Shown here: positions 1 to 41,981 of the stretch, piece by piece | Layout of the letters: each line of letters opens with the position of its first letter | How positions within the stretch are numbered: the first letter of the stretch is position 1 | Assembly (NCBI RefSeq): GCF_023716925.1 | Contig: NZ_JAMQQG010000018.1 | Location: 1 to 41,981 of the forward strand | Length of the DNA: 41,981 bases | DNA from: Frankia sp. R82 | GTDB lineage: Bacteria > Actinomycetota > Actinomycetes > Frankiales > Frankiaceae | Direction: 5' to 3' | Notes under the pieces: model-generated | Told to the model about the DNA's origin: nothing | The model's database searches: none | What the model saw: only the letters and a program-made list of their open reading frames with translations | Translations under genes and position numbers: made by a program

Positions 1-328
1 GCCTGAGCCCTCCCGCCGGCAGCTGTCTCCCACCGGCCGCTGTGGCGGGCCCCGGTCGCGCGCCGCGGCCGGTCGTGGGCCCGGGCGGTTCCAGCCCGAT
101 CGGCCTTCTGGCACCCTGCGCGGTCTCGGCCCGGGCGGACACCTGTGGACGGCCGGGGTTGTGACGCATGTGGGGGTTCTGCGCCGCTCACGCTGGTCAG
201 CCCGCACACTGGAGCAGGTCGTATGCCTTGGCGGTGAGCTGGCGTCCGCCCGGCAGGTGGCTGTGGCAGCCATCCGGCGGGTAGTCGTCCGGCGAACGGG
301 GCAGCGACGAGGCGTGCGGCGGACGGGT
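1..328. other. Non-coding stretch upstream of cobA
   Basis: I see no convincing gene here. Open frames exist on the plus strand (for example from 161), but their translations are Arg/Trp/Gly-rich and resemble no family. The segment ends in the purine-rich ribosome binding site of cobA at 329-334. It may hold the cobA promoter, though no clear -10/-35 pair stands out. Confidence 0.5.
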
Positions 329-342
329 GGAGGTGAGCGGCG

Positions 343-1152
343 TTGGACGGGTCCATCGGCGGATGGGTGGCACTGGTCGGCGGCGGTCCGGGGCGGGCGG
401 ATCTGATCACGGTCCGTGGGCTGCGGCTGCTGCGGATCGCGGACGTCGTCGTGGTCGACCGGCTCGCCCCGCGGGAACTGCTGGCCGAAGCCCGGCCCGG
501 CACCGAGATCGTCGACGCCGGCAAGGCGCCGCATGGCCACAACCTCACCCAGGACGAGATCAACGCCGTGCTCGTCGACCGTGCCTCCCGCGGCCTCGGG
601 GTGGTGCGACTCAAGGGCGGCGACCCGTTCGTGTTCGGCCGCGGCGGCGAGGAGGCGCTGGCCTGCGCCGCCGCCGGCCTGCCCTGCGAGATCGTCCCCG
701 GGGTGACCAGCGCAGTCGCCGTCCCGGCACTCGCCGGCATCCCGGTCACCCACCGGGGCGTCACCCAGGACGTGACCATCGTCAGCGGCCATGTCGACCC
801 GTCCCACCCCGGTTCCACCGTTGACTGGGACGCCCTCGCGACCGGCCCGGGCACGATCGTCGTGCTGATGGGGGTCACGGCGCTCGCCGGAGTCAGCCGC
901 GAACTGCTCAAACGCGGTCGGCCCGCGGACACCCCCAGCGCGGTGATCCACGCCGGCGGCACCCCGGACGAGACCGTCGTCGTCGGCCCCCTGGCCGACA
1001 TCGCCCGACTCGCTGCCGACGCCGCCATCGCCTCGCCCGCCGTCATCGTCCTCGGTGACGTGGTCTCCCTGCGCGCGCGTCTCCTCGACGGCCACCAGGC
1101 GGCCCGCGCGGCCCTGCGCGCTCAGCCGAACGACTCCCCGCCCACCAGCTAG
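343..1152 (+). CDS. cobA: Uroporphyrinogen-III C-methyltransferase (SUMT)
   Basis: This enzyme transfers two methyl groups from S-adenosylmethionine to uroporphyrinogen III, giving precorrin-2 for the cobalamin and siroheme pathways in the cytosol. The 269-residue protein carries the family's N-terminal glycine-rich loop (VGGGPGRADLIT, near residues 12-23) and the SUMT signature RLKGGDPFVFGRGGEE near residues 90-105, followed by the PGVTSA segment. I chose the TTG start because a near-perfect GGAGGT lies 8 nt upstream at 329-334; an in-frame GTG at 367 would remove eight residues. There is no HemD or CysG dehydrogenase extension, so it is the stand-alone form. It faces the sugar dehydrogenase tail to tail, 34 nt apart, and no other corrin gene is visible. 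Assignment is firm; the start is likely. Confidence 0.93.
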   Translation: MDGSIGGWVALVGGGPGRADLITVRGLRLLRIADVVVVDRLAPRELLAEARPGTEIVDAGKAPHGHNLTQDEINAVLVDRASRGLGVVRLKGGDPFVFGRGGEEALACAAAGLPCEIVPGVTSAVAVPALAGIPVTHRGVTQDVTIVSGHVDPSHPGSTVDWDALATGPGTIVVLMGVTALAGVSRELLKRGRPADTPSAVIHAGGTPDETVVVGPLADIARLAADAAIASPAVIVLGDVVSLRARLLDGHQAARAALRAQPNDSPPTS

Positions 1153-1186
1153 CCGTCCCGTGTCATCCGAGCGTGCTGCGGGCCAC

Positions 1187-2485
1187 TCAGCGCAGGGCGA
1201 GGATGCGGTCGTCGCCGGCGCGGGGCTGGCCGCGGCCGTCGGTGTTGTTGGTGATGATCCACACCGAGCCGTCGGGGGCGTCGACGGCGGCGCGTAGCCG
1301 GCCCATCGCCGCGGTGCCGGTCAGAACCGCCTGTGGCTTACCCCGTACGGTTGCCCCGGCGAGCTGCACCTCCCACAGCCGCTGCCCGCGCAGGGCGGCG
1401 ACATACAGGGTCGAGCCGCGGATCGCGATGCCGCTGGGGGAGGCCTGCGCGGTCGTCCAGGTGACCAGCGGGTTGCGGAAGCGACCGCCCTCGGTGTCGC
1501 CGGTTCCCTCGACGACCGGCCAGCCGTAGTTCCCGCCCGCCACGATCAGGTTGATCTCGTCGAAGCGGTCCTGGCCGAACTCGGCCGCCCACAGCCGACC
1601 GCCCGCGTCCCAGGCAAGGCCCTGGACATTGCGGTGCCCCAGGCTGTACACCAGCGAGCCGGGGAAGGGATTGTCCGGCGGGACGGTGCCGTCCGGGCGC
1701 ATGCGCAGGATCTTGCCGTTGAGACGCTCGCGGTTCTGGGCCAGGCTGCGGTCGCCGGTGTCGCCGACACCCGCGTACAGCATGCCGTCGGGACCGAACC
1801 GGATCCGCCCGCCGTTGTGGATGACGCCGTCGGCCAGGCCGGTGAGAATCGGCGTCGGCGCGTCGACCCGCGGCGGCGCACCACGGCCGGTGCCGGTGCC
1901 GCCGCCCGTGCCCGCCCCCGCGCCGGTACCCCCACCGGTGACATGGAAGCGGACGATGCGGTTGTCCTGGGCGGACGTGTAGTAGGCGTAGACATACCGG
2001 TCGGTGGCGAACGTGGGCGAAACGGCGAGGCCGAGCAGGCCGGACTCGCCGCGGTGCACCACACCGGGCAGCGTCATCAGCACGCTCGGCGTGGTGCCGC
2101 CCGGCGGCAGCCGCAGGATGCGCCCGCTGTCCCGCTCGCTGATCAGCGCGTCTCCGGAGGGCAGGAACGCCACGTCCCACGGCGCGTCGAGCCCGTCCAC
2201 GACCGTCCGTACCCCGGCAGTCCCGCCGCCCCCGCCGGCCCCGGCGGCGCTGCGGGCCTCCCGGGAGGGCGTGGTGCCTCCCGGGGATCCGCTGGATCCG
2301 CCGACGGTGGACCCGGTGGGAGAAGAGGTGCCCGCGCTTGGGCCGGCGCAGGCCACCAGGCCCAGCGCGCAGGCCGACACCACGAACGCCCACCAGCGCC
2401 GACGGTCGAACCACTGCCGGCCAGGCCGGCTTCGGCCGCGTGCGGTGTCACGCAGGACGCGGATCATGGGACGCCCGGGTGGCAT
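1187..2485 (-). CDS. PQQ-dependent sugar dehydrogenase-like lipoprotein (GSDH family)
   Basis: The product is a predicted extracytoplasmic six-bladed beta-propeller oxidoreductase of the soluble glucose/sorbosone dehydrogenase family; the real substrate is unknown. The first ~30 residues are Arg-rich, then a hydrophobic segment ends in a lipobox (LVAC, Cys about residue 46). A Gly/Ser/Thr-rich linker follows, then the propeller from about residue 90. Family hallmarks are the opening strand LDAPWDVAFLPSGDALISER, GESGLLGLAVSP, VIHNGGRIRFGPDGMLY, GHRNVQGLAW and the closing NYGWP segment. A Gly/Thr repeat (about residues 185-200) sits in a propeller loop. The start could also be the ATG six codons in. 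It lies 9 nt after the zinc-ribbon microprotein and is probably co-transcribed. No PQQ biosynthesis gene is in view, so cofactor use is inference. Confidence 0.85.
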   Translation of the reverse strand: MPPGRPMIRVLRDTARGRSRPGRQWFDRRRWWAFVVSACALGLVACAGPSAGTSSPTGSTVGGSSGSPGGTTPSREARSAAGAGGGGGTAGVRTVVDGLDAPWDVAFLPSGDALISERDSGRILRLPPGGTTPSVLMTLPGVVHRGESGLLGLAVSPTFATDRYVYAYYTSAQDNRIVRFHVTGGGTGAGAGTGGGTGTGRGAPPRVDAPTPILTGLADGVIHNGGRIRFGPDGMLYAGVGDTGDRSLAQNRERLNGKILRMRPDGTVPPDNPFPGSLVYSLGHRNVQGLAWDAGGRLWAAEFGQDRFDEINLIVAGGNYGWPVVEGTGDTEGGRFRNPLVTWTTAQASPSGIAIRGSTLYVAALRGQRLWEVQLAGATVRGKPQAVLTGTAAMGRLRAAVDAPDGSVWIITNNTDGRGQPRAGDDRILALR

Positions 2486-2494
2486 GCGCGATGG

Positions 2495-2680
2495 TCAGCT
2501 GGCGTGCCGGCCGGCGAGGACCGCAAGAATCATGACGATCGCGAGGATCGCCAGCAGCAGCTGGAGGGACAGATTCGCGGAGTTACGCCGCAGGTATTCC
2601 CGAGATGCTCGGCAGGTCGGGCACCGGCCTTCGATCACCAGGCCCGAGCAGCTCGCGCAGACCAGATCCTCGCTGCCCAT
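2495..2680 (-). CDS. Small zinc-ribbon single-pass membrane protein
   Basis: A 61-residue protein with two CxxC knuckles (CASC at residues 8-11 and CPTC at 20-23) forming a probable mini zinc ribbon, and a C-terminal hydrophobic helix at about residues 38-55. It should be anchored in the membrane with the ribbon on one face; the basic patch (RASREYLRR) before the helix suggests an N-in arrangement. The start is strongly supported by a perfect AAGGAGG just upstream on the minus strand (2686-2692). The gene precedes the sugar dehydrogenase by 9 nt, so the two are likely one operon. The function is unknown; the motif combination, not a named family, is the evidence. Confidence 0.8.
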   Translation of the reverse strand: MGSEDLVCASCSGLVIEGRCPTCRASREYLRRNSANLSLQLLLAILAIVMILAVLAGRHAS

Positions 2681-3073
2681 GCTGCCTCCTTCCTGCGGCG
2701 TCGGACCGCACCTGCGAAAACATCAAACGTCTCGCCGGGGAGGTTCGTTCCGCCTCGGGCCACGCTGGTGGCCACCACCCTGGTGCGGGAGCCCCCACGG
2801 TCGCAGTTCCCACCGCGGAGAAGCCTCGCCGTTGGTGTACCCGTCGTTGGTGTACCCCGGCGGCGGAGCGCCGCCGTGTCGCGACAGAACTGTGCCGGTT
2901 TCACCGTACGCCCGCCCGCAACCTTTCACCGCGCCCTCGGCCAGTCCGAGACGCGACCGTGTGTGGTGGGAAACCCCGCCGGGCGGCGCGCCCGCGCGAT
3001 GCGGCTCCGGTCACGTCCTACCATCTCCGTCACTTAATGTATGCGGTTTGATGCCTCGCGTGAGGAGGGTGCA
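2681..3073. other. Divergent intergenic region between the zinc-ribbon gene and ftsE
   Basis: There is no credible gene. The stretch must contain outward promoters for the leftward zinc-ribbon/dehydrogenase pair and for ftsEX. A 13-bp direct repeat (CGTTGGTGTACCC at 2830-2842 and again at 2845-2857, period 15) lies in the middle. A less GC-rich patch at 3018-3044 precedes ftsE and may include its -10 region, but I cannot fix a promoter. prfB, which precedes ftsE in many actinobacteria, is not here. Confidence 0.5.
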
Positions 3074-3964
3074 ATGATCGTCCTGGACGCGGTGAGTAAG
3101 TGGTATCCCAGCGGCATCCGTCCCGCTCTGTCCGACGTGAGCGTCGAGATCGCCGCGGGGGAGTTCGTGTTCCTCGTCGGCCCGTCCGGCTCGGGCAAGT
3201 CGACCCTGCTGCGGCTGCTGCTGCGGGAGGAACGGGCGTCTGCCGGGCAGGTCGTCGTCGCCGGCCGGGACGTCGCACGCATCCCCGACCGCCGGGTTCC
3301 GCGGCTGCGCCGGATTGTCGGCTGTGTCTTCCAGGACTACCGACTGCTACCGAACCGGACGGTCGCCGCCAACGTCGCCTTCGCCCTGGACGTCATCGGC
3401 CGGCCCCGGCACGTGGTGCGCAGCATCGTCCCCGAGACACTGGAGCTCGTCGGGCTGGGGGAGAAGGCGCAGAGCTACCCCGACGAGCTCTCCGGCGGTG
3501 AACAGCAGCGGGTGGCGATCGCCCGGGCGTTCGTCGGCCGCCCGCGGGTGCTGCTCGCCGATGAGCCGACCGGCAACCTCGACCCCGCCACCAGCCTCGA
3601 GATCATGGACCTGCTGGACGCCGTCCACCAGGCCGGCACGACCGTGGTGATGGCCACCCACAACGCCGCCCTGGTGGACGCGATGCGCCGCCGCGTGCTG
3701 GAACTGTCCGACGGCGTCCTCGTGCGCGACGAGGCCGGTGGCGGCTACGACACCGCCCCGGTGCCCCCGCTCGCCACCGCGCTCCCCACCGCACCGGCGA
3801 CATCACCGCCGACATCACCGCCGTCATCGGCGCCAGTACCGGCCTCGGCACCGTCGTCGGCGCGCATCCCGGTGCAGCCCGGCCCAGGGGTGCCAGGGAC
3901 GCCAGGGGTGCCGGGGGCGCCACCGAGTCCCTGGGCGCCGGCTCCGCGCGGACCGGTGGGCTGA
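3074..3964 (+). CDS. ftsE: Cell-division ABC transporter ATPase FtsE with long Pro/Ala C-terminal tail
   Basis: FtsE is the cytoplasmic ATPase of FtsEX, which signals through the septal membrane to activate peptidoglycan hydrolases. Motifs are in order: Walker [10 protein letters not shown] (residues 36-44), a Q-loop ([14 protein letters not shown]), the signature LSGGEQQR, Walker [13 protein letters not shown] and the switch His in MATHN. The YRLLPNRTV stretch is typical of FtsE. I chose the ATG at 3074 because GAGGAGGG lies just before it; an upstream ATG at 3041 has no such site. FtsE is normally about 220-230 residues. Here the core is followed by roughly 70 residues rich in Pro, Ala, Ser and Thr, including [11 protein letters not shown]-like repeats. 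The stop overlaps the ftsX start (TGATG), so translation is coupled. Confidence 0.95.
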
Positions 3965-4836
3965 TGCGTCCGGGACCGCTGGCCGCACTGTGGTGGACGG
4001 GACTGCGCCGCAACCTCGCGATGACCGCCTCCGTCATCGTCACGATCACCATCTGCCTGGCAATGCTCGGCGCCGGCCTGCTGCTGCGCGCCCAGGTGCA
4101 CACCATCGACCGCTATCTGCTCGGCCAGCTCGAGGTTGTCGTCGACCTCACCGACGACATCACCGCCGCGCAGCGCACCGACCTCGAGGACCGGCTGCAC
4201 TCCGACCCCGCGATCACCGCTGTCCGATACGAAAGCAAACAGCAGGTCTTCGACCGGTTCCGCCGCGACTTCCGCGGCTCTCCGGACGTCGTCGCCGGCG
4301 TCGGCCCCGAGGACCTGCCCGCCGCCCTGCGCCTCACCCTCGCCGACCCGCGGGCATCCGGCGACGTCGTCGTCAGCTACACCGGCCTCGACGGTGTGGA
4401 GGGCGTCCGTGATCAGCGGGCCCTCCTGCAACCGCTCTACCGTTTCCTCGATGCGTTCACAATCGGCGCGTTCGCCCTCGCCGCGGTCCAGGCTCTGGCC
4501 TCGTTCGCGCTGATCTACACGATGATCCGCATCTCGGCACACGGCCGGCGCCGGGAGACCGCGATCATGCGTCTCGTCGGCGCCTCCAACGGGACCATCC
4601 GGGCCCCGTTCGTGCTGGAGAGCGCGGTCGCGGGCGTGGTCGGCGGCCTGTGCGCCGCGGGCCTGCTGGTCGCCGCGAAGATCCTGCTGGTCGACGGCCA
4701 GTTCACCCGCCAGTCCACCTTCCCCCTGTTCGGCTGGTCGGCCGTGTGGGAATCCGCCGCCGCCGTCCTCGCCGTCGGCCTGCTGGCCTCCGCCGCCATG
4801 GCCTCCCTGGCCCTGCGCCGCCACCTGCGCGTCTGA
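3964..4836 (+). CDS. ftsX: Cell-division protein FtsX
   Basis: FtsX is the membrane partner of FtsE. The 290-residue protein has the expected plan: a short cytoplasmic N-terminus, a first membrane helix (about residues 20-44), a large extracytoplasmic loop (about 45-165) that in other actinobacteria engages a septal hydrolase, then three C-terminal helices around residues 165-280. The cytoplasmic motif RRRETAIMRLVGASN between helices is a clear FtsX/MacB-type hallmark. The start overlaps the ftsE stop. The downstream neighbour that often follows in this phylum, an M23 or NlpC/P60 peptidase gene, is absent here, so the partner hydrolase must be encoded elsewhere. Confidence 0.94.
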   Translation: MRPGPLAALWWTGLRRNLAMTASVIVTITICLAMLGAGLLLRAQVHTIDRYLLGQLEVVVDLTDDITAAQRTDLEDRLHSDPAITAVRYESKQQVFDRFRRDFRGSPDVVAGVGPEDLPAALRLTLADPRASGDVVVSYTGLDGVEGVRDQRALLQPLYRFLDAFTIGAFALAAVQALASFALIYTMIRISAHGRRRETAIMRLVGASNGTIRAPFVLESAVAGVVGGLCAAGLLVAAKILLVDGQFTRQSTFPLFGWSAVWESAAAVLAVGLLASAAMASLALRRHLRV

Positions 4837-5043
4837 CCTCCGATCCGTCGGCGTCTGCGCGTCTCGGTGATTTCCCGACCAAGCCGCCACCTGTGACGGT
4901 GGGCAGGTGACGGTGGGACCAGCGCGAAGCTCCTCCTTGAGGTCTGGGTCGTGGTCCGACGCCCACGCGGGGTTCGGGAATCGCGTGCGAACGGTTGGAG
5001 CCGATCCGGCGCCTCCGGTGGGTACGAGGGAGGGCTTGATCGC

Positions 5044-5104
5044 ATCCTGCCGAGGCTTGGTGAAGGTTTGAGGCCCTGGATCCTTCACTGAGCCTCGGCA
5101 GGAT
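5044..5104. repeat. Long near-perfect inverted repeat (23-bp stem hairpin)
   Basis: Bases 5044-5066 pair with 5082-5104 as a 23-bp stem, with only two G-U positions (5058-5059 opposite 5089-5090), around a 15-nt loop. The outer 14 bp (ATCCTGCCGAGGCT and its complement) and the inner 7 bp (GTGAAGG/CCTTCAC) are perfect. It lies 208 nt beyond the ftsX stop and has no T tract, so a simple intrinsic terminator is not obvious. A REP/MITE-like element is an alternative. Confidence 0.75.
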
Positions 5105-5296
5105 CTGCGGGGCGTGCGGTTCCTCGGTGATGTGGTTGTCCGGAGGTAAGCGATTCGTGCTGCTTCGGACGGCGGGTCGCCGGCGTCCCGGTTTCATGAC
5201 ATTGTGCATTGCATCGAAGACTTAGAGTTATATCGGGGGTGTCTGGGGTCATCGCAGGGGTTGTTATGGGTTCGAGGGCGATTTCGCGATTGGACC

Positions 5297-5324
5297 GCGG
5301 CATGCGGCATGCGGCATGCGGCAT
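5297..5324. repeat. Heptanucleotide tandem repeat (GCGGCAT)4
   Basis: Four perfect head-to-tail copies of GCGGCAT lie in the non-coding region upstream of smpB. Seven is not a multiple of three, and no gene crosses the tract. It is a simple-sequence locus that could vary in length. Confidence 0.85.
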
Positions 5325-5639
5325 GACGGGGTTGACGACGGTGTTGCGGGCACGGGGCGGCGGCGGACGCCGGGTGCCTCGGCATGATCGATATGATGGG
5401 GTGTATCGACCGGGAGCGCGTCCACCGATGTCTGTCGTCTGGTCGCGTCGACCACCCGCGTCGCCTGGCCGCGTCCACCGGTGGCGTTAACTGGTGGACG
5501 GCGCTGGTAGACCGGTATTTGGTGAACGTCACCGGCGGCTTGCCGGTGGACGGCGCCGGTGGACCGGGTGGACGTCGGCCGGTGGACCTGGCGGACCTGG
5601 CGACGGTGCGGGTGGACGATAGGAGAAGGGGCGCAGACA

Positions 5640-6119
5640 GTGCCGAGGGAGCAGGGGCGCAAGGCCATCGCGCAGAACAAGCGGGCCCGCCACGACTACG
5701 AAATCCTCGACACGTACGAGGCGGGTCTGGTGCTGCGCGGCACCGAGGTGAAGGCGTTGCGGGCCGGTCGGGCGTCGCTCGTGGACGGGTTCGCCCAGAT
5801 CGTCGACGGTGAGGCCTGGCTGCACAACGTGCACATTCCGGAGTACACCGAGGGCACCTGGACGAACCACGCCCCGCGGCGCAAGCGCAAGATGCTGCTG
5901 CACCGGGCCGAGATCGAGAAGCTCGTCGGCAAGACGCAGGAGGGCGGCCTCACCCTCGTCCCGCTGAGCCTGTACTGGAAGGACGGCCGGGCCAAGATCG
6001 AGATTGCTCTCGCCCGCGGTCGCAAGGCCTACGACAAGCGGCATGCCCTCGCCGATCGGGACGCTGCCCGCGAGATCAGTCGCGAGATGGGCCGCCGGGT
6101 CAAGGGCCGCTACACCTGA
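5640..6119 (+). CDS. smpB: SsrA-binding protein SmpB
   Basis: SmpB binds tmRNA and delivers it to stalled ribosomes for trans-translation. The 159-residue protein matches the usual length. Family hallmarks are the N-terminal [15 protein letters not shown] segment, [16 protein letters not shown], the [13 protein letters not shown] segment, the [25 protein letters not shown] core, and the basic C-terminal tail that enters the ribosomal mRNA channel. The GTG start is preferred over an upstream in-frame ATG at 5559: AGGAGAAGG lies at 5621-5629, and the extra residues are Trp/Arg-rich noise. A strong terminator follows at 6150-6183. Its RNA partner ssrA is 3.7 kb downstream. Confidence 0.97.
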
Positions 6120-6149
6120 ACGCCAGCCGATCCGCCGCTTCGGCCGGTG

Positions 6150-6183
6150 CCCCCGCTGTCGACGACGGTGACAGCGGGGGTTT
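6150..6183 (+). terminator. Intrinsic terminator of smpB
   Basis: A perfect 11-bp GC-rich inverted repeat (CCCCCGCTGTC at 6150-6160 and its complement at 6170-6180) encloses a 9-nt loop and is followed by TTT. It lies 31 nt past the smpB stop. The stem sits just upstream of the conserved N-terminus of the next gene, so that gene probably needs its own promoter or readthrough. Confidence 0.8.
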
Positions 6184-6346
6184 CGGCGCTGGCGATGACG
6201 GCCGGCTGTCCCGGTTCGAGGCTCTGCTCACCCCGCAGGGGGCCGAGGTTCTGGCGGCGGCCTGCGCCGTCTATGCCGGGACGGGCGGGTCCGGGGCGGT
6301 CGCGGCTCGTGAGCTGGCCGTAGGTACGCGGCTGCGGGCCGAGGGG

Positions 6347-7732
6347 GTGCCGGCCGAGCTGGTCGCGGTCGCGTTCAGCCAGGCGGAGCTGCGCCATCGA
6401 GCCCTGGCCAAGTTCTCGCTTGCCGAGCGGATGTTCTTCACCCGCGCCGGCCTGGAGCAGGCGTCCTCGCAGGCCGCCGCCGCGCATCGGGCCGAGCGCT
6501 TCGCGGGCCTGACCCGGCTGGCGGATCTGTGCACCGGCATCGGCGGCGACGCCCAGGCCCTGGTCGCCGCGGCGGGTGGCGAGGCGGGCGCGGCCGAGCG
6601 GGAGGTCCTGCTGGTCGACCGGGACCCACTGCACCTGCGGATGGCCGCCCACAACGCGGCACTCCACGCCGCTGCACCGCACGCCGCCGCACCGCACGCC
6701 GCCGCACTCCACGCCGCCGCGGACAGCGCCGGTGCCGTGCTCGGCGGTGCGGGGAGCGCTGGCGGCACGTCCCCGGTCACGTCCGTGGGTCGTGCCGAGG
6801 TGGGGATCAGGGCGCGGATCGGGACACGGCTGGCGGATGTCCGGGAGGTCGATCTTGCCGGGTTCGACGGGGTGTTCGTCGATCCGGCGCGGCGGGCCGG
6901 GGATCGGCGGCTGGGATCGTCCGCCTGTGAACCCCCGCTGCCGTGGTGTTTTGCCCTGGTGGATCAGGTCGACGCGGTGGCGGTGAAGGCCGCCCCGGGG
7001 ATCGACGTCGCGCAGGTGCCTCCCGGCTGGGAGATCGAGTTCGTCGCGGACGGCCGGGACCTCAAGGAAGCCGTCCTGTTCTCCCCCGCGCTGGCTTCTG
7101 CCCGCCGCCGGGCGACGATCCTGCACCCCGGCCCGTCGGACGGTTCCGCGGAACCGCCGGGGAAAGCACCGGCGGCACCGGCGGGCTCGGTGCGCAGGGA
7201 GCCGCCAGGTGCCACGGTGACCCTGGTAGGGGAGCCGGACTCACCGGAGTCGGACTCACCTGAGTCGGACGGCCGGCTCGGCGCTCCCGGGAGGTATCTG
7301 TACGACCCCAGCCCCGCGGTGACCCGCGCCGGGCTCGTGGGGGAGCTTGCACGCCGTCTGGATGCCTGGCAGATCGACCCGATGATCGCCTTTCTGACGT
7401 CCGACGAACCGGTGGGCACCCCGTTCGCGCGTCTGCTGCGCATCGACGCCGATCTGCCGTTCGATGTGCGCCGGCTGAGCGCGCTGCTGCGTTCCCGCGG
7501 TATCGGATCGTTGGAGATCCGTCGGCGTGGCCTTGCCGGCGACGTCGACGCGCTGCGCCGTCGGCTGCTTCCGCGCCGCCGTGACCTGGTCCCCGGCGGT
7601 CCCGCCGTCACCGTCATGATGACCCGGCTGCGCGACGAACCCTGGGCTCTGGTCTGCGTCCCAGCGACCCCCGTGCCACCGCCACCGTCATCATCGTCGG
7701 CGCCACCCCGTCCGGCCGCGGGCGGCAGCTGA
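6347..7732 (+). CDS. THUMP-like domain SAM-dependent methyltransferase (start uncertain, likely 5' extended)
   Basis: A predicted class I SAM-dependent methyltransferase with a C-terminal THUMP-like domain; the substrate is unknown, possibly RNA. The SAM motif is LADLCTGIGGDA, followed by an acidic strand end LLVDRDP and an FVDPARR motif near the middle. The N-terminal AKFSLAERMFFTRAGLEQA stretch is typical of the family. Homology to the family appears to begin about 44 codons before the first canonical start (GTG 6347): the same frame upstream reads FEALLTPQGAEVLAAA from 6215. No ATG, GTG or TTG occurs in that frame between the smpB stop and 6347, leaving CTG at 6206 or 6116, or a frameshift with the ATG at 6195. 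The tract at 6661-6720 is a His/Ala-rich repeat (CCGCACGCCGC units). Confidence 0.75.
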   Translation: MPAELVAVAFSQAELRHRALAKFSLAERMFFTRAGLEQASSQAAAAHRAERFAGLTRLADLCTGIGGDAQALVAAAGGEAGAAEREVLLVDRDPLHLRMAAHNAALHAAAPHAAAPHAAALHAAADSAGAVLGGAGSAGGTSPVTSVGRAEVGIRARIGTRLADVREVDLAGFDGVFVDPARRAGDRRLGSSACEPPLPWCFALVDQVDAVAVKAAPGIDVAQVPPGWEIEFVADGRDLKEAVLFSPALASARRRATILHPGPSDGSAEPPGKAPAAPAGSVRREPPGATVTLVGEPDSPESDSPESDGRLGAPGRYLYDPSPAVTRAGLVGELARRLDAWQIDPMIAFLTSDEPVGTPFARLLRIDADLPFDVRRLSALLRSRGIGSLEIRRRGLAGDVDALRRRLLPRRRDLVPGGPAVTVMMTRLRDEPWALVCVPATPVPPPPSSSSAPPRPAAGGS

Positions 7733-7742
7733 CGATTGCGCC

Positions 7743-8510
7743 TCAGGCGTCGGGTGGACGTCCGAGGGCTGTCGCCAGCAGGCAGGCCAGCGCGAGTGCG
7801 GCGGCGAGGGCGAGCGGGACGAGGGCCGCGACGTGCAGCAGGCAGGCGCCGCCGAGCAGCGCGCCGCCGAACATCGCCGCGGGTGCGCCGAGGCGGCGGG
7901 GGACGTGGAAGCCGGGTCCGCCGGCGAGGCGGGAGTCGACGACCAGGCCGGTCAGCGTCGTGGTCAGCACGTTCGTCGGGACGTCGGGCACGGCCACCCG
8001 CCGCGCGGTCGCGTGCTGCAGGCCCATCGCCATCGCCAGCGGCACGACCACCTCGTACCGCAGCCTCGGGTCGTGCCCACCACCGGTGCCGACGGCATCG
8101 GTGAGAGCCGCCGCGAGCAGGGCGGCGCCGAGCAGGATGACCTGGGTGCCGATCCCGACCAGCAGCCAGTGCCGTCCGGGTGCGGAATGGCGTCCGATGC
8201 GGCCGGCGAGGGCGGCGCCGGTGAGGAAGCCGACGAGGGCCAGCGCGGACAGATCGGCGGACAGGCTCGGGGCTCCGGCCAGGGCGAACGCGAGGAAAAC
8301 GACGTTGCCGGTCATGTTGGCCACGAACACGTGGCCGAGCCCGAGGTAGCTGGTCGCGTCCACCAGACCGGTCAGGCCGGCCATCGCCATCAGCAGCCAC
8401 ACCCGCCGGTCCGTCTTCTCCGACCGGTCCGCCGGCTCCTCGGACGCCACCACTGGCGTAGTGTCACCCAAAGTGACTGGGAGCGCCGGGTGGGGGCGAG
8501 GGGTGGACAT
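7743..8510 (-). CDS. DUF1275 (YoaK-like) integral membrane protein
   Basis: A polytopic membrane protein of the DUF1275 family; the transported substrate, if any, is unknown. The conserved opening LTGLVDATSYLGLGHVFVANMTGNVVF is clear, as are the later helices and the VTNVLTTTLTG-like segment (here VPTNVLTTTLTGLV). About six hydrophobic stretches span the roughly 255 residues. The start is uncertain: ATG 8510 would overlap the start of the divergent PfpI gene within the tetramer CATG, while TTG 8471 and GTG 8453/8450 would leave a small gap. The conserved region begins only at about residue 35, so shorter starts are compatible. It converges on the methyltransferase gene with a 10-nt gap. Confidence 0.8.
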   Translation of the reverse strand: MSTPRPHPALPVTLGDTTPVVASEEPADRSEKTDRRVWLLMAMAGLTGLVDATSYLGLGHVFVANMTGNVVFLAFALAGAPSLSADLSALALVGFLTGAALAGRIGRHSAPGRHWLLVGIGTQVILLGAALLAAALTDAVGTGGGHDPRLRYEVVVPLAMAMGLQHATARRVAVPDVPTNVLTTTLTGLVVDSRLAGGPGFHVPRRLGAPAAMFGGALLGGACLLHVAALVPLALAAALALACLLATALGRPPDA

Positions 8511-9168
8511 GCAGATCGCGATCCTGCTGTTCGAACGGGTGACGGTTCTGGACGCGATCGGGCCGTACGAGGTGCTGCAGCATCTGCCGGACACGCAGGT
8601 GGTCTTCGTCGGCGAACGGGTCGGGACGGTGCGCAGCGAGTCCGGCAGCCTGGGCCTGACCGTGGACGCGTCGCTGGCCGAGGTGACGAGTCCGGATGTC
8701 GTCCTGGTGCCCGGCGGGCCGGGCCAGAATGACCACATGGCCGAGGGCCCGGTGCATGCCTGGCTGCGGGCGGTGGACCGGACGAGCACCTGGACGACGT
8801 CGGTGTGCACCGGCTCGCTGATCCTCGCCGCCGCCGGCCTGCTGCGGGGACGACGGGCGGCGACCTACTGGCTGGCCGTGGACGAGCTGGCCGCCCTCGG
8901 CGCCGTCCCGAGCCGCGAGCGGGTGACGTTCGACGGCAAGTACGTCACCGCGGCCGGGGTGTCGTCCGGGCTGGACATGGCGCTCGCACTCGCCGGCCGC
9001 ATCGCCGGGGACCGGCGAGCGCAGGGCATCCAGCTGGGCATCGAGTACGACCCGCAGCCGCCGTACGACGCCGGCTCGCCCGCCACCGCCCCCGCCAGCC
9101 TCGTCGACGCGCTGCGCGGAAAAAGCCGCTTCCGGCCGGGGGCCGTCCCCGGCCGCCGAGACTGCTAG
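8509..9168 (+). CDS. DJ-1/PfpI family protein (isonitrile hydratase-like)
   Basis: A cytosolic glutamine-amidotransferase-fold protein of 219 residues. The nucleophile elbow is SVCTGSLILAAAGLL, with the reactive Cys, followed by GRRAATYW; many relatives have His where this protein has Tyr. The segment EYDPQPPYDAGSP near the C-terminus is characteristic of the isonitrile hydratase-like subgroup. The ATG at 8509 is preferred, preceded by GAGGGG; a GTG two codons earlier is possible, and a longer GTG start at 8461 would overlap the opposite gene. Head-to-head arrangement with the DUF1275 gene implies shared regulation. Enzyme activity is not provable from sequence. Confidence 0.85.
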   Translation: MQIAILLFERVTVLDAIGPYEVLQHLPDTQVVFVGERVGTVRSESGSLGLTVDASLAEVTSPDVVLVPGGPGQNDHMAEGPVHAWLRAVDRTSTWTTSVCTGSLILAAAGLLRGRRAATYWLAVDELAALGAVPSRERVTFDGKYVTAAGVSSGLDMALALAGRIAGDRRAQGIQLGIEYDPQPPYDAGSPATAPASLVDALRGKSRFRPGAVPGRRDC

Positions 9169-9638
9169 AGACGCAGCGGACGGATCGGGGCGGCCACCAG
9201 GGCCGGGTCGGAGCGCCAGTCGGCGCCCGCGACGTCGATGTACAGCTCGATCTCGTTGCCGTCCGGGTCGAGGATGTAAAGGCTGTGCGTGACCGTGTGG
9301 TCGGAGGCGCCGACGATCTGGACGCCCGCGCGCTGGATCGTCGCCAGCACCTCGCGCAGCTCGTCGTCGGTGTCGCCGACCTTCAGCCCGAAGTGGTACA
9401 TGCCGAGCCGGCGTCCGGCCGGGACGGCGGCCGCATCGTCGCCGACCTCGATGAGCAGCAGCTCATGGTGGGTGTGCCCGGCGGAGAACGCTGCCACCGG
9501 TGCGCGCAGCGGGCTGCCGCTGTCGTCGGCGGGGTAGGGGAACACCTGGCGCCAACCCAGGACGTCTCGGTAGAAGGTGACGGAGCGTTCGAGGTTGCGC
9601 ACGTACAGGACGAGGTGCCCCAGTTCCTTGATGGCCAC
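9165..9638 (-). CDS. VOC-family protein (glyoxalase / extradiol dioxygenase-like)
   Basis: A 157-residue vicinal-oxygen-chelate protein with two beta-alpha-beta-beta-beta modules. Probable metal ligands are the His in ELGHLVLYV, the His in GMYHFGLKV and the Glu in GNEIELYID, the pattern of catechol 2,3-dioxygenase-like members. LYILDPDGNEIELY is a strong family signature. I chose the GTG at 9638 because GGGGAGAG lies just upstream; an upstream start at 9743 adds residues unrelated to the family. The stop overlaps the end of the convergent PfpI gene by 4 nt. Substrate unknown. Confidence 0.87.
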   Translation of the reverse strand: MAIKELGHLVLYVRNLERSVTFYRDVLGWRQVFPYPADDSGSPLRAPVAAFSAGHTHHELLLIEVGDDAAAVPAGRRLGMYHFGLKVGDTDDELREVLATIQRAGVQIVGASDHTVTHSLYILDPDGNEIELYIDVAGADWRSDPALVAAPIRPLRL

Positions 9639-9809
9639 GATGCTCTCCCCGAAGGCGGCGGACGCGGTGCCCGCACGAACGTTGTTGCCGATACAACTAT
9701 CCCGGGCGCCCGGACATGCCCGCCGCGCCGCGCCTGCCGCCATGGTCTCGCGGCGGGGCGGCGTCCGTCTGGTCCTGGGGTAGACTGTGCCCTCAGCACC
9801 ATCGCACCT

Positions 9810-10175
9810 GGGGGTGATCGGTTTCGACTTCGGACGTCGAGACAGGGGAAGCGGGTCGAGGATGAGCGGTTATCTCGCTAACGCTCCGCTCAAAAAAACA
9901 GCTGCCAACAAGACGCAGCCTGTTGACGCTACTTACGCCCTCGCAGCCTAAGTAGCTCAACCGTCAGCCTGGGAGTTCCTCCGGCCCAGGATCTGGCGTC
10001 GCTAGGAGGATCACCGTCTGGCCCGGTCGCGGGGCGAGGCGGAAAATCAAACAGCGACTGAGCCTATGTCAGCTTGCCTGCGAGTCTGACGGGGCCGAGA
10101 AACAAGTAGCAGGCTCCGCCCGAAGAAGCCCTGGTTCGGTGCCGGAGGACGCGGGTTCGATTCCCGCCACCTCCA
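9810..10175 (+). ncRNA. ssrA: Transfer-messenger RNA (tmRNA, SsrA)
   Basis: tmRNA rescues stalled ribosomes and adds a degradation tag. The 5' end GGGGGTG pairs with CACCTCC at 10168-10174 to form the acceptor stem, with one G-U. The 5' segment GGTGATCGGTTTCGAC is diagnostic. The tag reading frame begins at GCC 9904 (or GCT 9901) and stops at TAA 9949-9951, encoding ANKTQPVDATYALAA. The T-arm GGGTTCGATTCCC is at 10153-10165. The genome continues with CGA after the discriminator A at 10175, so the CCA end is not encoded. The length of about 366 nt is normal. SmpB is encoded 3.7 kb upstream. Confidence 0.97.
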
Positions 10176-10181
10176 CGAGCT

Positions 10182-10234
10182 GGCCCGCCGTGGTCGCTGA
10201 CCTCTGGTCAGCTTCCCGGCGGGCCGCGATGTTT
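10182..10234 (+). terminator. Intrinsic terminator of ssrA
   Basis: An outer 9-bp stem (GGCCCGCCG at 10182-10190 with CGGCGGGCC at 10217-10225) encloses an inner 7-bp stem (GCTGACC at 10196-10202 with GGTCAGC at 10206-10212). The hairpin is followed within a few bases by TTTT (10232-10235). It starts six bases past the tmRNA 3' end. Confidence 0.78.
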
Positions 10235-10622
10235 TCCGGGGGATGACCCCCCGAGCCCCCCGCGGTCGAGCTGTGCTCGACGCCACCGCTGCTGCCGCTC
10301 TGGGTGGGGTGCTGGCCGAGTTTTCCGTTGCGGGGCGCGCATGGTTCGGATCGGCAGGTGCTCAGGACGTAGTTGCCGCCGTGCCCGTTGACGAGCACCA
10401 GCGCGGGGATATCGGTGCTCGGCAAGGCAGCCGAACTAGCAGGATCAGTGGAAGCGGTGTCGCCCTTCGGGGCAGCGCCGCTTTCTCCTGCCGGGGCCTC
10501 GGGCGTTTCCCGGTGCGGTCAGCACATCATCGACGGTCTCACCCGGGCTCCGGGCATGTCCTTGGCCCGATCGTTCTGGGGCTGGGACTCCGCTGGATGC
10601 CGTCCTCGGGCACGATGGCGTC
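10235..10622. other. Intergenic region between ssrA and the DUF1330 gene
   Basis: I find no intact gene. The plus-strand frame from 10243 has no recognisable family features. On the minus strand a short creatininase-like fragment is present (10354-10425, listed separately). The base composition is like the rest of the window. Confidence 0.5.
10354..10425 (-). pseudogene. Remnant of a creatininase-family amidohydrolase
   Basis: The minus strand encodes ALVLVNGHGGNYVLS, the metal-site segment (NGHGGN) of creatininase/creatinine amidohydrolase proteins. The surrounding frame does not resemble the rest of the family: the GxxEQHGPHLP-type N-terminal motif is not found upstream, and the downstream frame turns into Pro/Ser-rich sequence. 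It looks like a gene fossil left between ssrA and the DUF1330 gene. A chance match of a 15-residue motif cannot be excluded but is unlikely. Confidence 0.45.
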
Positions 10623-10910
10623 ATGACTGCCTACTGGATCAGTATCTACCAGGAGATCGTCGATGAGAGCAAGGTCGCGGCGTACGCCGCGCTGGCCGGG
10701 CCGGCGCTGCGTGCGGCCGGCGGTACCTTCGTGGCCCGGGGCCTTCCCGAGCAGACGTACGAGGCCGGGGAGAAGACCCGCACCGTGCTCATCGAGTTCG
10801 ATTCGGTCGAGGCCGCCCGGACCGCACACGACAGTCCCGCGTACCAGAAGGCCCTGGCCGTCCTCGACGGCGGTGCCGTTCGTGACATGCGCATCGTGCC
10901 GGGCGTGTGA
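10623..10910 (+). CDS. DUF1330 family protein
   Basis: A 95-residue ferredoxin-like alpha/beta-barrel (dimeric stress-type) protein. The pattern AYWISIYQEIVDESKVAAYAALAGPAL, the central GGTFVARG, RTVLIEFDSVEAARTAHDSPAYQ and the closing RDMRIVPGV match DUF1330 throughout. The ATG at 10623 has only a weak purine stretch before it. Function in the cell is unknown; members are often near metabolic or stress genes. It seems to be monocistronic, with a small hairpin downstream at 10982-11012. Confidence 0.88.
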   Translation: MTAYWISIYQEIVDESKVAAYAALAGPALRAAGGTFVARGLPEQTYEAGEKTRTVLIEFDSVEAARTAHDSPAYQKALAVLDGGAVRDMRIVPGV

Positions 10911-11312
10911 CGAGTCGGGACGCTCTGGCTCGAGGGCCGGCACAGCTGGGAGACGAGCGCCGGCGGGAGCTTCGTCGTGTCGATCCTGAGGACCTCGACC
11001 GATCTCAGGATCATCCGGTCCTGGGATCGTGAGGGTGCGGTCGGGAGGTCTCCACGGCGGCGGGTTGGGATACCCCCGGCATCGGCCACCCGGGGACGTG
11101 CCGCGACGGTGAACGAGGGGTCGAGCTGTTTTCGGCACGGAAAGCCGGGCGGTGTCCCGGCGGGGACCTGACTCGGCGTCACCCGCCTGGTGCGGCGCGC
11201 CGGAGCGTCGCCGATCCCCGCCGGATTCTCCATGAACTGGTCGGCCGAGCTGTCCCGACGTTCGTGGCACGACCGGACTCGATCGACGAACGTCGCAGGC
11301 CGTGGAAAATGA
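10911..11312. other. Intergenic region between the DUF1330 and alpha/beta hydrolase genes
   Basis: No supported gene. It contains a 9-bp perfect inverted repeat (10982-11012) and otherwise only short frames that match nothing. The last 50 nt, around 11262-11312, are less GC-rich and may contain the hydrolase promoter. Confidence 0.5.
10982..11012. terminator. Hairpin downstream of the DUF1330 gene, possible terminator
   Basis: GATCCTGAG (10982-10990) is repeated in inverted form as CTCAGGATC (11004-11012), with a 13-nt loop. It lies 71 nt past the DUF1330 stop. There is no T run, so it may be a weak terminator or a protein site. Confidence 0.4.
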
Positions 11313-12068
11313 GTGGCTGTGACCATCGTTCTTGTTCATGGCGTACCGGAGACCGCAGGCGTGTGGGATGTGGTCCGGGCTCGACTCGACGCTCCGTCCG
11401 TGGCGGTCGAACTCGCCGGATTCGGGTCGGCCACACCGCCCGGCTTCGCCGGCGGGCGGGACGCCCAGGTCGACTGGATACTCCGCCAGCTCGACGCGAT
11501 TGCGGATCCCGTCGATCTGATCGGCCACGACTGGGGGTCACCGCTGGCCCTGCGGATCGCCGTGGCGCATCCGGACCGAGTACGCAGCTGGGCTGTCGAC
11601 GTCGCCGCGGTCTCCCACCCCGACTACGTGTGGCACGGGTACGCACAACTGTGGCAGACCCCGGGCGAGGGTGAAAAATGGATGGAAAAGGCGCTCGCGT
11701 CGTCTGTCGATGACCCGGATAATCTTTTCTCCCAGCTCGCCCCCCTCGGTGTTCCGCCGGCCGAATGCCGGAAGATGGCGTCCGCTTTCGACGCGCCGAT
11801 GGCATCGGCTGTTCTCGACCTCTACCGGTCGGCCGTTCCCAACGTGCACACCGGCTGGGAGACGGCGTCGTCCGGCCGGTCGGTCCGACCCGGGCTGATC
11901 CTTCAGGCGACCACGGATCCGTTCGACGACGCCGACCGCTCCGCGCAGGTGGCGCAGGCGCTCGGCGCGGACGTCCTGCGGCTGGAAGGGCTCGGCCATT
12001 TCTGGATGGTGGAGGATCCGGTCACCGCCGCGACCGCGATCAACCAGTGGGTCTCCCGCCAGGTCTGA
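11313..12068 (+). CDS. Alpha/beta-fold hydrolase (epoxide hydrolase / haloalkane dehalogenase-like)
   Basis: A cytosolic alpha/beta hydrolase of 251 residues. The oxyanion-loop motif is HGVPET (about residues 9-14). The nucleophile elbow GHDWGS places an Asp (residue 73) where esterases have Ser, which favours an epoxide hydrolase or dehalogenase-type mechanism. The catalytic His is probably H229 in GLGHFWMVEDP. A helical cap lies at about residues 105-165. The start is GTG 11313, with GTG 11319 as alternative. It converges on the XRE regulator with a 30-nt gap. Substrate unknown. Confidence 0.85.
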   Translation: MAVTIVLVHGVPETAGVWDVVRARLDAPSVAVELAGFGSATPPGFAGGRDAQVDWILRQLDAIADPVDLIGHDWGSPLALRIAVAHPDRVRSWAVDVAAVSHPDYVWHGYAQLWQTPGEGEKWMEKALASSVDDPDNLFSQLAPLGVPPAECRKMASAFDAPMASAVLDLYRSAVPNVHTGWETASSGRSVRPGLILQATTDPFDDADRSAQVAQALGADVLRLEGLGHFWMVEDPVTAATAINQWVSRQV

Positions 12069-12098
12069 CCACGACGGTGACCATGCCGTCGAGGGCGA

Positions 12099-13019
12099 TC
12101 AGTCAAGCGGCGACGTCGATGCCGGCGCGAGCGGAGCTGTCGCGGCAGCATCCTGGATGGCACGGGATGACCGGCCGGTCATGGTTCGGGCGCGGTCCGT
12201 TATGAGCCCACGCAGCGCGCGGTCGGTCGCCGCATCGGCCGGAGTGACGGCGAACAGGCGTTGGTGGGAACCGTCGAGGGTGGCGAGAAGGTCATAGGCG
12301 ACGGTCAGCTCGCCGGCCACCGGATGGCAGATGCGCTTGACGCCATGGGAACGCTCCTGCACCGTGTGGTCGTCCCACCAGGCGGCGAACTCGGCGCTGT
12401 CTCGGCGCAGGCGCGCGATGACCTCCGCCAGTCGTGCGTCATCGCGGTGACGCGCGAAATCAGCGCGCAGGTTCCCGACGGCCTCCCGCGCGATGCGCGT
12501 CCAGTCGAGCTGTGTTTTCCGGGTCCGTGGGTCCAGGAAAAGCAGATAGGCGTTGTTGGCCGCGTCGCCGAGGCCGAAGGTCTCACCGAACAGCGCCGCT
12601 GCGGCGGCGTTGCGGGCGAGGATGTCACAGCGAAAATCCATGAGGTAGGCGGGCACCAGCGGCATACCGTCGAGCAGGGCCAGCAGCGAGTCGCTGACCG
12701 GGGTGGGCACGGCCGCGTCGATCGGCGCCTCGTCACGCCCGATCAGATGCAGGTGGCGGCGCTCGGCCGGGGACAGGAGCAAGGCGCGGGCGACCGCGTC
12801 GAGTACCTCGGCGCCCGGGATGCCCACCCGTCCCTGTTCCAACCGGATGTACCAGTCGACGCTGACCGCCGCCAGTTGTGCGACCTCCTGACGCCGCAGG
12901 CCCGGCGCGCGGCGACGGTCGCCGCAGGGCAGGCCCACGTCCTGCGGTCGAAGCCGGGCCCGCTTCGCCCGCAGGAACCGCGCCAACTCCGGGCGTCGTG
13001 TCGTCCGCGGGTGCGTCAT
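12099..13019 (-). CDS. XRE-family regulator with MmyB-like ligand-binding domain
   Basis: A 306-residue transcriptional regulator. The N-terminal helix-turn-helix (about residues 5-80) has the family's RRAPGLRRQEVAQLAAVSVDWYIRLEQGR sequence, in which the recognition helix is followed by the WYxxLEQGR motif. The C-terminal half, with DPRTRKTQLDWTRIAREAVGNLR and a DDHTVQERSHGVKRICHPVAGELTV region, is the MmyB-like PAS-type domain thought to bind a small ligand. I chose ATG 13019 because the conserved domain begins right after it; an upstream in-frame start at 13166 would overlap the PEBP gene. The divergent PEBP gene, 137 nt away, is the obvious candidate target. Confidence 0.9.
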   Translation of the reverse strand: MTHPRTTRRPELARFLRAKRARLRPQDVGLPCGDRRRAPGLRRQEVAQLAAVSVDWYIRLEQGRVGIPGAEVLDAVARALLLSPAERRHLHLIGRDEAPIDAAVPTPVSDSLLALLDGMPLVPAYLMDFRCDILARNAAAAALFGETFGLGDAANNAYLLFLDPRTRKTQLDWTRIAREAVGNLRADFARHRDDARLAEVIARLRRDSAEFAAWWDDHTVQERSHGVKRICHPVAGELTVAYDLLATLDGSHQRLFAVTPADAATDRALRGLITDRARTMTGRSSRAIQDAAATAPLAPASTSPLD

Positions 13020-13156
13020 CTGCCCATGATCGACCCCTGCCCGGGCAGACGCCAGCGGCGATCCTGGTGTTCCGAATGCCAGCATGCGCGACGCCTTCCA
13101 CCTTCGTGCCGGTGCCTGCACCGTGGTCCGCGCACACCACCGAGCGGGAGGCACTG

Positions 13157-13774
13157 ATGAAATCACCGTTTCGCGTCGCGACCGCTGTCGCGCTCGTGGC
13201 AGTCTGCACCGCGGGAATGATCACTGCGGCCACCGCGGGGTCCGGCCCCGCGCACACCGACGGCTACGGATACACGGCTGTCCGCCGCAACATTCCGGAC
13301 AGGGCGGCCCACTTCCAGGTCAGCAGCCCGGACATGCGTGACGGCGGCGCGCTGTCGGCCAGCCACTGGGCGAACGGGTTCGGCTGCGACGCCCCCAACC
13401 AGCCGGTGCGGCTCACCTGGACCGGGGCGCCGGCGGGTACCCGCGGCTACGCGGTCACCCTCTTCGACCCGGACGCACCCACCGGAGCCGGCTTCTGGCA
13501 CTGGCTGGTCTGGGACATCCCGGCCACCGCCACCCGGCTTGGCCCGACACCGCCGCCCGGCGCGGTGTCGGGCACCGATGACGCGGGCGTCGCCGGCTAT
13601 CTCGGGCCGTGCCCGCCGGCCGGCGACATCGCCCACCGCTATCAGTTCACCGTGTACGCCCTGGACACGCCCAGCCTCGGTCTGACGGGTACCACGCCAC
13701 CCACCGTCGTGGCCTTCACCCTGTCCAGCCACGTTCTCGGTTACGCCCGCATCACCGCCACGGTCCAGCGGTAG
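13157..13774 (+). CDS. Secreted YbhB/YbcL-family (PEBP, Raf-kinase-inhibitor-like) protein
   Basis: A 205-residue protein with a Sec signal peptide (basic MKSPFR start, hydrophobic core, cleavage probably after ATAG near residue 28) and one phosphatidylethanolamine-binding-protein fold. The family motifs are FDPDAPTGAGFWHWLVWDIP and YLGPCPPAGDIAHRYQFTVYALD. The ATG at 13157 follows GCGGGAGG. The ligand is unknown; bacterial members are annotated as possible kinase inhibitors without proof. It is divergent from the XRE regulator and ends in a hairpin that overlaps its stop codon. Confidence 0.9.
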   Translation: MKSPFRVATAVALVAVCTAGMITAATAGSGPAHTDGYGYTAVRRNIPDRAAHFQVSSPDMRDGGALSASHWANGFGCDAPNQPVRLTWTGAPAGTRGYAVTLFDPDAPTGAGFWHWLVWDIPATATRLGPTPPPGAVSGTDDAGVAGYLGPCPPAGDIAHRYQFTVYALDTPSLGLTGTTPPTVVAFTLSSHVLGYARITATVQR

Positions 13775-13807
13775 GGAGGCCTGGGCCCGAGCGAGGACGG
13801 CCTCCCT
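13773..13807 (+). terminator. Hairpin overlapping the PEBP-gene stop codon
   Basis: AGGGAGGCC (13773-13781) pairs with GGCCTCCCT (13799-13807) across a 17-nt loop. The stem begins inside the TAG stop at 13772-13774. There is no downstream T tract, so it could be a weak terminator. Confidence 0.5.
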
Positions 13808-14038
13808 GCACGGGACGACGTCCACGATGGTTGCCTCTGCTTGCCCGTGCACCATCACGTTGGTATACAAGCTGTGACTTAGAGCGCAGACGTTGCCGGC
13901 ACCAGTGACGCACCGTATCGAATCCGGTCTGACCACGATCATCCACCACCCGATGCGACTCCATGGTCTGGCGGGAGACCGGGCCGGCTGTCACCTGTTG
14001 ACGGCCATTGCCGTGCTGATCGACGAGGAGGAGAACGG

Positions 14039-14806
14039 GTGGACCTGTTCGACCTGACCGGCAGGACGGCGGTGGTCACCGGCGGCACCCGCGGCATCGG
14101 CATGATGATGGCGCGCGGTCTGCTGCAGGCCGGCGCCTCGGTCTGGATCAGCTCGCGCAAGGCCGACGCCTGTGAGTCCGCCCGTGCGGAGCTGGCCCGG
14201 TACGGGCGGGTCGAGGCGGTGCCCGCCGACCTCTCCCGCGAGGACGAGTGCGTTCGGCTCGCGCACGAGGTCGGCGATCGCGAGGAACGCGTCCATGTTC
14301 TCGTGAACAACGCCGGCGCGACCTGGGGTGCGCCACTGGCGGAGTACCCGAGCTCGGCCTGGGACAAGGTGCTCGATCTCAACGTGAGGTCGCCGTTCAT
14401 CCTCACCCAGGCGTTCCTGCCGCTGCTGGAGGCGGCGGCCTCGGAGGACGACCCGGCCCGCATCGTCAACGTCGGCAGCATCGACGGGTTGACGGTTCCG
14501 GTCGGGCCGACCTATGCCTACTCCGCGAGCAAGGCGGCTCTCCATCACCTGACCCGTCACCTGGCCAGGGAACTGGGTCCAAGGCGCATCACGGTCAACG
14601 CCGTGGCTCCCGGTCCGTTCGCGTCGAAGATGATGGCGGCCACCCTGGCAGCCTCCGGCGACGAGATCGTCGCCGCCGCACCACTGGGTCGCATCGGCCG
14701 CCCGGACGACATGGCCGGTGTTGCCGTCTACCTGTGCAGCCGGGCCGGTGCGTATGTCACCGGCGCGGTCATCCCGGTGGATGGCGGGCTGGCGACGACC
14801 AGGTAG
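14039..14806 (+). CDS. Short-chain dehydrogenase/reductase
   Basis: An NAD(P)-dependent classical SDR of 255 residues. The cofactor motif TGGTRGIG is at residues 14-21, the NNAG motif follows the fourth strand, and the active site has Ser in NVGSIDG and the Y161-x-x-x-K165 pair (YSASK). The C-terminal GAVIPVDGGLATTR end is typical. Arg18 in the glycine motif hints at NADPH preference. The GTG start is set by GAGGAGGAGA just before it. The acyl-CoA dehydrogenase gene begins 13 nt after its stop, so the two form an operon. They may act on the same acyl or alcohol intermediate, but the substrate is not known. Confidence 0.93.
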   Translation: MDLFDLTGRTAVVTGGTRGIGMMMARGLLQAGASVWISSRKADACESARAELARYGRVEAVPADLSREDECVRLAHEVGDREERVHVLVNNAGATWGAPLAEYPSSAWDKVLDLNVRSPFILTQAFLPLLEAAASEDDPARIVNVGSIDGLTVPVGPTYAYSASKAALHHLTRHLARELGPRRITVNAVAPGPFASKMMAATLAASGDEIVAAAPLGRIGRPDDMAGVAVYLCSRAGAYVTGAVIPVDGGLATTR

Positions 14807-14819
14807 GAAGGCACAGAAG

Positions 14820-16049
14820 ATGACCGATTTCTCCGTTTCGCTCAACGACGACCAACGCGCACTGCGGAAATGGGTGCACGACTTCGCGGTGGACGTGATA
14901 CGGCCCGTGGCCGCCGAGTGGGACGAGCGCGAGGAGTTCCCGTGGCCGGTGGTGCAGGAAGCGGCCAGAATCGGCCTCTACAGCGTGGATTTCGTCAGCA
15001 ACGGCACCTTTGGTGACCCGACCGGCCTCACCCTGCCGATCGCCGTCGAGGAACTGTTCTGGGGCGACGCGGGCATCGGCCTGGCCATCATGGGTTCCGC
15101 GCTGGCAGCCGCCGGCATCGCGGCGAACGGTACCCCTGAGCAGGTCATGGAGTGGGTCCCGCAGTGCTATGGGAGCGCCGACGACGTCCGGCTCGGAGCG
15201 TTCTGCGTGTCCGAGCCGGACGCGGGATCGGACGTCTCGTCGCTGCGCACCCGCGCCGTCTACGACGAGAGGACCGACGAGTGGGTGCTGGACGGCACCA
15301 AGGCGTGGATCACCAACGGTGGCATCGCCGACATCCACGTGGTCGTCGCCACCGTCGACAAGAACCTGGGCGGCAAGGGGCAGGCGAGCTTCGTCGTCCC
15401 CCGGGTGGCCGGCCTGAGCCAGGGCCAGAAATACAGAAAGCACGGCATTCGGGCCTCTCACACCGCGGAGGTCGTCCTCGAAGGCGTACGGGTACCCGGT
15501 TCGCACCTGCTGGGGGGCAAGGAGAAGCTCGACGCGAAACTGGCCCGCGCTCGGGAGGCGCTCGTGCGGCCCAGTGGCGCGCACTCCGGCAAGCAGCCGG
15601 CCATGGCCACTTTTGAGGCCACCCGCCCCACCGTGGCCGCCCAGGCTCTCGGCGTGGCGCGAGCCGCCTACGAATACGCGCTCGACTACGCCAAGGAACG
15701 TCACGCCTTCGGCAAGCCGATCATCATGAAGCAGTCCATCGCGTTCATGCTCGCCAACATGTGCACCCAGATCGACGCGGCCCGGCTGCTGACCTGGCGG
15801 GCAGCCTGGCTCGGCCACAACGGGACGTACCAGAACGCGGAGGGGTCGATGTCGAAGCTGTATGCTGGCCGAACCGCGGTGTGGGTCACCGAACGCGCCA
15901 TCCAGATCCTCGGCGGCTACGGCTACACCCGCGAGTTCCCGGTCGAGCGCTGGCACCGGGACGCGAAGATCATGGACATCTACGAGGGCACCGAGCAGAT
16001 TCAGGAACTCATCATCTCGCGGGCGATCTCCGGGCTCCGAATCGAGTGA
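14820..16049 (+). CDS. Acyl-CoA dehydrogenase
   Basis: A FAD-dependent acyl-CoA dehydrogenase of 409 residues. The N-terminal helical domain starts with LNDDQRALRKWVHDFA, the middle domain has the FAD/substrate motifs FCVSEPDAGSDVSSLRTRA and DGTKAWITNGGIAD, and the C-terminal domain has YAKERHAFGKPI, ILGGYGYTREFPVERWHRD and the catalytic base Glu389 in YEGTEQIQ. An insertion of about 30 residues (around LARAREALVRPSGAHSGKQ) sits between the middle and C-terminal domains, as in a subgroup of actinobacterial enzymes. The ATG follows AGGAAG and the upstream SDR stop by 13 nt. Chain specificity cannot be read from the sequence. Confidence 0.95.
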   Translation: MTDFSVSLNDDQRALRKWVHDFAVDVIRPVAAEWDEREEFPWPVVQEAARIGLYSVDFVSNGTFGDPTGLTLPIAVEELFWGDAGIGLAIMGSALAAAGIAANGTPEQVMEWVPQCYGSADDVRLGAFCVSEPDAGSDVSSLRTRAVYDERTDEWVLDGTKAWITNGGIADIHVVVATVDKNLGGKGQASFVVPRVAGLSQGQKYRKHGIRASHTAEVVLEGVRVPGSHLLGGKEKLDAKLARAREALVRPSGAHSGKQPAMATFEATRPTVAAQALGVARAAYEYALDYAKERHAFGKPIIMKQSIAFMLANMCTQIDAARLLTWRAAWLGHNGTYQNAEGSMSKLYAGRTAVWVTERAIQILGGYGYTREFPVERWHRDAKIMDIYEGTEQIQELIISRAISGLRIE

Positions 16050-16123
16050 CGGGAAACCCGGTGCTCCGCTCGGGCCCGGCGCGTCGGCTCTGACGGCTGG
16101 CGCGTCGTGCTCCGACAGCGGGT

Positions 16124-17242
16124 CTACTGCGGGTCCGGGTGCTCCCTGCCGGCGGCGATGGTCGCCGTCACCTCGGCGACTCGTTGCTCCTCCCGTGTGC
16201 GCAGGCGTTCGACGTCGAGTGCCTCGGCGGCGTCGTCGTCCTGTGCCATGAGCTGGTCCAGGTCGGCGTCGCCGAGGTCCACAACGCCCATGTCGACGTA
16301 GGCCTGCCGCAGCCGTGGGCCCCACAGGCCGATGTCCTTCACGCACGGCACGACCCGGGCGAACAGCAGCGTGCGGAAGATCCTCATCATCTCGCTGGCC
16401 TCGACCAGTTCCCTGGCCTCCGCCGGGCGCAGACCGAGGTTCTCCAGGACCTCGACGCCCTGGATCCGGTCGCGCATCAGGTAGCAGCCCTCGATCACGA
16501 ACTCCTCACGTTCCCGGAGCTCGGCGTCGGAAAGCCCCCGATAGTAGTCGCGCAGCGCGATCCGGCCGAAGGCCACATGCCGGGCCTCGTCCTGCATGAC
16601 ATAGGTGAGCAGCTGCTTCGGGAGCGGCTTCGTCGTGCTGTCCCGGATCAGGCCGAAGGCGGCGAGGGCCAGGCCCTCGATGAGGACCTGCATGCCCAGG
16701 TACGGCAGGTCCCACCGCGTGTCGTTCAGGCTGTCGGCCAGCAGGCCCTGGAGACTGTCATTGATCGGGTAGAGCAGGCCGATCTTCTCGTGCAGAAACC
16801 TGGTGTAGATCTCGACGTGCCGGGCCTCGTCGACCACCTGGGTGGCGGAGTAGAGCTTCGCGTCCAGGCCGGGGGAGGTCTCCACGATGCGTGCCGCGCA
16901 GATCAGCGCGCCCTGCTCGCCGTGCAGGAACTGGGAGAACTGCCAGGCGGCGAAGTGCCGGCGCACCTGTGTACGGTCGGCCGCCGACATGCGGTTCCAG
17001 TGGTCGGTTCCGAACAGGACGCTCGCCTCGTCGGGAATGCCCAACGGATCATCGGGGTCGACGTCCAGGTCCCAGTCGATCCGTCTGGTCGAGTCCCACT
17101 GCCGGTCCTTGCCCTTCTGGTACAGGTCCAGCAGCCGGCCGTGCTCGGGGTCGTATTCCCAGGTGAAAACAGGGTGGCCGCCGGCGTCGGCGGTCCAGCG
17201 GTCTGCTTCGGGGGTCTGCGTGTAGAGATCTCGCGTGGACAC
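16124..17242 (-). CDS. Ferritin-like diiron protein (R2/AurF-like oxygenase candidate)
   Basis: A 372-residue protein with a four-helix-bundle diiron site laid out twice with identical spacing: E109 then E139-A-R-H142, and E189 then E219-A-R-H222 (E-x29-EARH in both). This is the E...DExRH signature of ribonucleotide-reductase R2-like and AurF-type oxygenases. It is too long and lacks the motifs of a true R2 radical subunit, so a monooxygenase or N-oxygenase is more likely. The start is the GTG at 17242, preceded by GAGGGAG. The C-terminal 40 residues are acidic. It converges on the acyl-CoA dehydrogenase gene (74-nt gap) and diverges from the GNAT/PLP-decarboxylase pair. Substrate unknown. 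Confidence 0.8.
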   Translation of the reverse strand: MSTRDLYTQTPEADRWTADAGGHPVFTWEYDPEHGRLLDLYQKGKDRQWDSTRRIDWDLDVDPDDPLGIPDEASVLFGTDHWNRMSAADRTQVRRHFAAWQFSQFLHGEQGALICAARIVETSPGLDAKLYSATQVVDEARHVEIYTRFLHEKIGLLYPINDSLQGLLADSLNDTRWDLPYLGMQVLIEGLALAAFGLIRDSTTKPLPKQLLTYVMQDEARHVAFGRIALRDYYRGLSDAELREREEFVIEGCYLMRDRIQGVEVLENLGLRPAEARELVEASEMMRIFRTLLFARVVPCVKDIGLWGPRLRQAYVDMGVVDLGDADLDQLMAQDDDAAEALDVERLRTREEQRVAEVTATIAAGREHPDPQ

Positions 17243-17832
17243 CAGCTGTGCTCCCTCATTGCCGGATGACGCTCCCCGACGAATACTGCGCCCTGGTGAC
17301 CGGGCCGGCCACATCGATCTCTCTATCAGGCCATAGGGGAACAGTATAATGCGACATCGGGGTCGCGGAGGGTTCTGTCGAAAACTCCCAGAATTTGCCG
17401 GAGGTATGCTCCGATTCTTTCGGCACGCAACCTGCATGGTGAATTGAGGGCATCCGTGCCGAGTCGTGTGGGAAAATATTCGGCTCGCTGTCCCGTGCCA
17501 GGTGAAGGCGTCCGACCTGGGTCGAGACGTCGCTTGGGCGGAAGTTTCGCGGGGACCGGTTCCGTGGCCATGGCATTCGGCCGGAAAGTATCGCGTGATC
17601 ATTTTTCGGGTGAGCGCCCCGGACCGCTGTCAAGGTAGGTGCTCAGGTATTTCGAAGAGTTATCGAACGATGGTTACCGGCTGGCAATTTATGGTCGATC
17701 CCGGCGCCGGTGCGACACTGGCCACGGCTGCGGGAGACATGCCGGTGTCCGGCAACATGGCGCCGATTCCTCCCGGCCCAGTCAACGGGTGGCAGGAAAC
17801 CCGCTCCACGGGTTGCAGGAAGAGGTGCCGAG
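17243..17832. other. Divergent intergenic region between the diiron and GNAT genes
   Basis: No gene is supported in this 590-nt stretch. Base composition is visibly less GC-rich than the surrounding genes (for example 17336-17351, 17470-17485, 17648-17695). It presumably holds promoters for the leftward diiron gene and the rightward GNAT/decarboxylase operon. A short inverted repeat CGGGT/ACCCG occurs just before the GNAT gene (about 17788-17806). Confidence 0.5.
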
Positions 17833-18495
17833 ATGACCATGCCGACGACGAGTTCCAGCCACACCCGTAGACCTCGGAGAAACCCGGTCCTGGTCACCGC
17901 CACACCGGACATGGCGGCGGTGGTCGATACCCTCACCCAGGCGTTCGGCCCTGACCCGATCCTGAACTGGGCCTTCCCGCCGACCGTCGCACACCGCGAA
18001 CGGTTGATGGCCGCCTTCTTCCGGATCACCACCGAACTACTGCTCGAACACGGCGGGCAGGTGGGGGTCGCACCCGAGTACGCCGCGGTCGCCGTGTGGT
18101 CGCCGCCCGGCGAGCCGGCATTGGGTGAGCGGGAACAGGCGCGGTACTTCCGGCGTCTGGCCGAGGCCTGCGGCGAGTGTGGCGAACGGGCTGTCGCGCT
18201 GATGCGGGCCCTCGACGACCAGCACCCGCCGGGCCTGCCGGCCCACTATCACGTGATGTTCGCCGCCGCGCGTCCCGAACCGGCGGCTGTGGGGCGGGCC
18301 GTCCTGCTCATACGTGCCCTGCTGAAGCTGGAGGACCTGCGGGGTTTTGGCCTGTACGCGGAGGCGTCGAGCCAGCAGAACCGCGACCTGTGGTTGGAGA
18401 TGGGGCTGCGCCGGGTCGGCAACGAGATCGTGCTGCCGGCCGGCGGACCATCCCTCTACCCCGTCTGGCGCGAACCGGATCCGCCCGCGGTGTGA
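17833..18495 (+). CDS. GNAT-family N-acetyltransferase
   Basis: A 220-residue acetyl-CoA-dependent N-acyltransferase. The N-terminal part (LTQAFGPDPILNWAFPP) and the C-terminal segment LYAEASSQQNRDLWLEMGLRRVG, corresponding to the L-E-A-S-x-x-N-x-x-LY-x-x-x-GF motif of GNAT proteins, support the call; the acetyl-CoA loop itself is degenerate. The ATG at 17833 follows AGGAAGAGG. The PLP decarboxylase gene starts 37 nt after its stop, so the two are likely co-transcribed. An attractive but unproven reading is that it acylates the amine made by the decarboxylase. Confidence 0.82.
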   Translation: MTMPTTSSSHTRRPRRNPVLVTATPDMAAVVDTLTQAFGPDPILNWAFPPTVAHRERLMAAFFRITTELLLEHGGQVGVAPEYAAVAVWSPPGEPALGEREQARYFRRLAEACGECGERAVALMRALDDQHPPGLPAHYHVMFAAARPEPAAVGRAVLLIRALLKLEDLRGFGLYAEASSQQNRDLWLEMGLRRVGNEIVLPAGGPSLYPVWREPDPPAV

Positions 18496-18532
18496 TCCCG
18501 CGGACGCGGGACACGCCCGACCGGACAGAGGA

Positions 18533-20254
18533 ATGATGTCAGAACATCCTACGGACCCAGGAGTTCCCGAGATCGCCTTCGGGCCGGCGGACACGCCCTG
18601 GCGGAACTCCTTCGGTGGACTCGCGCTGATTTCGGGATCACCCGACGTGACGCCGCCCAGCAGCGATCCCCGCCAGGCCTACGTCAGTGTCCAGGGAACC
18701 CCCTACGGTCAGTTCCAACTGCCTGCCAGTGGACTCACCGAAGATCAGTATGCGGCGGCGGAGGATCTTTTCCGATCCTGGCTGGAGCAGCAGTGCAAGG
18801 CGTCGGTCGGCTTCCAGGTCAGCGGCGACCTGGATTACCAGGAACGTCTTGGGCCATACCTCGGTCTGACTCTCAACAATGTGGGGGATCCATACCAGAC
18901 CGGCGCCTACACCCACAACTCGAAGATCCTCGAGCGTGCGGTGCTCGACTACTTCGCCTCCCTCTGGAACGCCAAGTGGCCGCACCGGAGGGACGACCCC
19001 GACTCCTACTGGGGATACTCCCTGACGATGGGTGCCAGCGAGGGGAACCTGTACGGCCTGTGGAATGCCCGGGAGTATCTCTCCGGGCACCTTATGCTGC
19101 ATTCTGGACAGGATCCACGGCCATCCGGCGGTGGCCGGTACGCACCGGCTGGTGGTCCGGCCGGGCCGGGATCGAACAGCTTTCACCCGGTCATCTTCTA
19201 CTCGCAGGACACGCACTACTCCTTGACCAAGGCGACCAGGATACTGGGTATCGACACCTTCCAGGACGTCGGCCGCCGCTGGTTCCCGGACGAGAACCCG
19301 TTGGATCCGGGCACCCCCTGGCCGGCGGAGGTGCCGTCGGTCGGTGGCGCCGACGGCGATGGCACGATCGACGTCGACCGGCTGGCGGTGCTTGTGGAGT
19401 TCTTCGCGTCCCGCGGGTTTCCCGTTCTGGTCAACCTGAACTACGGTTCGACCTTCAAGGGTTCCTACGACGATGTGGAGGCTGCATCGAGGACGGTTCA
19501 CGAGATCTGCGCGAAACACGGCCTGGACGAACGCCCCGTCTATTTCGACCACCATGCCCGTGAAGACCAGGTCCAGCCCGGGAACTTCGATCTGCGCACC
19601 GGGTACTGGGTCCACGTGGACGGTGCGCTGGGCGCTGGCTATGTTCCCTATCTGGAGATGGCCCGCCGGGCCGGCCTGGTCGCGGCGGCGCCCCCGGTGT
19701 TCGACTTCCGCCTGTCGACGGTGCACTCCATCACCGCGAGCGGCCACAAGTGGATGGGGGCACCCTGGCCGTGCGGAGTCTTCATGACACGCACCGGGCT
19801 CCAGATGGTTCCGCCCCGGGAGTCCGAGTACATAGGATCGGCCGACACGACCCTCGCCGGATCACGCAACGGATTCTCGCCCCTGTTGATGTGGGATTAT
19901 CTGGCTCGCCACTCCTACGACGAACAGGCCCGGTGGGCAGCCGAATGCGACCGGATGGCAGCGTACGCCGAGAGCTGCCTGCGAGCGCTCGAGAAGGAGC
20001 TGGGTCTCGATCTGTGGGTGGCGCGCAGCCCGTTCTCGCTCACCGTTCGCTTTCGCCGGCCCGCTGCCTGGCTCGTCCAGAAGTACTCGCTGTCGTACGA
20101 GACGATCCACGTGCGCGGGCGGCGGCGAACCTACGCGCACCTGTTCACGATGCGGCATGTGACACCCGATGTGGTTGACGGACTGGTCCGCGATCTCCGT
20201 CGGCCGGGAGCGTTTCCGGTTGGGGACCCCGTCGAGCAGGAACAGGTCGGGTGA
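18533..20254 (+). CDS. Group II pyridoxal-phosphate-dependent decarboxylase (histidine/aromatic amino-acid decarboxylase-like)
   Basis: A 573-residue PLP enzyme. The cofactor Lys is K406 in ITASGHKWMGAPWPCGVFM, the Asp contacting the pyridine ring is in HVDGALGAGYVPY, and the ring-stacking His lies in SQDTHYSLTKATRILGI. GASEGNLYGLWNAREYL is the phosphate-binding region. These match group II decarboxylases, closest in pattern to the bacterial histidine decarboxylase type, but the substrate amino acid is undetermined. It is longer than the usual ~480 residues, with an N-terminal extension of about 60 residues. The adjacent ATGs at 18533 and 18536 both follow AGAGGA closely. It is the second gene of an operon with the GNAT. 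Confidence 0.87.
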   Translation: MMSEHPTDPGVPEIAFGPADTPWRNSFGGLALISGSPDVTPPSSDPRQAYVSVQGTPYGQFQLPASGLTEDQYAAAEDLFRSWLEQQCKASVGFQVSGDLDYQERLGPYLGLTLNNVGDPYQTGAYTHNSKILERAVLDYFASLWNAKWPHRRDDPDSYWGYSLTMGASEGNLYGLWNAREYLSGHLMLHSGQDPRPSGGGRYAPAGGPAGPGSNSFHPVIFYSQDTHYSLTKATRILGIDTFQDVGRRWFPDENPLDPGTPWPAEVPSVGGADGDGTIDVDRLAVLVEFFASRGFPVLVNLNYGSTFKGSYDDVEAASRTVHEICAKHGLDERPVYFDHHAREDQVQPGNFDLRTGYWVHVDGALGAGYVPYLEMARRAGLVAAAPPVFDFRLSTVHSITASGHKWMGAPWPCGVFMTRTGLQMVPPRESEYIGSADTTLAGSRNGFSPLLMWDYLARHSYDEQARWAAECDRMAAYAESCLRALEKELGLDLWVARSPFSLTVRFRRPAAWLVQKYSLSYETIHVRGRRRTYAHLFTMRHVTPDVVDGLVRDLRRPGAFPVGDPVEQEQVG

Positions 20255-20366
20255 CGAGCTGGCGAGCTGTGATGCCCAGGACCCACCCGCCCTGACCCGC
20301 CTGCCCGCGATCTCCCTGGCTGACGAGGCCCGCCGCGTCACCGCGTGGGGCGACGCGCGAGCGGGC

Positions 20367-21050
20367 TCAGCTCTCGGTGACGGCCTCGGGGATGGGGGCG
20401 CCGGTGACGTCGTGCGCGGCGACGGCGGCCGGAACGGCCCCGCCCAGCGGGTGGGCTTGCCAGTCGACGAAGGTCCAGCCGGCTGCGGGGTCGCCGTCGA
20501 GGGTGACCATGCCCGTGTTCGCGAGCCACCGGTCCTCGACGGATCCCACGCCATGGGCCCGCAGGCCCGCCCAGGCCCGGATCGCGGCACCGTGACTGAC
20601 GACCAGGACGGCGTCGGACTCGTCGTGCGCGGCTGCGATGCCGGCGAGGGCGGCGTCATAGCGGGCGACAAACGCGTGCCCGGAGTGCCCACCCGGCAAC
20701 GCGCGGTCCAGATCGCCCTGCAGCCAGCTGCCGATCACGTCGATGTACGCCACGACGGAGGCCCGGTCGCTACGCAGCTCAAGATCACCCGCGGTGATCT
20801 CCTCGATGCCCTCCACCACGGTGACCCCCAGCCCACGGGCTTGGGCGAGGGGCGCCGCGGTGAGCTGGGTGCGGATCAGGATCGAGGCGTACAGCGCTGA
20901 AATCGGTTGCCCGTGCAGCGCGTCGGGCAGGGCCTGCGCCTGCGTGTGGCCGAAAGCCGTCAGCTCGGCTCCCGGCCGGCCGGTGTCGAGGGCACCGGCG
21001 ACGTTGTGCGGGGTCTGTCCGTGGCGGAGCAACATGAGACGCATCGCCAC
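20367..21050 (-). CDS. Histidine phosphatase family (phosphoglycerate mutase-like) protein
   Basis: A 227-residue cytosolic phosphatase. The phosphohistidine motif LLRHGQTPHN is at residues 7-16, the second catalytic His is in VVSHGAAIRAW, and a Glu/Asp-rich segment IEEITAGDLE lies in between, as in branch 1 of the superfamily. It could be a phosphatase or a mutase; isolated members of this length are mostly phosphatases of unknown substrate. Start GTG 21050 or ATG 21044. It converges with the decarboxylase gene over a 112-nt gap. Confidence 0.88.
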   Translation of the reverse strand: MAMRLMLLRHGQTPHNVAGALDTGRPGAELTAFGHTQAQALPDALHGQPISALYASILIRTQLTAAPLAQARGLGVTVVEGIEEITAGDLELRSDRASVVAYIDVIGSWLQGDLDRALPGGHSGHAFVARYDAALAGIAAAHDESDAVLVVSHGAAIRAWAGLRAHGVGSVEDRWLANTGMVTLDGDPAAGWTFVDWQAHPLGGAVPAAVAAHDVTGAPIPEAVTES

Positions 21051-21213
21051 GGATTCTAGTGTTGTGCCCGCCGTCGCGCGATTGCTGTGACGTGCCTCCG
21101 AGCGTGGGCGACACGGCGGACGGACCCCCGGTGGTCGGGCAGGTCCGGTGGTCGAGCAGGTCCGGTGGTCGAGCAGGTCCGGGGATCAGCGGGAATCGGC
21201 CGGGCCGCCGGAA

Positions 21214-23028
21214 TCAGCCGGTGAGCAGGGCGGTCGCGGCGAAGCCGAGCACCGTCGCCGCGATGGTGAGGCGGATCGGCAGCTGGGCCCGTTCGACCAG
21301 CGCGGGTCGCCGCGAGATCGCGGACAGCGGCCCGGCGATCATCGCCAGCAGTGCACCCGCCCACACCAGCGCGGACAGGTCGGCCATGTCCGGGTTGAGC
21401 CCGACCACGACGATGGTGGCGATCAGCGCGGCGGCGAACAGGGCCTGGGGCAGCAGCAGCAGCGACATCCGCGGCAGCGCGGTCTTCGCGGTGGTGCCGG
21501 ACTCGGGCCGTCCGGCGAGCACGACGCGCACGAACGCCAGCGCGTACAGCGGCGCGTTGAACAGGGTGCTCGCGATCGTGCGGTGCGCGCCGCGCAGACC
21601 GGCGTGGTAGGCGACGAGCAGCATCGAGCCGAGCAGGTACGGCAGCGCGTGCAGCATGTAGGCGGTCAGCGAGCTGCCGGCGGCGATCTGGATCCCGGCC
21701 ACGGCGCTCAGCGGCGGACCGAGCAGGAACATCATCTGCGCACAGGCCACCAGGTAGCCGATGCCGGTGTGCAGGTAGTGCGCGCGCTGCCAGCCGCTGA
21801 GCCCCGGCTTGCGCAGTGGGCTGTCGAACAGCAGCAGGCGTAGCCCGTCCATCGCCCACCGGCTGCGCTGGCGGGCGTACTCGGCGGCGGTGGCCGGCGC
21901 GATGCCGACGGACACCGGCTGTGGATGGTAGACACTGCGCCAGCCGCGGGAATGCAGTTCGTAGGACGTGTGCAGGTCCTCGACGATGTTCCATTCGCTG
22001 AAACCGCCGGCGGACTCGAGTGCCGTACGCCGGTACAGGGTGCCGTTTCCGCAGGAACTCGCCGCGCCGTCGCGGTCCTTCGCCGGCTGCACCGCCCGGT
22101 ACAGCATGGGCTCGGCATTGTTGAGCACGTCGTACCGGCCGACGTCGAAACGCTGCTCGGTGCAGACGAACCCGACCGTCGGGACCCGCAGATAGCCCAG
22201 GACCCGCTCGGCCAGGTCGGGAACGGCGATGTGGTCGGCGTCCAGCGTCATGATCGCCTCGGCGTCGGTGCGGGCCAGGGCGTGGTTCAGGTTCGCGGCC
22301 TTGCCCCTGGTCCCGTCCGTGCGGGTGAAGCAGGTCAGGCCGAGCCGGGCGGCCAGCTCGTCGATCTCACGCCAGTTGTTCCGGCGGGCGATTCGACCGT
22401 CGTTGAGGACGTAGGTGCGATGCGGGTAGTCGATGGCGACGGCCGCCCGCAGCGTCGCCTCGACGATCTCCACCGGCTCGCCGCAGACGGTGACGAACAC
22501 GTCCAGGGTGCCCACGGGCGCCGGCGCACGGCGGACCCGACCCGGCCGGATCCGCGCGGTCATCACCGCCGTCCACACGACCGCGAAATAGCTGGCGACC
22601 TCCGCCGCGTAGAACAGGCCTCCGGCCACCCCGGTGCCACCCAACCCACCGGCCCGCCAGACCAGGTACACCGCCCCGATCAGGACGACGACCATGGCCA
22701 GCGCTGGTCCGGCAAGGGTGCGCAACCGGCCGACGGGTACCCCTTCCCAGGCGTCCTCGTCGGTCAGCGGCGCCATCTCCGTCAGCGGCGCCGGCCCGGT
22801 CTGGCGTGCCGAGGTGGACGGACCGGTGTGAACGGTGCCGGCCGTGGTCTCGATGACGGCGGCCTGGGTGGGAATCGTGGGCCGGTGGGACGTCATGGGG
22901 GTCAGGGGTCTCGTGGTGCTGGCGGGTGGTGCTGGTGGCGGAAGCCGGGCCGGGGCCCGCTGTGCCGTCAGTGTGGTGACCTCATGGACGTCCGCACTGT
23001 CTCCACCCTCGGGTCCGGCAGGATTCAC
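21214..23028 (-). CDS. Cellulose synthase-like family 2 glycosyltransferase
   Basis: A membrane processive glycosyltransferase of 604 residues that should polymerise sugar from a UDP-sugar donor on the cytoplasmic face. An N-terminal low-complexity region (about residues 1-110) is followed by two membrane helices, the catalytic domain with the GT-A core (DVFVTVCGEPVEI), D263-x-D265 in LDADH, the general-base ED in NIVEDLHTSYEL (about 347) and QRSRW (about 385), then further helices. The QxxRW motif marks processive enzymes of the BcsA/hyaluronan type. No c-di-GMP PilZ domain is seen. The GTG start at 23028 is chosen for AGGAGA seven bases upstream; ATG 23058 and GTG 23088 are alternatives. 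No bcsB or glycosidase partner is adjacent. Confidence 0.88.
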   Translation of the reverse strand: MNPAGPEGGDSADVHEVTTLTAQRAPARLPPPAPPASTTRPLTPMTSHRPTIPTQAAVIETTAGTVHTGPSTSARQTGPAPLTEMAPLTDEDAWEGVPVGRLRTLAGPALAMVVVLIGAVYLVWRAGGLGGTGVAGGLFYAAEVASYFAVVWTAVMTARIRPGRVRRAPAPVGTLDVFVTVCGEPVEIVEATLRAAVAIDYPHRTYVLNDGRIARRNNWREIDELAARLGLTCFTRTDGTRGKAANLNHALARTDAEAIMTLDADHIAVPDLAERVLGYLRVPTVGFVCTEQRFDVGRYDVLNNAEPMLYRAVQPAKDRDGAASSCGNGTLYRRTALESAGGFSEWNIVEDLHTSYELHSRGWRSVYHPQPVSVGIAPATAAEYARQRSRWAMDGLRLLLFDSPLRKPGLSGWQRAHYLHTGIGYLVACAQMMFLLGPPLSAVAGIQIAAGSSLTAYMLHALPYLLGSMLLVAYHAGLRGAHRTIASTLFNAPLYALAFVRVVLAGRPESGTTAKTALPRMSLLLLPQALFAAALIATIVVVGLNPDMADLSALVWAGALLAMIAGPLSAISRRPALVERAQLPIRLTIAATVLGFAATALLTG

Positions 23029-23718
23029 GGGGGATCTCCTCTCGATTTCCGGTGGCATCCTCCCATCTGGCCTTTTGCTCGAATACACCGCCCACCGAAG
23101 GTCCGGTCAACGTTGAATAATTTAGAAATTCCCCGGGGGTGTCGCACGCGTGGTGCGTAACTTCCCAGTTCGGACGAGTTTTCTGGGTTTGATCCGCCCT
23201 TCCGTGAAAGGGGACCCCCGTGCGTGTCGGAAGGGGGCCACCGTTGCGAGGGAAACGTGCTGTCGGCCGGCGGTGCCGAGCCACGGCGCCGTCGAGGATG
23301 CCCTGAGTGGTGTCGAGCAGCTGCGCGCCACTCCTGTCCTCCGCGCAATGTAGCCATCCTGATACTGGGTGTGCGTATTGTGGCTCGATCGTTGCGAGGC
23401 CCGGGGTCACCCGCCACAGCGTGGTCGCTCAGCCCGGCTGTCACCGTGCCCAGCGACCGCGCTCCGCACCCTGACCATGGCAGCCTCTGAACCACGAGAA
23501 TACTGCCTGGTCGGCCGGGCGAAGAGGATCGAGATCCGGATCCGCCGGCATTCTCCCCGCAGAGAAGTGGGTGGCCGGTTTGCTGGAGGTTGGAATCGGC
23601 CCGGCTACGTGGTCTGTGTCGGGACGGCTCCCGGCCCCGCGGGCCACAGTCATGCGGCCTTGGACAGCGCCGCAGAAAAACGAGGTGCGCCGAGGCGTTC
23701 TCGGCTGGACCATGAGGC
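23029..23718. other. Divergent intergenic region between the GT2 gene and the GNAT pseudogene
   Basis: No credible gene on either strand; the long open frames are Arg/Pro/Ser-rich with no family features. An AT-rich island at 23113-23136 lies about 90 nt upstream of the glycosyltransferase start and probably holds its promoter. An 8-bp inverted repeat (CCCTTCCG at 23197-23204 with CGGAAGGG at 23228-23235) lies farther out. Confidence 0.5.
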
Positions 23719-24583
23719 GTGGCCTGGTTCATGACGGATAACCCTGATGACTATCTTGCGGCGGCGGGCGGTTTTCTGACGTCGCGGCTGGCGGAGAACA
23801 CCGTGCTGGTGACGGTCGTCGAGACGCTGCGGGCGCGAGGCCTGGCGGCGTTCGGGGATGCTGCTCCGCTGTTCGGCTGGTGGGCTGTCGGCCGATGGTC
23901 TCGTGGCGAGTGCTTTTGTACACACCCCGCCCTACGGTCTCCTGCTGACGAAGGCTTCGGAGCAGGCCGTGGAGTCGCTGGTCGCGTCCTGGCCGTCCGG
24001 AAGGCCGCTGTCCGGGGTGAATGCCAGCGGTGATGTTGCCCGCGCGTTCGCGTCGGCGTGGCAGCGACGGACGGCTGCCGCGGCGCATCTTCGTCGTCGG
24101 GAGCGGTTGTACCGGCTCGGGAGCCTGGTGCCGCCGCGGCCCGGCCCCGCGGGTCGTCCCCGGGTGGCCGAGGCGGCCGACCGGGATCTGCTGGTGGCCT
24201 GGATCGCGGCCTTCCATCGGGATCTCGGTGATTCGGTCGGTGATGCGGCACGGCAGGTCGACAATCGGCTCGGCTACGGCGGCCTCACCGTGTGGGAGGT
24301 TGATGGCACGCCGGTCTCGGTAGCAGGTATTGCCCAGCCGGTGGGCGCGATGGTGCGTGTCGGGCCCGTTTACACGCCGCCGGCGTTGCGGCGCCATGGC
24401 TATGCCGGTGCGGTGACGGCAGCGGTGAGCCAGGCGGCCCTCGACGCGGGAGCGCGCGAGGTCCTGCTGTTCACCGATCTGGCGAACCCGACCAGCAACG
24501 GTGTGTATCAACGGCTCGGCTTCGTGCCGGTCGAAGAGCGCGCCGTGGTGCTGTTCACGCCGGTGGCCGGGTCAGGAACCTGA
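23719..24583 (+). pseudogene. Frameshifted GNAT-family N-acetyltransferase
   Basis: Two overlapping frames encode one protein. The first frame gives the N-terminus (MTDNPDDYLAAAGGFLTSRL, then AFGDAAPLFGWW) and runs on into unrelated sequence. From about 23885 the second frame continues with ADGLVASAFVHTPPYGLLL to a complete GNAT C-terminus: GPVYTPPALRRHGYAGAVT is the acetyl-CoA loop and LFTDLANPTSNGVYQRLGF the C-terminal motif. Removing one G from TGGTGGG near 23879-23883 restores a single frame. This may be a true pseudogene, a sequencing error or, less likely, programmed frameshifting. The GTG at 23719 or ATG at 23731 starts the first frame. Confidence 0.8.
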
Positions 24584-24660
24584 CGACCAGAGGCGATCAT
24601 TCGACGCCAGACGGTCGCTGTGGGCCGTCGAGATCTGTCCATGGGAGATATGGTCTGTCG

Positions 24661-25497
24661 GTGGTTATGGCGGAGCCGGGGGTCGGTTTCGGCCCGCGGG
24701 CCACGGCACGGGTGTACTGGCGGCTGTTGCGGGCGGGTTTTCGCCGGCAGTCGGCCTATCGGGCGGCGATGCTGGGTGGGCTGGCGGCCAACACGGCGTT
24801 CGGGCTGCTCAAGGTGGCGGTGCTGTTCGCCACGGTCCGGGCGGCCGGCGGTGAGGTGGCCGGCTACGACGTCGGGCAGATGAACGCCTACATCTGGATT
24901 TCCCAGGGGTTGCTCGGCGCGCTCAACCTCAACGGGCGCAGCGAGATGGCCACCCGGGTGAAGGACGGGTCTGTCGTGGTCGACTTCCTGCGTCCGCTCG
25001 ATGTGCAGGCGGCCGAGATCACGATCGAGGTCGGGCGTGCACTGTTCGCGCTGATCTCGCGCGCCATTCCGATGCTTGCTATCGGGGCTGCCATCGGAAT
25101 GGCGCTGCCGGCCTCGGCGGCGGCATTCCCGCTCGGCGCGCTCAGCATCGTGCTGGGAATCGTGCTTTCGGTGGCGAGTGCCTACCTGGTCGGGGTCGCC
25201 GGGTTCTGGCTGGTGGAGACGCGCGGCATCCAGATCTGCTACATGGTGATGTCAGGTTTCCTGGCCGGCATGTTCGTTCCGGTCGCGCTGTTTCCGCCGT
25301 TTCTGCGAATCCTGGCGCAGGCGACACCGTTCCCGGCCATGATGATGTACCCGGTGGACGTGCTCGGCGGGCACACCGACGTCGCTGGCATGTGCGGCCG
25401 GCTGGCGGCCCAGGTCGCCTGGCTGGCCGGCATCGCGGCGCTGGGTCAGGTCCTCACCCGCGCCGGCCGGCGCCATCTGGAGGTGCAGGGTGGCTGA
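24661..25497 (+). CDS. ABC-2 family exporter permease, first subunit
   Basis: A 278-residue integral membrane protein with about six hydrophobic helices, first of two related permeases followed by their ATPase. The architecture (N-terminal YWRLLRAGFRRQSAYRAAMLGG, a loop GRSEMATRVKDGSVVVDFLRP, then C-terminal helices) is that of the ABC-2-like permeases that come in pairs beside one ATPase. The start is GTG 24661 or ATG 24667; GGGAGA lies 11-16 nt upstream. Its stop lies inside a 16-bp tandem repeat that leads into the second permease. Cargo unknown. Confidence 0.85.
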   Translation: MVMAEPGVGFGPRATARVYWRLLRAGFRRQSAYRAAMLGGLAANTAFGLLKVAVLFATVRAAGGEVAGYDVGQMNAYIWISQGLLGALNLNGRSEMATRVKDGSVVVDFLRPLDVQAAEITIEVGRALFALISRAIPMLAIGAAIGMALPASAAAFPLGALSIVLGIVLSVASAYLVGVAGFWLVETRGIQICYMVMSGFLAGMFVPVALFPPFLRILAQATPFPAMMMYPVDVLGGHTDVAGMCGRLAAQVAWLAGIAALGQVLTRAGRRHLEVQGG

Positions 25498-25543
25498 GGT
25501 GCAGGGTGGTTGAGGTGCGGGGTGGTTGAGGTGCGGGGTGGTT
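25480..25543 (+). repeat. Four tandem copies of a 16-bp unit at the permease junction
   Basis: Units at 25480-25495, 25496-25511, 25512-25527 and 25528-25543 read GAGGTGC(A/G)GGGTGG(C/T)T, with a partial fifth copy after. The first permease's TGA is 25495-25497. Each unit carries GAGGTG, usable as a ribosome binding site, and TTG 8 nt after it formed with the next unit. As 16 is not divisible by 3, copy-number change would alter which start is in frame with the second permease. Confidence 0.92.
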
Positions 25544-26413
25544 GAGGTACCGGCCGGGAAGGACATCTGGCGGTGGGGCGGTGAAGCCCATCTGCCGGTG
25601 CGGGGCGATCTGCGGGCGCGGCTGCGGCCCTATCGGGTGGTGCTGGCATCCCGGGCCCGGTCGCAGACCGCCTATCGGGCGAACTTCGCCCTGGACCTGG
25701 TGAGTTCGCTGCTCGCCGCGGTGGTCGAGCTGGCGGAGATCTGGGTGCTGTTTCACGCGGTGACCCGGCTCGGTGGGCTGGAATTCCAGCAGATGCTGCT
25801 GGTCTTCGGGCTGGCCGATCTGGCCTTCAGCCTCGCCGACCTGACCTTCGGGCATTGCGACGAACTGTCCGACTATCTGCGCGCCGGCACCCTGGACGTG
25901 TTCTACCTACGGCCGCAGCCACTGTTGCTGCAGCTGGTCACCTGTGACATCTCACTGCGTCGGCTGGCCCGCGCATCCGTCGGCGTCGGCGCGCTCGGGG
26001 CCGGCCTGGCCGTCAACGACATTGCCTGGGGCGCGTCGAGCGTCGCCCTGGTGGTGGTCGCCCTCGTCAGCGGGGTCGCGATGTTCGCCGCGCTGTTCGT
26101 CTGGGCGGCGGGGGCCCAGTTCTTTCTGATTGACGGTGCGGAGATGACCAATGCGGTGACGTATGGCGGCCGTTACGCCGCCACCCAGCCGGCGTCGGTG
26201 TGGTCACGGCCGGTCAGGGCGGTGTTCGGGTTTGCCGTTCCCATGGCGTTCACCGGATTCCTGCCGACCCTGCGGCTACTCGGTCTGCCGGGGCCGGCCT
26301 GGTTTCCGACCTGGCTGGGCTGGTGCGGCCCGCTGGCCGCGCTGTGGGTGTGGGGAATGGCACTGTTGTCCTGGCGCTGGGGCGTCCGGCACTACCGCAG
26401 CGGGGGCGGATGA
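25526..26413 (+). CDS. ABC-2 family exporter permease, second subunit
   Basis: A 295-residue membrane protein related to the upstream permease; both share the LDVF/VDF-L-RP loop (here LSDYLRAGTLDVFYLRPQPLL). About six helices are visible. The gene starts within the 16-bp repeat: TTG 25526 has GAGGTG 8 nt upstream, and GTG 25538 is a second option. Its stop overlaps the ATPase start (ATGA at 26410-26413). With the neighbours it forms a heterodimeric exporter of unknown cargo. Confidence 0.85.
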   Translation: MRCGVVEVPAGKDIWRWGGEAHLPVRGDLRARLRPYRVVLASRARSQTAYRANFALDLVSSLLAAVVELAEIWVLFHAVTRLGGLEFQQMLLVFGLADLAFSLADLTFGHCDELSDYLRAGTLDVFYLRPQPLLLQLVTCDISLRRLARASVGVGALGAGLAVNDIAWGASSVALVVVALVSGVAMFAALFVWAAGAQFFLIDGAEMTNAVTYGGRYAATQPASVWSRPVRAVFGFAVPMAFTGFLPTLRLLGLPGPAWFPTWLGWCGPLAALWVWGMALLSWRWGVRHYRSGGG

Positions 26414-27375
26414 GCACGATCATCGAAACCGTCGGTCTGACCAGGCGGTTCACAGTCCGAGAGGGGCTTCGGCGCCGGGTGCTGACCGCCGTCGACGAGC
26501 TGAGCGTCCGGATCGAGCCGGGGGAGGCGGTGGGCTACATCGGCGCGAACGGCGCCGGCAAGTCCACCACCATCAAAATGCTCACCGGCATCCTCGTCCC
26601 GACCAGCGGAACGGTGACGACCTGCGGACTGCGACCGGTCGCCGACCGCCGCCGGATCGCCCGGCAGGTCGGGGTGGTGTTCGGCCAGCGTTCGCAGCTG
26701 TGGTGGGATCTGCCGCTGCGGGAGTCGTTCCGGATCCTGGCCGCGATCCACGCCCTGCCCGGTGACGTCGAACGGGCCCGTACCGCCGAGCTGGTCGAAC
26801 GCCTCGACATGGCCGAGTTTCTGACCGTCCCCGTCCGCCAGCTGTCGCTGGGCCAGCGGATGCGGGCCGAGATCGCCGCCGCGCTGCTGCACGCGCCCCG
26901 ACTGATCATCCTGGACGAACCCACGATCGGCCTGGACGTGCTGTCCAAACAGCGGCTGCGCGAGTTCCTCGTCGAACAGCGCCGCTCCCACGGCACGACG
27001 CTGCTGCTGACCACCCACGACATGGGCGACGTCGAGCGGCTGTGCGATCGGGTGCTGGTCATCGACCACGGCCGGCTCGTCTACGATGGCGACCTGGCCG
27101 GGCTCGCCCGCGCGTCCGGCGCCGAACGGGTGCTGGCCGTGGTCCTGGCCGAACCCACACCGGATCTGACGGACATCCCCGGCGCACGTCACCTCGCCAG
27201 CGAGATCCGCGGACTGCGGCAACGCCTGGCGTTCGACGCGCAGGCCAGTACCGCCGCCCAGGTGTTCGCCGCGGTCGCGCAGCGCGCCGAGGTCCTCGAC
27301 TTCACCGTCGAGGAACCTGACATCGAGGATGTCGTCCGCCGCATCTACGCCCGCGGTCCGCAGTACCACCTGTAG
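26410..27375 (+). CDS. ABC-2 exporter ATP-binding protein
   Basis: A 321-residue ATPase. Walker A GANGAGKST is at residues 45-53, then a Q-loop in VVFGQRSQLWWDLP, the signature LSLGQRMRAEIA, Walker B RLIILDEPTIGLD and the switch His in LTTHDMGDVERL. The RSQLWWDLP segment is characteristic of the daunorubicin-type/ABC-2 exporter ATPases that pair with two permeases. The C-terminal 70 residues are a regulatory extension. Translation is coupled to the second permease by an ATGA overlap. The last 19 bp, including the stop, are duplicated immediately downstream. Confidence 0.93.
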   Translation: MSTIIETVGLTRRFTVREGLRRRVLTAVDELSVRIEPGEAVGYIGANGAGKSTTIKMLTGILVPTSGTVTTCGLRPVADRRRIARQVGVVFGQRSQLWWDLPLRESFRILAAIHALPGDVERARTAELVERLDMAEFLTVPVRQLSLGQRMRAEIAAALLHAPRLIILDEPTIGLDVLSKQRLREFLVEQRRSHGTTLLLTTHDMGDVERLCDRVLVIDHGRLVYDGDLAGLARASGAERVLAVVLAEPTPDLTDIPGARHLASEIRGLRQRLAFDAQASTAAQVFAAVAQRAEVLDFTVEEPDIEDVVRRIYARGPQYHL

Positions 27376-27396
27376 ACCGCAATACCACCTGTAGAC
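27359..27396 (+). repeat. 19-bp tandem duplication of the ATPase gene's 3' end
   Basis: CGCAGTACCACCTGTAGAC (27359-27377) is repeated at 27378-27396 with one change (G to A). The TAG stop codon is inside the unit, so the second copy is untranslated. Three 8-bp CTGGTCTG-type units follow at 27429-27452. Confidence 0.9.
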
Positions 27397-27517
27397 GAAC
27401 GGCCTGGGTTCTCCCGGCAACCCGCTGCCTGGTCTGCTGGTCTGCTGGTCAGCAAAATTGTCGGGATCCCGACCGAAAGTCGCCGTACCAGGCCTTGTCT
27501 CGATGTTATGAGGCAAT

Positions 27518-28099
27518 ATGTCCTGCATGTACATGACGAGAGGATCCGCCCTTCTCGCTGCCTTCCTTGCGGTCGTGATTCTTCCTTTGGCGTCCTGCGC
27601 ATCGGGGAGCGACGGTGAGTCGCCTGCTCCGCCGCAGGGAAACCGGGGCTCGTCCGTGGTGGCGAACGAGGCGGCACCGGCGCAGTCGTCCACGGTGCTT
27701 GCGACCGTGCATGGCACCGGGCCGGAACGATCCGGAGTAGCCATTGCCGTGACGTCCCTGCGGCGGGATTCGTCGACCACGGTGACGTTGGCCGTCACCA
27801 TCACGAACGGCGGGTCGGAACCGATGTCCTACTCCGTTCTGGCTGGTAGCGGCCTGAAATACAGCTCCATGACCGCCTCCGGAGTGACGCTCATCGATCC
27901 GGTCGCGAAGCTTCGTTACTATCCGTTGCGGGATACGGACAATAACTGTGTCTGCACCCCCTTTCCCTTCACTGAGGACCTGTCGCCCGGCGCCCGCACC
28001 GATGCCATCGTGACCTTTCCCGCGCCCCCGAAGAACGTGTCCAGCCTGACCGTCAACTGGGATGGTTTCACCCTGGCCGGCGGGGTCCCGCTGTCATGA
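27518..28099 (+). CDS. Putative lipoprotein
   Basis: A 193-residue secreted lipoprotein: a basic start, a hydrophobic stretch and a lipobox (LASC, Cys at about residue 27), then a Ser/Gly/Pro-rich linker. The folded part looks like an immunoglobulin-like beta sandwich (TTVTLAVTITNGGSEPMSYSV, SSLTVNWDGFTL). CVCTPFPF near residue 145 may provide a disulphide. Starts at ATG 27518, 27530 or 27536 are possible. Its stop overlaps the start of the OmpA-domain gene by 4 nt (ATGA), so the two proteins are likely made together and may associate at the cell envelope. I do not recognise a named family. Confidence 0.8.
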   Translation: MSCMYMTRGSALLAAFLAVVILPLASCASGSDGESPAPPQGNRGSSVVANEAAPAQSSTVLATVHGTGPERSGVAIAVTSLRRDSSTTVTLAVTITNGGSEPMSYSVLAGSGLKYSSMTASGVTLIDPVAKLRYYPLRDTDNNCVCTPFPFTEDLSPGARTDAIVTFPAPPKNVSSLTVNWDGFTLAGGVPLS

Positions 28100-28725
28100 G
28101 CCGTCAGGGGGTTGCTCCGGTGGGGCGGCTCACGATTGGCCTGGTGATGGTCCTGATGGTCGCTCCCATGGTGGGCTTCTCGCCTCCACCGGCAGCCGCG
28201 CAGGTGCCGGTGGAGGTACCGGCCCTGCCGCTGCCGGCAATCGGAACACCTGCCGTGCCCACAATTGTGCCGCTGGTTTCCGACATTCTGGCGACGAAGG
28301 CCGATGTTCTGCCGCTGGTTTTCGAGGTCGAGGCGCTGGACGGATCCGAGTCGAGTCGGAAGGTCGGCAACGAGACCACGGTCACGCTGGCCTCCGACGT
28401 GTTGTTCGAGTTCGGCAGCGCCACCCTGACCTCGGGCGCCCGCGCCCGCCTGGACTCGCTGGTCGAGGCGGCGGCGGGTGCATCCGGAACGGTCGAGGTA
28501 GTCGGTCACACCGACGATGTCGGCAGCGACACGGTGAATGTTCCGCTGTCGCGCCAACGGGCCGAGGCGGTGGCCACGGCGTTGCGTCCGCGGCTGCCGG
28601 GTCTGGGGTTCTCGGTCGAGGGACGGGGTTCGGCCGAACCGGTGGCAGCGAACACGACCGACGGCCAGGACAATCCGGCGGGCCGGGCCCGCAACCGCCG
28701 CGTCGAGATTACTTTTCGGACGTGA
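28096..28725 (+). CDS. OmpA/MotB-like peptidoglycan-binding domain protein
   Basis: A 209-residue exported protein: a signal-type hydrophobic helix (about residues 12-30, ending in AAAQ), a Pro-rich linker, and a C-terminal OmpA-like domain from about residue 90. The domain has the expected order: VLFEFGSATLTSGARARL, VVGHTDDVGSDTVNVPLSRQRAEAV, and GRGSAEPVAANTTDGQ followed by NRRVEI. The Asp in HTDDVG and the Arg in RNRRVEI contact diaminopimelate in relatives. The organism presumably lacks a classical outer membrane, so it likely tethers something to peptidoglycan. It is coupled to the upstream lipoprotein and followed by an intrinsic terminator. Confidence 0.9.
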   Translation: MSRQGVAPVGRLTIGLVMVLMVAPMVGFSPPPAAAQVPVEVPALPLPAIGTPAVPTIVPLVSDILATKADVLPLVFEVEALDGSESSRKVGNETTVTLASDVLFEFGSATLTSGARARLDSLVEAAAGASGTVEVVGHTDDVGSDTVNVPLSRQRAEAVATALRPRLPGLGFSVEGRGSAEPVAANTTDGQDNPAGRARNRRVEITFRT

Positions 28726-28758
28726 TGTGACCGGTAGTCGTCCTGCCCTGACTGTGGT

Positions 28759-28786
28759 CGGCCAGAAACTGGCCGGAAGAGTTTTT
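28759..28786 (+). terminator. Intrinsic terminator after the OmpA-domain gene
   Basis: CGGCCAG (28759-28765) and CTGGCCG (28769-28775) form a 7-bp stem with an AAA loop, followed by TTTTT at 28782-28786. It is well placed to end the lipoprotein/OmpA operon. Confidence 0.75.
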
Positions 28787-28886
28787 CCCGGCGCGACATC
28801 GCGGTTCCGGGATCGGGCCGAAAATCCAGTCGGTTCCGTATGTACCCAGCGCTGTCACGGCCACCCGGGGCCGGCGGGTATCCCGG

Positions 28887-30713
28887 TCAGTGCGCGGGTA
28901 TGGAACGCAGGGCGAGTAGCGCGATGTCGTCTTCTCCGGTGCGCGGCGCCATTCTGGCCAGGGCACCGTCGCAGAGGCCGGCGAGATCCTCGGCGGCGAG
29001 GTCGGCCAGAACCGCCCGGAGGTCGTCGAGTCCTTCGTCGAGCGAGACGCCGCGACGTTCGACGAGGCCGTCGGTGTAGAGCAGCAGGGTGGTGCCAGGG
29101 GGCAGGGGTGCCGTGTGGTCGCGCCGGTCGGCGAGGGTGTCGAAGCCGAGCAGCCGGTCGATCCGGGCCGTTTCGAGGATTTCGGTGGAGCCGTCGGCGT
29201 GCACGAGAATCGGTGGCAGATGCCCGGCGTTGCACCAGTGCAGAGCGCGTACCTGCGTGCTGCTGTCGGCGTCGGCGTCGGCGGGGGCGGCACCGACGCG
29301 GGCAAGGACGATGGTGGCGAGGGCGTCCACGCCCAGACCCACCGCGGTGTGTTCGAGCGCGCTGAGCACGGCGGCGAGGGGACCGGGCCGGTCCTGATGG
29401 TCCTGCCTGTTCGGCTCCCTGGCCGGCGGCCTGCAGGCCGGGACGGCCTCGGTGGGGGTGGGGATGTGGTTGGCGGCGGGGGTGAGGTCGGCGGTGTAGG
29501 CCAGGGTGCGCAGCAGGCCGCGCAACTGCGCCATCTTCGCGGCCGCGGTGCTGTCGTGCCCGGTGACATCGCCGATGACGAGGACGGTCGAGCCGTCGGC
29601 GTGTTCGAAGGCGTCGTACCAGTCGCCGCCGATCTGGGCGGCGTCCTGGGCGGACTGGTAGCGCACCTCGATCTGCAGGCCGGCGGGGGTGGGCGGCGGG
29701 GTCATCAGGACGCCCTGCAGGGCCTCCGCGAGTTGGCGTACCTCCCGGGCGGTGCGCCGTTCCTGCTGGACCGAGCGGATCCGGTGCAGCGCCTGCGCGC
29801 ACTGGGCCGCGAAGCCGGCGAGCAGGTCCAGTTCACTCTCGGTGGGTTCGTGTTCCTCCACCCAGGCCGCGGCGAGGCTGCCCAGGATCTCGCCCCGCAC
29901 GGTCAGCGGCAGGACGGCCCAGCCCAGCCGGGCGGTGTCGGCGTAGACGGTGGCCATCACCGGGTCGAAGGCCAGGCCGGCGGCCTGGGTGGGCAACAGT
30001 AGCCGCCGGCCCGTCCGGGCGGTCCAGCAGACGGGCAGCGGACTGTCATACGGGGCGAGGCTGTAGGTGCGCTGGGCACGTTCACCGAGGGCGGCGTTGA
30101 GGGTGATCCGCCAGGTGCCGTTGTGGTCGGGTGACGTGACAGCACCGCCGTCGGCGCCGAGGGTGGCCAGCCCCCGCACCACCACGACGGCCTCGAGGGC
30201 TTCGACGGTGTCCACGGTGGTCAGGGCGAGCGCGACCTCGGCCAGGCTGGCGGCCTGGCGCGCCGCGACGTCGCGGGCCGCGGAGATGTCGAGCAGCGAC
30301 CGGGTGATGGACCGTTCCCGTTCGATCGCCTCGTGGCGTTGCGTCACGTCCAGGAAGTAGGCCGCGACACCACCGGCGGTACTGGTGTCCCCGATGACGT
30401 GGATGTCGAGCCATCGGTTCAGCGGCTCGGGGTAGAAGATCTCGATGTTCTCCGGCGCTCGGCGGGCCGCGACGCGTCGGTAGACGGTCTCGAACTCGGT
30501 GCCGACCACCAAGGGGAAGATGTCCCACAGCGATCTGCCCAGCAGCTCGGCGCGGGACCGACCGCACAGGCGCTCACCCGCGGGGTTGACGCCGCTGCAA
30601 CGCCAGTCGGCGTCCCACGCGATGAACCCCACCGGCATGGAGTCCAGCAGCTGCTCGGCCCGAAGCTCCGCCGGCGTCGCCCCCCGCTCAGAGCCCGACG
30701 TCACCGCACCCAT
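28887..30713 (-). CDS. PAS-GAF-SpoIIE (PP2C-type) serine phosphatase
   Basis: A 608-residue cytosolic signalling phosphatase of the RsbU/SpoIIE type, likely dephosphorylating an anti-anti-sigma factor. Residues about 20-130 form a PAS domain (MPVGFIAWDADWRCSGVNPAGERLCGRSRAELLGR with YFLDVTQRHEAIERE at its end). Residues about 150-330 look like a GAF domain (GSLAAAWVEEHEPTESELDLLAGFAAQCAQAL). The C-terminal phosphatase has IGGDWYDAFEHADG, the metal-binding VIGDVTGHD and LLLYTDGLVERRG, and ends with DDIALLALR. An unusual Pro/Arg-rich insertion of about 40 residues (around ADLTPAANHIPTPTEAV) interrupts the catalytic domain. ATG 30713 is preceded by a moderate purine stretch. It lies just downstream of the receiver gene on the same strand. 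Confidence 0.92.
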   Translation of the reverse strand: MGAVTSGSERGATPAELRAEQLLDSMPVGFIAWDADWRCSGVNPAGERLCGRSRAELLGRSLWDIFPLVVGTEFETVYRRVAARRAPENIEIFYPEPLNRWLDIHVIGDTSTAGGVAAYFLDVTQRHEAIERERSITRSLLDISAARDVAARQAASLAEVALALTTVDTVEALEAVVVVRGLATLGADGGAVTSPDHNGTWRITLNAALGERAQRTYSLAPYDSPLPVCWTARTGRRLLLPTQAAGLAFDPVMATVYADTARLGWAVLPLTVRGEILGSLAAAWVEEHEPTESELDLLAGFAAQCAQALHRIRSVQQERRTAREVRQLAEALQGVLMTPPPTPAGLQIEVRYQSAQDAAQIGGDWYDAFEHADGSTVLVIGDVTGHDSTAAAKMAQLRGLLRTLAYTADLTPAANHIPTPTEAVPACRPPAREPNRQDHQDRPGPLAAVLSALEHTAVGLGVDALATIVLARVGAAPADADADSSTQVRALHWCNAGHLPPILVHADGSTEILETARIDRLLGFDTLADRRDHTAPLPPGTTLLLYTDGLVERRGVSLDEGLDDLRAVLADLAAEDLAGLCDGALARMAPRTGEDDIALLALRSIPAH

Positions 30714-30746
30714 CCTGACTTCCGCGGCCCATGATCGCCTGATCGT

Positions 30747-30782
30747 CGGACATCTGCCCGGAAGATACCGGACATCTGCCCG
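30747..30782. promoter_or_regulatory. Direct repeats upstream of the SpoIIE phosphatase gene
   Basis: CGGACATCTGCCCG occurs at 30747-30760 and again at 30769-30782, 22 bp apart (about two helical turns). They lie 34-69 nt upstream of the phosphatase ATG. The spacing suggests two protein-binding sites on the same DNA face; the regulator is unknown. Confidence 0.45.
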
Positions 30783-30818
30783 ACCGGAGCTGCTCGCCGT
30801 GGAGCCGGTCAGGCCGGC

Positions 30819-31253
30819 TCAGGGCCGTGGTAGCCGGACCAGACCCAGGTAGAAGTCGTCGATGGTGTGGACGGTGTCGAGGAAGTCGTCTAGATCGGTG
30901 GGTTTGCACACGTAGGCGTTCGCGTGCAGCTCGTAGCTGCCGGCGATGTCGTCGGGCGCGTTCGAGGTGGTGAGGATGACCACCGGGATGGTGCGCAGCT
31001 CCAGATCGGCCTTGATGGCGGCGAGCGTCTCGCGGCCATCCATCCGCGGCATGTTGAGGTCGAGCAGGATCAGGTCCGGCCGCGGCCGGGACGGATCGTG
31101 CAGGTGTTCCAGCGCCTGGACGCCATCGCCGACGGTGTGCAGGTGCTGGCCGAGCCCCCGGGAGGAAAACGCCTCTTCGATGAGCAGGGCATCACCGGGA
31201 TCGTCCTCGGCGAGCAGGATGTCGTAGGGGCGGCTTGGTGCGGCAGCGGTCAT
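30819..31253 (-). CDS. Single-domain response regulator (Rcp1-like)
   Basis: A 144-residue stand-alone receiver domain. The acidic pocket is E16-D17-D18, the phospho-acceptor is D65 (LLDLNMPRMDG), the conserved Thr is in VVILTTSNAP and the Lys in YVCKPTDLDDF. DDPGDALLIEEAF and the extended NAYVCKP are typical of the Rcp1 family that partners bacteriophytochrome-like kinases. The open frame runs far upstream, but ATG 31253 is the natural start for the fold; the upstream part is antisense to the histidine kinase. It is divergent from the kinase gene and likely receives phosphate from it, passing the signal to the SpoIIE phosphatase. Confidence 0.92.
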   Translation of the reverse strand: MTAAAPSRPYDILLAEDDPGDALLIEEAFSSRGLGQHLHTVGDGVQALEHLHDPSRPRPDLILLDLNMPRMDGRETLAAIKADLELRTIPVVILTTSNAPDDIAGSYELHANAYVCKPTDLDDFLDTVHTIDDFYLGLVRLPRP

Positions 31254-31400
31254 CGGTTCCCGGTCTCCATCGCCCCACACTCGTCGTGCGGTGGTTGGTG
31301 CCCCGTCATCATGACATGACCCGGACGTCCAGTGCGATGATCTTGTTGGGTGCCCGACGGGCGGGCCCCAGGTGCGACGGACCGGTGGAAGGCGGGCGAA

Positions 31401-32999
31401 GTGGCGTCGCAACCGACAGTCCTCGGCGAGGTCGATCCGACGGGGCCCGGGACCGCCCGCAACCAGGCAGAACCGGGCGAGGACGGGCGGCGCCGGCCGT
31501 CCGGCTGGACCACCGCCCGGTGGCTGTCGGCCGGGGTGGGCAGCACGCTGACAGTGCTGGTCGCGCTGGGGGTGCTCGGCACCTGGCTGCTGGCCCACGC
31601 GACCTCGGTCAACCAGCGGTTGATCGACCGCAGCACCCCCGCGCTGCTCGCCGCGGTCCGCCTCGACGCGGCTCTGGTGGGCCAGGAGAGCGGGGTGCGC
31701 GGCTTCGGGATGACCGGTCAGGCCGAGTTCCTCCAGCCGTACCGCCAGGGGCTCGCGGATCAGGACCGGCTGGTGGGCGACCTGCGCCGGCTGCTGACCG
31801 TCGACGGCACCCCCACCGGCCCCCTGGACGCCCTGCTTGGACGGGCCAGCACCTGGCATCGGGTGTACGCGGACCGGGTCGTCGCCGCACCGCCGGGCGC
31901 CCCCGTGGCGTTCGCCACCGCGCAGGCCACCGTCGGCAAGGCGGCGTTCGACGGTCTGCGCGCGGCGAGTATCACCCTGCAGGATCGGCTGGGCACCGCC
32001 CGCGCCCAGGCCCGCACGGATCTGATCCACGTCCGGCGGCTGCGGAACTGGACCTTCGGCGCGATCGCCGCCGTGATCCTCGTCGGCGCGGTGCTCGCCT
32101 TCGTCGGGCTGCGCCGCGGGGTGTCCACGCCGCTGGCCCGCCTCGCCAGCGACGCCGAGCGGGTCGCCGCCGGCAGCTTCGAGCATCCGATCCGCATCGG
32201 CGGCCCCGCGGACATCCAGACCGTGGCCCGCGCCGTGGATCTGATGCGCAGCCGGCTCGCCACCGCCCTCGCCGCCTCCGAACAGGCCCGGTCGGAGCTC
32301 GACCGCCAGGCCGAGGAACTGCGTCGGTCCAACACCGACCTGGAGCAGTTCGCCTACGTCGCGTCCCACGACCTGCAGGAACCCCTGCGCAAGGTGACGA
32401 GTTTCTGCCAGTTGCTGCAGCGGCGCTACGCCGGCCAGCTCGACGAGCGCGGCGACCAGTACATGACGTTCATCGTCGACGGCGCGGCCCGGATGCAGAA
32501 ACTCATCCAGGACCTGCTCGCGTTCTCCCGCGCGGGCCGGGCGGACCGCCCCGCCGAGACCGTCGACCTCGAACAGCTCCACGGCCGGGTGGTCGAAGGC
32601 CTGGACCTCGTCATCCAGGAAAGCGGCGCGCAGGTGTCCCATGACCCGCTCCCGACCGTCACCGGGCACCCCGCACACCTGGAGATGCTGCTGACCAACC
32701 TGCTTGGCAACGCCATCAAGTTCCGCCACCCCGAGCGCGCCCCGCTCATCCACGTCGGTGCCGCACGCGACGGCGACCACTGGCGGATCAGCGTGACCGA
32801 CAACGGCATCGGCATCGAGGCGCAGTACAGCGAGCGCATCTTCGTCATCTTCCAGCGACTGCACAGCCGGGAGGAGTACGCGGGAACCGGCATCGGCCTC
32901 GCCCTCTGCAAGAAGATCATCGAGTACCACGGTGGGACGATCCACCTCGACACCGAGCTCGCCGTGGGTACCCGCGTGGTGTTCACCCTGCCGGCCTGA
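31401..32999 (+). CDS. HAMP-domain sensor histidine kinase with CHASE3-like sensor
   Basis: A membrane sensor kinase of about 532 residues. A first membrane helix (about residues 40-62) and a second (about 210-232) frame an extracytoplasmic helical domain of the CHASE3 type (VNQRLIDRSTPALLAAVRLDAALVGQESGVRGF). A HAMP segment follows (about 235-285), then the dimerisation domain with H323 in YVASHDLQEPLRK and the ATP domain with LLTNLLGNAIKFRHPE, DNGIGIE and YAGTGIGLALCKKIIEYHGG. SHDLQEPL is typical of kinases that use Rcp1-like receivers, matching the divergent neighbour. The GTG at 31401 has GGAAGG before it; GTG 31350 would add 17 residues. Confidence 0.92.
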   Translation: MASQPTVLGEVDPTGPGTARNQAEPGEDGRRRPSGWTTARWLSAGVGSTLTVLVALGVLGTWLLAHATSVNQRLIDRSTPALLAAVRLDAALVGQESGVRGFGMTGQAEFLQPYRQGLADQDRLVGDLRRLLTVDGTPTGPLDALLGRASTWHRVYADRVVAAPPGAPVAFATAQATVGKAAFDGLRAASITLQDRLGTARAQARTDLIHVRRLRNWTFGAIAAVILVGAVLAFVGLRRGVSTPLARLASDAERVAAGSFEHPIRIGGPADIQTVARAVDLMRSRLATALAASEQARSELDRQAEELRRSNTDLEQFAYVASHDLQEPLRKVTSFCQLLQRRYAGQLDERGDQYMTFIVDGAARMQKLIQDLLAFSRAGRADRPAETVDLEQLHGRVVEGLDLVIQESGAQVSHDPLPTVTGHPAHLEMLLTNLLGNAIKFRHPERAPLIHVGAARDGDHWRISVTDNGIGIEAQYSERIFVIFQRLHSREEYAGTGIGLALCKKIIEYHGGTIHLDTELAVGTRVVFTLPA

Positions 33000-33036
33000 C
33001 GGCCCGCCGGCAGCGCCGCCGGTTGGGCTGCGCGTC

Positions 33037-33092
33037 GGCCTGGTCGCCGCGGCCTGGTCGCCGCGGCCAGGTCGCCGCGGCCAGGTCACGGG
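33037..33092. repeat. Four tandem 14-bp repeats overlapping the SRPBCC gene stop
   Basis: GGCCTGGTCGCCGC at 33037-33050 and 33051-33064, GGCCAGGTCGCCGC at 33065-33078, and a diverged copy at 33079-33092. The stop codon of the leftward SRPBCC gene (33086-33088) is inside the last copy. The tract fills most of the gap to the histidine-kinase stop. Confidence 0.88.
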
Positions 33093-33628
33093 TGAGTCGA
33101 CTGGCCCTCGACGAGGGCGGCGAGTCTGGCGAGGGCCATGCGGGTGCCGCTCTCGTTGTCGGCGGCGGGGATGGCGTCCGGAATGCCGTCGTGCGCGAGG
33201 TGGACGACGGTGACCTGACCATCGGTGTCGGCGTCACTCAGCGTGGTGGTGATGGTCATCGTGGTGTGCAGGGCCGGGTCGTCGGTCTCGAACGCGAGCT
33301 CCTCGACGACCTGCTCGTCCGGGACGAGGTGCAGGAAGCGGCCACGGTAGGTGTCCGTGCGGGCGCCCGACTTGCCGACCGGCCCGCCCGCCGGTCCCGG
33401 GGCGGATCCGGCGGGGCTCGAGGGCTGGTCACCCGAGGGCTGGTCGTAGGTGAGGGAGATCCGGAAGGCGCCGCCCGGGCGGGCGTCGAAGAGGTGGACG
33501 TACGCGCTCATCCCGTCCGGTACGCGCCAGCGGGCGATCGCGGCCGGATCGGTCAACGCCCGGTACACCGCCGTCCGTGGTGCCCGTATCCGCCAGCTCA
33601 TCCGGGTCGCATACACGCCGCCGACCAT
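33086..33628 (-). CDS. SRPBCC/AHSA1-like (START-fold) protein
   Basis: A 180-residue cytosolic protein with the helix-grip fold. The opening IRAPRTAVYRALTDPAAIARWRVPDGM, the GGAFRISLTY strand and RGRFLHLVPDEQVVEELAFE are characteristic of the AHSA1/SRPBCC group. A Pro/Gly/Ser insertion of about 25 residues (PSGDQPSSPAGSAPGPAGGP) interrupts the sheet. Ligand and role are unknown. ATG 33628 is the likely start; a longer frame exists to 33739 but would overlap the start of purL. It is divergent from purL, with a gap of about 100 nt. Confidence 0.85.
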   Translation of the reverse strand: MVGGVYATRMSWRIRAPRTAVYRALTDPAAIARWRVPDGMSAYVHLFDARPGGAFRISLTYDQPSGDQPSSPAGSAPGPAGGPVGKSGARTDTYRGRFLHLVPDEQVVEELAFETDDPALHTTMTITTTLSDADTDGQVTVVHLAHDGIPDAIPAADNESGTRMALARLAALVEGQSTHP

Positions 33629-33729
33629 AGGCGGGAAGGGCAGGTCGCCGCGGGATGTCCGGATACAGTGACGCTCCCGTGGGGTTCCTCGACGCAGGGG
33701 CGGCGTGGCGCAGCGATGGAGGCGGCGGG

Positions 33730-36700
33730 ATGAGGACATATGGCGACATTGCGGCGTTGACCGCAGCGGGACGCCGCCGGCTGCTGGCCCGGCTGCAGGC
33801 TGTGGTGCCGGGTGTGACGGACGTCTCCGCCGAGTATGTCCATCTCGTCGACCTGGCCGATCCGGCCGGTGTGGCTGAGATGGCTGAGCCCGGCGGACTG
33901 AGCGGGCTGGACGAGACGCGGCTGCGCGGGCTGCTCACCTATGGGGAGAGGTTCGGCGGTGACCGGTCGGCGACCGTACTGACCCTGGTGGTGCTGCCGC
34001 GGCCGGGGACGATCTCGCCGTGGTCGTCGAAGGCGTCGGACATCGCCGCGTCGGCCGGGCTCACCGCCGTGCGGCGGATCGAACGCGCCACCGTCTACCA
34101 CCTGCCCGGCGCCGCGGCATCTGATCTGGGTGCGCTCGCGCCGCTGCTGCACGATCGGATGACCGAGGTGGTCGAGACGTCGCTGGACGCCGCTGGTGCC
34201 CTGTTCGCCGCGGGGCAGCCGCACTCGCACACCGATATCGACCTGCTCGGCCAGGGGGACTCGGCGCTCACCGAGGCCAACGCGGACCTTGGCCTGGCCC
34301 TCGGCGGGGGGGACATCGCGTATCTGGCCGAGCGGTACCGCGAGCTCGGCCGCAACCCGACCGACGTCGAGCTGATGATGTTCGCGCAGGTCAACAGCGA
34401 GCACTGTCGGCACAAGGTGTTCAACGCCGACTGGGTGATCGACGGGGAGGCCCGGCGCAAAAGCCTGTTCGCGATGATCCGCAACACGCATGCGCGCTCC
34501 GGCGAGAACGTGCTCTCGGCGTACTCGGACAACGCGGCCGTGCTGCGCGGCGAACCCGCGTCCTGGTTCTACCCGGACCCGCACACCCACGCCTACCGTC
34601 GCCACGACGGCCCCGCGCACATCCTCGTCAAGGTCGAGACGCACAACCATCCGACCGCGATCGCGCCCGGCCCCGGCGCCGCGACCGGTGTCGGCGGGGA
34701 GATCCGCGACGAGGGTGCGACCGGCCGCGGCGGCGTCCCGAAACTGGGCCTGGCCGGCTACACCGTCTCCCACCTGCGCATCCCCGGCGACGACTGTGCC
34801 TGGGAGGGCGAGGAGGGCCGTCCAGAGCGGATCTCGTCCCCGCTGGAGATCATGACGGATGCGCCGCTGGGCGCCGCCGGCTACAACAACGAGTTCGGCC
34901 GGCCGAACCTCGTCGGCTACCTCCGCACCTTCGAGGCGCCGGACGGTCGAGGCCAGCGGTGGGGCTACCACAAGCCGATCATGATCGCGGGTGGGATCGG
35001 CAACGTCCGCGACGCCCTGGTGGGCAAGGGGCGGTTGGCGGCGGGTGACCTGGTCATCGTGCTGGGCGGGCCGGCGATGCTGATCGGGCTCGGCGGAGGG
35101 GCCGCGTCCAGCATGCAGACCGGCGCGGGGGACGCCGAGCTCGACTTCGCCTCGGTGCAGCGCGGCAACGCCGAGATGCAGCGCCGGGCACAGGAGGTCA
35201 TCAACGCCTGCTGGGCGTTGGACGAGGCCAACCCGATCGTGTCCATCCATGACGTCGGTGCCGGCGGCTGGTCGAACGCGCTGCCCGAGCTGGTGCACGA
35301 CGCGGGCCGCGGCGCCGTGTTCGAGCTGCGCGACCTGCCGAACGCCGACTCCGGGATGACCCCGCTGCAGATCTGGTGCAACGAGGCGCAGGAACGCTAC
35401 GTGCTCGGCATCACCGCCGCCGACCTGGACACCTTCACCGCGTTGTGCGCGCGGGAACGCTGCCTGTTCGCCGTGGTCGGCACGGTGACCGACGAGCGGC
35501 GTCTCGTCGTGCGCGACCGGCTGTTCGAGACGGCACCGGTGGACGTGCCGATGTCGCTGCTGTTCGGCGAGGCGTCCCGGCAGACCCGCACCGCACGCTC
35601 GGTCACCGTCGAGACGGCGCCGTTCGACGAGTCCGGGATCGTGCTGGCCGAGGCCGTGCAGCGGGTGCTGCGGGTGCCCGCGGTCGGCAGCAAGAAGTTT
35701 CTCATCACCATCGGTGACCGCACCGTGGGCGGCCACACCGTGCGCGACCAGCTCGTCGGGCCGTGGCAGGTGCCGGTCAGCGACGTCGCCGTCACCGCGT
35801 CGGCGTACGGGAGCCGCACCGGCGAGGCGCTGGCGATGGGAGAGCGCACGCCGCTGGCCACCGTGAACGCCCCGGCCGCGGCCCGGATGGCCGTCGGTGA
35901 GGCCCTCACCAACCTGGCCGGCGCCGCCGTCGCCGACCTGCGCCAGGTGGCCCTCTCAGCGAACTGGATGGCCGCCGTCGGCGTGGACGAGCAGCAGGCC
36001 CCGCTCTACGACGCGGTCGAGGCGCTGGGCGAACGGTTCTGCCCGGAGCTCGGCATCCCGATCCCGGTCGGCAAGGACTCCACCAGCATGCGCACCGTCT
36101 GGACGGACGACGCCGGCGACCACGCCGTCACCTCCCCGGTGTCGCTGATCGTCACCGCCGGGGCGCCGGTGGCGGACGTCTCCCGGGTGCTCACCCCCCA
36201 GCTCGCCCGCGACGAGGACAGCCGCCTGATCCTCGTGGACCTCTCCGGCGACGGTGACGGTGTCGGCGCTGGTCACGGTGTCGGCGCAGGTGGCCGCGCC
36301 CGGGGACGGCTCGGTGGTTCGGCGCTGGCCCTGGCGTACGGGCGGCACGTACCCGCGGACGTCCCCGACGCCGACGCCGAGGTGCTGCGGTCGTTCTTCG
36401 CCGCCTCCCGGCCCCTGGTCGCCGACCGTGACGTGCTTGCCTATCACGACCGGTCCGACGGCGGCCTGCTCGCGACGCTGGTCGAGCTGGCCTTCGCCGG
36501 TCGGGTCGGCCTCGACGTCGACCTCGCCGGACTGCCCGGTGGCACGCTGCTGGCCCGGCTGTTCGCCGAGGAACTCGGCGCCGTCCTCCAGGTGGCCGGC
36601 CCCGCCGTCGACCGGGTGGTCGCGGTCCTGTCCACCGCGCTGGGCGCGGACCGGATCCACGTGCTCGGCCGGCCCACCCTCGCCCAGCAGATCGTGCTGC

Positions 36701-37704
36701 GCGACGGCGACACGGTCGTCTACACGAACGGCCGGGCGGAGCTCGAACGGGTCTGGGCGACGACCAGCTACCTCGTCCAGCGGCTGCGGGACAACCCCGA
36801 CACCGCGGATGCCGAGTTCGACGCGATCCTCGACGACGCCGACCCCGGCATCACCGAACGGATCACGTTCACCCTGCTGCCGTCCGCCGCCCGCACCCGG
36901 CCGAAGGCCGCGATCCTGCGGGACGAGGGCGTCAACGGCCACGTCGAGATGGCGGCGGCGTTCGACGCGGCCGGGTTCGACGCGGTCGACGTCCACATGA
37001 CCGACCTGCTCACCGGCACCGCCACTCTCGACGACTTCCATGTGCTGGCGGCCTGCGGCGGCTTCTCCTACGGTGACGTGCTCGGCGCCGGCCTCGGCTG
37101 GGCGAAGTCGATCCTCGCCCACCCCGACCTCGCCGCCGCCTTCCGCACCTTCTTCCACCGCCCGGACACGCTCACCCTCGGTGTCTGCAACGGCTGCCAG
37201 ATGGTCGCGGGCCTGCGCACCCTCATCCCCGGCGCCACCGGCTGGCCGACCCTGTTGGAGAACACCTCCGAACGGTTCGAGGCCCGGGTGTCCAGCCTGC
37301 TCATCGAGGACTCACCGGCGGTGCTGTTCGCCGGGATGGCCGGTTCGGTGCTGGCCGTGCCGATCGCCCACGGCGAGGGACGGATGGACTTCGGCCCCGC
37401 CGGCACCCCCGGTGCGGTGACCGCCCGTTACGTCGACAATCACGGCAAGCCGACCCAGGACTACCCGGCCAACCCCAACGGCAGCCCCGCCGCCGTCGCC
37501 GCCGTGACCTCCGACGACGGCCGCGTCACCCTGATCATGCCCCACCCCGAGCGCGCCTTCCTCACCCAGCAACGTTCCTGGCTGCCTGTCCGCACCGGCA
37601 CCGCAACCACCGGGGACGAACCCGGCCCCGACACCGGCGGTGAGACGTACGGCCCGTGGCTGCGCATCTTCCAGAACGCCCGCGCCTGGCTCGACGAGCG
37701 CTGA
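33730..37704 (+). CDS. purL: Phosphoribosylformylglycinamidine synthase, single-chain (E. coli type)
   Basis: This enzyme converts formylglycinamide ribonucleotide to the amidine in purine synthesis, using ATP and glutamine. The 1324-residue protein is the large fused form: a PurS-like N-terminus, a linker, the AIRS-type synthetase core and a C-terminal glutaminase. Motifs include VVLPRPGTISPWSSKASDIA, NSEHCRHKVFNADW, KVETHNHPTAIAPGPGAATG, GGGAASSM and GKDSTSM. In the glutaminase, the nucleophile is C1153 in GVCNGCQMV, with His and Glu in IMPHPERAF. A linker insertion (GDGDGVGAGHGVGAGGRARG near residue 840) is Gly-rich. ATG 33730 follows GGAGGCGGCGGG. Most actinobacteria use separate PurS, PurQ and small PurL, so this is unexpected. 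Confidence 0.95.
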   Translation: MRTYGDIAALTAAGRRRLLARLQAVVPGVTDVSAEYVHLVDLADPAGVAEMAEPGGLSGLDETRLRGLLTYGERFGGDRSATVLTLVVLPRPGTISPWSSKASDIAASAGLTAVRRIERATVYHLPGAAASDLGALAPLLHDRMTEVVETSLDAAGALFAAGQPHSHTDIDLLGQGDSALTEANADLGLALGGGDIAYLAERYRELGRNPTDVELMMFAQVNSEHCRHKVFNADWVIDGEARRKSLFAMIRNTHARSGENVLSAYSDNAAVLRGEPASWFYPDPHTHAYRRHDGPAHILVKVETHNHPTAIAPGPGAATGVGGEIRDEGATGRGGVPKLGLAGYTVSHLRIPGDDCAWEGEEGRPERISSPLEIMTDAPLGAAGYNNEFGRPNLVGYLRTFEAPDGRGQRWGYHKPIMIAGGIGNVRDALVGKGRLAAGDLVIVLGGPAMLIGLGGGAASSMQTGAGDAELDFASVQRGNAEMQRRAQEVINACWALDEANPIVSIHDVGAGGWSNALPELVHDAGRGAVFELRDLPNADSGMTPLQIWCNEAQERYVLGITAADLDTFTALCARERCLFAVVGTVTDERRLVVRDRLFETAPVDVPMSLLFGEASRQTRTARSVTVETAPFDESGIVLAEAVQRVLRVPAVGSKKFLITIGDRTVGGHTVRDQLVGPWQVPVSDVAVTASAYGSRTGEALAMGERTPLATVNAPAAARMAVGEALTNLAGAAVADLRQVALSANWMAAVGVDEQQAPLYDAVEALGERFCPELGIPIPVGKDSTSMRTVWTDDAGDHAVTSPVSLIVTAGAPVADVSRVLTPQLARDEDSRLILVDLSGDGDGVGAGHGVGAGGRARGRLGGSALALAYGRHVPADVPDADAEVLRSFFAASRPLVADRDVLAYHDRSDGGLLATLVELAFAGRVGLDVDLAGLPGGTLLARLFAEELGAVLQVAGPAVDRVVAVLSTALGADRIHVLGRPTLAQQIVLRDGDTVVYTNGRAELERVWATTSYLVQRLRDNPDTADAEFDAILDDADPGITERITFTLLPSAARTRPKAAILRDEGVNGHVEMAAAFDAAGFDAVDVHMTDLLTGTATLDDFHVLAACGGFSYGDVLGAGLGWAKSILAHPDLAAAFRTFFHRPDTLTLGVCNGCQMVAGLRTLIPGATGWPTLLENTSERFEARVSSLLIEDSPAVLFAGMAGSVLAVPIAHGEGRMDFGPAGTPGAVTARYVDNHGKPTQDYPANPNGSPAAVAAVTSDDGRVTLIMPHPERAFLTQQRSWLPVRTGTATTGDEPGPDTGGETYGPWLRIFQNARAWLDER

Positions 37705-37835
37705 CCCTCCGCCCGGACGGGGCCGCGAAAAAATCCTGGAATTCCTTGGCGACGGGTGTCGAGAACGGGGGGCCGGCTCCGTCCCTGGGGCATGAGTGGC
37801 CGCGACGGGCCACCGGACAGCCGAGGAGAACCGAG

Positions 37836-38243
37836 ATGAAGTACCTGCTGCTCAAGCACTACCGTGGCGGCCCGACCCGGGTTGTCGACTTCCCGCCGCT
37901 GGACCAGTGGGCGCCGCAGGAGGTGGACGCGCACATCCGGTTCATGCAGGAGTTCGCCGGTCGGCTGGAGAAGTCGGGGGAGTTCGTCGACGGTCAGGCG
38001 CTCTCGCCGGAGGGTGCGTTCGTGCGGTTCGACGGCGAGGGCCGGCCGCCGGTGACCGACGGCCCGTTCGCGGAGACGAAGGACCTGATCGCCGGCTGGA
38101 TGATCATTGACGTGGAGTCGTGGGAGCGGGCCGTGGAGCTGGCCGGCGAGCTGTCGGCCGCGCCCGGCCCGGGGGGTGCGCCGATCTACGAGTGGCTGGA
38201 GGTGCGGCCGTTCCTGACCGCGCCGCCCACCGTCACGGAGTGA
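37836..38243 (+). CDS. YciI-like (DGPF-domain) protein
   Basis: A 135-residue ferredoxin-like-fold protein. The start MKYLLLKHY, the central VTDGPFAETKDLIAGWMIIDVESWERAVELA and the closing YEWLEVRPF are the DGPF/YciI family pattern. Actinobacterial members often accompany an ECF sigma factor; none is adjacent here. ATG 37836 follows GAGGAGA. The last residues (TAPPTVTE) are a short tail. Function unknown; an enzymatic role is only inferred for relatives. Confidence 0.88.
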   Translation: MKYLLLKHYRGGPTRVVDFPPLDQWAPQEVDAHIRFMQEFAGRLEKSGEFVDGQALSPEGAFVRFDGEGRPPVTDGPFAETKDLIAGWMIIDVESWERAVELAGELSAAPGPGGAPIYEWLEVRPFLTAPPTVTE

Positions 38244-38274
38244 GTGACGCGGGTTGACGGGCGGGGCGGGGTGG

Positions 38275-38307
38275 GCCCGGCCGGGCCGCCGGTGGGCCGG
38301 GCCGGGC
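38275..38307. terminator. GC-rich palindrome between convergent genes, possible bidirectional terminator
   Basis: GCCCGGCC (38275-38282) pairs with GGCCGGGC (38300-38307). It lies between the YciI-like and SnoaL-like stops. The region is extremely G/C-rich with no T tract, so assignment is tentative. Confidence 0.3.
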
Positions 38308-38318
38308 GGGCGACCGGG

Positions 38319-38753
38319 TCAGGTCTGCGCCGGTGGTGCGGCGATCGGGGTGTTCTGGGCGGCGGCCAGCCACCACTGGCCGTCCCGCTCGACCAGGGTG
38401 TAGAGCGCCAGCTCGGAGAACCCGCTGCCGTCGTTCGCCTGCCGCCGGATGTGGGCGATGGCCATCCCGGGCGCCGGGGCACGCACCGCGACGACCTCGA
38501 ACGTCGACGGCGGCGCGGTTCGGACGGCCATCAGACGCCGATGGATCGCGTTCAGCTCGTCGAAGCCGGCCAGGGCCGCGCCGTACGGACTGCCCCACAG
38601 CACATCGGCGGCGAACGACCTGTCATAGGCGTCGGCGTCGGAGGCGTCGAGGGCCTGCTGCAGCTCGGCGGTGAAGCGCGCCACCGCCGCCTCGGCCGCG
38701 GCATGCGCCGCCGGGTCATCATCGAGCGCCGGGCGTGTCCTGGTCTGCGTCAT
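38319..38753 (-). CDS. SnoaL-like / SgcJ-EcaC-family protein (NTF2-like fold)
   Basis: A 144-residue cone-shaped NTF2-like protein. AVARFTAELQQALDASDADAYDRSFAADVLWGSPYG and the later HIRRQANDGSGFSELALYTLVERDGQWWLAAAQNTPI match the SgcJ/EcaC subgroup. Its role is unknown; relatives include polyketide-tailoring isomerases and stress proteins. ATG 38753 follows AGGAGAAGG. An elongated-spacer promoter of the MerR type lies upstream (38843-38873), so a MerR-family activator encoded elsewhere may control it. It is divergent from hen1. Confidence 0.83.
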   Translation of the reverse strand: MTQTRTRPALDDDPAAHAAAEAAVARFTAELQQALDASDADAYDRSFAADVLWGSPYGAALAGFDELNAIHRRLMAVRTAPPSTFEVVAVRAPAPGMAIAHIRRQANDGSGFSELALYTLVERDGQWWLAAAQNTPIAAPPAQT

Positions 38754-38842
38754 GGCTTCGCCTTCTCCTGCGGCGTCGGGTCGCCGGCCTTGTTTCGGCT
38801 CTGCTCCCGTGGCCGTGTCGACGGGTGGGGGTTCCGATGCTG

Positions 38843-38873
38843 ACGCTAGAAGCTCAACCCGACCTGAGGTCAA
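38843..38873 (-). promoter_or_regulatory. Candidate MerR-type promoter of the SnoaL-like gene
   Basis: Reading leftwards, TTGACC (38873-38868) and TAGCGT (38848-38843) are separated by 19 bp, the long spacer typical of MerR-activated promoters. The spacer contains an imperfect inverted repeat (ACCTCA and TTGAGCT). The predicted transcript would start near 38836, about 80 nt upstream of the ATG. Confidence 0.5.
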
Positions 38874-38947
38874 GGGCACGACGGGGTCGGCGCACCGTAG
38901 ACGAAAGTCGCTGGCTGGATCCGCGGGGTGGTTGGCAGAATGCTGGT

Positions 38948-40519
38948 GTGCTGCTGACCGTGTCGACGACCGTACGGCCCGCTACTGACCTGGGGTTTTT
39001 GCTACACAAGCATCCCGAACGGGCGCAGCAGTTCGCGACTGCGGCCGGCACTGCGCACGTGTTCTATCCGGAGGCCACCGAGGAGCGCACGACCGCGGCC
39101 CTGCTGCTCGACATCGATCCGGTCGGCCTCGTCCGCGGTCGAGGCGGCGGGCCCGCGGGTCGTCCCGGCGGAAACGGAACCAGGAGTGGGAGATCGGCGG
39201 CGGACGCGCAGGCGCGCTACGTCGACGACCGGCCGTATGCGGCGTCGAGCCTGCTCGCGGTGGCCCTGGCGGCGGTGTTCTCCACGGCGATGGCGGGCAT
39301 CTGCAAGTCCCGGCCGGAGCTGGCCGCCACCGCCATCCCTCTGGAGATCCGCATTCCCGCCGTGCCGTGCCGGGGCGGTGGGGCGGCGCTCGCCGAGCGG
39401 CTGTTCGCCCCGCTCGGCTGGGCCGTCGAGGCGCGCCCGGCGCCGCTGGACCCCCAGTTTCCCGAGTGGGGCACGGCGCCGCACCACGACCTCACCCTGA
39501 CCGGCACCCAGCGCCTCGCCGACGCACTCACCCACGTCTACGTGCTGCTGCCCGTCCTCGACGACGGCAAGCACTACTACGTCGGACAGGCCGAGGCCGA
39601 CAAGCTCGTCCGGGAGGGCGCGCGCTGGCTCGGAGAGCATCCCGAACGCCACCTCATCGCCCGTCGGTATCTGGCCCACCGCCGCGGTCTCGCCGGCCTC
39701 GCCCTCGCGCAGCTGGCCGCGGCCGACGACGTTCCGGACGAGAGCATCGCCACCGGCTTCGAGCCGGGCCTCGTCGCCGCCGAACAGGAACCCGATCCCG
39801 CTGGTACTGATGCCGCCGGTGCCGGTGCCGGTGCCGGTGCCGGTGCCGGTGCGGAGCCGGCAGTCGGGCCCGAAGCCTTGCCCGCAGCCGACGTGGAGAC
39901 GTCGCCGAAACGGGTGCCGCTGGCGCAACAGCGGCGGCAGGTGATCCTTGACGTGCTGCGGGCGGCAGGAGCGGGTCGCGTCGCGGACCTCGGCTGCGGC
40001 GACGGGAAGCTGGTAGCAGCTCTCCTTGCCGACGCGGCGTTCACCGAGGTGGTCGCCGTCGACGTGTCGCACCGGGCGCTTGAGCTCGTCGCTCGACGGC
40101 TGCACCTGGACCGGATGCCCGAGCGGGTGCGGGACCGGCTGCGCCTGGTCGCCTCATCGCTGACCTACCGGGACGCGCGCCTGGCCGACCTGGACGCGGT
40201 GGTGCTCAGCGAGGTCGTCGAGCACGTCGATCCGCCGCGGCTGCCGGCGCTGGCCGAGGCCGTGTTCGGCGCGGCCCGTCCGCGGCTGGTCGTGATCACC
40301 ACACCGAACGTCGAGTTCAACGTCCGTTATGAGGGTCTGGCCCCCGGGACGCTGCGCCACCGCGACCACCGCTTCGAGTGGACTCGCGACGAGTTCGCCG
40401 CCTGGATTGGCGGCCTTACCGACAGCTACCCGTACACGGCCCGTCTCGGCGGCGTCGGTGAACCCGATCCGGACCTCGGCGCACCTACTCAGCTCGCCAT
40501 CTTCGAACGGACGGGATGA
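38948..40519 (+). CDS. hen1: Hen1, 3'-terminal RNA ribose 2'-O-methyltransferase
   Basis: Hen1 methylates the 2'-OH of the 3' end of broken RNA before Pnkp seals it, so the repaired site cannot be cut again. The 523-residue protein has the bacterial layout. Its N-terminal domain, about residues 1-275, starts with LLTVSTTVRPATDLGFLLHKHP. The methyltransferase runs from about residue 330. The SAM motif is G349-C-G-D-G. The metal ligands are E422, E425, H426 and H474, a spacing equal to that of Clostridium thermocellum Hen1 as I recall it. A Gly/Ala-rich linker with six GCCGGT repeats joins the halves. GTG 38948 is the start, since the family's N-terminus begins there. Pnkp starts one nucleotide after the stop. 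Confidence 0.95.
   Translation: MLLTVSTTVRPATDLGFLLHKHPERAQQFATAAGTAHVFYPEATEERTTAALLLDIDPVGLVRGRGGGPAGRPGGNGTRSGRSAADAQARYVDDRPYAASSLLAVALAAVFSTAMAGICKSRPELAATAIPLEIRIPAVPCRGGGAALAERLFAPLGWAVEARPAPLDPQFPEWGTAPHHDLTLTGTQRLADALTHVYVLLPVLDDGKHYYVGQAEADKLVREGARWLGEHPERHLIARRYLAHRRGLAGLALAQLAAADDVPDESIATGFEPGLVAAEQEPDPAGTDAAGAGAGAGAGAGAEPAVGPEALPAADVETSPKRVPLAQQRRQVILDVLRAAGAGRVADLGCGDGKLVAALLADAAFTEVVAVDVSHRALELVARRLHLDRMPERVRDRLRLVASSLTYRDARLADLDAVVLSEVVEHVDPPRLPALAEAVFGAARPRLVVITTPNVEFNVRYEGLAPGTLRHRDHRFEWTRDEFAAWIGGLTDSYPYTARLGGVGEPDPDLGAPTQLAIFERTG
39815..39850 (+). repeat. Hexanucleotide repeat (GCCGGT)6 in the Hen1 linker
   Basis: Six perfect copies encode (Ala-Gly)6 between the two Hen1 domains. 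Because the unit is two codons long, copy-number change would alter linker length without breaking the frame. Confidence 0.92.
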
Positions 40520-40520
40520 C

Positions 40521-41981
40521 ATGATCGGCACACTGGCGATTCCCGAGATGTGCCTGGTGGTGCTCGTGGGGGTGTCGGGGTCGGGGAAGTCGACGTTCGC
40601 TCGCGCCCACTTCCGGCCGACGCAGGTCCTGAGTTCGGATGTCTGCCGTGGCCTCGTCGCCGACGACGAGAACGACCAGGGCGCCACCCCGGACGCCTTC
40701 GACGTGCTGCACTACATCGCGGGTAAACGGCTCGCCGCCGGGCGGCTCACCGTCGTCGACGCGACGAACGTCCAGGCGAAGGCCCGGGCGTCACTCGTCC
40801 AGCTGGCCCGCGAGTACGACGTGCTGCCCGTCGCGATCGTGCTGGACCTGCCCGAACGCGTCTGCGTGGCACGCAACGCCGACCGTCCGGACCGTGCCTT
40901 CGGGCCAGGTGTCATCCGCCGCCAGGCCGCCGACCTGCGCCGTTCGCTGCGCGGCCTGGCCCGCGAGGGCTTCCGCCGCGTCCACGTGCTGCGTTCGGTG
41001 GACGAGGTGGCGTCCGCGACCCTCGAGTACACGAAGCTGTTCACCGACCTGCGCCACGAGACCGGACCGTTCGACATCATCGGCGACGTCCACGGCTGCC
41101 GCGACGAGCTCGAGCAGCTGCTCACCGGCCTGGGCTACCAGCTGCGCCGCGACGAGGCCGCCGGTGGACGGGCGGTGTCGGCGTGGCACCCGGACGGGCG
41201 GCGGGTGGTGTTCGTCGGGGATCTCGTCGACCGGGGGCCGGACGTCCCCGGCGTGCTGCGCCTGGCAATGGGCATGGTCGCCGAGGGCACCGCGTTCGCC
41301 GTCTGCGGTAACCACGAGAACAAGCTCGTGCGCGCGCTCGCCGGACGGAAGGTGACGGTCAGCCACGGGCTGGCCGCGTCGCTGGAGCAGCTCGCCGCCG
41401 AACCCGCCGAGTTCCAGGCCCAGGCGACGGCGTTCTGCCAGGACCTGGTCTCCCACTACGTGTTCGACGCCGGACGGCTCGTCGTCGCGCACGCCGGGCT
41501 GAAGGAGGCCTACCACGGCCGGGCCTCGGCCCGGGTGCGCTCGTTCGCGCTCTACGGCGACACCACCGGCGAGACCGACGCGTACGGCCTGCCCGTGCGC
41601 CACCCGTGGGCGCGCGAGTACCGCGGCCGGGCGACCGTCGTCCACGGCCACACGCCGACACTCGAACCGGAATGGGTCAACAACACCCTGTGCGTCGACA
41701 CCGGCTGCGTGTTCGGCGGCAGCCTGAGCGCCCTGCGCTACCCCGAACGCGAACTCGTCTCCGTCCCGGCGGCCCGCGTCTACGTCGAACCCGCCCGGCC
41801 CCTTACCGACGACCCGCCCGGCGGTGCGACCACGCCGACCTCGGACGTCGACCCGTCCGCACCGGCAGCCGGCGGCAGCCCGGCCGAGACGGCGGCGGGT
41901 GTCAGCCCGTCCGCGCCGGTGGACCCATCCTCGGCCGAGGCACTGCTGGCCGCCTTCCCGCCCCTTGCCGCCTTCCCGCCC
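40521..41981 (+). CDS. pnkp: Pnkp, polynucleotide kinase-phosphatase of the RNA-repair cassette (partial; ligase domain beyond the window)
   Basis: Pnkp heals and seals broken RNA: the kinase phosphorylates the 5' end, the phosphatase removes the 3' phosphate and an adenylyltransferase (ligase) domain joins the ends together with Hen1. The frame is open for 487 codons to the window end. The kinase (about 1-170) has the P-loop GVSGSGKST at 17-25. The metallophosphoesterase has GDVHG at 188-192, GDLVDRG at 233-239, GNHE at 263-266, VVAHAG at 321-326 and VHGHTP at 374-379. From about residue 435 there is a Pro/Ala/Ser/Asp-rich linker of at least 50 residues, where the ligase would normally follow closely. 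One nucleotide separates it from the hen1 stop, so translation is surely coupled. Confidence 0.95.
   Translation, partial: MIGTLAIPEMCLVVLVGVSGSGKSTFARAHFRPTQVLSSDVCRGLVADDENDQGATPDAFDVLHYIAGKRLAAGRLTVVDATNVQAKARASLVQLAREYDVLPVAIVLDLPERVCVARNADRPDRAFGPGVIRRQAADLRRSLRGLAREGFRRVHVLRSVDEVASATLEYTKLFTDLRHETGPFDIIGDVHGCRDELEQLLTGLGYQLRRDEAAGGRAVSAWHPDGRRVVFVGDLVDRGPDVPGVLRLAMGMVAEGTAFAVCGNHENKLVRALAGRKVTVSHGLAASLEQLAAEPAEFQAQATAFCQDLVSHYVFDAGRLVVAHAGLKEAYHGRASARVRSFALYGDTTGETDAYGLPVRHPWAREYRGRATVVHGHTPTLEPEWVNNTLCVDTGCVFGGSLSALRYPERELVSVPAARVYVEPARPLTDDPPGGATTPTSDVDPSAPAAGGSPAETAAGVSPSAPVDPSSAEALLAAFPPLAAFPP

Follow-up and report, generated by a model that had tools for sequence, protein, structure and literature searches.

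A GNAT-decarboxylase gene pair facing a two-histidine AurF-family diiron gene in Frankia sp. R82

Do three neighboring genes of Frankia sp. R82, encoding a diiron protein, a GNAT-like protein, and a pyridoxal phosphate (PLP)-dependent decarboxylase, belong to one small biosynthetic unit? An earlier note on this DNA had suggested that the locus could make, oxidize, and acylate an amine, and had placed it beside an SDR/acyl-CoA dehydrogenase pair.

Layout of the locus

All three open reading frames are intact in the 41,981-nucleotide stretch that was analyzed (the window), which comes from a draft genome of 370 contigs that is 95% complete. The diiron gene (16124..17242, minus strand, GTG start at 17242) encodes an oxidase or oxygenase of an AurF-like family, two-histidine subtype, as judged by PF11583 and its conserved ligands. 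On the plus strand lie the genes for a GNAT-fold N-acyltransferase (17833..18495) and a group II amino acid decarboxylase (18533..20254), which are separated by 37 nt and are probably transcribed as an operon. The divergent spacer between the two sides (17243..17832) is 590 nt long with a GC content of 61.2%, against 67.8% in the diiron gene, 70.3% in the GNAT gene, 65.2% in the decarboxylase gene, and 70.8% in the whole window; the diiron gene thus faces the GNAT-decarboxylase operon over a less GC-rich spacer, as the earlier note described. The GC contrast between the spacer and the decarboxylase gene is small. No sigma-70-like promoter was found in the spacer by a simple scan.

The SDR (14039-14806) and acyl-CoA dehydrogenase (14808-16049) genes, together spanning 14039..16049 on the plus strand, are real genes and do adjoin the locus, but comparison with two other genomes led us to reject their membership in the unit: one (G006) has the pair at 88% DNA identity but no diiron or decarboxylase match, and in the other (G012) the diiron gene lies beside a PBP gene with no such pair between them. 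Upstream of the G012 diiron gene, only about 100 nt of sequence precede the contig end. The pair therefore appears to be a separate neighbor.

The decarboxylase and its GNAT partner

The decarboxylase matches Pyridoxal_deC (PF00282) with 46 bits against a cutoff of 27 and carries the PLP lysine motif SGHKW; the GHKW string occurs in 13 of the 14 proteins compared, the exception being that of L033. Its best solved relative is the L-methionine decarboxylase 7cif, presumably from Streptomyces (E = 5.5e-143), which has the same lysine motif; the window enzyme shares 49% identity with 7cif, whereas four others in the set share 60 to 66%. The enzyme is not closer to 7cif than to decarboxylases of azoxy loci (49% versus 62 to 64%). 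In a tree of 38 rows (2 of 40 were dropped as too short), it groups with the five decarboxylases of valanimycin-like loci in a 9-row clade supported at 100/100. These five loci come from four Streptomyces strains, and all five decarboxylases adjoin five conserved gene families, which Pfam analysis of one locus (L036) identifies as VlmA-, VlmH-, VlmO-, VlmR-, and VlmB-like; a profile of the VlmB-like proteins from all five matches PDB 6d9f, "Putative VlmB homolog," with an E value of 4.6e-177.

VlmD, the valine decarboxylase of valanimycin biosynthesis, accepts Leu and Ile as well as Val, along with further aliphatic amino acids, according to the part of the source available (PMC7794544). Because the window enzyme falls in the clade of VlmD-type enzymes, an aliphatic amino acid is, by analogy, its likely substrate. 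The 62 to 64% identity is to the five valanimycin-like-locus enzymes that stand in for VlmD's own sequence, and the VlmD residue numbers in the available part of that paper did not carry over to these proteins, the best agreement being 4 of 6, reached by two of them. Unlike the VlmD gene, the window gene is not beside vlmA, vlmH, vlmO, vlmR, or vlmB homologs and has a GNAT partner instead. VlmO has no match in the host genome, although G016 and the two Streptomyces control genomes do give matches. VlmA matches in the host are weak and partial, the best having 22% identity (E = 1.7e-5, versus 2.4e-144 in G016). On these grounds, a valanimycin-like azoxy pathway is unlikely in this host, and we rejected it.

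The GNAT partner is a recurring feature. Among 35 Frankiaceae genomes searched, four carry the decarboxylase (G000, which is the host, plus G009, G016, and G017), and a GNAT gene adjoins it in all four. GNATs 49 to 51% identical to that of the window also adjoin a different, AADC-like group II decarboxylase in G028, G030, G033, and a second site in G000; counted together, full-length GNAT relatives with at least 49% identity have a decarboxylase neighbor in 8 of 8 loci. In G000:C337, tblastn gives one unbroken frame for the second decarboxylase, which was therefore not called broken. GNAT and decarboxylase are therefore a recurring module, with a pairing known from Frankiaceae only: it was unseen outside the family among 37 named loci with a decarboxylase relative, where the single GNAT match was that of Frankia sp. 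AiPs1. The make-and-acylate half of the earlier proposal is thus supported by adjacency in 4/4 genomes, plus the four loci with the other decarboxylase. A literature search in a limited collection returned no paper on this arrangement among the matches listed.

The GNAT protein has no Pfam match at an E value of 0.01, and phmmer relates it to N-acetyltransferases of solved structure, namely 2qec (E = 2.4e-5) and the puromycin N-acetyltransferase 7k09 (E = 1e-4). The latter match is weak, and the window protein differs from puromycin N-acetyltransferase-like GNATs in being tied to decarboxylases and in having a degenerate CoA-loop motif. The CoA-binding loop of GNATs has the motif Q/R-x-x-G-x-G/A; the Q/R position is A in the window protein and A or G in the 4 VlmD-linked GNATs, while the 4 AADC-linked GNATs retain Q. 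Without the usual Q/R, we are unsure whether the window GNAT would use acyl-CoA.

The diiron protein and its distribution

The two half-sites previously noted in the diiron protein are both present, as E108-x29-E138-A-R-H141 and E188-x29-E218-A-R-H221 (counting from the Ser that follows the GTG). All six ligands (E108, E138, H141, E188, E218, and H221) are identical in 25/25 aligned sequences, comprising the window protein and 24 relatives with the fragment L031 excluded, so the pattern is not due to chance. The protein scores 54.5 bits against AurF (PF11583; curated cutoff, 29.6) and shares two carboxylate-His half-sites with the ferritin-like diiron N-oxygenases AurF, CmlI, and Dob3. Those enzymes differ in having an additional His, placed four positions ahead of the last Glu ligand; we take AurF itself to have it, and it is present in the canonical AurF of AiPs1 and in L170, the one AurF-like protein inspected from family f18. 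For Dob3, the available part of the source lists H225 at this position, with E229 (PMC13061610). In the window protein and its relatives, this His is absent in 25/25 sequences (V in 22, I in 3), and because it is missing, we set aside a canonical AurF reading.

Could the protein nonetheless oxidize a nitrogen (of an amine, hydroxylamine, or hydrazine) in the decarboxylation product, making the three genes a compact N-oxidation pathway? Its AurF-family membership is consistent with this, as are the canonical AurF gene in the AiPs1 operon that the diiron gene faces and a diiron paralog (48 to 52% identical) that sits in a hydrazine-type cluster, with a Lys/Orn N-hydroxylase, a DAO oxidase, and a cupin-MetRS didomain, in 4/4 family genomes having the cupin-MetRS gene. 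However, besides lacking the AurF-type His, the protein finds its best solved match in an R2-like ligand-binding oxidase (E = 0.0013) and has weak similarity to the VlmB profile (probability, 83%; E = 0.15 to 6d9f), and the homologs retrieved from outside Frankiaceae show no match to this GNAT or decarboxylase close by; we consider such a pathway unlikely. VlmB, a hydrazine-to-azoxy diiron enzyme, resembles the window protein in the first half-site (EQG...ATQ..DEARH in 4/5 VlmB-like proteins) and likewise has no His at the extra position (A in 5/5), but VlmB-like genes accompany VlmO-like genes, which the host lacks. We rejected a VlmB identity, there being no close sequence relation and no VlmO colocation. 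Structure predictions from two-sequence alignments (pLDDT of 42 for the diiron protein and 48 for the GNAT) were too poor for a structure search. No assigned function was found for this two-histidine AurF branch.

An alternative is that the diiron gene encodes a stand-alone conserved actinobacterial enzyme, the unit being the GNAT-decarboxylase pair only and the facing position inherited gene order. The gene is found in 94 of 393 class genomes at an E value of 1e-50; among 27 retrieved loci of family f18, 26 have a further AurF-family gene divergent from it, this partner being absent from the 27th (L204) and from 12 loci of other non-Frankiaceae families, and no GNAT or decarboxylase match lies near it in these 39 loci (4 to 8 kb each). 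Among the 35 family genomes, the diiron gene is present in 21 (19 of them without a decarboxylase match), the decarboxylase in 4, and both in 2 versus 2.4 expected, so presence/absence shows no association; G016 and G017 have the GNAT-decarboxylase pair and no diiron match. Co-occurrence of the three families, as envisaged in the earlier note, was thus borne out for GNAT and decarboxylase but not for diiron gene and decarboxylase, though in both genomes that have the latter two (2/2) these genes point away from each other on either side of a homologous spacer, despite a differing other flank. This last arrangement argues against a stand-alone diiron enzyme, a possibility that we still regard as a serious one, if somewhat short of even.

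Comparison with a larger cluster in AiPs1

In the sister species Frankia sp. AiPs1, the homologous spacer separates the diiron gene from a larger operon, ordered condensation domain, AurF, carrier protein, aminoacyl-synthetase-like, deiminase-like, Orn/Arg-type decarboxylase, GNAT, and decarboxylase (the carrier protein and synthetase-like assignments score under the Pfam cutoffs). Global and local alignments of the window spacer with the AiPs1 diiron/condensation-domain spacer gave z scores of 8.2 and 6.6, and 0/500 dinucleotide shuffles reached either. A block common to both (17349..17364) contains TGCGACATC; it is a lead only, since a 3-mismatch search of the window was not above chance. 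A second TGCGACA copy (17711..17717) also occurs in the AiPs1 spacer, within TGCGACACTG. The far flank of the diiron gene differs, with the PBP and SDR/acyl-CoA dehydrogenase genes in the window versus a MarR gene in AiPs1.

Given the shared spacer, the locus resembles a pared-down natural-product cluster, the larger form being one such as that of AiPs1. None of the six extra AiPs1 genes is in the window, and searches of the host genome with the AiPs1 condensation-domain protein (run without a positive control) and with the G016 carrier protein found no match. With the AiPs1 carrier protein as the query, tblastn gave a 23-residue match at 19459-19521 (E = 8.7e-4); it falls within the decarboxylase gene but in a different reading frame and was taken as chance. 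A carrier protein of the AiPs1 type is present in 3/4 decarboxylase-bearing genomes and not in G000, which favors loss of the six genes over gain. Alternatively, AiPs1 could have gained them.

If the carrier protein, condensation domain, AurF, and ligase-like genes were lost, what remains might be a decaying relict making nothing of note. The missing genes and empty genome searches fit this, as does the diiron gene being the only AurF match in the draft host genome; however, the three genes are intact, with pairwise dN/dS values (not for the window branch alone) of 0.27 for the diiron gene, 0.35 for the GNAT gene, and 0.16 for the decarboxylase gene relative to AiPs1, and we consider decay improbable.

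The explanation that we prefer, at roughly an even chance, is that the locus holds a two-enzyme GNAT-decarboxylase module making an acylated aliphatic amine and facing a diiron oxidase, the whole cut down from an AiPs1-like biosynthetic cluster. From an aliphatic L-amino acid that is short or branched, resembling valine or perhaps methionine, the decarboxylase would form a primary amine, which the GNAT would then acylate; both the substrate and the acylation of that same amine are presumed here. The two-histidine AurF-related oxidase would be read from the opposite side of the same spacer. Against this explanation, the diiron gene is common and co-occurs with the decarboxylase gene no more than expected. 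A more elaborate version, in which the GNAT, taking its acyl group not from CoA but from a carrier protein, acylates a short-chain amine that the two-histidine diiron enzyme then N-oxidizes, is a long shot; if true, it would yield a small amide that is hydroxamate-like or otherwise N-oxidized, a type of metabolite that none of the matches listed in the limited literature collection links to Frankia.

The recurring GNAT-decarboxylase module could make N-acyl amines and places a VlmD-clade decarboxylase outside azoxy clusters. The diiron protein draws attention to a two-histidine AurF branch that is widespread and has members in two types of neighborhood associated with nitrogen chemistry. AiPs1 and the R82 host offer a natural before-and-after comparison, from which one could ask what the larger cluster requires.

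Layout of the locus and comparison with relatives

The locus consists of three intact open reading frames: the diiron protein gene on the reverse strand (16124-17242) and, on the forward strand, the genes for a GNAT-like protein (17833-18495) and a decarboxylase (18533-20254), which, with 37 nt between them, most likely form a single operon. The 590-nt spacer between the diiron and GNAT genes has a GC content of 61.2%, compared with 67.8, 70.3, and 65.2% for the diiron, GNAT, and decarboxylase genes, respectively; together with the intact reading frames, these figures bear out the divergent arrangement across a less GC-rich spacer described in the earlier note. That note also placed these genes beside a pair of SDR and acyl-CoA dehydrogenase genes. 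Window positions 13946-16047 share 88% DNA identity with genome G006, in which neither the diiron gene nor the decarboxylase gave a match, and in genome G012 the counterparts of positions 12142-13789 and 16148-17337 are separated by 14 nt, the SDR pair being absent there. Because the G012 contig stops ~100 nt ahead of the start of the diiron gene, this comparison covers the SDR side and carries no information on the GNAT side. With the pair present in G006 without a diiron match, and the diiron gene present in G012 without the pair, the two genes are best regarded as a separate neighbor. Farther along the window are genes for a family 2 glycosyltransferase, weakly cellulose-synthase-like (21214-22896, reverse strand), and, near the contig end, a Hen1-type RNA repair methyltransferase (PF12623; 38735-40519).

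In Frankia sp. AiPs1, the diiron gene likewise faces the GNAT-decarboxylase pair, with six genes between them: these encode a condensation domain, an AurF-family protein, a carrier protein, a class II synthetase-like protein (Pfam match below threshold), an agmatine-deiminase-like protein, and an Orn/Arg decarboxylase-like protein. Apart from the paralogy of AurF with the diiron gene, none of the six proteins has a credible match in the window. The window spacer nevertheless aligns with the AiPs1 spacer between the diiron and condensation domain genes (global z 8.2, local z 6.6; neither score was matched in 500 dinucleotide shuffles), and homology at the GNAT end begins ~10 nt ahead of the start codon. 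Spacer homology combined with differing downstream genes suggests that a homologous control region heads a long operon in AiPs1 and a two-gene operon in the window species. Either the six genes were gained in AiPs1 or they were lost in the window lineage; loss is the simpler reading because three of the four decarboxylase-bearing genomes keep the carrier protein, which was not found in the window's genome. Pairwise dN/dS between the window and AiPs1 is 0.27 for the diiron gene, 0.35 for GNAT, and 0.16 for the decarboxylase.

Class and distribution of the diiron protein

The two E-x29-EARH half-sites reported for the diiron protein were confirmed, and all six ligand positions are invariant in the 25 sequences aligned (including the window's; one fragment was left out). 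The protein passes the Pfam AurF cutoff (54.5 versus 29.6 bits), but at the position of the extra His of AurF-type enzymes, the window subfamily has V or I in 25/25 sequences; a matching residue list for Dob3 is given in the excerpt of PMC13061610. Five proteins resembling VlmB, the diiron enzyme of the valanimycin pathway, have A at this position, and the window diiron protein resembles VlmB weakly at the profile level (83% probability, E 8.8e-6; PDB 6d9f, E 0.15). Among solved proteins, an R2-like ligand-binding oxidase matches best (E 0.0013). The window protein is therefore AurF-related and sometimes found near nitrogen chemistry, but would be at most a candidate N-oxygenase.

The diiron gene is present in 21 of the 35 Frankiaceae genomes (E 1e-20) and 94 of the 393 class genomes (E 1e-50). 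It occurs together with the decarboxylase in 2 of the 35, against 2.4 expected, so the proposed partnership of these two genes is not accompanied by any presence/absence association. In another family, f18, a second AurF-family gene lies divergently beside the diiron gene in 26 of 27 loci fetched (L166-L191), with a TetR match following in 22 of these 26, the remaining four loci ending within ~0.5 kb; no such partner was present in the 27th locus (L204) or in 12 loci from other families (L192-L203). The partner scanned, from L170, scores 309.9 bits against AurF and has the extra His that the window subfamily lacks. A tree of 52 rows joins the diiron protein of the window to those of G012 and AiPs1 (L007, L008) as a trio (100/100), nested in a 29-row clade (99/96) that includes f18 proteins and lies apart from most Frankiaceae ones, and horizontal transfer of this gene is possible. 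A more distant paralogue (48-52%) lies between transglutaminase-like and GDSL genes in a hydrazine-type cluster that also encodes a Lys/Orn N-hydroxylase (N-monooxygenase), a DAO oxidase, a cupin-MetRS didomain protein, a haem-oxygenase-like fusion, and an acyl-CoA dehydrogenase. It was found in all four family genomes having the cupin-MetRS gene (L076 in G003, L081 in G032, L158 in G023, and L159 in G026; identities from Pfam mainly on L081, and by tblastn for the others).

Likely substrate of the decarboxylase

The closest solved protein to the window decarboxylase is L-methionine decarboxylase (7cif; E 5.5e-143, 49% identity). In a tree of 38 rows (2 of 40 were dropped as too short), the window protein clusters with three Frankiaceae and five Streptomyces proteins from four strains (100/100). 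Common to the five Streptomyces loci are five gene families, which in L036, the locus scanned with Pfam, are VlmA-like (LPG_synthase_C), VlmH-like (acyl-CoA-dehydrogenase fold), VlmO-like (DUF4260, below threshold), VlmR-like (flavin reductase), and VlmB-like (AurF, below threshold); a profile of the five VlmB-like proteins matched PDB 6d9f, "Putative VlmB homolog," at 4.6e-177. According to the excerpt of PMC9379638, the valanimycin, KA57-A, and azodyrecin clusters have these five genes in common; the roles of VlmO and VlmB are described in that of PMC11705231. The valine decarboxylase VlmD takes Val, Leu, Ile, and other aliphatic amino acids, as stated in the excerpt of PMC7794544, and this range, together with the shared clade, makes an aliphatic amino acid the likely substrate of the window enzyme. 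A valanimycin-like route is unlikely in the window genome, since VlmO had no match there and VlmA only weak, partial ones, both matching strongly in the Streptomyces controls and G016. In the latter genome, the VlmA- and VlmO-like genes (63-64% identity) are at ~26.5-33.2 kb of contig C134; its sole VlmD-type decarboxylase match is on C2, away from these, adjoining GNAT and carrier protein genes.

The GNAT-decarboxylase module

The decarboxylase is present in 4 of the 35 family genomes (E 1e-40), and a GNAT gene lies immediately upstream in all four; among 37 named decarboxylase-relative loci, only AiPs1 gave a GNAT match. GNAT relatives occur in 82 of the 393 class genomes (E 1e-15), where those with at least 49% identity over nearly the whole length are confined to Frankiaceae. 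Four further GNATs (G028, G030, G033, and a second site in the window's genome) each adjoin a decarboxylase, and the three of these compared share 22-24% identity with the window's over 255-361 residues; the one scanned, from G028, resembles aromatic-amino-acid and related decarboxylases. A ninth locus, in G032, holds a GNAT fragment, with no such decarboxylase within the 19 kb fetched. A group II decarboxylase thus stands beside the GNAT in 8/8 loci with a full-length GNAT, and the two are a recurring module. This conserved neighborhood supports the make-and-acylate part of the proposed biosynthetic unit; oxidation by the diiron protein would be a candidate step, and the SDR pair is probably not a member. 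At the second site of the window's genome (contig C337; L116 9274-11726), the decarboxylase is one unbroken frame with 67% identity to that of G030.

The CoA-loop position usually occupied by Q/R is A or G in the four VlmD-linked GNATs and Q in the four others. A carrier protein gene lies beside or within the operon in 3/4 VlmD-type loci (below the Pfam cutoff in AiPs1, above it in G016), and one reading is that VlmD-linked GNATs draw acyl groups from the carrier protein. In both G016 and G017, a SARP-type (BTAD) regulator gene (L071 12058-12882, domain scanned; L070 12392-13207, protein 89% identical) is oriented divergently to the operon of GNAT, decarboxylase, and carrier protein genes, a position that hints at secondary metabolism.
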